Shown here: positions 1 through 61,377 of the stretch, in pieces
Numbering within the stretch: the first letter of the stretch is position 1
Layout of the letters: every line of letters starts with the position of its first letter
Assembly (NCBI GenBank): GCA_002897855.1
Contig: BDTO01000003.1
Coordinates: forward strand, 1-61,377
Direction of reading: 5' to 3'
Length of the DNA: 61,377 nt
Source of the DNA: a bacterium BMS3Bbin05
Lineage (GTDB): Bacteria; Nitrospirota; Thermodesulfovibrionia; Thermodesulfovibrionales; BMS3Bbin05
Notes under the pieces: model-generated
The model's database searches: none
The model's input: the letters and a program-made list of their open reading frames with translations, nothing else
Told to the model about the DNA's origin: nothing
Position numbers and translations under genes: made by a program

Positions 1-68
1 TGCATATTATTACCCCGTTGATTTACTCATTATAGTAATTATCCCTTCCACGTTTTCAGTTAAATCTA

Positions 69-188
69 CTATTCGTCTATATTGCAGTCGCCATTGAAGA
101 GCATTTCTGGATTATCATATTTTGATTCTTTTTCACAAAAAGCTCTGGCTTCCCTTACCAAAATATCAATCGTTAATTTATGCTTCAT
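69..188 (-). CDS. Small ORF, possibly the N-terminal stub of a lost accessory gene (39 aa)
   Basis: The minus strand reads MKHKLTIDILVREARAFCEK and continues to a TAG stop after 39 codons. The start is well supported: AAGGAG sits 6 nt before the ATG. The peptide has the look of the first helix of a larger protein (charged, amphipathic) rather than a finished small protein, and no domain is recognisable. It follows a methyltransferase remnant on the same strand, so I infer it is the start of another gene of the same decayed locus, cut short. It could also be a genuine small protein. The composition is AT-rich like its neighbour at 366-1337. Confidence 0.4.
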   Translation of the reverse strand: MKHKLTIDILVREARAFCEKESKYDNPEMLFNGDCNIDE

Positions 189-252
189 TCAAAACTCCTT
201 ATAGTGGCAGGTTTGAGATTCAATAATTTAGAACATGTGTTCCATTTGCAAA

Positions 253-342
253 TTATTTAAGCTCGATCTGACTGCCATTGCCATGGTCCTCAAGTTCATC
301 TATCCTCCGGCTGTCGCCGATGATTATGGAGGTTTTAGGCAT
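253..342 (-). pseudogene. DNA methyltransferase N-terminal remnant (29 codons)
   Basis: The minus strand encodes MPKTSIIIGDSRRIDELED and stops 10 codons later. The I-I-I-G-D-S-R-x-x-x-E-L stretch matches the usual opening of beta-class (N4/N6) DNA methyltransferases, which normally continue within a few residues into the catalytic TSPPY motif. Here that motif is absent and the frame ends. It starts 23 nt after the stop of the 323-codon gene upstream, as expected for adjacent restriction-modification genes. No strong ribosome binding site is visible. I read it as a deletion remnant. The assignment rests on a short stretch and is moderate. Confidence 0.45.
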
Positions 343-365
343 TGTCTGCTTTTGAATAAATTTCT

Positions 366-1337
366 TTAAGTATCCTTTTTAGTCCATTCTTTAAGAATTC
401 CATATAATTCATCACAAATCTTATTGAAATCAGCCTTATTGAGTAAATCATTATTGCCAACGAGATAATATTCTAAATCCAAGTCCAATATTAAATCGCC
501 ATAACAATTCGGCGGAGAAGCATTTTTTACAAATAAAACACCATGTATTGTTTCTCTAAAATGTTTAAGTTTCTCGTAATAAAGTTTAAAATTTTCAGGT
601 GAGTCATCAGATAAGTGTTCGCATAATCCAAATATCCATCGGACACCAAAAAGATTAGAATCTCCATACATTGTAAATTTACACTCAAGTTCGTCTATGT
701 GACCATCAATTTCCCCTGAGACATAAATTACTATGAAGTTATAAATATCACTATCTTGAGGGAATTTGCGAGGATTGCCATTTTTATTTTGGCATTTACT
801 TAGTATTAAATTTTGAAGACGGACGATTTTGTCCTTTTCATCTTGACCACTTAACGTGATCTCATACCTTCCACGATTAGCGAGTTGACTTCTTGTATAG
901 TCTGTGAGCCACTTTCTTTGGTTTGCTTGATGAAGATCGAAACATATTCTCATTCCATTATATGTTCTATATAAAAAATCAACGGTATCGTCTGAATTTC
1001 CAAGTAACTTTGTTTCATATTCCAATGTTCTACCTTTTGATTCAAAATCATAAGCAAAATAAGTCTCGAATACATAACTATTAAATTCTATTTTATTTTT
1101 TGAAGATGTTAGTGATTTAATAAGCTTATTATAGTGATCAGTATTTGACAATAATGTGAGTTTTTCTCTGAAGCCTAATATATCATCTTTAAATCCAGAG
1201 TTTATATTAACTCCTAAGTTTTGGGTAAGTGCAATAGCAAGTTTATTTTCCAATTTTTTTATATTCATATTCTTGTTCTTAGGGCATACAAACTTTTTGA
1301 CCCTGTCCTTAAAATAAACACAGAGTATTTTTATCAT
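366..1337 (-). CDS. Hypothetical protein, AT-rich accessory gene, possible nuclease-like fold
   Basis: This is a 323-codon frame whose AT content is clearly higher than the rest of the window, suggesting horizontal origin. No family is recognised with confidence. Around residues 84-135 the order helix-Glu (FETYFAYDFESKG), then VDFLYRT, then a hydrophobic strand RICFDLHQ resembles the layout of a PD-(D/E)XK nuclease core. The usual E-x-K is not present (FDLHQ instead), so this is only a suggestion. It lies directly upstream of a methyltransferase remnant on the same strand, so it could be the restriction partner of a decayed system. The start is uncertain: ATG at 1335-1337 or the internal ATG at 1266-1268, neither with a clear Shine-Dalgarno. 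Confidence 0.6.
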   Translation of the reverse strand: MIKILCVYFKDRVKKFVCPKNKNMNIKKLENKLAIALTQNLGVNINSGFKDDILGFREKLTLLSNTDHYNKLIKSLTSSKNKIEFNSYVFETYFAYDFESKGRTLEYETKLLGNSDDTVDFLYRTYNGMRICFDLHQANQRKWLTDYTRSQLANRGRYEITLSGQDEKDKIVRLQNLILSKCQNKNGNPRKFPQDSDIYNFIVIYVSGEIDGHIDELECKFTMYGDSNLFGVRWIFGLCEHLSDDSPENFKLYYEKLKHFRETIHGVLFVKNASPPNCYGDLILDLDLEYYLVGNNDLLNKADFNKICDELYGILKEWTKKDT

Positions 1338-1426
1338 GATTATCTTTTATTTTATACTGTTTCTTCTACTTCAACTGATTCAATTGAATCATATTTTGAT
1401 GGTCTTTGTCAAGGAAAGAATGAAGG

Positions 1427-1564
1427 TTAAATCTCGGGTAGGAGAATATTTATCTGTGCGCCTGGGAAAAGAGTAAGATCAAGCTCTCTTTCCCGTCCCC
1501 ATGCCCACTCGGGTATTATCGAAAGCTTTGCAGTTCCCGAGCGGATGGATATTTTCCCGTTTCA
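1427..1564 (-). other. Preserved C-terminal tail after in-frame TGA of the STAS/HATPase gene
   Basis: Beyond the TGA at 1562-1564 the same frame stays open for 44 codons (NGKISIRSGTAKLSIIPEW and onward to INILLPEI) and ends at TAA (1427-1429). This tail is what the end of a STAS/HATPase protein should look like (NGKxxIRSGTA, then PGxQI-I-LP). It implies a TGG-to-TGA change, UGA readthrough or a sequence error. A 9-bp stem (CCGCUCGGG with CCCGAGUGG, one G-U) lies 18 nt after the TGA on the coding strand, but its 22-nt loop is too large for a normal bacterial SECIS. Confidence 0.75.
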
Positions 1565-2269
1565 TTGGGCTACAAAGCGCCTTACTGCAGCCAGGCCATG
1601 TCCTCTCCCCTCATCTGTATATCGTGATGCTCCATGAAGCAAGCCCTGCTCTATGGCATTAAGGTCGTCCTTAAAGGCAAATCTCTCAGACAGGGATTTT
1701 CTGAAGCCTATGCCGGTATCCATTACAGCGATTTTGACTATATTTTTATCAATATTCTGAAAATGATACTTCTGTATCCCAACATATCCGGTTGTTTCAC
1801 TGTGTTCAATGATATTCTGACATGCCTCGGAAAGCGCTACAATAAAGCCGTTTATTGTACTGTCGTCATAGTGGAGATGCCTTGCCAGTATTGCATGGGC
1901 ACGGTCTTTAACCTCCCCGACTATGAAATGGATGTCGTCTGCCTTTTCTATCGAGGTAATCTCAAGCAGGACATCGGAATAGGAACTTCTCAAGTATTTA
2001 TCTGATATCTGTGGCGCGGGAGGCTTAAGCCTGAAATATCTGTTAGCGAATCTGAAGAAGTCCATCCTTTCAAGATATTTTAGAACCTCCTCTGATTCAG
2101 GGAGATTAAGGGATTTTCGAACACCTTCTGATTTGCAGAGTTCGCCAAGCTCAAGGAGGCCGACCATTCCATAGGGGTCTATGAAATTCACTCCCCGAAG
2201 ATCGATCGTGGACGATTTCCTGGAAAAGCTCAAGGTATCTTCAAAGGTATCCTCTGTTAGTCGGGTCAT
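1562..2269 (-). CDS. STAS/HATPase-type anti-sigma regulator, interrupted by an in-frame TGA
   Basis: The 235-residue product has an N-terminal STAS-like half (residues 1-75, with IDLRGVNFIDPYGMVGLLEL) and a C-terminal GHKL ATPase domain of the anti-sigma/serine-kinase type. The N box is at ALSEACQNIIEHS (E148, N152), the G1 box at DTGIG (184-188) and the G2 region at GRGHGLAAV (221-229). Such proteins sense signals and control sigma factors or anti-anti-sigma partners in the cytoplasm. The frame ends at a TGA (1562-1564) exactly where family members usually carry Trp, and a convincing C-terminus continues in the same frame (see 1427-1564). As drawn, the product lacks the last strand of the ATPase fold, so it may be non-functional unless the TGA is read through. 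Confidence 0.75.
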   Translation of the reverse strand: MTRLTEDTFEDTLSFSRKSSTIDLRGVNFIDPYGMVGLLELGELCKSEGVRKSLNLPESEEVLKYLERMDFFRFANRYFRLKPPAPQISDKYLRSSYSDVLLEITSIEKADDIHFIVGEVKDRAHAILARHLHYDDSTINGFIVALSEACQNIIEHSETTGYVGIQKYHFQNIDKNIVKIAVMDTGIGFRKSLSERFAFKDDLNAIEQGLLHGASRYTDEGRGHGLAAVRRFVAQ

Positions 2270-2361
2270 AAATATTGATGTTCAGTCTCCCCGCACGGAT
2301 AACTTATTTTATAATAATGTATAATAAAATTTATATATTACAAGATGATAACGGATCGAAT

Positions 2362-2718
2362 ATGTCGGATCTCGTAGATTTATTACTTGGAAGCACAACT
2401 CGCCGGTTAACGATATCAATACTACTTGCCGTTATTATAACTACGGCGATTACATTTATCCTGCTGAAATTCAAAAAAGGCCGCAAGACAATTGAAGAGA
2501 GGCTGTTTGATATTTCAAGGGCCAGGGATTGCAGTGAGTACGACCTCTTTATGGAAGCTGCCGGCATGTGGAACATACCGGAGGCACAGGTGCAGGAAGA
2601 TTTTAAAAGATACCTGCTGGGTTCGGAGATACCGCATTACATAAGAAGTTATCTTCGGGCAGAAGAAAAGAAAGATGAATTAAATGGACTTTTCCGGATG
2701 TGGCCAGGTGGTATTTAA
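2362..2718 (+). CDS. Small single-pass membrane protein, unknown function
   Basis: The frame encodes about 118 residues from the ATG at 2362 (an earlier in-frame ATG at 2275 or 2317 is possible, but the sequence between looks non-coding and AT-rich). One hydrophobic segment (SILLAVIITTAITFILL, about residues 18-34) is followed by a basic KFKKGRK stretch and then a soluble, acidic-basic helical region. This suggests one transmembrane anchor with a cytoplasmic tail. It is divergent from the STAS/HATPase gene, with an AT-rich spacer that could hold both promoters. No family recognised. Confidence 0.6.
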   Translation: MSDLVDLLLGSTTRRLTISILLAVIITTAITFILLKFKKGRKTIEERLFDISRARDCSEYDLFMEAAGMWNIPEAQVQEDFKRYLLGSEIPHYIRSYLRAEEKKDELNGLFRMWPGGI

Positions 2719-2820
2719 ATGATGATTCAATTATCATTTACCGTGCCGCAATTATCGCCAATCATGTAAAATACTTACTATCGAAATCCCATGTGTTCCT
2801 GCTGGAGGTGTTAGAAATAA

Positions 2821-3852
2821 ATGAATATTTATTTTACAAGGACCAACGGTCCTGTTGATGACGCAATTGATGATTTGGTGAAGCTTGTGGGAGATGTGAA
2901 TCACCCCGAGATAGTCCGTGAGATGATACTCGCAGCTCTTAAGGCCGGGAAGGAACACGCCGGCAGAGAAGACCTCAGGCTCATGAACTACACAATGAAG
3001 GAGATGAGGTATACATCAAAGGTGTTCGGTCCTTACCGTCATGTCAAAAAGGTTACTGTGTTCGGTTCGGCAAGGACAGGACCTGATGAGCCGGTATATG
3101 ACATTGCCCGTCAGCTTGGAAGGAAGCTTGCGGAGGCTGGATATATGGTTATCACGGGAGGCGGCGGCGGGATCATGCAGGCCGTAAATGAGGGTGCGGG
3201 GCCGGAGCGTTCTTTTGGCGTCAACATCCAACTCCCCTTTGAGCAGAAACCCAACCCCGTACTTACCGGGAATCCCCGTCTTATTACTTACAAGTATTTT
3301 TTCAACCGAAAGGTTGCTTTTGTAAAAGAGGCCCATGCCATAACGCTTTTTCCCGGCGGTTTCGGTACCCTCGACGAGGCGATGGAGACCCTTACACTTC
3401 TGCAGACCGGCAAACACAACCCTCTTCCATTAATCCTGATAGATGAACCGGGAGGTACTTACTGGTCCAGATGGGAGAGGTTCTTCAGGGAAGAACTCCT
3501 TGCGGAAGGTTATATAAGTGGTTCGGATTTCAATCTTTTCGAACTCGTTGATTCCGTTGATGATGCGATAGAGAGAATCAACCATTTCTACCGGCTCTAT
3601 CATAGTATTCGTCATGTCGGTAAAAAACTCGTTATCAGGCTGTCATCCGGTATAGATGAGGAACAGGTAAGGCAGCTGAAGGAAAGATTCAGTGATATGC
3701 TGATACCGGGCGGTGATATGTATATTTCAGGGCCCCTTCCCGATGAATCCGACGAGCCTGATATCTTAGATCTTCCACGGCTCGTTGTTGATTTTGACCG
3801 AAGGCATTTCAGCCGTCTGAGAAAATTTATCCACGAAATTAACAAATGTTGA
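2821..3852 (+). CDS. LOG-family / TIGR00730-like Rossmann nucleotide-binding protein
   Basis: The family hallmarks are clear: VITGGGGGIMQAVNEGA at about residues 112-128 and PGGFGTLDEAMETLTLLQ at about 178-195, the PGGxGTxxE motif used for ribose-phosphate bond hydrolysis. LOG-type enzymes cleave nucleoside 5'-monophosphates or related compounds in the cytoplasm. At 343 residues it is much longer than the usual 180-200, with about 80 extra N-terminal residues and a C-terminal extension of about 90. This puts it nearer the longer PpnN-like proteins than the short LOG enzymes. ATG at 2821 follows GGAGGTG at some distance. It stands alone. Exact substrate unknown. Confidence 0.85.
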   Translation: MNIYFTRTNGPVDDAIDDLVKLVGDVNHPEIVREMILAALKAGKEHAGREDLRLMNYTMKEMRYTSKVFGPYRHVKKVTVFGSARTGPDEPVYDIARQLGRKLAEAGYMVITGGGGGIMQAVNEGAGPERSFGVNIQLPFEQKPNPVLTGNPRLITYKYFFNRKVAFVKEAHAITLFPGGFGTLDEAMETLTLLQTGKHNPLPLILIDEPGGTYWSRWERFFREELLAEGYISGSDFNLFELVDSVDDAIERINHFYRLYHSIRHVGKKLVIRLSSGIDEEQVRQLKERFSDMLIPGGDMYISGPLPDESDEPDILDLPRLVVDFDRRHFSRLRKFIHEINKC

Positions 3853-3924
3853 GATCCGATGGTAAATTGCATGGACTTGGCAAGACTCATTTTGAGCCGC
3901 GGGGAAGATCAATAATATTTTTTT

Positions 3925-4036
3925 TACCCCCCTTTAGAAAAAGGGGGCAGGGGGGATTTGAATCAGGGAAAAACATGAGCGATATGGAATTGTAATTAAA
4001 AAAATCTCCCCTAACCCCTCTTTACCAAAGAGGGGA
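3925..4036. repeat. Two G/C-rich hairpin repeats in the intergenic region
   Basis: The 374-nt gap between the LOG gene and the cytochrome gene holds two dispersed hairpin modules: a CCCCCCTTT...AAAGGGGG motif at about 3927-3957 and a CCCCTCTTT...AAAGAGGGG motif at about 4012-4036. The same type of module recurs at 47036-47056, 53390-53430, 53600-53640, 55946-55982 and 56160-56187, and inside coding sequence at 36262-36300 and 45462-45500. They look like REP/BOX-type elements. The rest of the gap holds no gene. Confidence 0.6.
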
Positions 4037-4066
4037 AAAGTATCAGTAGGTCTTTACCAGTTTCAA

Positions 4067-4175
4067 TGGATAGCGAGCGTATTCCCCGTGGACTTATCAC
4101 GGGGTGGAGTGAGTGAATATAATAATGAAAATTCCCTGCATTAGATTAGCGGCGGCAGGGTCCCAGGGAAGATCA
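4067..4175. repeat. Dispersed ~100-bp repeat, copy 1
   Basis: The stretch beginning ATGGATAGCGAGCG and ending GGGAAGATCAAT matches a second copy at 18588-18682 over most of its length. The shared blocks are GATAGCGAGCG, GTGAGYGAATATRATAATG, TTCCYTGCATTAGATTA and CGGCGGC. A partial third copy of its right end (GAGCCGCGGGGAAGATCAAT) lies at 3894-3913. It is not coding. This copy carries an extra GTGGACTTATCAC insertion not seen in the other. Confidence 0.6.
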
Positions 4176-4226
4176 ATTTACGCAGGTATGTATTTAACGT
4201 ATTTAAGTTGTTAAAAGGAGGCTGTC

Positions 4227-4523
4227 ATGCTGCATAAGTACAGGTTTTATTTCATGGCCGTTGCCCTTGTGTTTCTTTTTACCGGTTGTGCACCGGACGG
4301 AGCAAAAATATTCAAAAAAGAATGCGCTGCCTGTCATAACTTCAAAGGTTTTGGCGGAAGTATATGCCCTGATCTTACCGATGTGAAACACAGAAGAAGT
4401 GATGCATGGATCAGGCAGCAACTCAGGGATCCCTCTGTCAATAAACCTGATTCAAGAATGCCGAGCTTTGAGCGTTTATCTGATAAGGAGGTTCAGGCAT
4501 TGATAGATTACCTCAAACAATGA
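4227..4523 (+). CDS. Small c-type cytochrome lipoprotein
   Basis: The 98-residue product starts with a lipoprotein signal (hydrophobic residues 9-19, then the lipobox L-F-T-G-C with C21 as the lipidated residue). It carries one haem-attachment motif, C33-A-A-C36-H37. M78 in SRMPSF is the likely distal ligand, typical of small class I cytochromes. It would sit in the periplasm, tethered to a membrane, and carry single electrons. The start is firm: AAAAGGAGG lies 7 nt before the ATG. No oxidase or reductase gene is adjacent, so its partner is unknown. Confidence 0.88.
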   Translation: MLHKYRFYFMAVALVFLFTGCAPDGAKIFKKECAACHNFKGFGGSICPDLTDVKHRRSDAWIRQQLRDPSVNKPDSRMPSFERLSDKEVQALIDYLKQ

Positions 4524-4674
4524 TGGCTGCATGAAAAGTCAACAAATGGATAGCTCAGTAAAAATCTTCAGATCAAGGGAGTTCGATATAACTGTAGTGC
4601 CTGGGTATAAAAAGTGATATATTGAAGGGATGGAACAGAATTGATCGGGCGCCTGATTTCAGGGGGGCAGTGCC

Positions 4675-5202
4675 ATGAATGTATTTGAAGCCATAAAAGA
4701 CAGGAGAAGCATAAGGAGGTTTGCGAAGAGCGGAATTCCTGAGGAAATGACAGAACGGCTTATTGATGCTCTTATCTGGGCGCCGAGTGCGGGAAATCTC
4801 CAGGCGAGGAAGTTTTATTTCATCTCCGATCCTGAGGTTCAGAGTGCCCTGGCGTCAGCCGCCCTGGATCAGAGCTTTATCGCAAAGGCTCCTCTTGTTG
4901 TCGTTGGATGCACAGACGACAGGATAGTGGACCGGTACGGCAGGAGGGGTGTTGAGCTGTATACCATTCAGGATGTATCGTGCAGTATAATGTGCATGAT
5001 GCTTGCTGCACACGAAATGGGACTGGGTACGGTCTGGACAGGGGCCTTTCATGAAGATATCGTAGCTGAAATATTATGTCTCCCGGGCAGCTTCAGACCT
5101 GTTGCGATAGTTCCGGTCGGATGGCCCGGGGAGAAACCTTCTGTGCCGGGGAGAATAAGCCGTGATATTGCCGTTGTCCGGATGGGAGGACAAAAAAAAT
5201 AA
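4675..5202 (+). CDS. Nitroreductase family protein
   Basis: The 175-residue product begins with the family signature MNVFEAIKDRRSIRRF (FMN-phosphate-contacting RRSIRRF) and continues with WAPSAGNLQARKFYFI (FMN-contacting P-S-x-x-N-x-Q). The C-terminal VAIVPVGWPGEKP motif is also typical. These cytoplasmic flavoenzymes reduce nitro compounds, quinones or related substrates with NAD(P)H. The specific substrate cannot be read from sequence. ATG at 4675 follows GGGGGG nearby. It is convergent with the GroES-like gene, 5 bp away. Confidence 0.88.
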   Translation: MNVFEAIKDRRSIRRFAKSGIPEEMTERLIDALIWAPSAGNLQARKFYFISDPEVQSALASAALDQSFIAKAPLVVVGCTDDRIVDRYGRRGVELYTIQDVSCSIMCMMLAAHEMGLGTVWTGAFHEDIVAEILCLPGSFRPVAIVPVGWPGEKPSVPGRISRDIAVVRMGGQKK

Positions 5203-5207
5203 AGGGC

Positions 5208-5576
5208 TTATCCTTCAACTATCTCGGTTCTTACGATGGCGAGAATCGATGTGTGTGGGACTATCAGATATTTTTCTCCTTCATATTGAATCTCAACCCC
5301 ATCCTTTTTCAGAAACAGGGCATAGTCTCCTTCCTTTGCCTCAAGCGGCATATAATGGGTTTTATTATTTGAAACGGCCCATGGTTCACTGTTCTGTGTC
5401 GAGGGGTCGTGGACTGCGTATCCGGGGCCGGTCTTGACTACATATCCACTCTGGACTTCATCTTTTTCCTTGACGGTGGGGGGGAGATAGAGTCCGGCAC
5501 CGGTACGGCTTTCACTCCTGTCGAGTGATATGAGTACCCTGGGGCCAATAACTATGAGGTTCTTTTTGGCTTTCAT
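5208..5576 (-). CDS. GroES-like co-chaperonin, divergent and longer than usual
   Basis: The 122-residue product has the Cpn10 fold: a beta-strand VIGPRVLISLD, a mobile loop SRTGAGLYLPPTVKEKDE resembling the GroES loop that binds GroEL, a turn VVKTGPG, and a terminal VPHTSILAIVR. The usual GroES length is 95-100. The extra residues lie mainly at 55-75, between the central strands. No groEL is adjacent. It may be a second co-chaperonin with a specialised role. Classification as Cpn10-like is good; function as a GroEL partner is inferred. Confidence 0.75.
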   Translation of the reverse strand: MKAKKNLIVIGPRVLISLDRSESRTGAGLYLPPTVKEKDEVQSGYVVKTGPGYAVHDPSTQNSEPWAVSNNKTHYMPLEAKEGDYALFLKKDGVEIQYEGEKYLIVPHTSILAIVRTEIVEG

Positions 5577-5650
5577 GATTTATTATTATATAGTTCCTTG
5601 GGAATAAAATTGAAGAAGAAGTTAATAAACAGCTTCGTTAAGTGGAGATA

Positions 5651-5887
5651 ATGACCGGTAGAAAGATAGATGTTATTTCATATTCAGGATATAGAGCTGA
5701 AGAAATCCCCCAGTCATTCAGGATTGATAATGAGAAGATAGATGTCATTACGATCATTAAATCCTGGCTCGAAGAGGTAACGCAGGAGCAGGGTATCAGG
5801 AGATTCTTCAGGGTGAAGGGAAGCGATGGTTATATACATGTTATGTATTTTGATGAGAATTCCGGCGAATGGTTTCTTTCCCGGTAA
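5651..5887 (+). CDS. Conserved-looking small hypothetical protein (78 aa)
   Basis: The frame from ATG 5651 encodes a soluble, slightly acidic protein. Its C-terminal half (RFFRVKGSDGYIHVMYFDENSGEWFL) looks like three beta-strands with well-spaced aromatics, suggesting a compact folded domain. GTGGAG lies just before the start. A GTG at 5642 is an alternative. No family recognised and no operon partner beyond the radical SAM gene 45 nt downstream on the same strand. Confidence 0.65.
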   Translation: MTGRKIDVISYSGYRAEEIPQSFRIDNEKIDVITIIKSWLEEVTQEQGIRRFFRVKGSDGYIHVMYFDENSGEWFLSR

Positions 5888-5932
5888 ATCTCTTCGTTTG
5901 ACAATCCGTTTGTTAAAGATTGATAATTAATT

Positions 5933-6865
5933 ATGTCGGACAGATATAATGCATTTGGGGCATACCTGAAAAAGCGTTTCGGTGAAAGGGTTTACAAGGT
6001 CAATATCGATGCGGGCTTTACATGTCCAAACAGGGATGGTACGGTCGGATATGGAGGCTGTGTCTATTGCAACAATGACAGTTTCAGGCCGTCTTCGTGC
6101 AGTTCAGTCATTCCTGTAAGTGAGCAGGTTCAAAAGGGAATGTCATATATAGAGAAGAGGTATGGTGCGAAGAAATTCATCTCATATTTTCAACCTTATA
6201 CAAATACGTACGCCGATGTTGAGACACTGAGGAAGCTTTACGAAGAAGCAATCGGAGATCCCCGCGTGATAGGCATTGCAATAGGGACGAGGCCCGACTG
6301 TGTAGACAGTGACAAGCTTGACCTGCTGGAAGATTTTGCAAAAAGCCGTTTTGTTCTCGTGGAGTACGGTCTCCAGTCCGTCTATGACGGTACGCTTGAA
6401 TATATCAACAGGGGCCACGACTTCAAGTGTTTTGTCGACGCGGTAAACCTGACCAGGGGAAGGGGTATCGGCATAGGAGCCCATATAATAGTTGGCTTTC
6501 CAACGGAAACCCGTGAAGAGATGCTTAAAATGGCAGATGAAATCTCAACCCTGCCCATAGAATTTCTGAAGATCCACCAGCTTCAGATCGTAAAGGATAC
6601 GATCATGGCGGGTATGTACGAAGAGAAGCTCTTTCCTGCATTCGGGTATGAGGAATATCTCAATTTTGTTGTGGATTTTGTTGAAAGGCTGAGGCCGGAT
6701 ATGGTTCTTCAAAGACTTTTTGCCCTTTCACCCGATGATATACTAATTGCCCCCAAGTGGGGAAAGACAAGACAGCAGATTATTCGTGACATCGATTCCC
6801 GTTTTAAGGACAGAAATGCCTGGCAGGGGAGACTCTTTAACAAGAAACTTTCTGCAGTAGCATAG
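5933..6865 (+). CDS. Radical SAM protein, TIGR01212/YhcC family
   Basis: The 310-residue protein opens with FGERVYKVNIDAGFTCPNRD followed by GTVGYGGCVYCNN. The cysteines in CPNRDGTVGYGGCVYC bind the SAM-cleaving [4Fe-4S] cluster in the spacing of the YhcC/ElbB-related family rather than the standard CxxxCxxC. The barrel continues with GTRPDCVD, EYGLQSVYDGTLEYINRGH and HIIVGFPTE, all family landmarks, and ends with SPDDILIAPKWG. The reaction is not established for this family. Start ATG at 5933 lacks a strong Shine-Dalgarno but matches family length. Confidence 0.88.
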   Translation: MSDRYNAFGAYLKKRFGERVYKVNIDAGFTCPNRDGTVGYGGCVYCNNDSFRPSSCSSVIPVSEQVQKGMSYIEKRYGAKKFISYFQPYTNTYADVETLRKLYEEAIGDPRVIGIAIGTRPDCVDSDKLDLLEDFAKSRFVLVEYGLQSVYDGTLEYINRGHDFKCFVDAVNLTRGRGIGIGAHIIVGFPTETREEMLKMADEISTLPIEFLKIHQLQIVKDTIMAGMYEEKLFPAFGYEEYLNFVVDFVERLRPDMVLQRLFALSPDDILIAPKWGKTRQQIIRDIDSRFKDRNAWQGRLFNKKLSAVA

Positions 6866-6871
6866 GAACAA

Positions 6872-6892
6872 TATCCGGCACAAAAACCGGAT
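6872..6892. terminator. Weak hairpin between convergent genes
   Basis: An ATCCGG...CCGGAT inverted repeat with an 9-nt A-rich loop lies between the stop codons of the convergent radical SAM gene and the 6910-7758 gene. It is followed on the plus strand by an A-rich tract and lacks a clean T-run, so termination activity is only possible. Confidence 0.35.
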
Positions 6893-6909
6893 TAGACATA
6901 TAAAAAAAG

Positions 6910-7758
6910 TTATTGAATCTCATCCCATATGTTACCGGGGTTTTCGTCTGCCTCATCGGATAGATTGAATATTTCCTCTTCTGCAGTTTCGGTTGTTTCA
7001 TTCCTGTCCATGAGTTCCCTGTAGATGAAGGGTCTTGTTGAAGCCGGAAGCTTCGGGTCTCTATAGAGTTCTTTCAGGTCCGCTGTCTTCATGCCGTCAA
7101 TAAATTTTGTTACCTGCGCCATGGGAGTATGGAACTTCCTTATAAGGGCAAACCTGATGAGGTATCGTGACGACCATTGCGGGTGAGCGGCAATCATTCT
7201 TATTATCAGTGGTTTTGTCGCGGGTCTGTTTAGCATTCTATGCAGATATTCTTCCGTCAGTACCGGGCTGTCAAGACATGTACTGATGACCCTTTTGTCA
7301 CCCTTTGCCATAAGTTCAACAACAACATTGCTGTTAGCCCTCTTTGCCAGAGCCACCTTGATACCGGGGGGCATTGCAGGTATCCTCTCTTTGATAACAA
7401 GTTCTACCTTCTGTCTCAGGATTACGGGCAGATGCCTGCTTCTAATAATATCGGACAGGTCGAAAATGCGAAGGAACTTGATGAATGCAAGACTGATTCG
7501 CGGTGGAGTCTTCGGGTTTTTGCAAATGGCGAGCTTGAGTTTATAGCTGTGCTTGAATCTGACATCACCGGCCAGAAATCCGAGCGTTTCCTGAGTTGCC
7601 GCATTCCTTTTGGCAATAAAAACCGCCATATCTTCCGTGAGGTTTCCGTTCATCGTTGCGTTAGAGGTAGCCTCGGGATGGGGATCGCGTATGATGTCCC
7701 AAAGCTCTTCGGCCTCTGCAGTCCGGGCCGCCTTTATCCTCTCCGAAAGCGGAAGCAT
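6910..7758 (-). CDS. Hypothetical helical-repeat protein
   Basis: Taken from the ATG at 7756-7758 the product is 282 residues. An upstream ATG at 7869 would add 37 residues, but that stretch lacks a ribosome binding site and looks non-coding. The protein is almost entirely helical, with repeated units of about 40 residues (for example ALAKRANSNVVVELMAKGDKR, then VLTEEYLHRMLNRPATKP, then HPQWSSRYLIRFALIRKFHT). This recalls HEAT/LRV-type solenoids with a short-range repeat. The C-terminus is acidic (ETTETAEEEIFNLSDEADEN). Likely a scaffold or protein-binding role; function unknown. Confidence 0.7.
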   Translation of the reverse strand: MLPLSERIKAARTAEAEELWDIIRDPHPEATSNATMNGNLTEDMAVFIAKRNAATQETLGFLAGDVRFKHSYKLKLAICKNPKTPPRISLAFIKFLRIFDLSDIIRSRHLPVILRQKVELVIKERIPAMPPGIKVALAKRANSNVVVELMAKGDKRVISTCLDSPVLTEEYLHRMLNRPATKPLIIRMIAAHPQWSSRYLIRFALIRKFHTPMAQVTKFIDGMKTADLKELYRDPKLPASTRPFIYRELMDRNETTETAEEEIFNLSDEADENPGNIWDEIQ

Positions 7759-7979
7759 ATATTTTATTTTACCTGAAGAGGTGTTTGATATGAAAATAAT
7801 TGACGACAATTTCCGCTGTCCTGTTATATGCGTTAATTCATGATGGATATAATGAGGCGTAGAATCCATTTAAGGAAGGTTTTTATGAGGCAATTCGTGC
7901 AGTTTCTTCGGAATCAGGTATATCGTTTAACAAAAAATAGCCAGGTAACACTTATAAGGTTTTCCTGCGTCAACAAATG

Positions 7980-8056
7980 TGGTGGCGGTGCAGGGATTTG
8001 AACCCCGGACACTGCGGATATGAGCCGCATGCTCTGACCACCTGAGCTACACCGCC
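7980..8056 (-). tRNA. tRNA with CAT anticodon, probably elongator tRNA-Met
   Basis: The minus strand folds as a full cloverleaf: acceptor GGCGGTG/CACCGCC, D arm with AGCTCAGGTGGTCAGAGC, anticodon stem GCGG/CCGC around loop CTCATAT (anticodon CAT), T arm with GGTTCAAATC, and an encoded 3' CCA at 7980-7982. It lacks the initiator features (no unpaired C1 and no GGG/CCC anticodon stem). It is therefore either elongator Met or the Ile2 tRNA whose C34 becomes lysidine. The sequence reads more like elongator Met. It lies just downstream of rodA on the same strand. Confidence 0.93.
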
Positions 8057-8098
8057 GGATGAAGACTACAAAAAAGTATTATAGCAAAATATTTTTCT

Positions 8099-9220
8099 TT
8101 AGTAAAAGAGCTTAAATCTTCTCATCCTCACATTTATGAGGATACCGGCTGCGGCAAAATTTGATATCAGTGCAGTTCCTCCATAGCTCATGAAGGGCAG
8201 GGGAACTCCGACGACGGGCATCATTCCCAGTGCCATGCCTACATTAATTACGAAGTAGGTAAAAAACATAATGACTATCGAAAAGGAAAGAAGTTTCCCG
8301 AACATGTCCTTGGCCTTCAAGGCGGTATCTATCCCCCTCAGGAGTAATACCAGATAGGCCGCAAGCAGTAAAAAACAGCCAAGGAACCCCCATTCTTCAG
8401 CAAATATGGAAAAAATAAAGTCCGTATGTTTTTCGGGCAGGAAACGGAAGGGACCCTGGGTCCCCTTCAGGTAACCCTTTCCTGAAAATCTGCCGGAGCC
8501 TATGGTTATTTTGGACTGTTCTATCTGGTAACCTATGCCGGAAGGGTCGATTTGCGGTTTTACAAATGCAACGAGTCTGTTTTTCTGGTAGTCTTTTAGC
8601 TGACTCCAGACGATCCTTTCCAGAAAAGGGACCGAGATAACCCCGATAACAATCAGGATAATTACAGCTTTTTTCCTAACGCCCCGGATTAACAGTGTGA
8701 TGAAAAACACAAATATCAGTATAAGAGCGGAGCCGAGATCCGGTTCCTTTATTATAAGTGCGACAGGTATTATCAGAAAAAGTATAGCCGCCTTGATTAT
8801 GTTGCCCAGATGAAGACGCCCTTGCAGTCTTGATAAGTGAAAGGCGAAGGCGATAATAAATACTAATCTGAAGAACTCGGAGGGCTGAAAATTCAGGGGC
8901 CCAAGCTGCAACCACCTTTTTGCGCCCATGCCGGACCTGCCCATTACAAGGACAATGACGAGAGATATTATTCCGGTAATATACAAAGGTAATGAAAGTC
9001 TTGATAACCACGAGTAATCAAAACTTGTGCATACCAGCAGAGTAATTATTGCTATTACCAGCCATGAAATCTGTTTCAGGTAGAAATCCGGCATCTCCCC
9101 GGTCCCTGTCACCCGGGTGGCGCTATAGATAGTCATGATTCCCGATATGCTCATGAACAGGACGAGTCCGAATATTAACCAGTCAAAGTTTCGCAAGGCT
9201 CTGCGACTTACAGCTGTCAT
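8099..9220 (-). CDS. rodA: Rod-shape peptidoglycan glycosyltransferase RodA (SEDS family)
   Basis: The 373-residue, roughly ten-helix membrane protein has the SEDS signature near its end: NVGMALGMMPVVGVPLPFMSYGG at about residues 330-352. Other landmarks are GRSGMGAKRWLQLGPLNFQPSEFFRL at about 94-119 and IIKEPDLGSALIL at about 157-169. RodA polymerises glycan strands from lipid II during elongation, with PBP2 as its transpeptidase partner. The start overlaps the mrdA stop by 4 nt (ATGA), so the two are translationally coupled. It is the last gene of the mre operon. Confidence 0.96.
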   Translation of the reverse strand: MTAVSRRALRNFDWLIFGLVLFMSISGIMTIYSATRVTGTGEMPDFYLKQISWLVIAIITLLVCTSFDYSWLSRLSLPLYITGIISLVIVLVMGRSGMGAKRWLQLGPLNFQPSEFFRLVFIIAFAFHLSRLQGRLHLGNIIKAAILFLIIPVALIIKEPDLGSALILIFVFFITLLIRGVRKKAVIILIVIGVISVPFLERIVWSQLKDYQKNRLVAFVKPQIDPSGIGYQIEQSKITIGSGRFSGKGYLKGTQGPFRFLPEKHTDFIFSIFAEEWGFLGCFLLLAAYLVLLLRGIDTALKAKDMFGKLLSFSIVIMFFTYFVINVGMALGMMPVVGVPLPFMSYGGTALISNFAAAGILINVRMRRFKLFY

Positions 9221-11013
9221 CTGCGTTCTCCTGTTATGTTTGCCTGGTTTTTTGCAAGATCAATCTGGTCCAGATAGTATTCCATCGCTTTTTTGGCAAT
9301 GGGCGCCGCTGCAGATGAGCCATGCCCTCCGTGTTCTACTAAAATGCTCATTGCAATAAGGGGCTTATTGTATGGAGCAAAGGAGACGAACCATGCATGA
9401 TCCTTAAACCTCTCAGGGGTCTCTTTCCTTGTTTTTCCTTTCCTCTCCCTTATAACCTGCGCTGTGCCTGTCTTTCCTGCAAATACATATTTATCGGACC
9501 TTGCCCTCCAGTATGCAGTTCCGTCTCTTTCGTTTACAACATCCCTCAGCGCCTCTTTGACAGTTTCCAGTGTGCCGGGCCTGAGTACAATCTTCCTCAG
9601 AACCTCCGGCGGTCCGGTTTTCTTTATTAGTGTTGGCTTGTAAACAGTCCCGTTGTTCGCAATCGCGCTGATCATAAGAGCCTGCTGGAAAGGTGTAACA
9701 AGGACATACCCCTGCCCAATCGCCGCGTGGTAAGTGTCTCCAATATACCATGGCTTATTGTAAACTCTTCTTTTCCATCCGGTTGTAGGTATAAAGCCTG
9801 TCTTTTCATGCACAAGCTTAACACCTGTCGGCATGCCCAGGCCGAATTTACGGGCGTATTTGGCAATGGTGTCTATCCCAAGCGCTTTACCGGTTTTATA
9901 AAAAAAGACATCACAAGACTCAACTATCGCCTTGTGCAGGTCAACAACACCATGACCGGAGCGTTTCCAGCACTTGAAAACCCATCTTCCATATCTGATA
10001 CGGCCATTGCATTTAACGGTGAAACCCGCAGGAAGGATATTTTCATCGAGGGCGGCGATTGCTACAATGATCTTGAAAACCGAACCGGGAGGATACTGGC
10101 TTTGCAACGCCCTGTTTAAGAAAGGGTGGTCGGGGTTCCTGTTAAGTGCCTCCCAGTCCGAGGATGAAATCCCCCTCGAAAAAAGGTTGGGATTGAAAGA
10201 CGGAAGGCTTACCAGTGACAGTATTTCGCCGGTTGAAGGGTCGAGGGCTACTGCAGCCCCTGTTCTGCCGTTGAATCCTTCTTCGATCTTTCTCTGGAGA
10301 TCGATGTCAAGACTGATTTTAATGTCTTCTCCTTTCTGCGGGGGGTCCTCTCTGATTATCTTCAATTGCCTGCCAAGGGCATCTACTTCAATGTACCTTT
10401 TGCCGGGCGTCCCCCTGAGCTGTTTATCATAAAGTGCTTCGATTCCCCATTTTCCCGTAAATGCATTGGGCGGGATATCACTGCTCTTAAAGCTTTTTAG
10501 TTTTTCGGGCCCCGGCATGCCAAGGTAACCGACCACATGGGCACCCACATTGGCATATACATAGTGCCTTGTTACATCGGTTTCTATTATCAGGCCCGGA
10601 AAGTCCGACCGTCTTGCTTCAATATATGCCACCTCGTTAAATGATATGCCCTCCTTGAGCTTGATGGTTTCAAAGGGGGGAACGTCGGTTGATAATCTGC
10701 TTTTGATGTCGGTCTCGCTCATTTCCAGAAGCGAAGAAAGGGCATGCACATCAATATTCTGGGCTGCTCCCGGTATGATTGATACAGAATAGAAAGGGCC
10801 GTTTTTAACAAGAGACTTGCCGTTTCTGTCATAGATAATGCCGCGCTGGGCTGCAATATTTAATACCTTTATCCTGTTGCTCTCTGTCAGTCCCCGATAA
10901 CGTTTGCCTTCAAGTACCTGCAGTTGCCAGAGCCTCAGAAGAAAAACAAGAAAGAGGATTATTATTATATAGCCCGAGCAGGTAATGCGTTTTCTCAGAT
11001 TTTCGCTATTCAT
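9217..11013 (-). CDS. mrdA: Penicillin-binding protein 2 (elongation transpeptidase)
   Basis: At 598 residues this is the usual PBP2 size. It has one N-terminal transmembrane helix (about residues 12-29), a dimerisation region and a transpeptidase domain with all three active-site motifs: SxxK as PPGSVFK (catalytic Ser), SxN-type as ESCD, and KTG as FAGKTGTAQV. It cross-links peptidoglycan in the periplasm as part of the Rod complex with RodA, MreC and MreD. Its start overlaps the end of mreD by 8 nt and its stop overlaps rodA by 4 nt. Confidence 0.96.
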   Translation of the reverse strand: MNSENLRKRITCSGYIIIILFLVFLLRLWQLQVLEGKRYRGLTESNRIKVLNIAAQRGIIYDRNGKSLVKNGPFYSVSIIPGAAQNIDVHALSSLLEMSETDIKSRLSTDVPPFETIKLKEGISFNEVAYIEARRSDFPGLIIETDVTRHYVYANVGAHVVGYLGMPGPEKLKSFKSSDIPPNAFTGKWGIEALYDKQLRGTPGKRYIEVDALGRQLKIIREDPPQKGEDIKISLDIDLQRKIEEGFNGRTGAAVALDPSTGEILSLVSLPSFNPNLFSRGISSSDWEALNRNPDHPFLNRALQSQYPPGSVFKIIVAIAALDENILPAGFTVKCNGRIRYGRWVFKCWKRSGHGVVDLHKAIVESCDVFFYKTGKALGIDTIAKYARKFGLGMPTGVKLVHEKTGFIPTTGWKRRVYNKPWYIGDTYHAAIGQGYVLVTPFQQALMISAIANNGTVYKPTLIKKTGPPEVLRKIVLRPGTLETVKEALRDVVNERDGTAYWRARSDKYVFAGKTGTAQVIRERKGKTRKETPERFKDHAWFVSFAPYNKPLIAMSILVEHGGHGSSAAAPIAKKAMEYYLDQIDLAKNQANITGERR

Positions 11014-11524
11014 TTTCCGGTTTTATAAAATACCCCAGAGGGGCATTTATGAATGCCTGTATTAATATTTTTAAAAGGGCGCCCTTAAAGGGAACAGGTT
11101 GAATGAAAAAGATATATCTGCAAGTATAGACGATAAAACTGTCAAGCAGAGTAACGGAGAATAATGCTGCCATTCCAAATAGCGGGGTCCATATAAAAAA
11201 CCTGCCTGAAATGAATGAAGAGATTATTCCAACAGTGCCTTTGCTGAGCATATTAGGGCCCAGAATCGTATTCGAAAGACTGTCTTCAATAAGGCCTACA
11301 ATAACGCCCGCAATGAATCCTTTCTGGGGAGACCTTTTCATTCCAAAGTAAAAAGGTATAACTACCGTCAGGTCGAGGGGAGTGCCAAGAAGTGTGATAT
11401 TTGTCTTTATTATAAGGAGAACCGTTACAACAATTGTCCAGAAAACAATACCTGTCCACCTGCTGCGGGAGGTCAAGACAGGCAGCCCCTTTATATCTAT
11501 ATGATGTCTTTTTAAAAGTTTCAT
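11006..11524 (-). CDS. mreD: Rod shape-determining protein MreD
   Basis: The 172-residue product is very hydrophobic, with about five transmembrane helices after a basic N-terminus, and contains the moderately conserved FGMKRSPQKGFIAGVIVGLIEDSLS region typical of MreD. It is an inner-membrane scaffold of the Rod complex. Identity is supported by position between mreC and mrdA. It overlaps mreC by 4 nt (ATGA) and mrdA by 8 nt. Confidence 0.9.
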   Translation of the reverse strand: MKLLKRHHIDIKGLPVLTSRSRWTGIVFWTIVVTVLLIIKTNITLLGTPLDLTVVIPFYFGMKRSPQKGFIAGVIVGLIEDSLSNTILGPNMLSKGTVGIISSFISGRFFIWTPLFGMAALFSVTLLDSFIVYTCRYIFFIQPVPFKGALLKILIQAFINAPLGYFIKPENE

Positions 11525-12303
11525 TGTTTAATAATCATAACCTCCTCCAGTTTCGAGGTATTGACGAAAGGCTTGACCTCAATGTGCTGAAACAGCTCCG
11601 GTGAGGTTTTCCTGACTGATTTTACTGTTCCGGCGAGAATGCCTTTCGGCGTAAATCTGTCCAGACCGGATGTAATGAGGGTATCACCCTCTTTTACATC
11701 AACATCATTTGACACATAATTCAGTATACAATGATCGCCACCGGTACCGGTCAGAATGCCCTCCACCCTGCTGCCCCGGAGACGCACTGAAACTGAAAAA
11801 CTGCTGTCGGTTATGAGCAGCATCTCGGAATAAGAAGGCCAAACCCTTATGATCTTGCCTGTGAGGCCGCGCGGAGTAATGGCTATCATGTTTTTATGGA
11901 CACCATCCCTGGAACCCTTATCGATGATCATGGTTTTGAACCAGAAATCGGCGCCTTTACTAATTAAAGAAGCCGACGTAATGTAATGAGGATTGTGTGA
12001 CTTCAAGCCGAGGAGATCTTTAAGCCTTTTGTTCTCCTCCCCGGTTTTCCGAAAGTCCTGGAGCTGTAATCTTAGCATCTTTATTTCTTGATTGAGCCGC
12101 TCGTTTTCACTGAGGGATGACCTTAAGGCGAGATAGGGCAACTTTATCATATTCGTTCCCCGGTACAATATATTGTTGATGGTATTAAGGGGATAAGATA
12201 TGAAACTCATAGGATTAATGGGACCGTTTTTGGCCTGAACGGTCATTATGATCAGTGAAAATGCGAGGAGCGATAATAATAAAAAAAGCCTGTTTCTGAA
12301 CAT
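11521..12303 (-). CDS. mreC: Rod shape-determining protein MreC
   Basis: The 260-residue protein has one N-terminal membrane helix (LFLLLSLLAFSLIIMTV), a coiled-coil segment (ENERLNQEIKMLRLQLQDF and ENKRLKDLLGL, about residues 65-100), then the periplasmic beta-domain (ITPRGLTGKIIRV, LLITDSSFSVSVR, VKEGDTLITSGLDRFTPKGILAG). This is the standard MreC layout. It links MreB filaments to PBP2 across the membrane. It starts 4 nt after the mreB stop. Confidence 0.94.
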   Translation of the reverse strand: MFRNRLFLLLSLLAFSLIIMTVQAKNGPINPMSFISYPLNTINNILYRGTNMIKLPYLALRSSLSENERLNQEIKMLRLQLQDFRKTGEENKRLKDLLGLKSHNPHYITSASLISKGADFWFKTMIIDKGSRDGVHKNMIAITPRGLTGKIIRVWPSYSEMLLITDSSFSVSVRLRGSRVEGILTGTGGDHCILNYVSNDVDVKEGDTLITSGLDRFTPKGILAGTVKSVRKTSPELFQHIEVKPFVNTSKLEEVMIIKQ

Positions 12304-12307
12304 TCAA

Positions 12308-13336
12308 TCAGTAAATGGCGACACGTTTCAGCAGGTCGATCTCTTCCAGCATTTTCCCCACACCCCTTACAACGGATGTCAGAGGGTCTTCCGCCACAAC
12401 AACGGGCAATTTCGTTTCCTCCTTTATCAGCATATCAAGTCCTCTCAGGAGTGCTCCGCCACCGGCGAGTACGATGCCCCTGTCTACTATATCGGCCGCT
12501 ATCTCAGGCTGGATATTTTCAAGGGCTATCCTGATGACATCGAGGATGGAAGTCACAGGGCCCTTCAGCGCTTCCCTCACCTCATCCTCGGTAATGGTCA
12601 CTGTCTTCGGGATGCCGGAAATAAGGTCACGTCCTTTTATCTCAAGTGTCCTCTGTTCATTATCTGTAGGATATGCCGATCCGATCTCCATCTTTAGCCG
12701 TTCCGACGACCTCTCGCCTATCATAAGATTATATTTCCGCTTAATGTATGATATAATATTTTCATCCATCTTGTCGCCGCCAACCCGTATCGCCTTGCTG
12801 TATACGGTGCCGTCAAGCGAGATGACGGCAACGTCTGTTGTCCCACCGCCGATATCAACAATCATGTTGCCTGATGGTTCACCCACCGGCAGGCCGACTC
12901 CAATGGCCGCTGCCATCGGTTCCTCAACCAGATATACCTCTCTTGCCCCGGAAGACTCAGCCGCGTCTTTAACTGCGCGCTGCTCCACCTGTGTAATGGC
13001 GGAAGGCACTCCGATGATTACACGCGGTGATATGAAACTCCGCCTGTTATGCACCTTGGTTATAAAGTATCTGAGCATCTCTCCGGTTGCATCGAAATCA
13101 GCAATCACACCGTCTTTCATCGGGCGGATAGTCTTGATATCCGCAGGAGTCTTGCCAAGCATTTTTTTAGCATCAGTACCAACGGCAAGAGTTTTTTTTG
13201 TATCTCTGTGAATAACAACCACTGACGGTTCGTTACACTGAATACCCTTGCCTTTTACAAATACAAGTGTATTTGCGGTGCCTAAATCTATAGCAAGATC
13301 ACTTGAGAAGTGCCCCAGTATTTTTTCAATAAACAT
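12308..13336 (-). CDS. mreB: Rod shape-determining protein MreB (actin homologue)
   Basis: The 342-residue protein has the actin-fold ATPase motifs: phosphate 1 [16 protein letters not shown] (residues 16-31), phosphate 2 [17 protein letters not shown], and the adenosine loop [15 protein letters not shown]. Family landmarks [13 protein letters not shown] and [18 protein letters not shown]-type sequences are present. It polymerises under the inner membrane and positions the elongation machinery. First gene of the five-gene mre operon, preceded on the minus strand by a GGAG site about 6 nt from the ATG. Confidence 0.97.
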
Positions 13337-13379
13337 TCTGTCTCCTTGTAGTAATTAATATGATTCACAACCATCTGAT

Positions 13380-13841
13380 TTATGAATGCCCCTCCATCGA
13401 AGCCAACTCCTCTGGTTGCTTTTCCCCGCTGTCCCTGTCCCTTGCAACAACGGAAGTATTTGCAATCAAATCACCTATTCTCAAACTGTCTGCACTGCCG
13501 ATCATAAGTATTAGTTCGAGCAGACAGATACAGATAAAGAGTATCCAGCCGACTAAAGGTACCTTTAATGCAGCAAGTCCGACAGCGAAAGGCATATTCC
13601 TTAATATGGAGTCACGGATTGAACATGCCCTCTTTGATTTTAAAGAAATTACCTGTAATCCCAATATCTGTTTCGCAAGACTTCTTCCATCGAAGAGCCC
13701 ATCGCTTATGAGAATATAAAATATTCCTGCAAAAAATCCCGCCCTGGGCAGTAGTTCCCAGACGGCGGCTATCAGAAGAAAATCGAGTGTCTTGGAAACT
13801 GCCCTTAAAAAAACATCCGCTTTCCTCAGTTCTTCAGGCAT
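13380..13841 (-). CDS. RDD family membrane protein
   Basis: The 153-residue protein carries the RDD pattern: an early Arg/Lys-Asp pair in the first helix (VSKTLDFLLIAAVW), FDGRSLAKQILGLQVI after the second helix, and a final helix followed by RIGDLIANTSVVAR. Two to three hydrophobic segments are visible. RDD proteins are inner-membrane proteins with suspected transport roles. It lies 43 nt upstream of mreB on the same strand and might be cotranscribed with the mre operon. Acidic C-terminal tail. Confidence 0.82.
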   Translation of the reverse strand: MPEELRKADVFLRAVSKTLDFLLIAAVWELLPRAGFFAGIFYILISDGLFDGRSLAKQILGLQVISLKSKRACSIRDSILRNMPFAVGLAALKVPLVGWILFICICLLELILMIGSADSLRIGDLIANTSVVARDRDSGEKQPEELASMEGHS

Positions 13842-14192
13842 TAATCATACTAACAGAGAGATTTTCAAATTTTCAAGATAACAGACGTAACTGGCCGGCA
13901 ATAATAATATAAAGAAAAGTCAGACACCATGTCTCCATGGGTTATAAGGCGTGCTTGCCGGGCAATCGTCATCGTGGTTGACGGCAATTGATTCTTGTGC
14001 CCGCACTCTTTGCAATGACCCTGTCCGGTACCCTTTTACCATTTTTGCAGGGCATACGGAACGGATTTCCCGCATTTATTGCTCATCTGTTTTTATTCAC
14101 ATTTCCTCAACAAGAACTTAACGTAATGCCCACAGGAAATTACTATGAGAAACAAGGAGTTATAAAAAATTTGATTTTCGGCAATTTTCCCC
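13842..14192. other. Intergenic region between RDD gene and nrdJ promoter, no gene seen
   Basis: About 350 nt with no convincing coding frame. The best frame (13988-14227, plus strand) has no ribosome binding site, runs into the nrdJ promoter and reads like chance coding. Confidence 0.5.
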
Positions 14193-14221
14193 TTGACAAA
14201 CACAATATATTGTGGTTAAAT
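14193..14221 (+). promoter_or_regulatory. Sigma-70-like promoter upstream of nrdJ
   Basis: A perfect -35 hexamer TTGACA (14193-14198) is followed after 17 nt by a -10-like TTAAAT (14216-14221). The spacer is almost filled by the palindrome CACAATATATTGTG. This is the most convincing promoter in the window and points straight at the Cys-rich ORF and nrdJ. Confidence 0.75.
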
Positions 14222-14254
14222 GTCTAAAATTCTACAGATTAGCACAATTTATGG
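14201..14254. promoter_or_regulatory. NrdR-box-like operator pair
   Basis: CACAATATATTGTG (14201-14214) is a perfect 14-bp palindrome very close to the NrdR box consensus (acaCtATATaTaGtgt) and lies between the -35 and -10 hexamers. A degenerate second copy, CACAATTTATGG (14243-14254), begins 42 bp further on, an integral four helical turns. NrdR represses ribonucleotide reductase genes through pairs of such boxes, so binding here would block RNA polymerase. The first site is strong, the second tentative. Confidence 0.75.
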
Positions 14255-14272
14255 TAAGGGAGGTATAGGCTA

Positions 14273-14449
14273 TTGTTTGATAAATGCAAAGGGGTTCAGA
14301 ACTGGTTCAACTGTCTTAATTGCACTTGTTTAAGTACATATTTATGCCCTCTTGAAGGAGAGGATGCGATAGACAGGATAGCGGCCAGGATAAAGATGAT
14401 GGAAGATCCCGCATATGACGGTTTCAAAAAAGAGATAAACAGACAATAA
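14273..14449 (+). CDS. Small Cys-rich protein cotranscribed with nrdJ (58 aa, TTG start)
   Basis: AAGGGAGGT (14256-14264) sits 8 nt before a TTG start at 14273. The frame encodes MFDKCKGVQNWFNCLNCTCL and ends at TAA 14447-14449. Cysteines at residues 5, 14, 17, 19 and 25 suggest metal binding (CxxCxC-type). The C-terminal half is a charged helix (DAIDRIAARIKMMEDPAYDG). It lies between the nrdJ promoter and nrdJ, 30 nt upstream of it, so it must be cotranscribed. Function unknown; a role in reducing or regulating the reductase is conceivable. Confidence 0.6.
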   Translation: MFDKCKGVQNWFNCLNCTCLSTYLCPLEGEDAIDRIAARIKMMEDPAYDGFKKEINRQ

Positions 14450-14479
14450 TTCAGGTTAACAATAATAGGGAGGTGTCTT

Positions 14480-16738
14480 ATGGATATTGTTTCTACTTCA
14501 CTTGATCTGTCCCCAAATGCCCTGAGAGTAATGCAGAAGAGGTATCTTAAGAAAAATGAAGAAGGCAATGTAGTTGAAACTCCGGAAGAGATGTTCAGGC
14601 GGATAGCAAAGTCGATAGCAGCTGCGGATATTAATTTCGGCAGGGAGTTTTCGGAAGTGGAAGTTGTCGAAACGGAATTTTATAACCTTATGACATCCCT
14701 TGATTTTCTGCCTAACAGTCCGACTTTGATGAACGCCGGCAGGAGGCTGGGTCAGCTCTCGGCATGTTTTGTGCTCCCTATCGGCGACTCCATGGAATCA
14801 ATATTCGATGCTGTCAAAAATGCAGCCATTATTCATAAATCGGGTGGTGGTACCGGGTTCAGCTTTTCAAGACTCAGGCCGAACGGAGATGTAGTGGGTT
14901 CTACAAAAGGCATTTCTTCCGGGCCTGTTTCATTTATGACCGTATTCGACACAGCTACCGAGGCTGTCAAACAGGGTGGTACGAGAAGAGGCGCAAACAT
15001 GGGTATGCTGCGCGTTGACCACCCGGATATACTCGAATTTATAACCTGCAAGGACAATGATCACAGGCTGAACAACTTTAATATTTCGGTCGCTCTTACT
15101 GCGGAATTCATGGAGGCCGTTGAAAGGGATAGCGAATATGAACTCATAAATCCGAGGAAGGGCACGGTAGTAAAGACCCTGCGTGCGAGAGATGTATTCG
15201 GTCTGATTGTCAAACATGCATGGCGAAATGGTGAACCGGGCATTGTATTTCTCGACAGGATCAATGATTGTAACCCGACCCCCGGAGCGGGAGAAATTGA
15301 AAGCACAAACCCTTGCGGTGAGCAGCCGCTTCTTCCTTTTGAGTCCTGCAACCTGGGCTCCATAAATCTCAGCCATATGTTAAAGGAAGCGCCGGGAAGC
15401 AGCCTCTGCGAGGTTGACTGGGAAAGGCTTAAAGATGTGACGCACAAGGCTGTTCATTTTCTCGACAATGTCATAGATGTAAACAGATATCCACTTAAGG
15501 AGATAGAAGAAAATACCAGGGCCAACAGGAAGATAGGCCTGGGTGTTATGGGATGGGCGGATATGCTCATCCGGATGGGAATACCATACAACTCGGAGAG
15601 GGCGCTGGAACTGGCTGAAAAAGTCATGGGATTTATACAGGGGGAGGGCAAAAAGGCATCCGAGGCCCTTGCCATGGAGAGGGGCACATTCCCGAATTTT
15701 GGGGGCAGCATCTATAACGGCAAGCGGAAGTTGAGAAATGCCACTGTTACGACCATAGCGCCCACAGGCAGCCTCTCCATACTTGCGGGCTGTTCTTCCG
15801 GCATTGAGCCGCTCTTTGCGGTTTCCTTTGTGAGAAATGTCCTCGAAGGGACAAAACTCGTAGAAGTGAACCAATATTTTGAGATGGCTGCAAAAGATGG
15901 AGGCTTTTGGTCCAGAGAGCTTATGGAAAAGATATCCGAGAGCAGTTCACTCAGGGATTTTGAAGAGATACCCGATGATGTAAAGGATGTATTCGTTACA
16001 GCACACGATATTACACCTGAAGACCACATCAGAATGCAGGCGGCCTTTCAGAAATATGTAGACAACGCTGTATCAAAGACCGTAAATTTTCCTAATAACG
16101 CAACGATGGAAGATGTTGAAAATGTATATCTCCTTGCATACGAGTCGGGTTGCAAGGGTGTTACGGTTTACCGGGATGGTTCACGGGAAGAGCAGGTACT
16201 TTCCGTTAAGTCGAAAGAAGAGATAACAGTAACGGAAACTGTGACGGCAGATATCCGGAGCGGCAAGATTGTCCCGAGGAAAAGGCCCGATGTAATAAAC
16301 GGGACAACGAGAGCCATGCATACGGGCTGCGGGGGGCTTTACGTTACCATTAATGCAGATGAGAACGGGATGCCGTTTGAGGTGTTCAACCAGATAGGCA
16401 AGGCCGGTGGATGTGCCGCGAGTCAGTCCGAAGCTATCGGGAGACTTGTGTCTCTTGCCCTGAGGTGCAATATAGTGCCCGAAGAGATTGCCAAACAGCT
16501 CAAGGGTATTTCGTGTCACCAGCCTGCATGGGTCAAGGGCGGAAAGATATCTTCCTGTGCGGATGCGATTGCAAAGGCCATTGAGGGGTTTCGCATGACT
16601 GACTGCGACGGAAACGGTAATGGAAAGAAAGAGAGTGTTGCCATGATGATTGGTGCGTGCCCGGAGTGCGGCGGTGCAGTAGAGCATGAAGGAGGATGTG
16701 CTATCTGTCGTGACTGCGGATTTACCAAATGCGGATAA
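14480..16738 (+). CDS. nrdJ: Adenosylcobalamin-dependent (class II) ribonucleotide reductase
   Basis: The 752-residue enzyme shows class II landmarks: [17 protein letters not shown] near residue 95 (first redox Cys), [36 protein letters not shown] near 280-297 (catalytic N-x-C-x-E), and VTVYRDGS. The C-terminal TSCPAR-like region ends in a Cys-rich zinc ribbon (CPECGG...[13 protein letters not shown]). It converts ribonucleotides to deoxyribonucleotides in the cytoplasm using adenosylcobalamin, so it depends on the cobamide genes at 28.7-47.9 kb. Start ATG follows AGGGAGG with 6 nt spacing. Confidence 0.96.
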
Positions 16739-16897
16739 CACTGCCATATTAAAAAAGATACGGAGAAAAAGCCGGGCAGGATATACAGGACAAAAAAATA
16801 GAATAAGCGGGTATGGTATAGATGGGGCCGTTCCGGATATCTGACCTGTCTGATAAAACCGGGTAATTTGCAAATGAATAATAAGGTAAAATAAAGT

Positions 16898-17392
16898 ATG
16901 AACAATAATGGGAAAAGGATTTTTGAACGTCCTTCCTGGGATGAGTATTTTATTGAAATCGCAAAAGTGATATCGTCGCGGTCAACCTGTCTCAGGCGTC
17001 GCTACGGAGCGGTTATCGAAAAAGACAAAGTAATCGTAAGTACGGGGTATAATGGAGCGCCGCGCGGGTCGAAAAACTGCGTGGACAAAGGCACCTGCAG
17101 GAGGAAGGAACTCAATGTGCCGGCCGGAGAGCGCTATGAACTCTGCGAGGCTGTCCATGCGGAACAGAATGCAATAGTAAACGGTTCGCCCGACCGGATG
17201 AAGGATGCTACTATTTATATAGCGGGGCTTGAAAATGATAATTCTTATGCTGAAGGCAGACCGTGCCTCCTCTGCAGAAGAATGATTTGCAATGCCCGGA
17301 TAAAACAGATTGTTTATCTATCGAAAGATGGAAGTATGGTGACAGTAAAAGACATTCAGGAGCTTGACATCGGTGAACCAAAATGCCAATAA
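16898..17392 (+). CDS. dCMP deaminase / ComE-type cytidine deaminase
   Basis: The 164-residue protein has the zinc site of the family: H88-A-E90 (catalytic Glu) in CEAVHAEQNAIV and P-C123-L-L-C126 in GRPCLLCRRMICNARI. It converts dCMP to dUMP in the cytoplasm, feeding thymidylate synthesis. The dUTPase gene at 49064 would supply the same product. The preceding 159 nt hold no gene. The next ORF starts 16 nt downstream. Confidence 0.92.
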   Translation: MNNNGKRIFERPSWDEYFIEIAKVISSRSTCLRRRYGAVIEKDKVIVSTGYNGAPRGSKNCVDKGTCRRKELNVPAGERYELCEAVHAEQNAIVNGSPDRMKDATIYIAGLENDNSYAEGRPCLLCRRMICNARIKQIVYLSKDGSMVTVKDIQELDIGEPKCQ

Positions 17393-17408
17393 CATTTCAG
17401 GACAAGAA

Positions 17409-17630
17409 ATGAAAGACGACTGTGCAATGCATGCATTAAGAGAATATTACAGAAAAATTGTTGAAGATTTCGATAATAACAGAGATGAGCATAATAAGGT
17501 TTTGTTTAGCGAGTATGGTTTTAGTTATACAGAAGACTCATGTGACGGGTTCTGTCCTGAATGTCCGAATGTGCTGAATTGCGAAACGTATGAAAAAATA
17601 AAAGACGGCTGGAGATTGTTTTATTCATAA
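17409..17630 (+). CDS. Small Cys-motif protein, unknown function (73 aa)
   Basis: Starting at ATG 17409, with AGGACA 6 nt upstream, the product is a helical, acidic N-terminal region followed by CDGFCPECPNVLNC. This spacing (C-x3-C-x2-C-x5-C) could bind a zinc ion or an iron-sulphur cluster. An in-frame ATG at 17364 overlaps the dCMP deaminase gene and is less likely. No family recognised. It may be cotranscribed with the deaminase. Confidence 0.65.
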   Translation: MKDDCAMHALREYYRKIVEDFDNNRDEHNKVLFSEYGFSYTEDSCDGFCPECPNVLNCETYEKIKDGWRLFYS

Positions 17631-17662
17631 TGCATATATATGAATGCGGCGTCTCATCTATA

Positions 17663-17808
17663 TAGTGTCTGTATATAAATTGCCGTTTTTTATTTTTGTC
17701 ATGCCCCGAAAGCGTTCGGGACATTCAGAACTTATTGAAAAGAATAGATTCCCCGACCAAGTCGGGAAATGACAGATAGAGAGACTGACTTTATACACAG
17801 ACTCTATA
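17663..17808. repeat. 145-bp TAG...CTA inverted-repeat element, copy A
   Basis: First of seven copies (17663, 26343, 34449, 46826, 54924, 56003, 58935). The ends are inverted repeats (AGTGTCTGTATATAAA / TTTATACACAGACTCT), and the inside carries two hairpin modules, including CCCCGACCAAGTCGGG. There is no coding capacity, so it looks like a non-autonomous mobile element. Here it lies 32 nt after the stop of the 17409 gene and is flanked by TATATAG on both sides, which could be target duplication plus the element end. Confidence 0.85.
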
Positions 17809-17940
17809 TAGTAACTATTTGCAAACTCTCTTTCACAGCCTCATGGTTATTATTAACATTTCCCCTGCCATGTTGAAATGAATCGGGATATTATGATATA
17901 AATTAATAGAAGAGTTTATGTGTATGTGGGGGTTTGCGCT

Positions 17941-18162
17941 ATGGCCAGAGACAACAGGAAGCACTCTCGTTATCCGTTTCATGCATCATCTATAACAGGT
18001 ATTAAACGTAATGGTAATTTCAGTCTGGTATCCGCTGTCGCAAATAACCTTTCTTCTTCCGGATTAGGAATTAAATTTGATAAAGAACTCTTATCAGACG
18101 AGAGCCCTTATCTGTACAGGCATTTTAATGAATTTGTAAGGCTGGAAATTGTAAATGTTTAA
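17941..18162 (+). CDS. Short PilZ-like protein, possibly truncated
   Basis: The frame (ATG 17941 preceded by GGGGG 8 nt upstream) gives 73 residues with an RKHSRYPF start and NLSSSGLGIKFD. This resembles the PilZ RxxxR and (D/N)xSxxG c-di-GMP-binding motifs. Only the first half of a PilZ domain is present; it stops at LEIVNV, where the barrel should continue. It is followed 90 nt later by another PilZ-type gene. It may be a minimal or degenerate c-di-GMP receptor. Confidence 0.55.
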   Translation: MARDNRKHSRYPFHASSITGIKRNGNFSLVSAVANNLSSSGLGIKFDKELLSDESPYLYRHFNEFVRLEIVNV

Positions 18163-18252
18163 AGCGGAATTTTTGGGGAATGAAGTGCCTGCTTGTGATT
18201 GTGAGGCACTTGCTGCGCTATTTAAAAAATATACTTATTTGAAAGGCGACTA

Positions 18253-18531
18253 ATGACGGGAAGCCCGGCAGACAAAAGGAAGGATGAGCGCTATGATTAT
18301 CCCGCAGCCATAACTTATTCATTGCATTCTGATTCGTCTGAAGAAATATTCAGGGGAGTCACCATAAATTTAAGCAAGTCCGGGGTTTGTATGTACTTAT
18401 TCAGATTGCCGGAGGAACAACAGAAAATTAAGATCAAGAGTAATCTTCCGGTTGCGGCCGGTATTGCCGAGATTCGATGGATTAAAAAAATTGAGGAAGA
18501 TTTCTACCAGGTCGGTATGGCGTTTGTTTAA
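18253..18531 (+). CDS. PilZ domain protein
   Basis: The 92-residue product is a single PilZ domain: KRKDERYDYPA (RxxxR-type site), then NLSKSGVCMYLF ((D/N)xSxxG) and a final strand pair AEIRWIKKIEEDFYQVGMAFV. PilZ proteins bind cyclic di-GMP and control motility, polysaccharide or surface behaviour. The start ATG lies shortly after GAAAGGCGAC. Cotranscription with the PilZ-like gene upstream is plausible. Confidence 0.8.
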   Translation: MTGSPADKRKDERYDYPAAITYSLHSDSSEEIFRGVTINLSKSGVCMYLFRLPEEQQKIKIKSNLPVAAGIAEIRWIKKIEEDFYQVGMAFV

Positions 18532-18587
18532 TATTTCAGGTGTGTATGTCTCTGATATATGTTTGATCGGATTTATTTACCTCTCTT

Positions 18588-18682
18588 AAATGAATAGCGA
18601 GCGGATGTGAGCGAATATGATAATGCAAAAATTCCTTGCATTAGATTACCGGCGGCGGAGCCGCTGGGAAGATCAATGTGGT
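18588..18682. repeat. Dispersed ~100-bp repeat, copy 2
   Basis: Matches the repeat at 4067-4175 across several long blocks (GAATAGCGAGCG, GTGAGCGAATATGATAATG, TTGCATTAGATTA, GGGAAGATCAAT). It precedes the Zn-ribbon gene, and a start codon placed inside it would be an artefact. Confidence 0.6.
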
Positions 18683-18733
18683 TTTGAGACTTCGAAATAC
18701 CGGGTAATTCTATCTTCCCCTCTATATCATAAT

Positions 18734-19069
18734 ATGAGCCGAATCAGCAGACCGAAGGAATCCTTTGTTCCGGTTGAGCGAAGGGACACTGTGCGTCAAG
18801 AGATAATATCCATTCTTGAGGGTTCTATCCTTACTGCGAGAGAAATTTCAGGCAGAGTCAGCATCTCCGAAAAAGATGTCTACGAGCATCTTAACCACAT
18901 ACAGATATCTATGAATAGAGGAAGAGGATATAGACTCACAGTTACGCCGTCTGAATGCAGGAAATGCGGTTTTGTTTTCAAAAAAAGAGATAAACTTGCC
19001 AAGCCCGGGAGGTGCCCTATTTGCAGGAACCAGTCAATAGCCGACCCGCTTTTCTCAATTAAGAGATAA
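18734..19069 (+). CDS. Predicted winged-helix regulator with C-terminal zinc ribbon
   Basis: From the ATG at 18734 the product is 111 residues: a helix-turn-helix (RQEIISILEGSILTAREISGRVSISEKDVYEHLNHI) followed by a four-Cys zinc ribbon (CRKCGFVF ... CPICRNQSI). The architecture suggests a small DNA-binding regulator. An open frame reaches back to 18617, but that part is a dispersed repeat. No neighbour suggests a target. No classic Shine-Dalgarno is visible. Confidence 0.7.
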   Translation: MSRISRPKESFVPVERRDTVRQEIISILEGSILTAREISGRVSISEKDVYEHLNHIQISMNRGRGYRLTVTPSECRKCGFVFKKRDKLAKPGRCPICRNQSIADPLFSIKR

Positions 19070-19201
19070 TGAACAACCAGTCTGTTCTCCGGTTTCTGAT
19101 GCTCATTTACCGTCACAAATAATTATCCGGTTCCCTGGAATGCAACTGTTTATTACTGTTATAATAATAAAAGAGGGATGTTACGCTTGGATGGTGACGA
19201 T

Positions 19202-19456
19202 ATGGATAGACTTGTTGAAGAAGAGAACAGAAGGATGAGAAGATTGCGATTCATCGTTGATCTCGCCCGGTCGGTCCTTATGCAGTCTGACCTTTCCATC
19301 CAGGAGGCATATAGGATAATGGAGGACGCGAAGAAGGCTGCGCTGATTCTTTTTCCTGATAAAGAAGATGTATATGATCTTATCTATGCTCCAAGATTCA
19401 AACGGATCATTTCCGGGAAGTTTACAATGCATGGCAGCTATTTCGGGAAAAACTGA
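19202..19456 (+). CDS. Small hypothetical helical protein (84 aa)
   Basis: The frame from ATG 19202 encodes a charged helical protein (VEEENRRMRRLRFIVDLARSVLMQ...AYRIMEDAKKAALILFPDKEDVYDLIYAPRFKRII). An ATG at 19178 is an alternative start but follows AGAGGG with no spacer. The C-terminal FPDKEDVYDLIYxPRFxRII block looks conserved-type rather than random. Function unknown. The YtxH gene follows on the same strand. Confidence 0.6.
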   Translation: MDRLVEEENRRMRRLRFIVDLARSVLMQSDLSIQEAYRIMEDAKKAALILFPDKEDVYDLIYAPRFKRIISGKFTMHGSYFGKN

Positions 19457-19546
19457 ACGAAGTACGGTCTTTTGATAATAGTTGACTCTGAATTTTTGTC
19501 CCTGTTGACCGAAAATTATTCTTTATTCATGAAAGGAGGAGGAAAA

Positions 19547-19888
19547 ATGGCTGATAATTCTTCAAAAATCGCTGGTGCATTCCTGCTTGGAGGATTGCTG
19601 GGAGCCTTTATCGCCAGCCTGTATGCTCCAAAAGCCGGCAAGGAAACACGTGATGACATTGCATTGGCAGCAAACCGTATGAAAGATAACATGGCTGATA
19701 TTGCTGATGATACTGTTAACAGGGTGCATGAGTTCGCAGAAGACGTCAAGAATAGGGCGGAGAGTATTATCGGCAAGGGATCTGATCTTTCCGCCGGCGC
19801 CAGAGAGAAAGTTTTAAAGGCCTTTGAATATGGCCAGAAGGCTCTGGAAGAACAGAAAAAAAAGATAGCGGAGAAGGTCGGCCTTTAG
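19547..19888 (+). CDS. YtxH-like stress/membrane-associated protein
   Basis: The 113-residue product starts at ATG 19547, directly after AAAGGAGGAGG. It has one glycine-rich hydrophobic helix (IAGAFLLGGLLGAFIASLYAPKAGKETRDD), the hallmark of YtxH/GvpP-like proteins, followed by a long amphipathic coiled-coil (DDTVNRVHEFAEDVKNRAESII...YGQKALEEQKKKI). Family members are membrane-anchored and often stress-related; a precise role is not known. Confidence 0.8.
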   Translation: MADNSSKIAGAFLLGGLLGAFIASLYAPKAGKETRDDIALAANRMKDNMADIADDTVNRVHEFAEDVKNRAESIIGKGSDLSAGAREKVLKAFEYGQKALEEQKKKIAEKVGL

Positions 19889-19891
19889 CAA

Positions 19892-20542
19892 TTGAGATAT
19901 ATAAGTTTACATCGGGCAATCCTTCTCCTCGGACCAACGGCAGCAGGTAAAACTCCGCTTGGCGATATGATTTCTTTCAGGGGAATCGGTGGCCTCGGGT
20001 GTGTCCATTTCGATTTTGGCAGTGAACTCAGAAATATTGCCTTTCCCGGTGCCGGTATCAGTGCTTTCACAAAGGATGAACTGAATTTTGTAAGGGGTGT
20101 TCTAAATGATGGGCTACTACTTGAAAACGAGCAGTTTTATATTGCAAGGAAGATTTTTTACACATTTATTGAAAGAGAAAGGATAAAAAAGGCTGATATT
20201 ATCATACTGAACGGACTTCCGAGACATATCGGCCAGGCTGAGCAGATGACCGGTATTGTAAATGTCGGGACTGTTATTGAACTCTCCTGCAGCGAGAGTG
20301 ATATCCTTTGCAGGATCGAAAAGAATACGGGCGAAGACAGGGCGGAACGGTCTGATGACAATCATGACCTGGTCATGAAGAAGATAGGGCTATATCGAAA
20401 GAGGACGGCGTCTCTCATGGAGTTTTACCGTAACAGGGGTGCGGATATCTTTAGAATAGAAGTAACGCATTTATCTGATCCGAACAGTGTATATGATGAA
20501 TTTCTGAAACAGTACCATGCGGAGCAAACGGGTATTCGATGA
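19892..20542 (+). CDS. Nucleoside-monophosphate-kinase-like P-loop protein (TTG start)
   Basis: The 216-residue protein carries a Walker A loop, LLLGPTAAGKTPLGD, and an adenylate-kinase-like order of elements: DFGSELR, then ERIKKADIIILNGLPRHIGQAEQM (NMP-kinase LID/Walker-like), then a terminal helix LYRKRTASLMEFYRNRG. It resembles adenylate kinase but the lid Arg pattern is divergent, so the substrate is uncertain. It begins at TTG 19892, 4 nt after the YtxH stop, and overlaps mutS2 by 4 nt (ATGA), implying coexpression. Confidence 0.7.
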   Translation: MRYISLHRAILLLGPTAAGKTPLGDMISFRGIGGLGCVHFDFGSELRNIAFPGAGISAFTKDELNFVRGVLNDGLLLENEQFYIARKIFYTFIERERIKKADIIILNGLPRHIGQAEQMTGIVNVGTVIELSCSESDILCRIEKNTGEDRAERSDDNHDLVMKKIGLYRKRTASLMEFYRNRGADIFRIEVTHLSDPNSVYDEFLKQYHAEQTGIR

Positions 20543-22905
20543 CTGGGGACAACTCCTTCGAACTTCTCGATTTTCATAGGCTCCTCCAAAATATTGCCGG
20601 ATATTCAAGAAGTGAAGCATCTCACAAATCCATCCTTACCATAGAACCTTCTGGCAGCAGAGAAGATATTGAAAAAAGATTCGAACTTGTAAAGGAGATA
20701 ACCAGGCTTGCCGAAGATGGTGATCCTCTAAGGCTTTCGGAATTTTCCGACATTACCGGGCTGCTGGAAACCGTAATGCCGGAAGGAGCGGTCCTGGACG
20801 CTTCTGAACTTGCAGAGTTTGTCCCTGTGCTGAGAATAGGATTATCTGTTCTCGATCAGGTTAATGCACGGGATGACCTGCCTTCGTTGCGGAGATTGAC
20901 AGGGCATCTTTCCGGTCACCCGGAACTTATCGGCAAACTGGAGCTTTCCATAGATGAAGAGGGCAATATCCTGGATGGCGCCTCTTTCCTTCTATCGGAT
21001 CTGCGGAGGCAGATACGCGGTGTTGAAAACAGGATCAGGAAAAAACTGGAAGAGATGGTAAGAAATGAAAAAACAGCTGTATTCATGCAGGATGATTTTA
21101 TTACAAAAAGGGCGGGCAGGTGGGTGATACCGGTCAGGATGGACTCAAAGGGAATGGTGGACGGTGTTGTCCACGATGTATCAAAGTCGGGAGAGACGGC
21201 CTTCATTGAACCGTTGGCTATTATTGCACTTGCCAATAAACTGGAAAACCTGGTTGCCGGGCGAAAAGCCGAGGAAATCAGGATATTGAAGGCTCTATGT
21301 GACGATATCAGGAACATTGCAGATGACATTTCTTCCGAATTCAGGGCGCTCGTGTATCTTGATACCATCGATTCAATATCGAGGTTTGCGGCTGATCTTG
21401 AGATGAAGATACCGCTGCTTAATGATACCGGCAGGGTTGAGATAAAAGCGGGTAGACATCCGCTTCTGACAATAGCACTGGGAAAAGCAGGTGATAACGG
21501 GGGGGTTGTGCCTCTTGACGTGTCTCTTGGGGGAGAAAAAAGGGTGATGGTGATAACCGGCCCGAATGCCGGTGGTAAAACCGTTGCCATAAAGACGGTA
21601 GGCCTTATTATCTTAATGGCCATGTCCGGGATACCCATTCCTGCCGACTCTTCATCGAGTATTCCGGTAATACGGAAGATTCTTGTCGATATGGGGGATG
21701 AACAGTCTCTTGAAGAGAATCTCTCGACATTTTCAGCCCATATTTCCAATATTTCCCGGATATTACAAAAGGCTGAGGCGGATACCCTCGTTCTTATTGA
21801 TGAACTCGGCACAGGTACAGACCCGGAAGAAGGGGCTGCCATAGCCTGTGCAGTACTGAATGGAGTCAAAAAACGGGGGGCCCTGGTATTTGCAACAACA
21901 CATCTAATGGGCATAAAGGGATACGTACAGAATACCTGCGGGATGATAAATGCGTCCATGGATTTTGATAATGATACCCTTTCACCACTTTACAGATTGA
22001 GAATCGGGTTGCCGGGCCGGTCTCATGCAATAGAGATAGCCAGGAAGTTCGGGCTCCGGGATGACGTCATTAATAATGCAAAGGAACTTATTGGTACGGG
22101 CAATATCGAGTTTGATAACCTTCTCTCTGATTTTGTAAGGAAACGTGCAGAGTATGAAGAACGGCTGGGGAAACTGGAACAGCTGCAGCGGGAATTACAG
22201 GAAATTGAAATACAGCTGAATGAAAGGGTGGCTGAGACTGACGAAAAGCACAGGGAGATAATGGAAAAGACATATGAAGATGCCGTTGGTATAATCTCGG
22301 ACACAAAGAGAAAAATGTATGCATATATTGAAGATTTGAAAATAAAGAACAGGGAAGAAACAAAGAAAAGTTTAAAGGAAGTGACAACCATTCAGATGGA
22401 AATGAGCCGTGAGGTTGAAAGGTACCGAAAAGAGGATGGAGAGAAACTGGAAGCGGATAGTATCAATATCGGAGATACTGTTTTTATTGAATCTCTCAGT
22501 TATGATGCTTCGGTAGTGGGGAAGGACGAAAGGCGGAACAGGATAAAAGTGCGGGCAGGTGATATGGAGGTTGAGGTGCCTGCATCGGATGTAAGGCCGC
22601 AAAGGGGTATATCGTTGGATGCCGGGTCGGGAGAAAAACCGGCCGGTAACATGGCGGAGACTGTATCGTCTCGAATAAATCTGGTAGGTTCAAGGGCTGA
22701 TGAAGCGGTTGCCAGGCTCGACCGGTTCCTTAACCATGCTGTACTGGGGGGGCTCAATGATGTTCTGGTTATCCACGGGATAGGGCAGGGAATACTCATG
22801 AAGGTGATAAGAGAATACCTGACTGAAAATCCGCTTGTGAAGAGATGGAGGAGCGGTGAGTCATCAGAGGGCGGAACGGGAGTGACGGCCGTTACCCTTG
22901 AATAA
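20539..22905 (+). CDS. mutS2: Endonuclease MutS2
   Basis: The 788-residue protein has the MutS2 layout without the mismatch-recognition domain: a helical core/clamp, the ATPase domain with Walker A GPNAGGKT near residue 342 and Walker B TLVLIDELGTGTDPEEG, a long coiled-coil (about 520-620), and a C-terminal Smr nuclease domain (INLVGSRADEAVARLDRFL ... VLVIHGIGQGIL). It acts in suppressing homologous recombination or in ribosome rescue. Translationally coupled to the upstream P-loop gene. Confidence 0.95.
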   Translation: MTGDNSFELLDFHRLLQNIAGYSRSEASHKSILTIEPSGSREDIEKRFELVKEITRLAEDGDPLRLSEFSDITGLLETVMPEGAVLDASELAEFVPVLRIGLSVLDQVNARDDLPSLRRLTGHLSGHPELIGKLELSIDEEGNILDGASFLLSDLRRQIRGVENRIRKKLEEMVRNEKTAVFMQDDFITKRAGRWVIPVRMDSKGMVDGVVHDVSKSGETAFIEPLAIIALANKLENLVAGRKAEEIRILKALCDDIRNIADDISSEFRALVYLDTIDSISRFAADLEMKIPLLNDTGRVEIKAGRHPLLTIALGKAGDNGGVVPLDVSLGGEKRVMVITGPNAGGKTVAIKTVGLIILMAMSGIPIPADSSSSIPVIRKILVDMGDEQSLEENLSTFSAHISNISRILQKAEADTLVLIDELGTGTDPEEGAAIACAVLNGVKKRGALVFATTHLMGIKGYVQNTCGMINASMDFDNDTLSPLYRLRIGLPGRSHAIEIARKFGLRDDVINNAKELIGTGNIEFDNLLSDFVRKRAEYEERLGKLEQLQRELQEIEIQLNERVAETDEKHREIMEKTYEDAVGIISDTKRKMYAYIEDLKIKNREETKKSLKEVTTIQMEMSREVERYRKEDGEKLEADSINIGDTVFIESLSYDASVVGKDERRNRIKVRAGDMEVEVPASDVRPQRGISLDAGSGEKPAGNMAETVSSRINLVGSRADEAVARLDRFLNHAVLGGLNDVLVIHGIGQGILMKVIREYLTENPLVKRWRSGESSEGGTGVTAVTLE

Positions 22906-22975
22906 TATCGCTTCATAAAAATATAATTAGTGTTGCATTCCCTGAAGCACAGGAAAAAAAGGAGGGAACCGGACC

Positions 22976-24511
22976 ATGCTTTCAAAGGTTTTAAGCGCTA
23001 CAGTTCTCGGGATAGATGCTTATCCTGTTGAAGTAGAGGTGGATATTACCGCCAAGGGGTTGCCGCACTTTTCCATGGTGGGACTCCCCGATGCGGCCGT
23101 AAAGGAGAGCAAGGACAGGGTCAGGGCAGCACTGAAGAATGTAGGATTCAATTTTCCTCTGAAACAGATTACCGTAAACCTTGCACCCGCCGATCTTAAG
23201 AAAGAAGGTTCATCCTTTGACCTGCCGATAGCGCTGGGGATTGTTGCCTCTGAAAGTGTCGTCGCTGTAGACAGGGTAAGGGATTATCTGTTTACCGGCG
23301 AACTTTCACTCGACGGGACCATAAAACCTGTAAGGGGAACACTTTCCATTGCGATGGCGGCAAGGAATATGAATGGGTTAAAAGGTGTCATCGTTCCCAG
23401 GGAAAATGCAGCGGAAGCCGCAACAGTAAGGGGAGTAGACGTATTCGGGGCAAGGAACGTTTCCGAGGTCATCGATTTCCTCAATGGTGTATCGCAGATT
23501 CAGCCGCATTATGTCGATATCAACGACGCCATGAAGGAGTCCTCGGTTTACGAAGATGATTTCTCCGATGTCAAGGGACAGGAACATGCAAAGAGGGCGC
23601 TCGAAGTAGCGGCTGCAGGGGCACACAATATAGCGATGATCGGCCCGCCCGGTTCAGGCAAGACGATGCTGGCAAAACGTATTGCGGGTATTCTTCCTCC
23701 GATGACATTCGAAGAGTCACTTGAGACAACCCGGATACACAGTGTTGCCGGCTTGATGAAGAGCGGTAAACCAATCCTGGCAACGAGGCCCTTCCGTTCT
23801 CCCCATCATACGATATCCGATGTAGCATTGATCGGAGGGGGACAGATGCCTAAACCCGGTGAAGTCTCGCTTGCGCACAGAGGAGTCCTTTTTCTTGACG
23901 AACTCCCGGAATTTAAGCGGAATGTGCTTGAGGTATTGCGCCAGCCGATAGAAAATGGAGAGGTGACGGTCTCGAGGGCTGTAGCCTCCATTACATATCC
24001 CGCATCATTCATGCTTGTTACTGCAATGAACCCCTGCCCGTGTGGTTATCTTGGTGATACGCGGCATCATTGTACGTGTGCAGCCGGCCAGATACAGAGA
24101 TACCGCAGCAAGGTATCCGGCCCCCTGTTCGACAGGATAGACATACATATCGAGGTCCCGGCAGTAAAATATAAAGATCTGTCGTCTGAATACTCCGGCG
24201 AGTCTTCCGGAACGATCAGGGGAAGGGTGGTTTCCGCAAGCCGGGTGCAGACTGAAAGATTCAAAAAGGACAGGATTTATTCAAACGGGCAGATGAATAC
24301 CCGGCAGATAAAAAAATACTGCAGGCTTGAAGAAGACGCAAAGGGACTCCTCGACAATGCAATGCATAAACTCGGTTTTTCTGCGAGGGCTTATACCCGT
24401 ATACTCAAGGTTTCAAGGACAATAGCCGATCTCGATGCATCAGAGTATATCCGTACTCACCATATTTCAGAGGCTGTTCAGTACAGGACGCTGGACAGGG
24501 GAGACTTATGA
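22976..24511 (+). CDS. YifB/ComM-family Mg-chelatase-like AAA+ ATPase
   Basis: The 511-residue protein has an N-terminal Lon-protease-like domain (GLPHFSMVGLPDAAVKESKDRVRAA), an AAA+ core with Walker A MIGPPGSGKTMLAKR near residues 220-234 and Walker B HRGVLFLDELPEF, and a C-terminal Mg-chelatase-like domain containing a zinc site (NPCPCGYLGD...HHCTC). ComM is a helicase for branch migration in natural transformation; the family is widespread in non-competent bacteria too. ATG follows AAAAGGAGG. It is convergent, with no gap, with the lipoprotein gene downstream. Confidence 0.94.
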   Translation: MLSKVLSATVLGIDAYPVEVEVDITAKGLPHFSMVGLPDAAVKESKDRVRAALKNVGFNFPLKQITVNLAPADLKKEGSSFDLPIALGIVASESVVAVDRVRDYLFTGELSLDGTIKPVRGTLSIAMAARNMNGLKGVIVPRENAAEAATVRGVDVFGARNVSEVIDFLNGVSQIQPHYVDINDAMKESSVYEDDFSDVKGQEHAKRALEVAAAGAHNIAMIGPPGSGKTMLAKRIAGILPPMTFEESLETTRIHSVAGLMKSGKPILATRPFRSPHHTISDVALIGGGQMPKPGEVSLAHRGVLFLDELPEFKRNVLEVLRQPIENGEVTVSRAVASITYPASFMLVTAMNPCPCGYLGDTRHHCTCAAGQIQRYRSKVSGPLFDRIDIHIEVPAVKYKDLSSEYSGESSGTIRGRVVSASRVQTERFKKDRIYSNGQMNTRQIKKYCRLEEDAKGLLDNAMHKLGFSARAYTRILKVSRTIADLDASEYIRTHHISEAVQYRTLDRGDL

Positions 24512-24817
24512 TTATTTTTTTAAGGTCAGAGTGCCTGTCGATGAGTCGTATTCGAACTTGTTTTTATCGATTGTCTCGCCCGTGAATCTTTCCAGTTCAT
24601 CGAGATCCCCGGGTAATCTGCTGTTTGCCACCCGGAATGTAGTTACGGCCTGCTGAAGATTTTTTAAACTCATCCGGTCACCAAACTGTTGAGTGCTCTT
24701 GTACTTATCAATGACTGTATCACCATATTTTGAGATGGGATTTGAGCTGTCCTTGCAGGATACAAGAAAAGACAGTGACAGAAGAAGCATGATCAATATG
24801 CATTTTCTTCTAATCAT
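24512..24817 (-). CDS. Small predicted lipoprotein, unknown function
   Basis: The 101-residue product has a basic start (MIRRK), a hydrophobic stretch and the lipobox L-V-S-C (Cys21). The mature part (LKNLQQAVTTFRVANSRLPGDLDELERFTG...NKFEYDSSTGTLTLKK) resembles the helix-plus-sheet of type II secretion pseudopilin C-termini, where a short helix precedes LPxxLxxL. That is a resemblance only. Its stop codon directly abuts the stop of the convergent YifB gene. Confidence 0.75.
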   Translation of the reverse strand: MIRRKCILIMLLLSLSFLVSCKDSSNPISKYGDTVIDKYKSTQQFGDRMSLKNLQQAVTTFRVANSRLPGDLDELERFTGETIDKNKFEYDSSTGTLTLKK

Positions 24818-24882
24818 ATTTTCAATAATAGTCTAATCCTTTGAAGATGTCAATGGAGCCACGAACAAACCCGTGGGACCAA

Positions 24883-24993
24883 CCCCGATCTTGCCGGGAC
24901 AGGTCTAACACCCCGATATGGACGACATCCCGGCTGACTATATTCATCTACGGCAAGTGCCGTGGTCTGCCGCCTGTCCCGGCAAAGTCGGGG
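24883..24993. repeat. 111-bp inverted-repeat module upstream of atpB
   Basis: In the 304-nt gap before atpB, a 21-nt arm at 24883-24903 pairs with 24973-24993 at 19 of 21 positions (CCCCGA...GCCGGGACAGG against its complement). The inside is 69 nt with no gene. It resembles a small non-autonomous element or a composite hairpin. The rest of the gap holds only the atpB promoter. Confidence 0.55.
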
Positions 24994-25059
24994 CCTGTCG
25001 GGATAAATCTTTTTTGTAGGTGTATTAAAAAAATTAAACCTGAAATTCTGCCTTTAAAC

Positions 25060-25089
25060 TTGACATTTAAATATCTTCACAAGTATGAT
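25060..25089 (+). promoter_or_regulatory. Sigma-70-like promoter of atpB-atpE
   Basis: A perfect TTGACA (25060-25065), an 18-nt spacer and TATGAT (25084-25089) lie 33 nt upstream of the atpB start codon. Confidence 0.7.
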
Positions 25090-25121
25090 AAGGACGATTT
25101 TTCTTTGTTGAGGAGGAGACT

Positions 25122-25793
25122 GTGGAATCAGAAGCCGTTATCAACATACCGGGACTTCCCGCTTATGTGACTTTTGCTTTTATTGCGTCTATTTTTCTGA
25201 TAACAGTAGCTATTATTGTCAGAAAATCCCTTAAACTGGTGCCGGGCGGCACTCAGAATTTTGTGGAAACCGTTATTGATTCCATCCTTGATTTATCAGT
25301 GGAAAACATGGGCAGGAAGTGGGGAGAAATGCTGTTCCCTCTCATGGGGACCCTTTTCCTATATATTCTTGTCTGTAATTTCTTCGGTCTGATCCCGGGA
25401 TTTGATTCTCCTACGGCAAATATTAACGCCACTGCCGCCTGTGCAGTGCCGGTATTTTTTGCTACCCATTATTATGGTATCAAGGTACATAAATTCAAGT
25501 ATATTAATCATTTCCTTGGGCCCATCAGGTCCATTATCGGCCTGCCTCTTATGCTTCTGATGTTTGTGATAGAAATTATCGGCCATCTTGTAAGGCCTGT
25601 GACATTGTCTGTCCGGCTTTTCGGGAACATGATGGCAAAGCATATCCTCCTTGGCGTACTTGTACTTCTGGCTCCTATTATTCTGCCGACTTTGGTGCTG
25701 GCGCTGGGAACACTTGTAAGTCTTATTCAGGCGTTTGTTTTCACGCTTTTAGCTGTTTGTTATCTTGCGGGTGCCGTTGAAGAGGCACATTAA
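25122..25793 (+). CDS. atpB: F1Fo ATP synthase subunit a
   Basis: The 223-residue membrane protein has the essential arginine region of the proton/sodium channel, LVRPVTLSVRLFGNMMAKH (Arg at about residue 170), and the final helices with QAFVFTLLAVCYLAGAVEEAH. Five to six membrane helices are visible. It forms the stator half-channels of Fo. GTG start at 25122 with GAGGAGGAG upstream. It pairs with atpE but no other atp gene is nearby; split atp loci with atpB-atpE apart from the F1 operon are known in several phyla. Confidence 0.95.
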   Translation: MESEAVINIPGLPAYVTFAFIASIFLITVAIIVRKSLKLVPGGTQNFVETVIDSILDLSVENMGRKWGEMLFPLMGTLFLYILVCNFFGLIPGFDSPTANINATAACAVPVFFATHYYGIKVHKFKYINHFLGPIRSIIGLPLMLLMFVIEIIGHLVRPVTLSVRLFGNMMAKHILLGVLVLLAPIILPTLVLALGTLVSLIQAFVFTLLAVCYLAGAVEEAH

Positions 25794-25824
25794 TTCCAGA
25801 CATTCGGAAAGGAGGAGACACGTG

Positions 25825-26160
25825 ATGAAAAAACGTATTTCTGTTATCCTGCTGGCGCTTGTGCTCGTATGCCTTTTGGCTCCGGCTGCCTTTGCTGCCG
25901 ATGGGGCTGTATCAGGTTCAAACGTTAGTGCAATGGCGGTTATAGGCGCCGGCGTTGCTATCGGCCTCGCCGCCCTCGGTACAGGTATAGGCCAGGGTAT
26001 AGGTCTCGGCAAGGCATGTGAAGGGGTCGGAAGAAACCCCGGTGCATCGGGTAAGATCACAACCACGCTCATTATTGGTCTTGCGATGATCGAGTCTCTG
26101 TGTATCTATGCGTTGCTGGTATCCATGGGTATGCTTATCAACCTGAAGATATTCTTCTGA
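25825..26160 (+). CDS. atpE: F1Fo ATP synthase subunit c with signal-like N-terminus
   Basis: The 111-residue product, longer than the usual 75-90, has an N-terminal signal-peptide-like segment (KKRISVILLALVLVCLLAPAAFA) before the two-helix hairpin. The polar loop is ACEGVGRNPGAS. The ion-binding helix reads GLAMIESLCIYALL, with the essential Glu at residue 90. Q57 in helix 1, S91 and Y95 form the Q...ES...Y pattern seen in sodium-binding c-rings. Start ATG 25825 follows GGAAAGGAGGAGA; GTG at 25822 is possible. Confidence 0.93.
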   Translation: MKKRISVILLALVLVCLLAPAAFAADGAVSGSNVSAMAVIGAGVAIGLAALGTGIGQGIGLGKACEGVGRNPGASGKITTTLIIGLAMIESLCIYALLVSMGMLINLKIFF

Positions 26161-26190
26161 TTTTTTCTCAAATCGAGACGAATTATCCGG

Positions 26191-26219
26191 ACAGGCAGGA
26201 TTTATCCTGCCTGTTTTTA
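26191..26219 (+). terminator. Rho-independent terminator after atpE
   Basis: A stem ACAGGCAGGAT / ATCCTGCCTGT with a 2-nt loop is followed by a T-run (TTTTTAT). It lies 30 nt after the atpE stop. Confidence 0.88.
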
Positions 26220-26342
26220 TTCCTGATGGCTTCGTAAAAGCCCATCTTATTCGCGCCTTTCATTATTGCACCCCTCCTTTTGTTGATGAAGGCTTATCTA
26301 TTCTGGTAATCTATCTGTTACAGAGTAATTTTAATGTTATTG

Positions 26343-26485
26343 AGTGTCTGTGTATAAATTGCCGTTTTTTATTTTTGTCATGTCCTGAAAGCGTTCGGGA
26401 CATCCGGAACTTATAGAAAAGAATAGATTCCCCGACTAAGTCGGGAAATGACGGATAGAGAGACTGACTTTATGGATAGACACTA
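26343..26485. repeat. 145-bp TAG...CTA inverted-repeat element, copy B
   Basis: Same orientation as copy A. It has TGTGTATAAA at the left and a degenerate right end (TTTATGGATAGACACTA), with the CCCCGACTAAGTCGGG hairpin inside. It lies between the atpE terminator and the MBL-hydrolase gene. The rest of this gap (26220-26342) shows TTCGTAAAAG near 26230, an end sequence shared with the next element, and no gene. Confidence 0.82.
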
Positions 26486-26503
26486 TTTAAGCTTGATGAA
26501 CAG

Positions 26504-26619
26504 GTAAAAAATCCTGAATTGTCATGCCGGGCGCCGGTGAAGAATCCCGTTTTTGAGATTCTTCGACAACCCTTCGGCAGGCTCAGGGCATGGCTCAGAA
26601 TGACAGAAGAGCTTTTTAC
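26504..26619. repeat. GTAAAAA...TTTTTAC inverted-repeat element, copy 1
   Basis: Bounded by GTAAAAA (26504-26510) and CTTTTTAC (26612-26619). The inside carries GTCATG- and CAGAATGACA-type segments and a CTTCGACAACCCTTCGGCAGG stretch. A related element is at 37767-37885. An open reading frame starting at 26590 inside it is not the true start of the downstream gene. Confidence 0.5.
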
Positions 26620-26646
26620 GGCTCCATCGAGCCCGGGAGGTGTTGT

Positions 26647-27276
26647 GTGGGAGTAGGAATAAAGAGTCTTGTTGTAGGTCAGCTTGAAGAAAACTGCTAT
26701 GTTGTTTACGACGAAAGCAGCGGAGAGGCGATGGTAATTGATCCCGGAGATGAACCGGACAGGATTATCGATCTGATATCTGAAGATAACCTGGCTGTAA
26801 AGTATATTGTCTGTACTCATACTCACTTCGACCATGTCGGCGCCATCCCTGAGCTGAAAAAAGAAACGGGGGCAAAACTCATTATGCATGGTGATGAGAA
26901 AGAGGTATATGCGGCTGCGAAAGACATGGCCGCATTCTGGGGATATGATATTGATGAACTCCCTGAACCGGATATGTTTGTACGGGAGGGAGATTCAGTA
27001 GGGTTAGGCTCCTTGAAATTTGAAGTATTGCATACACCCGGCCACAGTCCCGGCGGCATATGTCTGTACGGTGAAGGCATCCTCTTTTCGGGCGATACGG
27101 TCTTTGCCGGCTCTATCGGCAGAACGGATTTCCCCGGAGGGAGCATCGATAAGATGAAGGACTCTTTCAGGCGCATTATATCCCTGCCGGATGAGACCAG
27201 GATTCTGCCGGGCCACGGACCGGCTACAACAGTCGGGGCGGAAAGGAATGAGAATTTCTTTATGTCTGAGCTTTAA
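26647..27276 (+). CDS. Metallo-beta-lactamase-fold hydrolase (glyoxalase II-like)
   Basis: The 209-residue product starts at GTG 26647, 7 nt after GGGAGGT. It has the binuclear zinc site: CTHTHFDHVGA (HxHxDH), the HTPGHSPGG histidine, SGDTVFAGSIGRTD aspartate and LPGHGPATT final histidine. Substrates of this subgroup range from S-lactoylglutathione to other thioesters or persulphides; none can be assigned here. Followed 47 nt later by nth. Confidence 0.9.
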   Translation: MGVGIKSLVVGQLEENCYVVYDESSGEAMVIDPGDEPDRIIDLISEDNLAVKYIVCTHTHFDHVGAIPELKKETGAKLIMHGDEKEVYAAAKDMAAFWGYDIDELPEPDMFVREGDSVGLGSLKFEVLHTPGHSPGGICLYGEGILFSGDTVFAGSIGRTDFPGGSIDKMKDSFRRIISLPDETRILPGHGPATTVGAERNENFFMSEL

Positions 27277-27322
27277 CCCTTCGATCGGTTCTTTCTCAAG
27301 ATGAATGGTTAAAAGAAACATT

Positions 27323-27955
27323 ATGAATTCAAATAGAATGATTGATGAGATACTGAAACGGTTGAAAAGAGAATACCCGGAACAAGAAACTGCCCTGAAA
27401 CATGCAAATCCGTTTGAGCTTCTTGTCGCAACCATCCTTTCGGCCCAAACGACGGATGTTCATGTTAATAAGGTTACGGAAAAGCTTTTCAGGAAGTATA
27501 AAAACATCAACGACTATGCCTGTGCCCCGCTGGAAAAATTCCTGGAAGATATCAGGTCGGTCAATTTTTATAAAAACAAGGGGAAGAACATCCGGGGAGC
27601 GGCCGGAATGATAGTGGAGAGATTCAATTCACGGGTTCCGGGAACCATGGAAGAACTAATTACACTTCCGGGGGTTGCCCGCAAGACCGCAAATATAGTT
27701 CTTTCAAATGCATTTGGCATTAATGAAGGTATAGCGGTTGATACACATGTAAGACGGCTCTCAAACAGGCTGGGGCTCACAGAAAATCAGGATCCTGTTA
27801 AGATCGAACAGGACCTCATGAAGATTACTCCCAAAAAAGAATGGTCAAACCTTTCGCATCTTCTCATCTATCATGGCAGGAGTGTATGCAATGCAAAAAA
27901 GCCCCGGCATGATATATGCGTTTTGCATGATTTATGTCCATCTAATGCCATTTAG
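27323..27955 (+). CDS. nth: Endonuclease III with an altered Fe-S cluster motif
   Basis: The 210-residue protein has the HhH-GPD glycosylase signature: TLPGVARKTANIVLSNAFG (helix-hairpin-helix with catalytic Lys), VDTHVRRLSNRLG (catalytic Asp) and TILSAQTTDVHVNK. It removes oxidised pyrimidines and nicks abasic sites. The C-terminal cluster loop reads C189-x6-H196-x2-C199-x5-C205 instead of four cysteines, so the second ligand is His. Start is uncertain (ATG at 27323, or 27305 or 27338). No strong Shine-Dalgarno. Confidence 0.92.
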   Translation: MNSNRMIDEILKRLKREYPEQETALKHANPFELLVATILSAQTTDVHVNKVTEKLFRKYKNINDYACAPLEKFLEDIRSVNFYKNKGKNIRGAAGMIVERFNSRVPGTMEELITLPGVARKTANIVLSNAFGINEGIAVDTHVRRLSNRLGLTENQDPVKIEQDLMKITPKKEWSNLSHLLIYHGRSVCNAKKPRHDICVLHDLCPSNAI

Positions 27956-28141
27956 CACCGGAATTCCACGGATAAGCCCCTGGAATTCTGCTGATGTATT
28001 TGGAAATTGGATAGGAAAGATTTTTTTATATTTAAGGATAATCAATCGTGTTGTGAAAGATGTACCGGGATTCAGCGATAAACAGCACTGCTTATCGCCG
28101 GATTCGTGATGTAATAAACACTTTATTTTCCGGAGAGACTG

Positions 28142-28573
28142 TTGCAGATAGTAAGGGACAAGTTATGGACGTGGTACCTGCCTGATACTGAAAGATCGAT
28201 AGACAGGGATGAATGGCTGGAATCGGGCGGGAAGTGGATCATCTTTGATTCAAAGAGCCGGATCGAAGAGCTTGCCGACAGGTTGAAGCCATTGATAGAT
28301 TCGGGAGAGATAGAGAGCGCCAAGTCCTGGAACGGTGATCCCGGTGCAATAAATGTCTATTCCCTTGACAGAGACAGGGAGAAGAACCGGAAGATATTGG
28401 AAAGTCTCGGTGCAGGGGATACGAGGGTATGGGAATATGACTATGCATGGTGCAAAAATATTAAACATCCGGCAAGTTTTGTCTTTTCATGGTCATCCAA
28501 ATTCAGGACTATCCTGAAAAGTTATGGTGTTAAAGGTACTTTGGGACTGGTACGTGATATACTTCAGGGCTGA
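28142..28573 (+). CDS. Hypothetical protein (143 aa, TTG start)
   Basis: The frame begins at TTG 28142, about 8 nt after GGAGAGA. It encodes a compact alpha/beta protein: DKLWTWYLP, GGKWIIFDSKSRIEELADRLKPLIDSGEI, KSWNGDPGAINVYSLDRDREKNRKILESLGAGDTRVWEYDYAW, FVFSWSSKFRTILKSYG. The regular strand-helix pattern suggests a real fold, but I recognise no family. It ends 110 nt before the cobalamin riboswitch and is probably not part of that operon. Confidence 0.65.
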   Translation: MQIVRDKLWTWYLPDTERSIDRDEWLESGGKWIIFDSKSRIEELADRLKPLIDSGEIESAKSWNGDPGAINVYSLDRDREKNRKILESLGAGDTRVWEYDYAWCKNIKHPASFVFSWSSKFRTILKSYGVKGTLGLVRDILQG

Positions 28574-28683
28574 TTGCCTGCAGTCTGAATAACTCTTCAA
28601 ATAGCTGCCAATGATAAGATGTTACCGATTACCGGCTGATCAGTACATCCTTGACATTGAATCCCGCTTTCTGTTTGAATAAA

Positions 28684-28930
28684 GCAGTCGGCCAGGGGAT
28701 TTTCCTCTGGCGGCACAGATGGTTGTGAGGAAGAGGGTGAAAATCCCCCGCTGCCCCGCAGCCGTGAAGGGAACGAAAGCCTGAAAAGGCAGGGATTAGG
28801 GTTTAGGGATTCGTTTTTCGTTGCCGATCCCCAACAATCTATCCCAGCCTAAAAGCCACTGTCCCGGGTAATGCCTGGATGGGAAGGCGGGCAAGTAGGC
28901 AGCCCTGAGCCGGAATACTTCACCATCTGC
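28684..28930 (+). promoter_or_regulatory. Cobalamin riboswitch upstream of btuB
   Basis: The conserved core is readable in order: GGTGAAAATCCCCCGCTGCCCCGCAGCCGTGA (28736-28768), then the B12-box half GCCACTG (28855-28861), GGGAAGGCGGGCAAGTAGGC and GAGCCGGAATACTTCACCATCTGCC near the 3' end (28910-28930). It would bind adenosylcobalamin and repress the uptake operon. An unusually long peripheral arm (about 28790-28850) contains TTAGGGTTTAGGGATT-type sequence. It ends 27 nt before the btuB start codon, so control of translation initiation is likely. Confidence 0.93.
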
Positions 28931-28957
28931 CAAATACCTCGCGGGAGGACTACAACG

Positions 28958-31015
28958 ATGAAGTATCTTTTCACGCCTTTTTTCCCACCCTTTGCCGTAT
29001 TCGGTAAAAAACTCTCAAGGATTTCGGACGCCATCCGGATGAACATTATTAAAATGGCTCCTTACATGCTGTTGTTCTCTCTTGTATCCGCCGGCCCTGC
29101 ATTCGGTGTTGAAAATCAGATGGGAGAAGTTGTGGTAACAGCAAACAGGTACCAGGAAGAAGTGAAAGACATACCTGCCAACGTAACCGTAATCACTGAA
29201 AAGGACATCAATAATTCAACAGCGCAGAACATCCCTGAGCTCCTGAGAGATCAGGTCGGCGTCCAGGTCAGTGATATAACCGGAAGCCACCGCTATTATA
29301 CAGTGGACTTGAGAGGATTCGGTGAGACTGCCGGGTCCAATACGCTCGTGCTGGTTGACGGCAGAAGGGTCAACGAGGCAGACCTGAGCGGCACCGACTG
29401 GACCCAGATCCCACTGTCAAGGGTGGAGAGGATAGAGATCGTCAGAGGAGGCAGGGGGGCTGTTCTATACGGGGACAATGCATCCGGGGGTGTGGTAAAT
29501 ATAATCACCAGAGAAGGGAACAAATCCAGTGCCGGGGTGTCGGGAAGCGCCGGAAGTTACGGCACGTATAAAGGCAGTGCCCATGTAAGCGGCAGACTGA
29601 ACAGCCTGTCGTATGCCGTATCCGGGACATACCTGAATTCTGACGGTTACAGGGATAACAGTAAGACAAAGGCAAAGGATGCAGGTCTTGATCTGAGTTA
29701 TTATCCTGGAAATCTCGTGCGGCTCAATTTCAGCAGCGGCTACCACAAGAACGATTCAGGACTTCCGGGTTCCCTCTTTGAAAATCAGCTTGAACAGTCG
29801 AGGACGCAGTCCCTGCATCCGGATGATTTTGCCAGGGTCAAGGACTATTATTTTAAGGCCGGACCTGAGATTTATTTCCGGAAGGACAGCAGTTTCAAGC
29901 TCGATGCATCTTACAGGAAAAGGCATTCTCTTACATTCGCTTCTTTTTCCGGCGGAGAATTTACCGGTGATACGGGGATAAAGACTCTGTCCGTCTCTCC
30001 GCGGCTGCTGTTGAAAAGCAATATGGGCAATGCCGGAAACACTTTAACCATCGGCTATGATTATGAAGATGCAAAGGAAAATATTACAAACGATTCCCTG
30101 TTTTTTGGTTCTCATACGGTTGGTAATTTCAATTTTGAGAAGAAGAACTACGGTATTTACGTAAATAATGAGTTTGTCGCATTAAATAACATTACGCTTT
30201 CTGCGGGCTACCGCTATGATAAGGCGGATTTTCAATTCGATCCCGGCAGTCCGGGAAGTGTATCTGTTAATGAGAATCTGTACACATTAGGGATAAACTA
30301 CAAGTACCGCAACAAGTCATATTGCTATATGAGTTATGCGCGGAGTTTCAGATATCCCCTCTTTGATGAATACTTTAGTTTCTTTACAAATACTGTAAAT
30401 ACCGGGCTGACGCCGCAGACATCCCGCGATTACGAGATAGGGGTAAGACATTATTTTACAGATGTATCATATGCGCACATTAACATATTCCGCATTGAAA
30501 CCGACAGGGAGATTTTCTATAACCCTGTGACTTATGCGAATGAAAACATTGATGGTAAGACCCGGCGCGATGGAGTTGAGCTATCCTTTAACGCCGGTTT
30601 TTTCGACTGGCTGGCGTTCAATGGAAGCTATACTTATACGGATGCCGGGATCAGGGGCGGTCAGTTTAAAGGTAATGATTTCCCGGGTGTGCCCAGGCAT
30701 AAAGCAACGCTTGGAACAGTACTTTCTTCCAATGGGGCATCCCTTGCATTAAATGGTGTATATACGGGGAAGCGCCGTTTTATCAGTGATTTTTCAAACA
30801 GCTTCACTAAACAGAAGGATTATACGGTGCTGAATGCAAAATTCAGGTATAAATGGAAAAAGCTCTCCGCCTTTCTGGATATAAATAATTTAACCGATAA
30901 GGAATACTCCGAGTATGGGGTCATAGGTTTCAACATGGCAACCTTCAGCAGTGAAAAGGCGTTTTATCCTTCACCCGGGAGGAACTATCTCTTTGGAGTA
31001 AGCCTTGATATTTAG
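28958..31015 (+). CDS. btuB: TonB-dependent outer-membrane cobalamin receptor BtuB
   Basis: The 685-residue receptor starts at ATG 28958, 9 nt after GGGAGG. A signal peptide (APYMLLFSLVSAGPAFG) is followed by a TonB box (GEVVVTANR), the plug domain (IPELLRDQVGVQVSD ... VDGRRVNEADLSGTDW ... IEIVRGGRGAVLYGDNASGGVVNIIT) and a long beta-barrel ending in LFGVSLDI with a terminal aromatic pattern. An internal ATG at 29039 just before the signal is an alternative start. The riboswitch immediately upstream and btuFCD downstream define it as a B12 or cobinamide receptor. Confidence 0.94.
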   Translation: MKYLFTPFFPPFAVFGKKLSRISDAIRMNIIKMAPYMLLFSLVSAGPAFGVENQMGEVVVTANRYQEEVKDIPANVTVITEKDINNSTAQNIPELLRDQVGVQVSDITGSHRYYTVDLRGFGETAGSNTLVLVDGRRVNEADLSGTDWTQIPLSRVERIEIVRGGRGAVLYGDNASGGVVNIITREGNKSSAGVSGSAGSYGTYKGSAHVSGRLNSLSYAVSGTYLNSDGYRDNSKTKAKDAGLDLSYYPGNLVRLNFSSGYHKNDSGLPGSLFENQLEQSRTQSLHPDDFARVKDYYFKAGPEIYFRKDSSFKLDASYRKRHSLTFASFSGGEFTGDTGIKTLSVSPRLLLKSNMGNAGNTLTIGYDYEDAKENITNDSLFFGSHTVGNFNFEKKNYGIYVNNEFVALNNITLSAGYRYDKADFQFDPGSPGSVSVNENLYTLGINYKYRNKSYCYMSYARSFRYPLFDEYFSFFTNTVNTGLTPQTSRDYEIGVRHYFTDVSYAHINIFRIETDREIFYNPVTYANENIDGKTRRDGVELSFNAGFFDWLAFNGSYTYTDAGIRGGQFKGNDFPGVPRHKATLGTVLSSNGASLALNGVYTGKRRFISDFSNSFTKQKDYTVLNAKFRYKWKKLSAFLDINNLTDKEYSEYGVIGFNMATFSSEKAFYPSPGRNYLFGVSLDI

Positions 31016-31037
31016 AATTATGAGGTAAAGGAAGATC

Positions 31038-31892
31038 ATGAAGCGGTTATTTATTGCTGCGATCTTTTGCATGCTTTTTCATGGGGTTGCTTATGCCTTG
31101 CCGCCTCAAAGGATTATATCGCTTGCACCGAGTATCACGGAGATACTCTATGCCCTCGGGCTTGAAAACAGGATTGTGGCCGTTACCAGTTTCAGCGATT
31201 ATCCCCCCCGGGTCAGGGAAAAGGCCAAAATAGGCGGCATGGTTAATCCTTCCCTCGAGGCTATTGTAAGATTAAATCCTGATATTGTAATCCTCACGAC
31301 AGACGGCAATCCAAAAGAGGTTGAAATTAGATTGAGACGCCTTGGCATCAGGACATATGTCTCCAGTGCAACCCGGATATCGGAACTCCCGGATGAGATA
31401 AGGAAAATCGGTTCTTTGCTCGGGGTGAAGGCCAGGGCGGAAAAACTGGCTGAACATATAGAGGCGGCCGTCAGTGATTCAATAATTAAAGCAAAATATT
31501 TATTGAAAGACGATTCGCATAATGTCATACGTAAGAAAGCGGTTTTTATTGTATGGCCCGCACCTCTCATTGTTGCGGGGCCGGATACCGCGATCGATGA
31601 TACGTTAACAATGCTCGGGTGGGATAATATAGCTGCGGATGCGGGATCGAGGTATCCCAGATATTCTATTGAAGAGCTTATCCGCCGTTCTCCCGATGTC
31701 ATTTTTATTGGAAAGGGAAGCGGTATGGATGAACTTTCCAGCGGGCTGCTTAAGAAGCTTGACATGCTCGATGCGGTCAGGAAAGGGCGGGTTTATTTCA
31801 CGAGCGACGCACTATACAGGATCGGCCCGAGGGTGATTGACGGGATTAAAGAAATCTCGGGATATCTGAGTAAGGCTGAATCGGAACAGTGA
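31038..31892 (+). CDS. btuF: Periplasmic cobalamin-binding protein BtuF
   Basis: The 284-residue protein has a cleavable signal (LFIAAIFCMLFHGVAYA) and the class III binding-protein fold: QRIISLAPSITEILYALGLENRIVAV, IGGMVNPSLEAIVRLNPDIVI, a long connecting helix, and VFIVWPAPLIVAGPDT. It delivers cobamide to BtuCD. Start 22 nt after btuB; stop is 1 nt from the btuC start. Confidence 0.92.
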   Translation: MKRLFIAAIFCMLFHGVAYALPPQRIISLAPSITEILYALGLENRIVAVTSFSDYPPRVREKAKIGGMVNPSLEAIVRLNPDIVILTTDGNPKEVEIRLRRLGIRTYVSSATRISELPDEIRKIGSLLGVKARAEKLAEHIEAAVSDSIIKAKYLLKDDSHNVIRKKAVFIVWPAPLIVAGPDTAIDDTLTMLGWDNIAADAGSRYPRYSIEELIRRSPDVIFIGKGSGMDELSSGLLKKLDMLDAVRKGRVYFTSDALYRIGPRVIDGIKEISGYLSKAESEQ

Positions 31893-31893
31893 T

Positions 31894-32856
31894 ATGAGGA
31901 GAGTTGCATTAATAACAACCAGTGCGTTTTTTATTGTTGCGGTTTCTCTCTTTATCGGGCCGCGAATCATAAATCCATTTGCCATGGGCGCTACCGGGAG
32001 CAGGATTATAATGTCCATACGCCTGCCGCGACTAATAATTGCCATGCTCATGGGTTCCGCGCTTGGCGCATCCGGGGCCGTCCTGCAGGGCATATTAAGA
32101 AACCCCCTCGCAGACCCATATGTGCTTGGGATATCAACCGGCGCTGCATTAGTGGCCTCATTCGGACTCCTCCTCGGCAGTTCGGTATTTGGTTATTTTA
32201 CTATACCCGTATTGGCATTTATCGGAGCTGTTGTTGCGGGTATCCTGGTTGGTGCGATCGGATATAAGAGAGGAGGTTTGTGGCCGGAGCGACTGCTGCT
32301 TGCAGGGGTAGGGCTCGGTTTCCTTTTCTATGCATTGCTGATGCTGATATTGAGCATATCTACCAATGAGGGGATAAGAAGGGCGCTGTTATGGATCTTC
32401 GGTGACCTCTCCATGTCGGACTGGGTTCTCATACCATATGGATTTGTTTTCATATCAGCCGGTTTTGTGCTTGCCCTCTGGAGGGCAAAGGGGTTGAATG
32501 CCCTGATGCTCGGGGATGAGATAGCCCACAGCCTGGGTTTTTCTCCGAATAAGGAGAGGACCCTGTTATTTTTATCGGTTAGCCTTATGACTGCTTCGTC
32601 TGTATCATTGGGCGGAGTTGTCGGTTTTATAGGTCTGGTCATTCCGCATATAATCCGGTTTTTAGTGGGTGCGGACTCAAGGATATTAATCCCCATGTCG
32701 GCGATAGCAGGTGGAACCCTGTTGTGCGTGGCCGACACCATAGGGAGGACGGTTGCCGCTCCGATGGAGCTTCCGTCCGGGATAATAACGGCGATTATCG
32801 GAGCGCCCTATTTTCTCTATCTTTTAAGAAAAAAGGGCATCCTGGGTGAACAATAA
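31894..32856 (+). CDS. btuC: Cobalamin ABC transporter permease BtuC (FecCD family)
   Basis: The 320-residue protein has about nine to ten membrane helices with the FecCD signatures LPRLIIAMLMGSALGASGAVLQGILRNPLADPYVLG and the cytoplasmic EAA-like loop region GDEIAHSLGFSPNKER followed by GGVVGFIGLVIPHIIRFLVGAD. It forms the inner-membrane channel with BtuD. Tightly packed in the operon. Confidence 0.94.
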   Translation: MRRVALITTSAFFIVAVSLFIGPRIINPFAMGATGSRIIMSIRLPRLIIAMLMGSALGASGAVLQGILRNPLADPYVLGISTGAALVASFGLLLGSSVFGYFTIPVLAFIGAVVAGILVGAIGYKRGGLWPERLLLAGVGLGFLFYALLMLILSISTNEGIRRALLWIFGDLSMSDWVLIPYGFVFISAGFVLALWRAKGLNALMLGDEIAHSLGFSPNKERTLLFLSVSLMTASSVSLGGVVGFIGLVIPHIIRFLVGADSRILIPMSAIAGGTLLCVADTIGRTVAAPMELPSGIITAIIGAPYFLYLLRKKGILGEQ

Positions 32857-32868
32857 GGAATCGGTCAT

Positions 32869-33612
32869 ATGGGAATTATCGAGTTAAGGAATATATCGTT
32901 TTCTTATGGAGTCGATAATTTTATAGATGATCTTTCGATGTCCGTTGACAGCGGAAAATTCGTGGGGATCATAGGAGCTAATGGTTCGGGCAAGTCTACA
33001 CTTCTGAAACTAACTGCAGGTATCCTCAGGCCTGCTGCAGGCCGGATTTTGCTATGGGGAAAATCTATATACGATTACAGGGGCAAAGACAGGGCAAAGC
33101 TCTTAAGTTATCTTCCGCAGCTGCTCGATATAAGCATTCCGTTTACTGTAAAGGAACTGATAAGCATGGGGCTTTATCCTTATGATATCATGCCTGAACT
33201 GTCACCTGAAGAGGCCGTATCCATGGTCGGCCTTGAAGATAAATTATTCTCTCCGATCAGTGAATTAAGCGGGGGTGAACGGAGGCGGGTCTATATTGCC
33301 ATGACTCTTCTTCAGGGGGCGGGGATACTTCTCCTCGATGAGCCGCTTGCAAATCTCGATGTCAAGTACCAGATAGAATTCATAAGACTTCTAAGGGAAC
33401 TTCGCAGGGAAAAGGATATCTCGATTATCATGGCCTTGCATGACATAAATATGGCATTCCGGTTTGATGAGTTGTATGTGATTAAAGAAGGCAGAATAAT
33501 CGCGTCAGGTGTTCCCTCTGATGTCATAACAGCTGAACTGCTCAAGGAGGCCTTTGATATTGATTTGAAGATATTTGATCAGGGTAATGGTATGGTCTCA
33601 TTCGGATATTAA
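32869..33612 (+). CDS. btuD: Cobalamin ABC transporter ATPase BtuD
   Basis: The 247-residue ATPase has Walker A GIIGANGSGKSTLL (about residues 35-48), Q-loop LSYLPQLL, signature LSGGERRRVYIAMTL, Walker B GILLLDEPLANLD and H-loop ALHDINMAF. It drives import through BtuC in the cytoplasm. It starts 12 nt after btuC and is followed by tonB. Confidence 0.95.
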   Translation: MGIIELRNISFSYGVDNFIDDLSMSVDSGKFVGIIGANGSGKSTLLKLTAGILRPAAGRILLWGKSIYDYRGKDRAKLLSYLPQLLDISIPFTVKELISMGLYPYDIMPELSPEEAVSMVGLEDKLFSPISELSGGERRRVYIAMTLLQGAGILLLDEPLANLDVKYQIEFIRLLRELRREKDISIIMALHDINMAFRFDELYVIKEGRIIASGVPSDVITAELLKEAFDIDLKIFDQGNGMVSFGY

Positions 33613-33632
33613 CCTTATCAGGAAACAATGCA

Positions 33633-34451
33633 ATGAGTTTGGCAGGTAAAAGCGGAATGAACCGGATGCATGGCATAATTGCATCCTCTATACTCCATGT
33701 GTTGATATTGTCCTTTCTTTTTATCACAGGTACAGCGGTCAAGAGAGAGGAATTTGCTTCAATAAAGGTCATAATATCCGGGGCAGAGGAGTTAACGGGT
33801 AAGAAGCCGCCGACCTCCGGAGAGAACAGGCCGGACATAGCGGGATTGAGGAAAAAAGCGTCTCCTGCAGTGCACGATAACCATCCCATGGTTATTAAGA
33901 CGGAAGAGGCCGGGAAAGTAAAGAAACCGGAGAACACTCCGGACACCGATGATAATGAGCAGGCACATCTCATGGCGGAGGATATAGCGACTCGCGTGCA
34001 ACCGGCCGGAACAGAAATCGCCCGCATAAATAAAGATACGAAAACCTGGAATGGGAATAGTGTTATTAACGGTGCAGTTGATCCCATGCATGGTGGCGGT
34101 GACTCTCTGGCATCCTTTGCGAGTCGTGATAAGGCGAATAAAGCTGATTACGAAGGCTGGGTTTATACAGGCAGGTTCGGAAGCGGAAACGGGCCGGGAT
34201 TCATTAAACAGGAGATACCGGTGTATCCACTTTTTGCCAGGAGAATGGGCAAGGAAGGCAGGGTTGTCCTTAAGCTGTTGATCGATGAGCTTGGTCATCT
34301 GATGAAGGTGGAAGTACTGGAGGGTGCAGGATTCGGGTTTGACCGCTCGGCGGTAGAGGCTATCAGGGATTCAAGTTTTCGTCCTGCTACTCTAAACGGT
34401 ATGCCGGTTAAATCGCGGACCAGGCTGCCTGTCAGGTTTGTCCTTAAATAG
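33633..34451 (+). CDS. tonB: TonB-like energy transducer; stop codon supplied by a repeat
   Basis: The 272-residue protein has one N-terminal membrane helix (GIIASSILHVLILSFLFITG), a low-complexity periplasmic spacer, and a C-terminal TonB domain beginning QEIPVYPLFARRMGKEGRVVLKLLIDELG with FDRSAVEAIRDSSFRPA near the end. It couples inner-membrane energy to the btuB receptor. No exbB-exbD pair is nearby, so partners must be elsewhere. The TAG stop (34449-34451) is the first three bases of inverted-repeat element C, so the original C-terminus may have been slightly different. Confidence 0.88.
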   Translation: MSLAGKSGMNRMHGIIASSILHVLILSFLFITGTAVKREEFASIKVIISGAEELTGKKPPTSGENRPDIAGLRKKASPAVHDNHPMVIKTEEAGKVKKPENTPDTDDNEQAHLMAEDIATRVQPAGTEIARINKDTKTWNGNSVINGAVDPMHGGGDSLASFASRDKANKADYEGWVYTGRFGSGNGPGFIKQEIPVYPLFARRMGKEGRVVLKLLIDELGHLMKVEVLEGAGFGFDRSAVEAIRDSSFRPATLNGMPVKSRTRLPVRFVLK

Positions 34452-34594
34452 AGTCTGTGTATAAATTACCATTTTTTATTTTTGTCATGCTCGAAATCTG
34501 TAATCTGGCATTCAGAACTTATAGAAAAGAATAGATTCCGGCTTAAGGACTGCCGGAATGACAGATAGAGAGACTGACTTTATACATAGACACT
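34449..34594. repeat. 145-bp TAG...CTA inverted-repeat element, copy C
   Basis: Same orientation as A and B. The left end TAGAGTCTGTGTATAAA begins at the tonB stop codon. The internal hairpin is the alternative version (CCGGCTTAAGGACTGCCGG). The right end is TTTATACATAGACACTG. It separates tonB from the bzaF-like gene. Confidence 0.85.
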
Positions 34595-34666
34595 GATTAG
34601 GGATTGCGGCGCGGCAGGGAGCCCGGGAAAGAGTGAATGATGATTATAAACAGAATGGAGGAATCT

Positions 34667-35968
34667 ATGACACAGATAGAAAGAGCAGTAAAAGGTGAGA
34701 TCACGAAAGAAATGACAGCAGTCGCAGCTGATGAGGGACTCGATGCCGGGATTGTTGGAAATCGTGTAGCATCAGGCAAAATCGTTATTCCTGCAAACAA
34801 AGACAGGATAAAAAAGATCATCGGCATCGGCAGGGGACTCAGGACGAAGGTGAACGCGTCTATCGGCACATCGACGGATATAGTTGATATTGACATGGAG
34901 GTAGAAAAGGCGAGGGTCGCCGAAAGGTACGGTGCAGACACTCTGATGGACCTGAGTGTTGGCGGAGACATCGCCGGAATAAGAAAAGAGGTTATGGATG
35001 CTGTAGAGCTTCCGGTCGGTACGGTGCCGCTCTATGAGGCGTTTGCAACCGCTATCGAAAAATATGGTGCAGCGGTAAAGATGCCGAAGGAGCTTCTCTT
35101 TGAAGTAACCGAAAAACAGTGCGAAGAGGGGGTCGGTTTCATGGCGATCCACTGTGGTATCAACCGGAGAACAGTCGAGATGCTTCGCAAGCAGAGCTAC
35201 CGTTACGGGGGGCTTGTGTCAAAAGGCGGTTCCTACATGGTCGCGTGGATGGAACATAATAATATGGAGAACCCTCTCTATGAGCACTTTGACCGTGTGG
35301 TTGAGATTTTGAAGAAACACGATGTAGTGCTCAGTCTCGGGAACGGGTTCAGGGCCGGGGCCATTCATGACTCGACCGACCGTGTCCAGATACAGGAACT
35401 CCTTATCAACTGTGAGCTTGCAGAGATCGGGAGAGGCCGGGGTTGCCAGACGATGGTTGAGGGGCCCGGGCATATCCCCATTGATGAAATTGAGGCGAAC
35501 GTGATCCTCGAGAAGAGGATGTCGGGGGATGCCCCCTTTTATATGCTCGGGCCCATTACGACCGATATCGCTCCCGGGTATGACCATATAGCCGCTGCCA
35601 TCGGCGCCGCACTGTCGTCTGCCTATGGCGCGGATTTTATCTGTTATGTAACACCGTCTGAACATCTTGGGCTGCCTTTTCCTGAAGATGTGAGGGAGGG
35701 AGTAATGGCCGCACGCGTCGCTGCCCATGCGGGTGACATGATCAAGCTCGGGAACCGGAAAGATGATAAGGAGATGTCAAGGGCTCGAAGGGATATGGAT
35801 TGGCAAAAGCAGTATGCTCTCTGCATCGATAGCGAGAGGGCAAAAGGGATCAAGGCCAGGCGCGGGAACGGTGATGGAGACACATGTACGATGTGCGGAA
35901 GCTTCTGCGCGAATAACATTCTAAACGGGATGTTTGAGAATGACATGGAGGGCTCTGACAAGAAATGA
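34667..35968 (+). CDS. bzaF: ThiC-family radical SAM enzyme, probable 5-hydroxybenzimidazole synthase BzaF
   Basis: The 433-residue protein is a clear ThiC homologue: NASIGTS, VPLYEAF, GVGFMAIHCGINRR, SRGGSYM-like VSKGGSYMVAWM, GNGFRAGAIHDSTDR, VEGPGHIP and MLGPITTDIAPGYDHIAAAIG. The C-terminal cluster motif is CTMCGSFC (C-x2-C-x3-C). ThiC makes the thiamine pyrimidine; the paralogue BzaF makes 5-hydroxybenzimidazole, a cobamide lower-ligand precursor, from the same substrate. Location upstream of cobU-cobT, with a 4-nt overlap with cobU, argues for BzaF. Plain ThiC remains possible. Start ATG 34667 follows GGAGG by 7 nt. Confidence 0.8.
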   Translation: MTQIERAVKGEITKEMTAVAADEGLDAGIVGNRVASGKIVIPANKDRIKKIIGIGRGLRTKVNASIGTSTDIVDIDMEVEKARVAERYGADTLMDLSVGGDIAGIRKEVMDAVELPVGTVPLYEAFATAIEKYGAAVKMPKELLFEVTEKQCEEGVGFMAIHCGINRRTVEMLRKQSYRYGGLVSKGGSYMVAWMEHNNMENPLYEHFDRVVEILKKHDVVLSLGNGFRAGAIHDSTDRVQIQELLINCELAEIGRGRGCQTMVEGPGHIPIDEIEANVILEKRMSGDAPFYMLGPITTDIAPGYDHIAAAIGAALSSAYGADFICYVTPSEHLGLPFPEDVREGVMAARVAAHAGDMIKLGNRKDDKEMSRARRDMDWQKQYALCIDSERAKGIKARRGNGDGDTCTMCGSFCANNILNGMFENDMEGSDKK

Positions 35969-36543
35969 AGACCATCTTTATTACGGGCGGAGCAAGAAGC
36001 GGCAAGAGTTCATTTGCCCTGCACAAGGCCGAACAGCTTCATGGTAAAAAGGTCTATATTGCAACGGCTGAACCGCGTGACGGGGAAATGAAGGAACGGA
36101 TTGAATACCATAAAGACGAGAGAGGACGGGAATGGGATACTGTTGAAGAAGCATTTGATCTCTCAGGCGTGCTGGAGAGGATTAAGGCTCAATACGGAGT
36201 AATTCTTATTGATTGTCTGACTCTATGGCTGTCGAATTTGATGATGAATAATAAATTGACCTCCCCTGATTCTCCTGGAAAGGGGGATCTCCGGGGGGAT
36301 ATAGTCTCCGCCGGTATCGAGACTGAAATCAGTAGATTCGTCGATAGACTCAAAGAATTAAATTCATCCGCGGATCTGCATCTGTTTATTGTCTCAAACG
36401 AGGTGGGTATGGGAATCGTACCCGGGAATAAAATAGCACGGCGGTTCAGAGACCTGGCGGGGAGGATGAACCAGAAGGTCGCAGCGGTAGCTGATGAGGT
36501 GTATATGGTTGCAAGCGGGATACCCGTCAAGATAAAAGGCTGA
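35965..36543 (+). CDS. cobU: Adenosylcobinamide kinase/phosphate guanylyltransferase CobU
   Basis: The 192-residue enzyme has the P-loop GGARSGKS at residues 8-15, ATAEPRDGEMKERIEYHKDER (the guanylylated-His region), LIDCLTLWLSNLM and VSNEVGMGIVPGN. It phosphorylates adenosylcobinamide and makes the GDP derivative for nucleotide-loop assembly. Residues about 96-112 (NNKLTSPDSPGKGDLRGD) are encoded by a CCTCCCC...GGGGGGA hairpin-repeat module inserted in frame, so the protein is longer than the usual 180. Confidence 0.93.
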   Translation: MKTIFITGGARSGKSSFALHKAEQLHGKKVYIATAEPRDGEMKERIEYHKDERGREWDTVEEAFDLSGVLERIKAQYGVILIDCLTLWLSNLMMNNKLTSPDSPGKGDLRGDIVSAGIETEISRFVDRLKELNSSADLHLFIVSNEVGMGIVPGNKIARRFRDLAGRMNQKVAAVADEVYMVASGIPVKIKG

Positions 36544-36624
36544 ACTGTTTTGACACAGAGTGGACAGGGGAGAGATTGAAAAAATCCCTGTGCCCTCTGT
36601 GATCAAGGATGAGGAGGTATTGAT

Positions 36625-37716
36625 ATGAGCATCACTGAAACTTTTTCAGACATTAAACCGGTCGGAAAGGAATTGTGCGACCTTGCGCAGAGGAGACTCG
36701 ACAACCTGACAAAGCCTCCCGGCAGTCTTGGCAGGCTTGAAGAGTTTGCAAGACGGCTTGTGGCGATCTACGGCAAGGAGATGCCGGAGCTGCCGAAGAA
36801 GGCCGTGTTTACTTTTGCGGGGGACCACGGTGTCGCAGGGGAGGGTGTGAGCGCTTATCCTGCAGAGGTCACCCCCCAGATGGTTTTCAATTTCATAAAC
36901 GGAGGGGCGGGGATTAATGTTCTAGCACGGCATGCAGGGGCTGAGGTCGTGGTTGTCGATATCGGTGTTAACTATGATTTTGATGATATGGACGGCCTGA
37001 TAAAAAGAAAAGTGGTTCACGGCACCGGGAATATAGCAAAGGGTCCGGCGATGACCGGGGATGAGGCGATCCGTTGTCTTGAGGCCGGCACGGGACTTGC
37101 CCATGAATATGCAGATAAGGGATACACGATGTTTGCTGCGGGTGATATGGGGATAGCAAACACCACGCCCTCTTCTGCCATAGTTGCCGCAATTACCGGC
37201 AGAAGGGTTTATGAGGTAACGGGGCGGGGAACGGGTATCGGCGATGAAGCCTTATCGAATAAGGTCAGGGTCATTGAAAAGGCGCTGGCTGTTAATAAGC
37301 CCGACCCAAAGGATGCCGTCGATGTCCTTGCCAGGGTCGGAGGCGCTGAAATAGGGGGGATTGCCGGACTCTGCCTCGGCGCTGCGGCAAGAGGTATTCC
37401 TGTTGTGATCGACGGATTCATCTCAACGGCAGGAGCCCTTATTGCATATACTATGAATCCCGCAGTTGCGGATTACCTCTTCGCAGCCCACAACTCAGTT
37501 GAGGCGGGTCACGGGGTGATGCTTGACTATATGGGACTCCGGCCCATCCTCGACCTTGATCTTCGCCTTGGTGAGGGAACAGGCGCAGCCATGGCAATGA
37601 TGCTTATCGAGGCAGGGCTCAGGATTTACAGGGAGATGGCCACATTCGGCGAGGCGGGTGTGACGGGGGAAAAGGAGAACCGGGATATTAATAAAAATTC
37701 AAAGATCAAAGAGTAA
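36625..37716 (+). CDS. cobT: Nicotinate-nucleotide-dimethylbenzimidazole phosphoribosyltransferase CobT
   Basis: The 363-residue enzyme has [90 protein letters not shown] and [10 protein letters not shown], in family order. It activates the lower-ligand base to its alpha-ribotide, the step that uses the product of the bzaF-like gene. Start ATG follows GAGGAGG. The C-terminal extension [13 protein letters not shown] is unlike the rest. Confidence 0.95.
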
Positions 37717-37766
37717 AACTGAAGATAGTGGAAAATCATAACACTATGTTTTTAAACTTGATACAC

Positions 37767-37885
37767 TCGTAAAAAGTCAGAAATACTGTGTTCTGTCATT
37801 CTGAACTTGGTTCAGAATCTATATAAATAAACGACTTATGAGACCCTGAAACAAGTTCAGGGTGACAACCAGGGTCTTTTTACGA
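37767..37885. repeat. GTAAAAAG...CTTTTTAC inverted-repeat element, copy 2
   Basis: Bounded by TCGTAAAAAG and CTTTTTACGA (10-bp perfect inverted ends). The inside has two hairpins, TTCTGAACTTGGTTCAGAA and CCTGAAACAAGTTCAGG. It fills most of the 207-nt gap between cobT and cobQ. No promoter or Shine-Dalgarno for cobQ is obvious. Confidence 0.65.
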
Positions 37886-37923
37886 AACCATCAAACTTTG
37901 TTTTTTAAACTTTACTTTTTTAT

Positions 37924-39456
37924 ATGACAAGGGCATTAATGATACAGGGTACCGGATCCGGTGCAGGAAAAAGCCTGATGGTTACCGCGCTGTGCCGGAT
38001 ATTCAGTGACATGGGGGTTGATGTGGCGCCCTTCAAGTCACAGAACATGGCCTTGAACTCCTACATCACCATCGAGGGAGGCGAGATCGGCAGGGCACAG
38101 GCCCTGCAGGCGGAAGCTGCGAGGCTTGAAGCGGTGAATGACATGAACCCGATTCTCCTGAAGGTCTCCGGGGAGAAGGGTTCTCAGGTGATTATACATG
38201 GCAGGCCCCATTCTCATATGAAGGCCGTGGAGTATTATGCATTTAAAGAGACGGCCTGGAAGGCGGTACGGGAGTCGTATGACAGACTTGCTTCAGGGCA
38301 TGACCTGATCGTGATTGAGGGGGCTGGAAGCCCGGCGGAGATCAATCTTACAGATGTCGAGATAGTGAATATGTCGGTTGCGAAATACGCGGGGGCTCCC
38401 GTCATTCTGGTTGGAGACATTGACAGAGGTGGTGTCTTTGCCTCACTTTTCGGGACGGTGAAGCTCCTCGGCAGGGAAAGCAGGTTTATAAAGGGATATA
38501 TTGTCAATAAATTCCGCGGTGATATTTCAATACTGGAACCCGGCCTTGAAATGATACGGGAAAAGACCGGCAGGCCCGTGATCGGAGTGCTCCCTTACAT
38601 TCCAGAAACAGGACTCCCCGAGGAAGACGGGATGGTATTGCAACAGAGACCTGTAGCAGGAAACCGGAAATCGGAATATGGAACTATCAAGGTTGTTATT
38701 GTAAGGCTTAAGTATATTTCAAATTTTACAGACTATGATCCGCTTGCCTGTGAGCCCGATGTCGAGCTTCTCTATTCAATTAATCCGGTTGAAATAGAGA
38801 ACGCCGACTTTGTCATTATTCCGGGGTCGAAGAATACGATGGAGGACCTTAATTTTCTCAGGGAGCTGTCTCTTGATGAAAGCGTAAGGCGGGCACATGC
38901 AAAGGGAATCCCGGTCATGGGCATGTGCGGCGGTTACCAGATACTCGGAAAAAAGATTTACGATCCACAGTATGTCGAGGGCGGGTATGTGGAAGTTGAC
39001 GGTATCGGACTGCTTGATATAGAGACTGTCTTCAATGAGACAAAGACGACATGCCGCGTTGAGGCGGAGGTTGTGCAGGGAGGAATGTTTGGGGATTTCA
39101 GTCTCCCCTTGAAGGGCTACGAAATCCACATGGGCGAGAGCCGGGGAGCGGTCGGGCTGTTCAGGATGCAGCGTTTGAATGGATTCGCCCGCTCCACCGG
39201 CCCGGACGCATTGAACCTGGAAACGATGGATGGTTCGATGAACGGCAACTGCTGGGGCACGTATATACACGGAATCTTTGAAAACGATGCATTCAGGAGG
39301 AAGATTTTAAACAGCATTCGCGCTGGCAGAGGGCTCCCGGCGATAGGTGTTTTACGCTCCTATTCTGAAATAAAAGATAATGCCATAGATAATCTCGCCC
39401 GCATTGTAAAGAAAAACATCGATATGGATTATCTCAGGAGGCTGGTGAAGATATGA
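37924..39456 (+). CDS. cobQ: Cobyric acid synthase CobQ/CbiP
   Basis: The 510-residue amidotransferase has the dethiobiotin-synthetase-like ATP site QGTGSGAGKSLMVTALCR, PFKSQNMALNSY, GRAQALQAEAA and GDIDRGGVFASL. The class I glutaminase domain has the nucleophile Cys in GMCGGYQILG and the triad His in GTYIHGIFEND. It amidates peripheral carboxylates of the corrin ring. It overlaps cbiB by 4 nt. Confidence 0.95.
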   Translation: MTRALMIQGTGSGAGKSLMVTALCRIFSDMGVDVAPFKSQNMALNSYITIEGGEIGRAQALQAEAARLEAVNDMNPILLKVSGEKGSQVIIHGRPHSHMKAVEYYAFKETAWKAVRESYDRLASGHDLIVIEGAGSPAEINLTDVEIVNMSVAKYAGAPVILVGDIDRGGVFASLFGTVKLLGRESRFIKGYIVNKFRGDISILEPGLEMIREKTGRPVIGVLPYIPETGLPEEDGMVLQQRPVAGNRKSEYGTIKVVIVRLKYISNFTDYDPLACEPDVELLYSINPVEIENADFVIIPGSKNTMEDLNFLRELSLDESVRRAHAKGIPVMGMCGGYQILGKKIYDPQYVEGGYVEVDGIGLLDIETVFNETKTTCRVEAEVVQGGMFGDFSLPLKGYEIHMGESRGAVGLFRMQRLNGFARSTGPDALNLETMDGSMNGNCWGTYIHGIFENDAFRRKILNSIRAGRGLPAIGVLRSYSEIKDNAIDNLARIVKKNIDMDYLRRLVKI

Positions 39457-40502
39457 TCTCCGGATACGGGTATTCCATATTTCATATTTCTCCCTTTGTC
39501 TTGGGAGCGGCCTTTCTGCTTGATCTTGCGATTGGTGACCCGCGCTGGTTTCCCCACCCGGTTGTTATCATCGGGTTTGCGATCGGCAGAACAGAAGCAT
39601 TTCTCAGACGTTTTATGAAAACGGCGTTTCTGGAAAAAATCGGCGGAATCATTTTGATTGCGTTGATAATTGTCCCGGTGTTTATTTCCACATATTTTGT
39701 AACGGGCTGGCTGTATGGACTGATTGCCGGCAATACATATCAATTTATTCAGGTCCGGATGGCAGCAATGGTTGTGCTGGTCTGCCTTGCCGCCTCGACG
39801 ATTGCGGTAAAGGGGCTGGTAGACTCGGGAAACAGTGTAATTCAGGCGGTGGAAGAGGGAGACGTTGAGAAGGCGAGAAGAAAGCTGAGTATGGTTGTCG
39901 GCCGGGATACGCATAACCTGACGGAGAAGGGTATTCTGAAAGCGGCAACCGAGACCCTTGCAGAGAATCTTTCGGATGGAATAGTTGCCCCCCTCTTTTA
40001 TCTGGTGACCGGCGGACTTCCGCTTGCGATGACATACAAGGCTGTGAACACTCTCGATTCCATGGTCGGATACAGTAACGAAAGGTACAGGTGCTTTGGT
40101 TGGGCAGCGGCAAAACTTGATGACCTGGCAAATTACATTCCCGCACGGATAACGGGGTTGCTGGTTATTGTCGCTGTTTTTGTCTGTTTACGCGTTCGTA
40201 AAGCAAAAGGAATAATAATGTCTGTTCGCAGGGCATGGGACATCATGATGAGGGACGGCAGAAAACATTCGAGCCCGAACAGTGGGATACCCGAGGCCGC
40301 GATGGCCGGTGCTCTCGGTGTAAGGCTCGGGGGGCCGTCATCCTATGGCGGGATTATCGTGGAGAAGCCTCACATCGGGGATGACAGTGGCACGGACTAT
40401 GTATCTGCGTCGAAGGGAGCGGTCAGTATAGTCAGGATTTCGTCATTCCTGGGAGGCGGGATATCCATATGTTTATTGATTCTGGTCCAGGGAATATGGT
40501 GA
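39453..40502 (+). CDS. cbiB: Adenosylcobinamide-phosphate synthase CbiB/CobD
   Basis: The 349-residue membrane protein has LDLAIGDPRWFPHPVVIIG, a long helical region, AATETLAENLSDGIVAPLFY, NTLDSMVGYSNERY, NYIPARIT and the closing SPNSGIPEAAMAGALGVRLGG. It attaches aminopropanol phosphate to cobyric acid at the inner membrane. The next gene, cobD, makes its aminopropanol-phosphate substrate. Confidence 0.95.
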   Translation: MISGYGYSIFHISPFVLGAAFLLDLAIGDPRWFPHPVVIIGFAIGRTEAFLRRFMKTAFLEKIGGIILIALIIVPVFISTYFVTGWLYGLIAGNTYQFIQVRMAAMVVLVCLAASTIAVKGLVDSGNSVIQAVEEGDVEKARRKLSMVVGRDTHNLTEKGILKAATETLAENLSDGIVAPLFYLVTGGLPLAMTYKAVNTLDSMVGYSNERYRCFGWAAAKLDDLANYIPARITGLLVIVAVFVCLRVRKAKGIIMSVRRAWDIMMRDGRKHSSPNSGIPEAAMAGALGVRLGGPSSYGGIIVEKPHIGDDSGTDYVSASKGAVSIVRISSFLGGGISICLLILVQGIW

Positions 40503-41611
40503 AAATGAATGTGAATCAGGTTGATATCCCCGAGCCGCATGGCGGCAATGTGTACCGTTTCGTCCGGGAGTCGGATATCCCGGTGGAAGAGGTCCTGGAT
40601 TTCAGCGCATCGATTAATCCGTTCGGCCTGCCCCCGTCGGCAGCAGAGGCTGTACAGGCCGGCATCCGGTCTGTTGTGAATTATCCGGACCCCGATGCCG
40701 CGGAACTCGTGGATGCCATTGCCGGGCATATGGGAGTACCCCCCCGGTCGATTATCTGCGGCAACGGGAGTACTGAACTGATATATTTTTTGCCCCGGGC
40801 TTTGAGGCCTGAAAGTGTACTCATCCCCGCACCGACATTTTCAGAGTATGAAAGGGCGTGTTTAATGGCGCAAAAGTCGGGAGCCGGATGTAAGAAGTCG
40901 GAAGAAAAAGATTCAATAAAGTATTATTCACTTGACGGAGATAACTTCTTTGATATTGACCCATCGGTGTTTATTCGTTTCATGGAGGGGTGTGACATGG
41001 CCTTTCTCTGCAATCCCAACAATCCGACCGGGAGGGTACTGACGAAAGATCAGGTTATGAATATGGCGGAGGCGGCAAGATCACTCGGCTGTTATCTTGT
41101 AGTTGATGAGGCGTTCATTGACTTCGTCCCCGAAGAATCGGTTATCGGGGCGGTCAGGGATAACCCTTTTTTGATAGTCCTGAGGTCAATGACGAAGTTT
41201 TATGCGCTCTCCGGTCTGCGTCTCGGTTATGGAGTATTTCCTCGTCACGTTATGGAAACCCTGAAGGATTTCAAAGAGCCATGGACAGTGAATACCCTTG
41301 CGATGAAGGCCGGGGTAGCCGCTATAAAAGATGCTGAATACCGCAGGAGGTCTTTGGAATTCATGCGGAATGAAAAGGAATTTTTTGAAAATGAATTGGT
41401 GGGGCTCGGGGTTGATTTTATTCCTTCATCCGCAAACTTTTATCTCCTTAATATTGGAAACGCCCGTGAAGTTGTTTCTTCACTCGGGCGGAAAGGCATC
41501 CTTGTGAGAGACTGCTCGAATTTCAGTGGCCTTGAAAGTCCTCATATCAGGGTTGCGGTGAAGTCGAGAAAGGATAATGTACGATTATTGAATGAGTTAA
41601 ACAGTTTATGA
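40496..41611 (+). CDS. cobD: L-threonine-O-3-phosphate decarboxylase CobD (PLP aminotransferase fold)
   Basis: The product of about 371 residues is a fold-type I PLP enzyme: [78 protein letters not shown] (Schiff-base Lys) and the terminal [22 protein letters not shown]. The cobalamin context separates it from HisC. Two close starts are possible (ATG at 40496 or 40505). It ends 4 nt into the truncated cobB. Confidence 0.92.
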
Positions 41612-41859
41612 GCGGTGTAGTCATAGCAGGAACGCACAGCGGATGCGGGAAGACCACGGTAACTCTTGGGTTGCTTGCCGCACTGAAAAAGAAGGGTTAT
41701 GAAGTGCAGTCATTCAAGGCCGGCCCCGACTTTATTGATTCGGGACTTCACAGAATGGTAACCGGCAGGCCGGCGAGAAATCTTGACATCTGGATGGGTG
41801 GAGAGGATTATGTCAGGCGATGTTATGAAAAAAACTCTGCTGATGTTGATCATGAATAA
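41608..41859 (+). pseudogene. cobB: cobB/cbiA N-terminal fragment (83 codons)
   Basis: The frame encodes the start of cobyrinate a,c-diamide synthase: [27 protein letters not shown] (ATP site), [43 protein letters not shown]. It then ends at DHE-stop, where about 370 further residues, including the glutaminase domain, should follow. The sequence passes within a few bases into a cbiQ-like 3' end. An internal deletion or a collapsed assembly gap explains this. The fragment cannot be an active amidotransferase. Confidence 0.88.
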
Positions 41860-41869
41860 GTGTCCGCAA

Positions 41870-42073
41870 CGTTTAAGCAGCCGGGGGTTGCGTTCTTTCA
41901 GTACTTTGGCGGGGGCTTTGATAATAAAGGCATTTGACCATAGTGAGCGCGCTACGGTTGCAATGATACAGAGGGGATATGAGGGAAATATTCTTCTTTT
42001 AAAACAAAAGCCGTTGAAGTTGCCGGGCCTGCCTGTTTCCACGGTATTCATGATATCAATTGGTGTGAGGTAA
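41870..42073 (+). pseudogene. cbiQ-like C-terminal remnant
   Basis: In a frame different from cobB, the last 67 codons before cobO read RLSSRGLRSFSTLAGALIIKAFDHSERATVAMIQRGYEGN and on to ISIGVR-stop. The D(H/R)SER(V/A)xxAMxxRGYxG block is the conserved C-terminal part of CbiQ/EcfT cobalt-transport proteins. Its TAA overlaps the cobO ATG by 1 nt, the normal coupling for an operon, so the 3' end is authentic. The 5' part is missing. Confidence 0.65.
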
Positions 42074-42591
42074 TGCGAAAAGGATATATCCAGGTCTATA
42101 CGGGAAACGGGAAGGGAAAAACAACCGCTGCCCTGGGCCTTGCCGTCAGGGCTGCAGGTGCCGGCCTCTCCGTGTTCATTGCCCAGTTCATTAAAAGGAG
42201 GCAGTGCAGTGAGCATACGGCTCTTGAAAAATTTGATGATCTGATTGTGGTGAAACAGTATGGAAACGGCTTTCTGAAAGGCAGGCAGGCGAACGATTCC
42301 GACATCGATTCGGCTCGAAAAGCAATTGCCGATGTAAAGGAAGCGCTCTTTTGCGGGAAGCACGGGCTTGTAATACTTGATGAAATAAATATTGCAATTC
42401 ACTATGGGCTTGTGAATATTGATGAAATACTGGATATGATGGATTCGAAACCTTCGGATGTGGAGATTGTTCTGACAGGCAGGTATGCTGACCGGAGAAT
42501 AAGGGAAAAGGCGGACCTTGTTACGGAAATGAACTGCGTCAAGCACTATCTGGAAAAGGGCGTCAGGGCAAGGCCGGGCATAGAGTATTGA
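42073..42591 (+). CDS. cobO: Corrinoid adenosyltransferase CobO (CobA type)
   Basis: The 172-residue enzyme has the P-loop GNGKGKTTAALGLAVRAAGAG at residues 11-31, FIAQFIKRRQCSEH and LVILDEINIAIHYGLVNIDEILDMM, ending with LVTEMNCVKHYLEKGVRARPGIEY, all CobO/BtuR landmarks. It transfers adenosine from ATP to corrinoids and also serves salvage. It provides the cofactor form needed by NrdJ. Confidence 0.95.
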   Translation: MRKGYIQVYTGNGKGKTTAALGLAVRAAGAGLSVFIAQFIKRRQCSEHTALEKFDDLIVVKQYGNGFLKGRQANDSDIDSARKAIADVKEALFCGKHGLVILDEINIAIHYGLVNIDEILDMMDSKPSDVEIVLTGRYADRRIREKADLVTEMNCVKHYLEKGVRARPGIEY

Positions 42592-42592
42592 A

Positions 42593-42709
42593 ATGAAGAG
42601 AAAAAAACTCCGTTCAGGATATACTACCGGCACTGGTGCAGCGGCAGCGGCGAAGGCAGCATCAGCATTCCTGTTTCTTCGGAGGCATGGATGGAGGATG
42701 AATGTGTAA
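42593..42709 (+). pseudogene. cbiD: cbiD N-terminal fragment (38 codons)
   Basis: The frame starts 1 nt after the cobO stop with KRKKLRSGYTTGTGAAAAAK. This is the opening of CbiD (cobalt-precorrin-5B methyltransferase), although the usual GTC is GTG here. After about 25 codons it runs out in unrelated sequence and stops, while CbiD should be about 360 residues. It joins directly to the remnant at 42691-42774. Confidence 0.88.
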
Positions 42710-42774
42710 TGAAAATAGCGGATGTAAGACCGGATGATCTGAATTATTTTTCAGTGGTGATCGTGAGAAGATGA
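42691..42774 (+). pseudogene. Tetrapyrrole methylase C-terminal remnant (cobI/cbiL or cbiE)
   Basis: The last codons before cobM read MKIADVRPDDLNYFSVVIVRR, resembling the C-terminal strand of precorrin methylases such as CobI/CbiL. The TGA overlaps the cobM ATG by 4 nt (ATGA), so it is the true 3' end of the gene that once preceded cobM. The body of that gene, and probably neighbours, are missing between it and the cbiD fragment. Confidence 0.55.
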
Positions 42775-43526
42775 GCAGGGTATATTTCATAGGTGCGGGA
42801 CCGGGTGATCCGGAGCTGATAACCGTCAAAGGCAGGAAGCTCCTTGATAAGGCGGATGTAGTTATTTATGCGGGAAGCCTCGTGAATCCTGAACTGCTGA
42901 AGGGCATAAAAGCGGAGGTGTTCAGTTCAGCCGGTATGACCCTCGATGAAATTATGGATATCATGGGAAAGTCCGTTGAACAGGGTAAGATGGTTGTCAG
43001 GCTGCACTCGGGTGATACCACGTTTTACAGCGCAATATCGGAGCAGATAGAACGACTTTGTGCCATGGATATTGAATACGGGGTCATTCCCGGAGTTTCG
43101 TCGGCCATGGCGGGGGCTGCAGCTCTCGGTCAGGAACTTACCATACCGGAGATAAGCCAGACTGTAATATTTACCCGTGTTGAAGGAAGAACCCCTGTCC
43201 CCGAATCAGAGAAACTGAGCGAACTTTCGAGACACAGAACCTCGATGGTCATATTCCTGAGTGTGGGGATGATTGATAAGGTAATCGATGAACTCCTGAC
43301 AGGATATCCCGAAGACACTCCGGTTGCAGTTGTAGAAAGGATTACCTGGCCCGGGGAACGGATTATAAGAGGTACTCTTGCCGATATCGCTGAACGGGTC
43401 AGGAAGACCGGTATCAACAAGACGGCATTGATATTCATTGGAGAGGCGTTGCGGGCTTCCGCCGGGTCACCCGGAAAGGAATCAAAGCTCTATCACCGGG
43501 ATTTCAGGCATGAATACAGAAAATAA
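42771..43526 (+). CDS. cobM: Precorrin-4 C11-methyltransferase CobM/CbiF
   Basis: The 251-residue protein has YFIGAGPGDPELITVKGRKLLDKADVVIYAGSLV, VRLHSGDTTFYSAISEQ, YGVIPGVSSAMAGAAALGQELTIPEISQTVI and TRVEGRTPVPESEKL. These are the CobM/CbiF signatures of the SAM-dependent tetrapyrrole methylase fold. It methylates C11 of the corrin ring. The gene is intact although neighbouring ring genes are broken. It overlaps the cbiG-cobJ start. Confidence 0.94.
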   Translation: MSRVYFIGAGPGDPELITVKGRKLLDKADVVIYAGSLVNPELLKGIKAEVFSSAGMTLDEIMDIMGKSVEQGKMVVRLHSGDTTFYSAISEQIERLCAMDIEYGVIPGVSSAMAGAAALGQELTIPEISQTVIFTRVEGRTPVPESEKLSELSRHRTSMVIFLSVGMIDKVIDELLTGYPEDTPVAVVERITWPGERIIRGTLADIAERVRKTGINKTALIFIGEALRASAGSPGKESKLYHRDFRHEYRK

Positions 43527-44718
43527 CCATGTTATATTTTACGTGACGGATGACGGCCTGGTACTGGCCCGGAGGATAAAAGGCCTGTATAATAATGCCG
43601 ACATCGTTAAGTTCGGTGCTGAGAAGGTGCGCGTATGCTGGCGGGAATACAGGCATCTTATTTTTATCATGGCCTCCGGGATTGCTGTCAGGACTATCGC
43701 TTCACTCACCGGTGATGAACGAACCGGTCCCGCCGTTGTGGTCATTGACGAAAAGGGGAAATATGTTGTCAGTCTGTTGAACGGGCATATAGACGATGCC
43801 AACGATATCGCCAGGGAAGTAGCGGATTATATCGGCGGAGAACTACTTGTTCCGGATGTGAAGCCGGGAAGTCTGACGGGAATGGAAAGAGAGGACAGCG
43901 GTATCGACAGGGCAGGTGAAGCGCGGTCTCAAACAGGTAATCCAGCCGGGAAGGGGACAATCTTCATCGTGGGGACGGGGCCCGGGCGCGCAGAACATAT
44001 CTCATTTGCGGTCCGGAACGCTATCCTCCGGTCCGATGTGATCGTGGGCTACGGCACATATATTGATCTTATTGAAGACCTGATAGGGGATAAGGAAGTC
44101 GTTTCTACCGGGATGACAAAGGAAGTGGACCGGTGTGAAAAGGCGATTGAAATAGCTGAGGGGGGAAAGACAGTCTCTGTTATCAGTGGCGGCGATCCGG
44201 GTATATACGCAATGGCGGGACTTGTGTACGAGATACTCAGGAGCCGGGGAAAAGGGATTGGGAATCAGAAGATAGAGTCCGTTGAGGTAATCCCCGGCAT
44301 ATCCGCTCTGAATGCAGCGGCTGCGAGGCTGGGCGCACCCCTGATGCATGACTTTGCCTCGATCAGCCTTTCGGACAGGTTGACTCCGTGGGAGGTCATA
44401 TCGAAGAGGGTCGAAGCGGCCTCGTTCGCTGACTTCGTCATCGTGCTTTATAACCCGAAAAGCAAAGGAAGGCCCTGGCAGATCGGCAGGGCGCTGGAGA
44501 TAATAATGAGGTATCGCCCGGCGGACACGCCGGTTGGGATCGTAAGAGGCGCCATGAGAGACGATGAATATGTCATTATCACCGACCTTGGCCACATGCT
44601 CGATCATGACATCGATATGCAGACCACGGTTATTATTGGAAACTCGAAGACCTTTGTCTGGAATAACCTGATGATAACCCCGAGGGGTTATGAGAGCAAG
44701 TATGGTCCGGGAGTATGA
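43510..44718 (+). CDS. cobJ: Shortened CbiG N-domain fused to CobJ/CbiH precorrin-3B C17-methyltransferase
   Basis: From ATG 43510 the product is 402 residues. Residues 1-100 are the CbiG N-terminal domain (IFIMASGIAVRTIASLTGDERTGPAVVVIDEKGKYVVSLLNGH). About 40 unassigned residues follow. From GTIFIVGTGPGRAEHIS (about 145) to the end it is CobJ/CbiH (DVIVGYGTYIDLI, VISGGDPGIYAMAGLVYE, VIPGISALNAAAARLGAPLMHDF). CbiGH fusions exist in related bacteria, but the central and C-terminal CbiG domains, about 200 residues, are absent. The ring-opening CbiG activity is therefore doubtful, while the CobJ part looks complete. Confidence 0.88.
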   Translation: MNTENNHVIFYVTDDGLVLARRIKGLYNNADIVKFGAEKVRVCWREYRHLIFIMASGIAVRTIASLTGDERTGPAVVVIDEKGKYVVSLLNGHIDDANDIAREVADYIGGELLVPDVKPGSLTGMEREDSGIDRAGEARSQTGNPAGKGTIFIVGTGPGRAEHISFAVRNAILRSDVIVGYGTYIDLIEDLIGDKEVVSTGMTKEVDRCEKAIEIAEGGKTVSVISGGDPGIYAMAGLVYEILRSRGKGIGNQKIESVEVIPGISALNAAAARLGAPLMHDFASISLSDRLTPWEVISKRVEAASFADFVIVLYNPKSKGRPWQIGRALEIIMRYRPADTPVGIVRGAMRDDEYVIITDLGHMLDHDIDMQTTVIIGNSKTFVWNNLMITPRGYESKYGPGV

Positions 44719-44719
44719 G

Positions 44720-46027
44720 ATGACCGGATGTACAACTGCATTTCTCTGGGACGAGTCGCATCTCTGGGGCCTGATGGCATACAGGGCACTTGCTGCAAAC
44801 TGTTTGCCGTTCGAACTCGTCAAATCTGTTGATATAAGGGAAGGAGTCCTTGACGAATACAGGATGCTCTTTGTCCCTGGTGGCTGGTCATCAAATAAGA
44901 TGAAAGCCCTTGGAGAAAAAGGGGTGGCCGCTGTAAGGGCATTTGTTGAAAATGGCGGCAGCTATATAGGTTTTTGCGGAGGTGCGGGGCTGGCAACGCT
45001 CGATGGTATGGGACTTTTAAATATAAAGAGGCGACCGTCGAAAGACGGAGTGCCGGGTTTCAGCGGCAGAATCCGGTTGGAACTCTCTGCTCACGATATC
45101 TGGAATGGTATCGACCTGCCGGTATTCCATGCGTGGTGGCCTCCCCAGTTTGTCATTGAAGACAGTAAGGTACGGGTTCTGGCAAGGTATGGAGAGGCCC
45201 TTTCCGATGCCTTCAGTTCCGACCTCAATGTGGGGGATATACGTGACAACGGCTCATGGACTGATCTGGAAAAAATCTACGGAATCAATCTCGATCCATG
45301 CCGCCTCGCAGGTGAGCCGGCCGTTGTGGAGGGACATTACGGCGGGGGCAGGGTAGTGCTGTCCCTTCTGCATTTCGACACGCCGGATGATACAAACGGT
45401 GCGGTCGTATTGAAGAATATATGGCGGTATCTCGGGAGCCGGGAGACGGGAGATGTTACACCCCCATCCACCCCTTCCCGGGAATGGACTAAGGGGGTGG
45501 ATGCCTTTACAGGGCTCGGGAGAAAGGATGATACAGCGGAAAATGTCCGGGATGCCTTCGCCGTTGTTGCTGATCTTGAATATGCCGTCACTGAAATAAT
45601 AGATATTGGAATACGGAATTTTCTCTGGTTCCGGCGTAACCCTATGCTTCTGCAATGGAGGCGGGGCGTAAGGGGGTTGGAGTACGGCACCCTGTATGTG
45701 TTGATAAAAGAAATTAGTGCGCGGGTCAGGCAACTATGTAAAACAGACAGTCCCGGGAAAATCGGGGATGATATGGGGGCCCGGCTCAAAAGCATCCGGC
45801 ATATCCTCATCCCATTCTCCGAAAAGGCAAAGCGTCTTCTGACTCTTGAAAGATTCGCCATCCGGAATGGACAGATTACTTATGAAAAATGTGATAACAC
45901 CGAGATTCAGGAGATAAGGTCAGGGCTTTTTGCCGGCTCAAAGAGTTACGGCGGAACATTCAAAAAAATCATTGATATGTTGGACGACATCCTGTTTCGC
46001 TTGTTGAACATGGAAATCAGGGAATAA
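44720..46027 (+). CDS. Class I glutamine-amidotransferase-like (BPL_N-type) protein in the cobamide operon
   Basis: From ATG 44720 (GGGAG 6 nt upstream) the product is 435 residues. Residues 1-245 form a flavodoxin/GATase1-like domain with VPGGW (52-56) and a nucleophile-elbow motif GFCGGAG with Cys86, resembling the N-terminal domain of biotin-protein ligase-type proteins. A linker near 250-270 is encoded by a hairpin-repeat module. Residues about 275-435 are all helical and unrecognised. It sits between cobJ and cobS, so a role in corrinoid modification, repair or control is inferred. No function is known to me. Confidence 0.72.
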   Translation: MTGCTTAFLWDESHLWGLMAYRALAANCLPFELVKSVDIREGVLDEYRMLFVPGGWSSNKMKALGEKGVAAVRAFVENGGSYIGFCGGAGLATLDGMGLLNIKRRPSKDGVPGFSGRIRLELSAHDIWNGIDLPVFHAWWPPQFVIEDSKVRVLARYGEALSDAFSSDLNVGDIRDNGSWTDLEKIYGINLDPCRLAGEPAVVEGHYGGGRVVLSLLHFDTPDDTNGAVVLKNIWRYLGSRETGDVTPPSTPSREWTKGVDAFTGLGRKDDTAENVRDAFAVVADLEYAVTEIIDIGIRNFLWFRRNPMLLQWRRGVRGLEYGTLYVLIKEISARVRQLCKTDSPGKIGDDMGARLKSIRHILIPFSEKAKRLLTLERFAIRNGQITYEKCDNTEIQEIRSGLFAGSKSYGGTFKKIIDMLDDILFRLLNMEIRE

Positions 46028-46036
46028 GATGGAATA

Positions 46037-46828
46037 ATGAAGAAGCTGATTCTGGCTTTCAGTTTTTTGACCATTATACCAATGCCGCATGTCCCGTATG
46101 ATGTGGAAGATAAGGATGTCGGAAATAGTGCAGTACTGTTTCCTGTAGTAGGTCTTTTCCAGGGTCTGCTTCTGGTTCTGTTGCACATGATTCTATTAAA
46201 GGTTGTTCCCGTAGAGATAGCAGCCGGGTTGCTCATAGTGCTGCTTGTTATCAGCAATGGGGGATTTCACCTCGACGGCCTCTCGGATACCTTCGATGCG
46301 CTCGCATCGCGGAAGGACAGGGAACGGATGCTGGATATTATGAAGGGTAGTACGGCAGGGCCTGTCGGTGTTGTTTCAATCGTATTGGTCATTCTGCTTA
46401 AATACCTTCTGCTGAAAAATGTCTTGACGATGCAAGCCTTGCCATTTTATATTCCTCTCATCCTGTTCCCTGTTTTCGGCAGATGGGTTATGGTGCCTGC
46501 CATGTATCACGGCAGGAGCGCGCGGCATGACGGCCTGGGGAGGACCTTTATTGAGAATACGGGAATACGGGAATATGTCAATGCCTTCGTCATGCTGGGG
46601 GTGATTACAGCAGGTATCTGGATTTATACTGCGAAATTCACGCCGGTCCATGTGTTGTTGCCGGTTATCTTCGTGCCGTTGGCGATTGTGTATGCCTTCG
46701 GGTTTCTGGGGGCGCTCTTTTGCAATTACAGGTTCGGTGGTTTGACAGGGGACAATCTGGGTGCGATCAGCGAGATTGGCGAGATCCTCTTCCTGTTGTC
46801 GTTCCTGGTGGTCAGTGCCTGTAAGTAG
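46037..46828 (+). CDS. cobS: Adenosylcobinamide-GDP ribazoletransferase CobS
   Basis: The 263-residue membrane protein has SFLTIIPMP, FPVVGLFQG, GGFHLDGLSDTFDALASRKDRERMLDIMKGSTAGPVGV (the metal-binding D-rich motif) and FGRWVMVPAMY. It joins the activated ring to alpha-ribazole phosphate at the inner membrane, the last major step. Its TAG stop (46826-46828) is the first three bases of inverted-repeat element D. Confidence 0.95.
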   Translation: MKKLILAFSFLTIIPMPHVPYDVEDKDVGNSAVLFPVVGLFQGLLLVLLHMILLKVVPVEIAAGLLIVLLVISNGGFHLDGLSDTFDALASRKDRERMLDIMKGSTAGPVGVVSIVLVILLKYLLLKNVLTMQALPFYIPLILFPVFGRWVMVPAMYHGRSARHDGLGRTFIENTGIREYVNAFVMLGVITAGIWIYTAKFTPVHVLLPVIFVPLAIVYAFGFLGALFCNYRFGGLTGDNLGAISEIGEILFLLSFLVVSACK

Positions 46829-46970
46829 AGTCTGTGTATAAAGACAGTCTCTCTATCTGTCATTTCCCGACTTAGTCGGGGAATCTATTCTTTTCAATAA
46901 GTTCCGGATGCCCGATTACAGACTTCGGACATGATAAAAATAAAAAACGGCAATTTATACACAGACACTA
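46826..46970. repeat. 145-bp TAG...CTA inverted-repeat element, copy D
   Basis: Opposite orientation to copies A-C. It begins at the cobS stop codon and ends ACAGACACTA. It contains the CCCGACTTAGTCGGG hairpin. The rest of the gap to cobC (46971-47244) has a CCCTTCAGCAAAGAGGGG module and GGATTAGGGATT-type repeats at 47163-47203, with no gene. Confidence 0.85.
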
Positions 46971-47244
46971 ATTAAGGTATCTTCGTGGATGTGAGAGGGT
47001 AAAATCTTCTTGAAACTGTATACTTATTAATAGTTCCACCCTTCAGCAAAGAGGGGAAATAGCGCAAAATGACCTGCACTCTTACGCGAAGACCCAAAAT
47101 AATTAGCCGCAAAAAGCACAGGGGTGGTACGTTTATCATTTATCATGTGCAATCCGTCATTAATCGGGGATTGGAGATTAGGGATTAGGGATTGGGAATT
47201 GGTTTTTTACTAACCCCTGAACACCTGCCAGTCAGGAGGTCTTT

Positions 47245-47868
47245 ATGGTAACAACGGTCTATCTTATCCGTCACGGGCAGACAGAGGGAAGTGATGAGAA
47301 TAGGTATAAGGGACATATCGATGTCCCTCTTTCCGATGAAGGGATGAAACAGGTCGGACGTCTTTCAGACCATATGAGTGGTCTGTTCAATAACGGTTCC
47401 GGATCGTCGGGTTTGTCCCATATCTATTGTTCCGATCTGGTGAGGGCGGTAAGGACAGCGGAGATTATAGGAAAGCCTTTCGGGCTTATGCCGGACATCA
47501 TCCCGCAATTGAGAGAGAGGAGCTTCGGACAGTGGGAAGGAATGACATTTGATGAGATAAGGGAGACATATCCGGGGGAGTTTGATGCCTGGGTAAAAAA
47601 TCCTCTTGAGTTCAGTCCCGTGGGCGGTGAAAGTACGCTTGAGGTCAGGGGTCGTGTAATGCCTGTCTTTTATGAACTGGTCGGAAGACATGAGGGTGGA
47701 AGCATTGCGCTGGTTGCCCACGGGGGCATTAACAGGATTGTGCTCTGTGATATACTCGGAATACCGTTACTGCACATATTCAGGATAGAGCAGGCATTCG
47801 CCTGCTTGAACATACTTGACTTTTATGAAGAAACGCCCGTTCTCAGGGCTATGAATTTAACCTTTTGA
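47245..47868 (+). CDS. cobC: Alpha-ribazole phosphatase CobC (histidine phosphatase family)
   Basis: The 207-residue protein has the RHG motif YLIRHGQTEGSDENRYKGHIDVPLSDEG (catalytic His), the ELRERSFGQWEGMTFDEI Glu region and the second active-site His in LVAHGGINRIVL. It removes phosphate from alpha-ribazole phosphate or the final cobamide phosphate. Position after cobS supports CobC over a general phosphatase. AGGAGGT precedes the ATG by 6 nt. Confidence 0.88.
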   Translation: MVTTVYLIRHGQTEGSDENRYKGHIDVPLSDEGMKQVGRLSDHMSGLFNNGSGSSGLSHIYCSDLVRAVRTAEIIGKPFGLMPDIIPQLRERSFGQWEGMTFDEIRETYPGEFDAWVKNPLEFSPVGGESTLEVRGRVMPVFYELVGRHEGGSIALVAHGGINRIVLCDILGIPLLHIFRIEQAFACLNILDFYEETPVLRAMNLTF

Positions 47869-47994
47869 ATTCGTAAAAAACCCCTGCACGGACATAATGA
47901 AGCTGCGGTCCATCCGGGAGCGGTTGAGATAATCCGGCGTCTCTACTATACTGGACGTAATGGTTGATATCGGGGGAAAGGTGGTGTTCCGGAG

Positions 47995-48993
47995 ATGCTG
48001 CTCTGGCTTTCTTTTATAGTCTGTACTGCTGTAATCGTTTATTCCGGTTCACGGCTTTCAAAATATGGTGATATCATTGCCGAAAAGTCAGGCATGGGAA
48101 GGACATGGATTGGTCTCATCATGCTCGCATCGGTAACATCACTGCCTGAACTGATGACCGGCATAAGCTCGGTAACTGTAACCGGGGTACCGAATATTGC
48201 AGTCGGTGATGTCCTCGGAAGCTGTGTATTTAATATGCTCATATATGCAGTCCTTGATGTGAGGTATCGTCCGATGCCTATTTCATCCAGGGCACAACAG
48301 GGTAATATCCTTTCGGCGGCCTTTGGAATCCTTATGCTTGGCTTTGTGGCGGGAAGCATCTACTTTGGGAAGAATGTGGAACCTCTGGGCTGGATCGGGA
48401 TGTACAGCCTGATCATTATGATCATGTATTTTATCGCCATAAGGATGGTTTTTTATTATGAGAAGAGACAGATTGCCCTGTTTGTTAAGGAACGGGCCGT
48501 TGAACTCAGGTATAAAGATGTTACGGTGAAGTCAGCCGTAGCCAGCTATAGTATAAACGCTGTTCTTGTCATAGCAGCCGCTGCATTTCTGCCGGGGATC
48601 GGCGCCGGGATTGCGGAGGCTACCGGACTCGGCAATACCTTTGTCGGCAGTATCTTCATAGCAATATCAACATCTCTGCCGGAAGTCGTGGTGTCGCTGT
48701 CTGCAATAAAGATGGATGCCATAGACCTGGCCATCGGTAACCTGTTCGGCAGTAACATCTTCAACGTACTCATCCTTGCTGTTGACGACATCTTTTTTGT
48801 CAAAGGGCCTCTTCTTTCGTTTGTGGACATGAGCCATATCCTGTCTGCCCTGTCTGCCGTTGCAATGATAGCGGTTGCGATTATCGGTCTCACGTACCGG
48901 GCAAGCAGGAAGCCGTTATTCCTGGCATGGGATTCTCTCGGGATTTTAATTATTTATGTTGTAAACCTTCTGTCACTGTATATGTTAAAATAG
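47995..48993 (+). CDS. Calcium/cation antiporter-like membrane protein (CaCA family)
   Basis: The 332-residue protein has about ten membrane helices and two inverted alpha-repeats: GLIMLASVTSLPELMTGISSVTV (about residues 41-63) and GSIFIAISTSLPEVVVSLSAI (about 219-239). Each carries the S-L-P-E ion-binding motif. After each comes GDVLGSCVFNMLIY and GNLFGSNIFNVLIL (G-S-x-x-F-N). It would exchange Ca2+ or another cation for Na+ or H+ at the inner membrane. Start ATG at 47995. Confidence 0.88.
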   Translation: MLLWLSFIVCTAVIVYSGSRLSKYGDIIAEKSGMGRTWIGLIMLASVTSLPELMTGISSVTVTGVPNIAVGDVLGSCVFNMLIYAVLDVRYRPMPISSRAQQGNILSAAFGILMLGFVAGSIYFGKNVEPLGWIGMYSLIIMIMYFIAIRMVFYYEKRQIALFVKERAVELRYKDVTVKSAVASYSINAVLVIAAAAFLPGIGAGIAEATGLGNTFVGSIFIAISTSLPEVVVSLSAIKMDAIDLAIGNLFGSNIFNVLILAVDDIFFVKGPLLSFVDMSHILSALSAVAMIAVAIIGLTYRASRKPLFLAWDSLGILIIYVVNLLSLYMLK

Positions 48994-49063
48994 CGGATTC
49001 CCTCATTCTTTACCCGGAGAAAACCGGCACCAGTGAATATCGCTGCAACTTCAGGGAGGAACA

Positions 49064-49528
49064 ATGCCGGAAGACAGCCCGAAAAAGATACGCGGATTTG
49101 AAGTAGTCTCAAAGTATAAAGACAAAGGGATAAAATTTCCCGCCCGAAAAACAGGAAGGTCGGCGGGATATGATATCGAGGCTGCCGAAGATGCGGTCAT
49201 ACCCGCAAACGGGTTTGCAAATATCCCTACAGGGGTTAAGGCGTACATGCAGAAGGACGAATATCTCGGCATACACATACGAAGCGGCCTCTCCTTTAAA
49301 AACGGTTTATCGCTTGTAAATGACGAGGGGATAATAGATTCCGATTATTACAATAATCCGGACAACGAGGGCCATATCATTATCGGGTTTGTCAACCATG
49401 GAAACAATGACGTGGAGATAAGAAAAGGCGACAGGATAGCACAGGGAATCTTCAAGAAATATCTCGTTGCCGACGGTGATGATGCGGGTGGAGAGAGGTT
49501 GGGAGGGATAGGCTCCACCGGCAAATGA
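49064..49528 (+). CDS. dut: dUTP diphosphatase-like protein
   Basis: The 154-residue protein has the five dUTPase motifs: GRSAGYDIEAAEDAVI (1), IHIRSGLSFKNGLS (2), NDEGIIDSDYYN (3, the uracil hairpin), KGDRIAQGIF (4) and RLGGIGSTGK (5, the flexible C-terminal P-loop-like motif). It hydrolyses dUTP to dUMP as a trimer. An insertion NNPDNEGHI after motif 3 resembles phage and Firmicute-type enzymes. AGGGAGGAA precedes the ATG. Confidence 0.92.
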   Translation: MPEDSPKKIRGFEVVSKYKDKGIKFPARKTGRSAGYDIEAAEDAVIPANGFANIPTGVKAYMQKDEYLGIHIRSGLSFKNGLSLVNDEGIIDSDYYNNPDNEGHIIIGFVNHGNNDVEIRKGDRIAQGIFKKYLVADGDDAGGERLGGIGSTGK

Positions 49529-49778
49529 ACTGCTGAAGCAGGCGGTTTAAGACTCTTTTTTTGAATGCATCGGCATCCTGTTTCATCCGCATCCCGCCGT
49601 CTTACCGGATTTTGAAAATATCTTGGACAGTAATGGATGGATATATTAAAATAAAAAACAGGAGTTGAGCGGTGGATTCCCTCTGCAGTTGCCGGATGGA
49701 CTGCCGCAGAGAGTTTCAATGCCTTTGAAGCGATGTTTTTCACACGGGAATTGCGGGGATAGTTAAGGAGGTTTAAAA

Positions 49779-50618
49779 ATGAACGGGTTCAAGACCATTG
49801 TATTGATGATTACGCTCACCGTTATGCTGGTTGCCATCGGCGGGCTACTGGGCGGAAGAACTGGAATGACCTTTGCCCTGATCATAGCATTTGGATTGAA
49901 TTTTTTCAGCTACTGGTTCAGCGACAGGATAGTCCTCAGGATGTACAAGGCAAAGCAGGTTTCAGAGGCGGAAAAACCGGAGCTTTATTCCATTGTAAGG
50001 AGGCTTGCACAAAGGGCCGGACTCCCGATGCCGAAGGTTTACATCATAAACGAGGACCAACCCAATGCCTTTGCCACGGGCAGGAATCCGGAACATGGCG
50101 CAGTTGCCGTTACATCGGGCATTATAAGTATTCTCACATTGGAAGAGCTTGAAGGGGTTATAGCCCACGAACTTACACATATTAAACACAGGGATATCCT
50201 TGTCGGAAGTATTGCAGCCACCATTGCGGGGGCTATAAGCTATGTTGCCCAGATGGCCCAGTGGGCGATGATCTTCGGCGGGGGCGATGATGATGACGGC
50301 AACCCGATAGTTGCAATTGTCATGATGATAGTTGCTCCGATTGCGGCCCTGCTGGTCCAGATGGCCATATCCCGCTCCAGGGAGTACGGTGCTGATAAAG
50401 GCGGCGCAAGTATTTCCGGAAACCCGTTATACCTTGCAAACGCACTTAAGAAACTCCACGTGGCATCACAGCAGATACCTATGCGTGCCAATCCTGCGAC
50501 ATCACACATGTTTATCGTAAATCCGCTGAAGAGCGGGATTGTTGCCAGGCTCTTCAGTACTCATCCACCGATTGAGGAGAGGATCCGGAGGCTCGAATCG
50601 ATGGCATACAGAAGATAA
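49779..50618 (+). CDS. htpX: Membrane zinc protease HtpX
   Basis: The 279-residue protein has two N-terminal membrane helices, [31 protein letters not shown], the zinc motif [13 protein letters not shown] (HExxH), two more helices and [11 protein letters not shown] with the third Glu ligand, and ends with [14 protein letters not shown]. It degrades misfolded membrane proteins. ATG follows AAGGAGG. The preceding 250-nt gap shows no gene. Confidence 0.96.
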
Positions 50619-50726
50619 CCGGAACTGGCCGATCAGGTTTTACAGGCATTTAACCACACCCGCCTTATCAACATATCGTCCGGGGTCCCCGGGTGATTAT
50701 TCCGGGCGTCAGGAAAGGAGACAGCG

Positions 50727-53411
50727 CTGACTAATCAATATCATTCTAAATCGGTAAGTGAGACCTTTGAAGAACTGCGATCATCACCCGGCGGACTGAC
50801 ATCTGAAGAAGCGGGGAGAAGGTTGGAGAGATATGGCCCCAACGAGATTGCAGAAAAAAAGGGAAAAACACCTTTTATGCTGTTCATCGACCAGTTCAGG
50901 GACTTCATGGTTATCGTCCTTGTGGTGGCGGCTGTTATATCGGGTATAATCGGAGAAGTTTCCGATACTATTGCAATTGCCGTAATAGTAATATTGAATG
51001 CAACACTTGGTTTTGTACAGGAATTCAGGGCGGAAAAGGCCATGGCTGCCCTCAAGAAAATGGCGGCTCCCTCTGCAATAGTTGTCAGGGATGGTCTGCA
51101 CAAGGCCATCCGTGCTTCTGAACTGGTCCCGGGCGATATCGTCATGCTTGAAGCCGGGAACATCATCCCGGCTGACATGAGGCTTGTAGAGGCCGTCCGT
51201 CTGAAGGTCGATGAGGCCGCACTTACGGGAGAGTCTGTACCGGTTGATAAACATGTAAATGCCATCCCGGACAAGGAACTTCCGGTTGCCGACAGAAAGA
51301 ATATGGTTTATAAGGGCACGAATGCGACTTACGGCCGCGGTACAGGGATAGTTACTTCTACGGGGATGAAGACGGAACTCGGCAGGATTGCCGCCATGCT
51401 CCAGGGTGAGGCCGAAGTAAAGACACCCCTGCAGAAAAAACTTCAGGTCTTCGGCAGGAGACTGGCTCTGTTAATTCTCCTGATCTGTGCAGTTATATTT
51501 GTATCCGGTCTCCTGAGAGGAGAGCAGCCGCTGCTCATGTTTCTTACGGCTGTCTCTCTTGCAGTTGCAGCCATCCCCGAGGCCCTCCCTGCAGTAGTTA
51601 CTATAACGCTTGCAATCGGCGCAAGGAAGATGGTCAGGCAGAATGCCCTGGTAAGAAAATTACATGCAGTAGAAACGCTGGGTTCTGTTACCTATATCTG
51701 TTCCGACAAGACAGGGACATTAACAAAGAACAGGATGACCGTCGAGACGGTTTATGTTGACGGGAGAATGGCAGGAGTCGGGGATTGGGGGCCGGGAGAA
51801 GATTCGCAACCGTACGACCCCCGATCCTTCTTTTTGACTGCACTTGCTCTCAACAATGATGCCTATGAAGACGCAGAGAACAGGATTCTGGGTGACCCTA
51901 CCGAAGTGGCACTGTATTCCCTGGCAAAGGATAACGGGTTTGACAGGAATGTGCTCGAAGGAGCCTTGCCAAGGGTCGGAGAAATTCCTTTTGACTCTGA
52001 AAGAAAGTGTATGACCACCATTCACGAATCAAGTCCCTCAAGCCCTTTGCGGAATGATGATAATATCGGATTTATTTCAATTACAAAGGGAGCGGTTGAC
52101 GTGATTGCAGAAAAAGCCGATTCGATTTTAACCTGTGAAGGGGTGAGGGATATCGATAAGCGGAAATTATTGATGGCAAACGAAGAGATGGCGGCGCAGG
52201 GACTGCGGGTTTTGTGCGTAGCCATGCGGAACTGGGAAGGATTGCCTGAAGAAATTGTCCCGGAGATTCTGGAAAACGGGCTGACCGTTCTCGGGCTTGC
52301 AGGAATAATGGACCCGCCGCGGGAAGAGGCGAAAGAAGCCGTTTTTATGTGTAAGTCCGCAGGTATCAAGCCCGTCATGATAACGGGAGATCATCAGCTT
52401 ACCGCACGCACGATTGCGGCGAGGCTCGATATCCTTGATGACGATACCGGGGCGGTAATAACGGGCAGGGAACTTGCCGATCTTCCAATGGATGTATTTG
52501 AGGATAAAGTAGAGGATATTAAGGTATATGCCCGCGTTGCACCCGAACAGAAGCTCAAGATTGTTAAGGCGCTCCAGGATAAAGGCCAGTTCGTTGCCAT
52601 GACCGGAGACGGTGTAAATGATGCGCCGGCGCTGAAACGTGCCGATATCGGCATTGCCATGGGAATAACCGGCACGGATGTCTCAAAGGAGGCATCACAT
52701 ATGATCCTCCTTGACGATAATTTTGCGACTATCGTAAAGGCTGTGAAAGAAGGGCGCAGGATATATGACAACATAAGGAAATTCATCAGGTACCTGCTTA
52801 CAACAAACTCCGGTGAGGTATTGACAGTGTTCCTCGCGCCTTTCTTCGGGCTGCCTATACCTCTTCAGCCCATACATATCCTCTGGATCAATCTGATAAC
52901 CGACGGTCTCCCGGCTGTAGCGCTCTCCGTGGAACCGGAAGAAGGGGATGTGATGGCCCGGCCGCCGCGAAATCCCGGGGAGACTATCTTTGCACGTGGT
53001 CTTGGATATCAGGTATTATGGGTTGGCATGTTGATGGCCGGGGCTACTCTTTCTCTGCAGGCGTGGTCGTTGAATGCAGGTGTCGGGCACTGGCAGACGA
53101 TGGTCTTTACGGTCCTGTGCTTCCTGCAGCTTGGAAATGTCCTTGCAATACGGTCGGAAACAGAGTCTGTTTTCAAGCAGGGGCTTATGTCCAATAAGCC
53201 GCTCATGCTGAGTGTACTCTTTTCCATTGCCCTCCAGCTTTCCATAATATATGTGCCCGTACTGAATTCGGTCTTCAGGACACAACCGTTGACCTTTCGG
53301 GAACTTTCTATCGTTTTTACACTGTCTTCAGTAGTATTCTTTGCAGTAGAGGCGGAAAAGTTTTTCAAGAGGAAGAGAGCGAGGCAACCCCACCCATCCT
53401 CTCCTTGTTAA
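50727..53411 (+). CDS. Cation-transporting P-type ATPase (Ca2+-ATPase-like), apparent CTG start
   Basis: The 894-residue protein has the cation-ATPase N-domain (ETFEELRSSPGGLTSEEAGRRLERYGPNEI), the M4 site AAIPEALPAVVT (Glu285), the phosphorylation site CSDKTGTLTKNRM (Asp327), FDSERKCMTT, TGDGVNDAPAL and the M6 site NLITDGLPAVALSVEP. It resembles type IIA calcium pumps. The only in-frame start before the conserved N-domain is CTG at 50727, 6 nt after AAAGGAG; the next candidate, TTG 50823, would remove it. The last residues and stop lie in a hairpin-repeat module. Confidence 0.92.
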   Translation: MTNQYHSKSVSETFEELRSSPGGLTSEEAGRRLERYGPNEIAEKKGKTPFMLFIDQFRDFMVIVLVVAAVISGIIGEVSDTIAIAVIVILNATLGFVQEFRAEKAMAALKKMAAPSAIVVRDGLHKAIRASELVPGDIVMLEAGNIIPADMRLVEAVRLKVDEAALTGESVPVDKHVNAIPDKELPVADRKNMVYKGTNATYGRGTGIVTSTGMKTELGRIAAMLQGEAEVKTPLQKKLQVFGRRLALLILLICAVIFVSGLLRGEQPLLMFLTAVSLAVAAIPEALPAVVTITLAIGARKMVRQNALVRKLHAVETLGSVTYICSDKTGTLTKNRMTVETVYVDGRMAGVGDWGPGEDSQPYDPRSFFLTALALNNDAYEDAENRILGDPTEVALYSLAKDNGFDRNVLEGALPRVGEIPFDSERKCMTTIHESSPSSPLRNDDNIGFISITKGAVDVIAEKADSILTCEGVRDIDKRKLLMANEEMAAQGLRVLCVAMRNWEGLPEEIVPEILENGLTVLGLAGIMDPPREEAKEAVFMCKSAGIKPVMITGDHQLTARTIAARLDILDDDTGAVITGRELADLPMDVFEDKVEDIKVYARVAPEQKLKIVKALQDKGQFVAMTGDGVNDAPALKRADIGIAMGITGTDVSKEASHMILLDDNFATIVKAVKEGRRIYDNIRKFIRYLLTTNSGEVLTVFLAPFFGLPIPLQPIHILWINLITDGLPAVALSVEPEEGDVMARPPRNPGETIFARGLGYQVLWVGMLMAGATLSLQAWSLNAGVGHWQTMVFTVLCFLQLGNVLAIRSETESVFKQGLMSNKPLMLSVLFSIALQLSIIYVPVLNSVFRTQPLTFRELSIVFTLSSVVFFAVEAEKFFKRKRARQPHPSSPC

Positions 53412-53642
53412 GGGGAGGAGAGAGAAGGGGTTAAGAAGAGATTTCCCGCTTCCAGGCTGTGTCACAATTCTGAAAACGCATATGATGTCATTCTGAATTC
53501 ATTTCAGAATCTCGTATTTTCATTTTATATAGATCCTGAAACAAGCTTCAGAGCCTGCCCTGAATTCATTTCAGGGATGACAATTATGACACAGCCTCTA
53601 AGGGGAGGAGAGAGGAGGGGTTAAGAAGAGATTCCCCGCTCC
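53410..53642. repeat. AGGCTGTGTCA inverted-repeat element between direct repeats
   Basis: A 144-bp element (53454-53597) has 16-nt inverted ends AGGCTGTGTCACAATT / AATTATGACACAGCCT (15 of 16 pair). The inside has TTCTGAATTCATTTCAGAA and CCTGAATTCATTTCAGG hairpins. On both sides lie near-identical 43-44 bp stretches (53410-53453 and 53600-53642, AAGGGGAGGAGAGA...TTAAGAAGAGATT). They either duplicated on insertion or are two copies of the hairpin-repeat module. No gene in this 351-nt gap. Confidence 0.65.
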
Positions 53643-53762
53643 GCTCAGAACCACATTTTTCGTGTTTTCCGTTTTGTGCAACAGTCTCATAAGCGCAAAT
53701 TATTTGACTGTTGCTCCGGGATATAGTAGTATGTTTTAACGTAAGGAGCCGGGATTATTTAT

Positions 53763-54836
53763 ATGGAAAAAATATTTGCCTATTCTGAAAAGATGCTTTG
53801 GCCGGCGGGACTTCTTGCCGGCGCCGTTATCGTCGGGTTGATATGTTATTTCCTGTTTTTCCTGACAATGGGGCGCATATCGAGGCGTACGGGCACCCCT
53901 TTTGATGATTTACTGATAAAACATACCAGACGTCCTCTCAAAGCGATAATCCCGCTCATCATGGTTTACCTTGTCTTGCCTTTTCTGGGGTTGTCTGCGC
54001 CGAAGCTTGAGGCCCTCAGACATATCCTGAGCCTTTTCATGATTGCATCGGTTTCGTGGCTGCTTGTACATGTCCTGTTTATAGCCGAGGATGTGATCAT
54101 GAGCCGTTATGATATCGGGGGCAGGGATAATCTGAAGGCAAGGAAGGTTTACACTCAGGTACAGGTCTTCAAGCGTGTAGTTACAGTGGTTATCGGCATA
54201 TTGGGCTTTGCTGCAATGCTCATGACCTTCGACAAGGTGCGTCAACTGGGAACAAGTATCCTGGCATCCGCCGGTGTAATAGGTATTATTATAGGATTTG
54301 CCGCCCAGCGAACCATTGCTACCATATTTGCCGGTTTCCAGATTGCAGTGGCACAGCCTATCAGGATAGACGACGTTGTAATAGTCGAAGGCGAATGGGG
54401 GCGCATAGAAGAGATAACATTGACATACGTCGTCGTAAAGATCTGGGACCTGCGCCGCCTTATAGTTCCCATAGCTTATTTTATTGAAAAGCCCTTTCAG
54501 AACTGGACCAGGGCCTCTGCCGAAATGCTGGGTACGGTCTATTTTTATGTTGATTACACGATCCCGTTGCAGGAAATCAGAAATGAGCTGAAGAGGGTCG
54601 TTGAAAGTTCAGACCTGTGGGATGGCAAGGTCTGCGGGCTTGTTGTAACCAACGCCAGGGAAAACACACTGGAAATCCGTGCGCTCATCAGCGCGGCGGA
54701 TTCAGGGAAACAGTGGAACCTGCGGTGCCTCGTGAGGGAGAAGATCATAGAATTTATCCAGAAGAACTACCCTGACGCTCTCCCAAGGGTCCGCGCAGAG
54801 CTGCATGAGCCGGATAAAGGCAGTGAAGACTCATAA
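53763..54836 (+). CDS. MscS-family mechanosensitive channel
   Basis: The 357-residue protein has four to five membrane helices, then the pore-lining segment LGTSILASAGVIGIIIGFAAQRTIATIFAGFQIAVAQPIRIDDVVIVEGEWGRIEEITLTYVVVKIWDLRRLIVPIAYFIEKPFQNWTR. This is the MscS core (TM3 and beta domain), with a C-terminal alpha/beta domain. It releases osmolytes under hypo-osmotic stress. AAGGAG lies upstream, further than ideal. Confidence 0.92.
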   Translation: MEKIFAYSEKMLWPAGLLAGAVIVGLICYFLFFLTMGRISRRTGTPFDDLLIKHTRRPLKAIIPLIMVYLVLPFLGLSAPKLEALRHILSLFMIASVSWLLVHVLFIAEDVIMSRYDIGGRDNLKARKVYTQVQVFKRVVTVVIGILGFAAMLMTFDKVRQLGTSILASAGVIGIIIGFAAQRTIATIFAGFQIAVAQPIRIDDVVIVEGEWGRIEEITLTYVVVKIWDLRRLIVPIAYFIEKPFQNWTRASAEMLGTVYFYVDYTIPLQEIRNELKRVVESSDLWDGKVCGLVVTNARENTLEIRALISAADSGKQWNLRCLVREKIIEFIQKNYPDALPRVRAELHEPDKGSEDS

Positions 54837-54923
54837 TCAAAAATTCCCTCCGGTCTGTTAACCCGTATTATTCATGAATCCGGCGCCGTCCGCAGAGATG
54901 GTTAATGGATTAAACGGGTTAAA

Positions 54924-55068
54924 TAGTGTCTGTCCATAAAGACAGACTCTCTATCTGTCATTTCCCGACTTAGTCGGGGAATCTATTCTTTTCAATAAGT
55001 TCCGGATGTCCCGAATGTTTTCGGGGCATGACAGGAATAAAAAAACAACAATTTATACACAGACACTA
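54924..55068. repeat. 145-bp TAG...CTA inverted-repeat element, copy E
   Basis: Opposite orientation to A-C. TAGTGTCTGTCCATAAA at the left, TTTATACACAGACACTA at the right, CCCGACTTAGTCGGG inside. Its right end is 1 bp from the TAA stop of rsmA, which runs in from the other side. Confidence 0.85.
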
Positions 55069-55069
55069 A

Positions 55070-55843
55070 TTAACCATGTTGTTCCGATATTTTATTTGCA
55101 AGGTTTGCAAACTCCTCCATGGAGAGTGTTTCGGGTCTTCGGGTGGCGGCGATATTTATTTCATCCATTATGGATTTAATGTCGGGATAGAGCGTCTTCA
55201 GTGTATTGGATATCATCTTGCGTCTGCCTGCGAATGATTTTTTTATTATTTTATCGAAGAGTTTGCGGTCATGGACATCAACAGGCGGTTTTGAATGCCT
55301 TTCGACCTTTATGACTGCCGAGTCCACCTTTGGCCTGGGTTTGAATGCCCCGGCCGGGATTGTAAAGAGAATCCCCGCCTTGCCGTAAAACTGAACCATT
55401 AAAGACAACACCCCGTACTGTTTATTCCCGGGGTTGGCGACTATCCTCTCCGCTACCTCTTTCTGTATGGTCAGGGTCATTGAACGAAGATTATTTTCTC
55501 CCTCAATCAGCTTGAACATGATGGGAGTTGTAATGTAGTAAGGGATATTTGCCACGACCTTGAACGGCCCGAGTTGTCCAAAGTCATATTTCATTACATC
55601 CATGTTGAGAAGTGTAACATTGCCGGAATTTCCGAACTCTTTCCGCAATCCTGCAAACAGTTTTCTGTCGAGTTCAATGGCAATAAGGTCTCCTGAGCGT
55701 TCTGCAAGAAGGCGTGTCATCATCCCGTGTCCGGGACCGATCTCCACAACTGTATCATCTCTGTTGATTCCTGATTGCTCAACGATCCTGCTGGCGATTA
55801 AAGGGTCAAAGAGGAAATTCTGTCCGATACGGGATCTTTTCAT
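55070..55843 (-). CDS. rsmA: 16S rRNA dimethyladenosine transferase RsmA/KsgA
   Basis: The 257-residue methyltransferase has GQNFLFDPLIASRIV, the SAM site VVEIGPGHGMMTRLLAE, IAIELD, and the N-L/I-P-Y motif as VVANIPYYITTPIMFKL, followed by LTIQKEVAERIVANPGNKQYGVLSL and FKPRPKVDSAVI. It dimethylates two adjacent adenines near the 3' end of 16S rRNA. Alone on the minus strand here. Confidence 0.96.
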   Translation of the reverse strand: MKRSRIGQNFLFDPLIASRIVEQSGINRDDTVVEIGPGHGMMTRLLAERSGDLIAIELDRKLFAGLRKEFGNSGNVTLLNMDVMKYDFGQLGPFKVVANIPYYITTPIMFKLIEGENNLRSMTLTIQKEVAERIVANPGNKQYGVLSLMVQFYGKAGILFTIPAGAFKPRPKVDSAVIKVERHSKPPVDVHDRKLFDKIIKKSFAGRRKMISNTLKTLYPDIKSIMDEINIAATRRPETLSMEEFANLANKISEQHG

Positions 55844-56002
55844 CCGGTATTTTACCTTAATTGTTTACGGATAGCACAGATACACGGCGTTTATAATCTG
55901 GGTTCATCCGGCTTTTGTGTGAGCAAGCAGCAGGGTAATATAATTCCCCCCCCTTTGGGAAAGGGGAATTAAAAGGGGATTTTATAGATAATTTTAATTA
56001 AA
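55844..56002. other. Intergenic region upstream of rsmA with a hairpin module
   Basis: No gene is seen. A CCCCCCTTTGG...AAAGGGGAATTAAAAGGGG module lies at about 55946-55982, one of the dispersed hairpin family. Together with element F (56003-56149) and another CCCCTCTTTGCCAGAGAGGGG module at 56165-56187 it fills the 405-nt gap between rsmA and the Nudix gene. Confidence 0.5.
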
Positions 56003-56149
56003 TAGAGTCTGTGTATAAAGTCAGTCCCTCTATCTGTCATTCCGGTAGTCCTTAAGCCGGAATCTATTCTTTTCAATAAGTTCTGAATGCCGGATTACAG
56101 ACTTCGGGCATGACAAAAATAAAAAATGGCAATTTATACACAGACTCTA
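56003..56149. repeat. 145-bp TAG...CTA inverted-repeat element, copy F
   Basis: Same orientation as D, E and G. Left TAGAGTCTGTGTATAAA and right TTTATACACAGACTCTA are 17-bp perfect inverted ends. The internal hairpin is the CCGGTAGTCCTTAAGCCGG version. No coding content. Confidence 0.87.
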
Positions 56150-56248
56150 AATAATCTCTCCTAACCCCTCTTTGCCAGAGAGGGGAACCCACGGGCAAGT
56201 CCGAAGAACCATAATTTGCAAATATCATTACCGGTGATTATAATTATT

Positions 56249-56668
56249 ATGAAAATGACGAACCATGATAAAAAACATCTCAGGAACCCTGTTCCAACAG
56301 TAGATATTATCATTGAATATCAGGGCGGCATCATTCTCATAAAACGGAAGAATCCTCCTCATGGATGGGCTATTCCGGGAGGTTTCGTCGATTACGGTGA
56401 ATGCCTTGAAGACGCTGCCGTCAGAGAAGCAAAAGAGGAGACCGGCCTCGACGTAAGACTCCTCAGGCAGTTCCATTCCTATTCCGATCCCGGGAGGGAC
56501 GACCGGTTCCATACGATAACGACGGTTTATATTGCTGAAGCGGAGGGTGATCTTGCTGCAGGGGATGATGCGGCGGATGCGGGTATTTTTAATAAGGACA
56601 ACTTGCCTGAAGACATTGCCTTTGATCACAGGGATATATTGAAAGACTATTTTGAACGGAGATATTGA
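56249..56668 (+). CDS. Nudix hydrolase, ADP-ribose-pyrophosphatase-like
   Basis: The product of about 139 residues has a complete Nudix box, [24 protein letters not shown] (G-x5-E-x7-R-E-x-x-E-E-x-G), preceded by [17 protein letters not shown], the pattern of ADP-ribose/NAD-related pyrophosphatases. The substrate is uncertain. Start ATG 56249 or 56255; no strong Shine-Dalgarno. Independent of neighbours as far as spacing shows. Confidence 0.88.
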
Positions 56669-56787
56669 ATCGAGTCCAATATGGTCACACTGTTTCTTGT
56701 TGATAGTCAGTGGCCGGTATGATAATATTGATTAGGGTTGCATTGCTATACCCGGTATTAGATAATAACATCTAAAAGGAGAAGTTG

Positions 56788-58392
56788 ATGGAAGAGATAT
56801 TATCATCCGATGTCAGAAAGAATCTGAAAAAAGAGTTCTCCGCCCTTTCGGGTAATGTAAGACTGGTTGCTTTTACCACAAAAGGTCTGAATGACAGGTT
56901 TAATGACATTGCCGTCAAGATCTGTGAGGAATTTTCAGGGCTGAATGATAAGATCAGCTTTGAACACAGGGACCTTGGGAGTGATGAAGCGAAAAAGTCG
57001 GGCATCGATTCTTCCCCGGTTATCCTGTTTAACCCGGACAAATACAACATACGTTTTATGGGAGCGCCCATAGGTGAGGAGGGCCGCTCTTTTGTAGCGA
57101 CGATTATGATGGTCTCTACGGGCAATGGTGTCCTCTCAAAGCCCTCGATTGAAAGATTGAAGGAACTGAAGGAGCCCCGTGATGTGATAATATTTGTGAC
57201 ACCTACCTGACCTCTCTGTCCCCAGCAGGTTGCTTACGGGGTATCGGCGGTAATCGGAGCACCGGATAAGATATCGGTCAGGATTGTTGAATCAGCGGAG
57301 AATAAAAAACTTGCAAGCAGGTATTCTGTTGCCACAGTTCCCCAGACGGTTGTCAACGGAAACATTATTGCCACGGGCGTACAGCCCGAAGAGGCATTTA
57401 TTGACGGTCTCGTCACGGGTGTACCTGTAGAATTAAAAATAGCGCCTTCAACCGGAGAGATAATAAAGAAAGATGCAGTTATAGTGGGAGCCGGGCCGGC
57501 GGGTTTGACGGCTGCCATCTATACGGCCCGTTCGGGCATGAGCACGGTAGTCCTTGATAAGGCAAATGTCGGCGGACAGGTTGCAATAACGCCCATCGTC
57601 GAGAATTATCCTGGTTACACGCGTATTCCAGGCAAGACCCTGACCGATATGATGGCACAGCAGGCGTCACAGTATTCAGACATACATGAGGGGGAAGCGG
57701 TATTGGAAGTGGAAAGGAGTGAGGATGGCATCTTTCATATCAGGTCTACATCAAACCGCTATGAGGCAAAGGTTATTATCCTTGCTACCGGTGCCGGGCA
57801 TACTATGCTCGGGGTTCCCGGAGAGAAGAGGTTGTTCGGCAGGGGAGTCAGTTATTGTGCGACCTGTGACGGTTATTTTTTCAAAGACGGGAAAAAAGTG
57901 ATTATAGTCGGAGGAGGTAATACTGCAGCTACGGAGGCATTATATCTTGAGAGTATAGGCGTGGATATAACTATTGTGCACAGGCGTGACAAAATGAGGG
58001 CGGAGGAAAGGCTGCAGCAGAATCTGAGAGAAAGGAAAATTCCTGTTCTCTGGGATACTGCAGTAGAGGAGGTGCTGGGTGATACCGTGGTGAGTGCGGT
58101 AAGACTCAGGAACCTGAAACAGGATGAAACCTACGAGATGCCTGTAGATGGTGTATTTGTCGCCATAGGGTACGACCCTGTTAACGAACTTGCGAAGAAG
58201 ACAGGTGTTGACCTTACGGACGAAGGTTATATAAAGGTTGACGAGAGGCTCAGAACCTCGATCAGGGGTATATATGCTGCAGGAGATATAACAGGGGGAG
58301 TCAAGCAGATAGTTACCGCAGTGGGCCAGGGCTCGATTGCTGCTATTACGGCCTTTGAAGACATGATGAATCCGTACTGGAAAGAGAAATAG
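56788..58392 (+). CDS. Selenoprotein: thioredoxin-like double domain with U-x-x-C fused to thioredoxin reductase
   Basis: Reading through the TGA at 57208-57210 gives one 534-residue protein. Residues 1-110 are a first thioredoxin-like fold without cysteines. Residues 130-215 are a second fold whose active site reads VTPT-U141-P-L-C144, where relatives have CPYC-type motifs, with a later cis-proline TVPQT. From about 229 (AVIVGAGPAG) a complete thioredoxin-reductase flavoprotein follows, with redox C357-A-T-C360 and NADPH site GGGNTAATEA. The layout resembles AhpF with the domains in the same order. A SECIS-like hairpin follows the TGA. ATG 56788 follows AAAGGAGA. It likely passes NADPH electrons to the selenol site for peroxide or disulphide reduction. 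Confidence 0.9.
57208..57241 (+). promoter_or_regulatory. Bacterial SECIS-like hairpin at the UGA codon
   Basis: After TGA (57208-57210), the arm CCCC-AGCA (57220-57227) pairs with TGCT-(TAC)-GGGG (57231-57241) around a 3-nt apical loop GGT (57228-57230). The loop is 17 nt after the UGA, within the distance usual for bacterial SelB-bound SECIS elements, and it carries the expected G-G-U. There is a small 3-nt bulge on the 3' side. Confidence 0.75.
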
Positions 58393-58429
58393 AACTGATT
58401 TGTCATTTGTCACTCATAGTGGAGGCGGA

Positions 58430-58660
58430 ATGACCAGATTTGAATATGAAATATCGGCACATCCTGCGGAGACATTTGAGCAGGTAAATTTTTTCTGCAG
58501 CGTAGAGGGCGAATGCAGCCTTAAAGAATTGCCGGGAGATCAGGTGAATATGCTTATGAATTTGCTGAATGAGCAGGGCCGGCAGGGATGGGAACTGGTA
58601 CAGATATTTTTCGGCAGAGACGGGGTGCTTGCATTCTGGAAGCGTCGAATTGAGGAATAA
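58430..58660 (+). CDS. Small conserved-type hypothetical protein, DUF4177-like
   Basis: The 76-residue product starts at ATG 58430, preceded by GGAGGCGG. It has a beta-rich N-terminus (MTRFEYEISAHPAETFEQVN) and MNLLNEQGRQGWELVQIFFGRDGVLAFWKRR. The LNxxGxxGWELVxI...xxFKR pattern is that of short DUF4177-type proteins. It lies 37 nt after the selenoprotein gene and may be cotranscribed. Function unknown. Confidence 0.72.
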   Translation: MTRFEYEISAHPAETFEQVNFFCSVEGECSLKELPGDQVNMLMNLLNEQGRQGWELVQIFFGRDGVLAFWKRRIEE

Positions 58661-58897
58661 CCGTTTTTTTTGAAATGAGTCCATCCGAATCTCAAATCAT
58701 GGGTTTACTCTTTATGGTGGAACGAATTATCAAGTTGACAATGCGGCCTGTTTCTGATAATAATTTAATTGGTAATATATTATTAGATTCGCACCATCGG
58801 AACACAACTTTTCCGCTGACAATGAGATTACTTAATCCGCATTATTAATAAATTGGGTGCCATGCGAACGGTTTATAAATTATCAGGGTTAAAGATG

Positions 58898-58932
58898 TAG
58901 TGGAGTCTGGAATAATTTATGGACAGACTCTA
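58898..58932. repeat. 35-bp mini-copy of the TAG...CTA element ends
   Basis: TAGTGGAGTCTG and TATGGACAGACTCTA lie back to back with almost nothing between. This is what remains if a 145-bp element loses its interior. It abuts full copy G. The remainder of the 441-nt gap (58661-58897) shows no gene. Confidence 0.55.
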
Positions 58933-58934
58933 AA

Positions 58935-59080
58935 TAGAGTCTGTGTATAAAGTCAGTCTCTCTATCTGTCATTCCGGCAGTCCTTAAGCCGGAATCTATT
59001 CTTTTCAATAAGTTCCGGATGTCCCGAACGCTTTCGGGACATGACGCAAATAAAAAACAGCAGTTTATACACAGACACTA
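58935..59080. repeat. 145-bp TAG...CTA inverted-repeat element, copy G
   Basis: Left TAGAGTCTGTGTATAAA, right TTTATACACAGACACTA, internal hairpins CCGGCAGTCCTTAAGCCGG and GTCCCGAACGCTTTCGGGAC. It ends 21 nt before the start codon of the YIP1 gene. Confidence 0.87.
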
Positions 59081-59101
59081 AATAATCAGGGGAGGTAGTG
59101 A

Positions 59102-59746
59102 ATGACGGAAGAAGATCGATTTACAAAGTCCATTTTTGACAATGCATTAAAGGTTATCAGGGATCCGGCCGCTTTTTTCAGGCAAATGCCCAGGGAAGGG
59201 GGATTCGGGGCACCGGTCATCTTTCTTGCCGCAATGGTTTTCCTGGGCTTGATTGTAAACCTCATTGGCGCAGCATTGATTATAAGACCTCACAATCTCG
59301 GGGGCGGTTTAATCATGCTCATCGCTGCACCTGTAATTATGGTGCTGTTGAGTTTTGTAAGCGCAGCCGTTTTGTTCCTGATCTGGCGGATTATCGGGAG
59401 CAAGCAGAGTTATGAGACGGCTTATCGTTGCATGGCGTATTCCTGCGGAATCCTTCCCGTCACATCTGCTATCTCGTTCATTCCATTTGCCGGTGTCGTT
59501 TTGAGTACATTATGGGGGGCATATCTGATAATATCCGCATCGATTCATGTTCATGGAATAAAGCCTGCAAAGGCGTGGGCCGTATGGGGCATTATAGCCG
59601 TCATATTCATCGGGATAAATCTGAGCGCCGAAATGGGTAGCCGTTATGCAGCCAGAAATATGGTCAGGCAGCGATTAGAGATGCAGAAGTTGCAGGACAA
59701 TGCCGTTAAGGAGATGCAAAAGGCAAAAAAAGAGATGTATAAATAA
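59102..59746 (+). CDS. YIP1 family membrane protein
   Basis: The 214-residue protein starts after GGGGAGGT (5 nt spacing). It has the Yip1 layout: a soluble start ending KVIRDPAAFFRQMPREGGF, then five membrane helices, with SYETAYRCMAYSCGILPVTSAISFIPFAGVVLSTLWGAYLIISASIHVHGI (the typical Y-R-x-x-AY and final-helix pattern), and a charged C-terminal helix. Its role in bacteria is unknown. A strong terminator follows. Confidence 0.85.
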   Translation: MTEEDRFTKSIFDNALKVIRDPAAFFRQMPREGGFGAPVIFLAAMVFLGLIVNLIGAALIIRPHNLGGGLIMLIAAPVIMVLLSFVSAAVLFLIWRIIGSKQSYETAYRCMAYSCGILPVTSAISFIPFAGVVLSTLWGAYLIISASIHVHGIKPAKAWAVWGIIAVIFIGINLSAEMGSRYAARNMVRQRLEMQKLQDNAVKEMQKAKKEMYK

Positions 59747-59772
59747 ATCCGACAACAATAAAGACATTGATG

Positions 59773-59797
59773 CCCTGCAAGACAATGCAGGGTTTTT
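59773..59797 (+). terminator. Rho-independent terminator after the YIP1 gene
   Basis: A 7-bp stem CCCTGCA / TGCAGGG with a 6-nt loop is followed by TTTTTCT. Confidence 0.85.
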
Positions 59798-59859
59798 CTG
59801 ATCATCTCGCATCTATACGCTCATTTCCCACCCGGAGCCATTTTGTTTTATAATTATCC

Positions 59860-60924
59860 ATGCTTACAGGCATAGAAAAAAGAGTACTGGCCGGCAAAAG
59901 GTTAACCCGGGGGGACGGCCTCAGGCTGTTTGAATCGGATGATATATTTACCATAGGGAAACTGGCCGGCAAAATGGCCGGAAAGATAAACGGCAAAAAG
60001 GTATACTTTGTACAAAACCGCCACATAAATCCGACCAATATCTGTATAAACAGGTGCCGTTTCTGTGCCTTCAGCCGCTCAAAAGGCGACAAGGGGGCTT
60101 ACGAATTAAGCACTTCTGAAATATTGAACAGAATCAGAAGCTCTCCGGAGGGGACGAGGGAACTGCATATCGTGGGCGGGCTTCATCCCGACCGGTCATT
60201 TGAATACTACCTTGATATGCTGAAGTCCATCAGGAAGGAGTTTCCGAAACTTCACATAAAGGCCTTTACGGCAGTTGAGATCGACCATTTTTCAAATAAA
60301 AGCGGACTTGCGGTCCGTGATGTAATTGAAAAACTGAAGGAATGCGGTCTTGAGGCCATGCCCGGGGGGGGTGCGGAGATATTTGCCGAAGAAACGAGAA
60401 ATAAATTGTGTCCCGAAAAGATACCGGGTGAAAGGTGGCTCGATATCCACAGGGAAGCTCACCTGTGCAGCGTAAAGACAAATGCTACGATGCTCTACGG
60501 ACATATTGAATCATACGGGGACAGGGTGGATCATCTTTTGCGCCTCAGAAAGCTCCAGGATAAAACCGGTGGGTTTCAGGCATTTATCCCTCTTTCATAC
60601 CACCCTAAGAATACAGAGATAGGGGGCAGGTACCCCTCCGGCATAGATGATCTGAAGACCATCGCAGTAAGCCGCCTGATGCTGGACAATTTCCCCCACA
60701 TCAAGGCCTACTGGGTCATGCTGGGTGAAAAGCTTTCCCAGATTGCACTCCTTTTCGGGGCGGATGATATCGACGGGACAATCATTGAAGAAAAGATTAC
60801 GCATTCGGCAGGCGCCATGACGGGGGAGCGGCTCACAAAGGACCGGCTTGTGCATTTGATCAAACGGGCAGGCAAGAGACCGGTCGAGAGGGATGCACTA
60901 TACAGGACTGTAAAACAGAATTGA
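59860..60924 (+). CDS. mqnE: Aminofutalosine synthase MqnE
   Basis: The 354-residue radical SAM enzyme has RHINPTNICINRCRFCAFSRSKGDKGAY with the CxxxCxxC cluster, ELHIVGGLHPD, IKAFTAVEIDHFS, LPGGGAEIF-like MPGGGAEIFAEETRNKLCPEK, TNATMLYGHIES and FIPLSYHPKNTEI, all MqnE landmarks. It makes aminofutalosine from SAM and the chorismate-derived enol in the futalosine route to menaquinone. It implies respiration with menaquinone and no classic Men pathway. No other mqn gene is adjacent. Confidence 0.95.
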   Translation: MLTGIEKRVLAGKRLTRGDGLRLFESDDIFTIGKLAGKMAGKINGKKVYFVQNRHINPTNICINRCRFCAFSRSKGDKGAYELSTSEILNRIRSSPEGTRELHIVGGLHPDRSFEYYLDMLKSIRKEFPKLHIKAFTAVEIDHFSNKSGLAVRDVIEKLKECGLEAMPGGGAEIFAEETRNKLCPEKIPGERWLDIHREAHLCSVKTNATMLYGHIESYGDRVDHLLRLRKLQDKTGGFQAFIPLSYHPKNTEIGGRYPSGIDDLKTIAVSRLMLDNFPHIKAYWVMLGEKLSQIALLFGADDIDGTIIEEKITHSAGAMTGERLTKDRLVHLIKRAGKRPVERDALYRTVKQN

Positions 60925-61080
60925 GATTATTAAGGATACCTTAGGGACTTCAGGATGTCCCCAAAGACGACCTCCTTTCCAGCCGGCATCCCGGCAGAAA
61001 AACCTGCGTTATTTAACTTGCCCCCTGCTCTTTGCATCCTGCATCCTGTCAGGAATATACTATCTGAAGAAAGGACTGTC

Positions 61081-61377
61081 ATGAAAAAGGCCGGTCGCTA
61101 TGACGTATCTTACCTATTAGAAACACAGTTTGAACCTGGCTCTCGTGGTCGCATACTCAAGAACAGGCTTGGTATAAAAAGGAAAAGAGATATGGAGGAG
61201 ATAGAGTCAGAGGCATTACAAAAGACACTTGATAAACTTCTTGGAATTTATGACAAAGAGCACCGGTTTAAAGAGTCTGACATTAAACGAATGCACAAAT
61301 TATGGCTCGGTGAAATTTACGAATGGGCTGGAAAGTACAGGCGAGTCAATGTTAGCAAGGGAGATTTCCCTTTTGCT
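61081..61377 (+). CDS. Fic family protein, N-terminal part (runs off the window)
   Basis: ATG 61081 with AAAGGA just upstream opens a frame that continues to the window end (99 codons). MEEIESEALQKTLDKLLGIYDKEHRFKESDIKRMHKLWLGEIYEWAGKYRRVNVSKGDFPFA matches the N-terminal helices of Fic/DOC-type proteins, ending before the HPFxxGNGR AMPylation motif. Fic proteins modify targets with AMP or related groups and are often toxin-antitoxin or accessory genes. This may mark the start of a less conserved region beyond the window. Confidence 0.85.
   Translation, partial: MKKAGRYDVSYLLETQFEPGSRGRILKNRLGIKRKRDMEEIESEALQKTLDKLLGIYDKEHRFKESDIKRMHKLWLGEIYEWAGKYRRVNVSKGDFPFA

Follow-up and report, generated by a model that had tools for sequence, protein, structure and literature searches.

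A predicted selenocysteine codon in an AhpF-like disulfide reductase of a Nitrospirota bacterium

Introduction

Does an in-frame TGA in a long reading frame of the bacterium BMS3Bbin05 (Nitrospirota) end a gene, or is it read as selenocysteine (Sec)? The locus lies on contig BDTO01000003.1, in a stretch of 61,377 nucleotides (positions 1 to 61,377) that was analyzed as a whole and is called the window below. The original prediction, made from the sequence of the window, held that the TGA occupies the first position of a redox CxxC (T-P-T-U-P-L-C-P) in a fusion of a double-thioredoxin domain with a thioredoxin reductase (TrxR), an AhpF-like machine in one chain.

Sec in homologues of the N-terminal domain of AhpF (TIGR02187, UxxC) was reported in 2006 (PMC1794560), and such a homologue (e.g., ABB15282.1) is listed for Carboxydothermus (PMC1794560, PMC13188914). 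Further Sec homologues of this domain are listed in reviews of 2022 and 2026 and are known in Asgard archaea. The window protein belongs to the same domain family, has Sec predicted at the same UxxC position and likewise has Cys homologues. The known Sec proteins are described as homologues of the N-terminal domain; in the window protein, which is from Nitrospirota, one chain holds both that domain and an FAD/NAD(P)H reductase of its own. No full-length Sec reductase fusion, Nitrospirota example or repeated origin was found in the open-access literature, an absence that is no proof of novelty. The part that we regard as new is the full-length fusion, together with its apparent repeated origin in Nitrospirota.

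The reading frame and its TGA

The frame extends over 534 codons on the forward strand (56788-58392), and its single interruption is codon 141, a TGA (57208-57210) flanked as FVTPT-U-PLC-PQQ. Within the N-terminal, double-thioredoxin half, this TGA takes the place of the first Cys of the CxxC, just as had been predicted, and the 394 further codons that had been announced are there when the TGA itself is counted. A probable Shine-Dalgarno sequence, AAGGAGA (56776-56782, forward strand), is seen on inspection ahead of ATG 56788. Standard ORF calling returns two pieces: one ORF of 140/141 aa that stops at 57210, and a reductase ORF of 302 aa that begins at GTG 57484. This is the split into a 140-residue protein and a truncated reductase that the original prediction had foreseen.

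At five other sites in the window, a TGA stands alone between long open stretches (over 80 codons on its 5' side, over 100 on its 3' side), and no redox motif coincides with any of these. A bare TGA of this kind is therefore not rare by itself, and what goes beyond chance is its position: in all seven homologous genes with a TGA, described below, it falls on codon 141.

An AhpF-like architecture

The N-terminal half of the protein (56788-57447, forward strand) contains two thioredoxin folds and resembles both protein disulfide oxidoreductases (PDO) and the AhpF N-terminal domain, as judged from TIGR02187, the archaeal PDOs 1j08 and 1a8l, and the predicted structure. The first fold has no CxxC and the second has the UxxC. 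The PDO model TIGR02187 matches residues 7-207 with 157 bits, under its curated cut-off of 185. Residues 229-534 (57472-58392, forward strand) make up an FAD/NAD(P)H domain of the thioredoxin-reductase type (Pyr_redox_2, 5.7e-56; TIGR01292, 341 bits). Over the full length, the AhpF model TIGR03140 matches residues 4-527 with 294.6 bits, under its curated cut-off of 502.9, and AhpF 1hyu is matched end to end (2.5e-52). Thus the protein scores under the curated cut-offs for both AhpF and TrxR; it is AhpF-like and is not filed as AhpF by the curated cut-off. It nevertheless has the arrangement that marks AhpF, namely two thioredoxin folds with a single CxxC followed by a TrxR-like domain with its own CxxC. 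In the predicted structure (mean pLDDT 84.7), a pTM of 0.58 leaves the relative placement of the domains uncertain. The best three PDB fold matches of the model are E. coli and Salmonella AhpF entries, and among the 50 PDB matches listed only AhpF entries match over the full length. Sequence and fold hence agree on the predicted fusion.

The redox cysteines of AhpF are residues 129, 132, 345 and 348 (PMC12288474), and with a constant offset of +12 these correspond to residues 141, 144, 357 and 360 of the window protein. The TGA stands at the equivalent of Cys129. Cys144 (57217-57219, forward strand), the second Cys of the UxxC, is the equivalent of Cys132 and is invariant in the homologue alignment, as are both cysteines of the CATC pair Cys357/Cys360 (57856-57867, forward strand), the equivalents of Cys345/Cys348. 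Since the first thioredoxin fold lacks a CxxC, as in AhpF, the predicted Sec would lie in the sole redox centre of the N-terminal half.

Like AhpF of Salmonella and E. coli (1HYU, 4O5Q), the window protein has two N-terminal thioredoxin folds with one CxxC and then a TrxR-like domain. It differs in the predicted Sec that replaces Cys129, in CPxC and CATC motifs that are nearer to those of PDO and TrxR, and in a gene that is not beside ahpC; identity in the fold alignment is 26%. By sequence, no solved structures are closer to the N-terminal half than archaeal and Aquifex PDOs (1A8L, 1J08, 2YWM), which share its CPxCP motif, but PDO is a separate protein with a separate TrxR, whereas here the reductase is fused. 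In the aligned archaeal PDOs, unlike the window protein, the first fold also carries a CxxC. In a Thermotogota relative (L069 347-1915), a stop separates the neighbouring ORFs for PDO and TrxR, which share one frame. A similar unfused look is seen in several class-level Nitrospirota matches that cover residues 161-524 and contain an internal TAA (e.g., G378:C3:69039-70112).

Cysteine and TGA at residue 141

Searches covered 396 Nitrospirota whole genomes and 177 of the same order. Full-length homologues with a TGA were found in seven genomes: that of the window itself (G000), G152, G005, G024, G360, G370 and G426. Each of the seven genes has a single in-frame TGA and no other stop. The non-redundant full-length rows (n=60, before the addition of G426) comprise 54 with Cys and six with TGA, and nothing else occurs at residue 141; the Cys codon in the Nitrospirota homologues is TGT or TGC. 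An alignment at this residue was what the original prediction had proposed, with a correction of the TGA to TGT or TGC at read level as the outcome that would overturn it. The recurrence of the TGA in seven genomes rules out a read error. These include G152, a single-contig chromosome that comes from the same genus, matches CP070669.1 and encodes a protein with 68% identity. A tblastn search of plasmids gave only distant AhpF-like matches (~31% identity).

The simplest objection to Sec is that the TGA is a true stop, either through a nonsense mutation in a pseudogene or as the boundary between two proteins, a double-thioredoxin fragment and a reductase restarting at GTG 57484. This is how standard ORF calling divides the frame, TGA is one base away from TGT and TGC, and PDO and TrxR are separate ORFs in the Thermotogota relative. 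A stop would, however, have to recur at the same codon in seven genomes from at least four lineages, with no second stop in any of them, and the truncated product would be left without the second catalytic Cys. The stretch between the UGA and the restart is also conserved as protein. Over codons 142-231, from the UGA to the reductase part, the window gene and that of G152 differ with a dN of 0.27 and saturated dS, and the differences by codon position over these 90 codons are 26/15/55. This pattern between two same-genus genes with predicted Sec indicates purifying selection, as expected for translated sequence. We consider a true stop very improbable.

Sec machinery of the host genome

The presence of Sec machinery was a second point on which the original prediction had staked itself, and the host genome (2.46 Mb, 93% complete) encodes all of it: SelB (365 bits), SelA (597 bits), SelD (362 bits) and tRNA-Sec (67.5 bits, anticodon UCA). 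In-frame TGA codons are also present at canonical Sec sites of FdhA (CARF-U-H) and SelD (CG-U-AAK). The genes selB and selD and that for tRNA-Sec lie together on contig G000:C61 (L141), within ~12.5 kb, and the Sec-codon fdhA is on G000:C9. Another frame of molybdopterin oxidoreductase/Fdh-like type has a single in-frame TGA (G000:C67:51220-51978) and is a possible further selenoprotein. Among the TGA genomes, SelA and SelB were found in all six that were examined (the first six). Each of the two was found in 75 of the 80 tested genomes with a homologue of the window gene (~94%), and so the machinery is permissive and offers no contrast between the Sec and Cys forms.

A frame that is open either way could also be translated with another amino acid at the UGA, such as Trp or Cys, through a change of the genetic code or near-cognate readthrough. 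TGA ends 23 of the 49 long frames in the window, and a change of code is ruled out with TGA as a normal stop there. Against readthrough as some other residue stand the complete Sec pathway and the homologues, which always have Cys at this site. Of the explanations considered for the UGA, this one is the least probable, its likelihood being very small indeed.

The downstream hairpin

A predicted SECIS hairpin lies directly downstream of Cys144 (57220-57241, forward strand). It is made of CCCC (57220-57223), AGCA (57224-57227), an apical loop GGU (57228-57230), UGCU (57231-57234), a bulge UAC and GGGG (57238-57241). The apical stem of 4 bp is followed by 4 bp below the 3-nt bulge, with a predicted energy of -8.6 kcal/mol. 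The bSECIS model asks for a loop of 3-9 nt, a stem of 4-16 bp, a G in the first two loop positions, a spacing of 16-37 nt and an MFE of at most -7.5 (PMC13188914). The hairpin satisfies these constraints (loop 3 nt, apical stem 4 bp plus 4, GGU, 17 nt, -8.6 kcal/mol), although the model is permissive and discriminates weakly. The original prediction had placed the hairpin itself 17 nt after the TGA; that distance holds for the GGU loop, and the hairpin starts at 9 nt. The hairpin is common to the window gene and G152/CP070669.1.

All seven TGA genes satisfy the bSECIS constraints. Over the full 16-37 nt range, the first six TGA genes pass in 6/6 cases vs 21/54 Cys genes (Fisher p 0.006), and at a spacing of 16-21 nt, a range narrowed after seeing the data, 6/6 pass vs 13/54 (p 0.0005); these p-values count TGA genes as independent, and two pairs are related. 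When the same peptide is recoded synonymously, between about one third and two thirds of the draws still satisfy the published model, which is permissive. An equally good hairpin arises in 221/600 draws over 16-37 nt and in 16/2000 at 16-21 nt. The combined p of the recoding test, subject to the same assumption of independence, is 0.04 over the full range and 2e-7 for the post hoc range of 16-21 nt (window gene 2/600). A loose scan for SECIS elements (loops of as many as 14 nt, stems of any length) does not separate Sec from Cys genes. Compared with dinucleotide shuffles, the 61-nt region has no extra stability (z +0.86), so the hairpin is a geometric match and not an unusually stable fold, and an Rfam search around the TGA site gave no relevant match. 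Residue 151 is Ala in 53 of the 54 Cys rows, but in the genes of the window and of G152 it is Gly, and its GGG codon forms the 3' arm of the hairpin; this suggests that the protein sequence at this residue yielded to the RNA.

The SECIS evidence taken alone is thus moderate. Given the unremarkable stability of the 61-nt region and the lack of a relevant Rfam match, we take the hairpin as supporting evidence, and the exchange of Cys and TGA at the catalytic position as the main evidence for Sec. We infer with high confidence that the gene product is a flavoprotein disulfide reductase of AhpF type, with UGA codon 141 decoded as Sec by SelB and tRNA-Sec via the downstream hairpin.

Apparent repeated exchange of Cys and Sec

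A maximum-likelihood tree, built without two long-branch rows, needs four Cys/Sec changes inside the close family, every one of them forced by well-supported branches, and monophyly of the Sec rows is rejected in an AU test (p-AU 3e-15). One of the TGA genes, G426, adjoins the Cys-containing G136, G300 and G427 of its own genus code. The distant G370 is probably a further (fifth) switch. These sequences suggest that related bacteria made the switch from Cys to Sec several times, each time independently. Several gains from Cys would explain the pattern most simply, with repeated loss or transfer as less simple alternatives.

Proposed electron path and candidate clients

In the reaction that we propose, NAD(P)H would reduce the FAD, which in turn would reduce C357/C360, the CATC pair in the reductase domain. 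From there the electrons would reach the double-thioredoxin domain at its selenenylsulfide U141-C144, and U141, as a selenol, would attack the disulfide of a client, probably an AhpC-type peroxiredoxin encoded elsewhere in the genome or general protein disulfides. The gene neighbours encode NUDIX, DUF4177-like, Yip1 and CofH/MqnC-type radical SAM proteins, none of which names a client; NUDIX, Yip1-like and radical SAM genes also flank the homologue in CP070669.1. An AhpC-type peroxiredoxin is encoded on contig C84 (L144; TIGR03137 215 bits, under the cut-off of 272), next to rubrerythrin-like, flavodiiron-like and desulfoferrodoxin-like genes. This cluster probably serves in oxygen defence, and its peroxiredoxin is a candidate client.

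With Sec accepted, the enzyme could instead be a general protein-disulfide reductase of thioredoxin/PDO type and not a peroxiredoxin reductase, a reading that concerns the client only and overlaps with the preferred one. We give it close to an even chance. It would suit the PDO-like CPxC and TrxR-type CATC motifs, the score under the AhpF cut-off and the lack of an AhpC gene beside this one. A search of the 93%-complete host genome with the Pfam thioredoxin model also points this way, since it returned TlpA-like proteins and one weak match and no canonical stand-alone thioredoxin above the Pfam cut-off. A peroxiredoxin reductase is favoured by the first thioredoxin fold without CxxC, as in AhpF, by AhpF as the best match in both full-length architecture and fold, and by the AhpC-type peroxiredoxin on another contig.

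Implications

With the predicted Sec fusion, a known family of Sec domains would gain an architecture in which the selenoenzyme is self-contained and driven by NAD(P)H. Standard annotation will split such genes and mis-annotate both halves. Judging from the thioredoxins encoded in the genome, the cell may rely on the fusion as its main thiol reductase in the cytosol, or as its general thioredoxin system. More tentatively, it could be the main route from NAD(P)H to disulfides in a lineage without ordinary thioredoxin, with a switch that recurs since only a few changes separate the conserved CPQQ(V) codons from a SECIS hairpin. The apparent conversions from Cys to Sec, one of them inside a genus (G426), would form a natural series of replicates for studying what Sec costs, what it brings and how a SECIS element arises.
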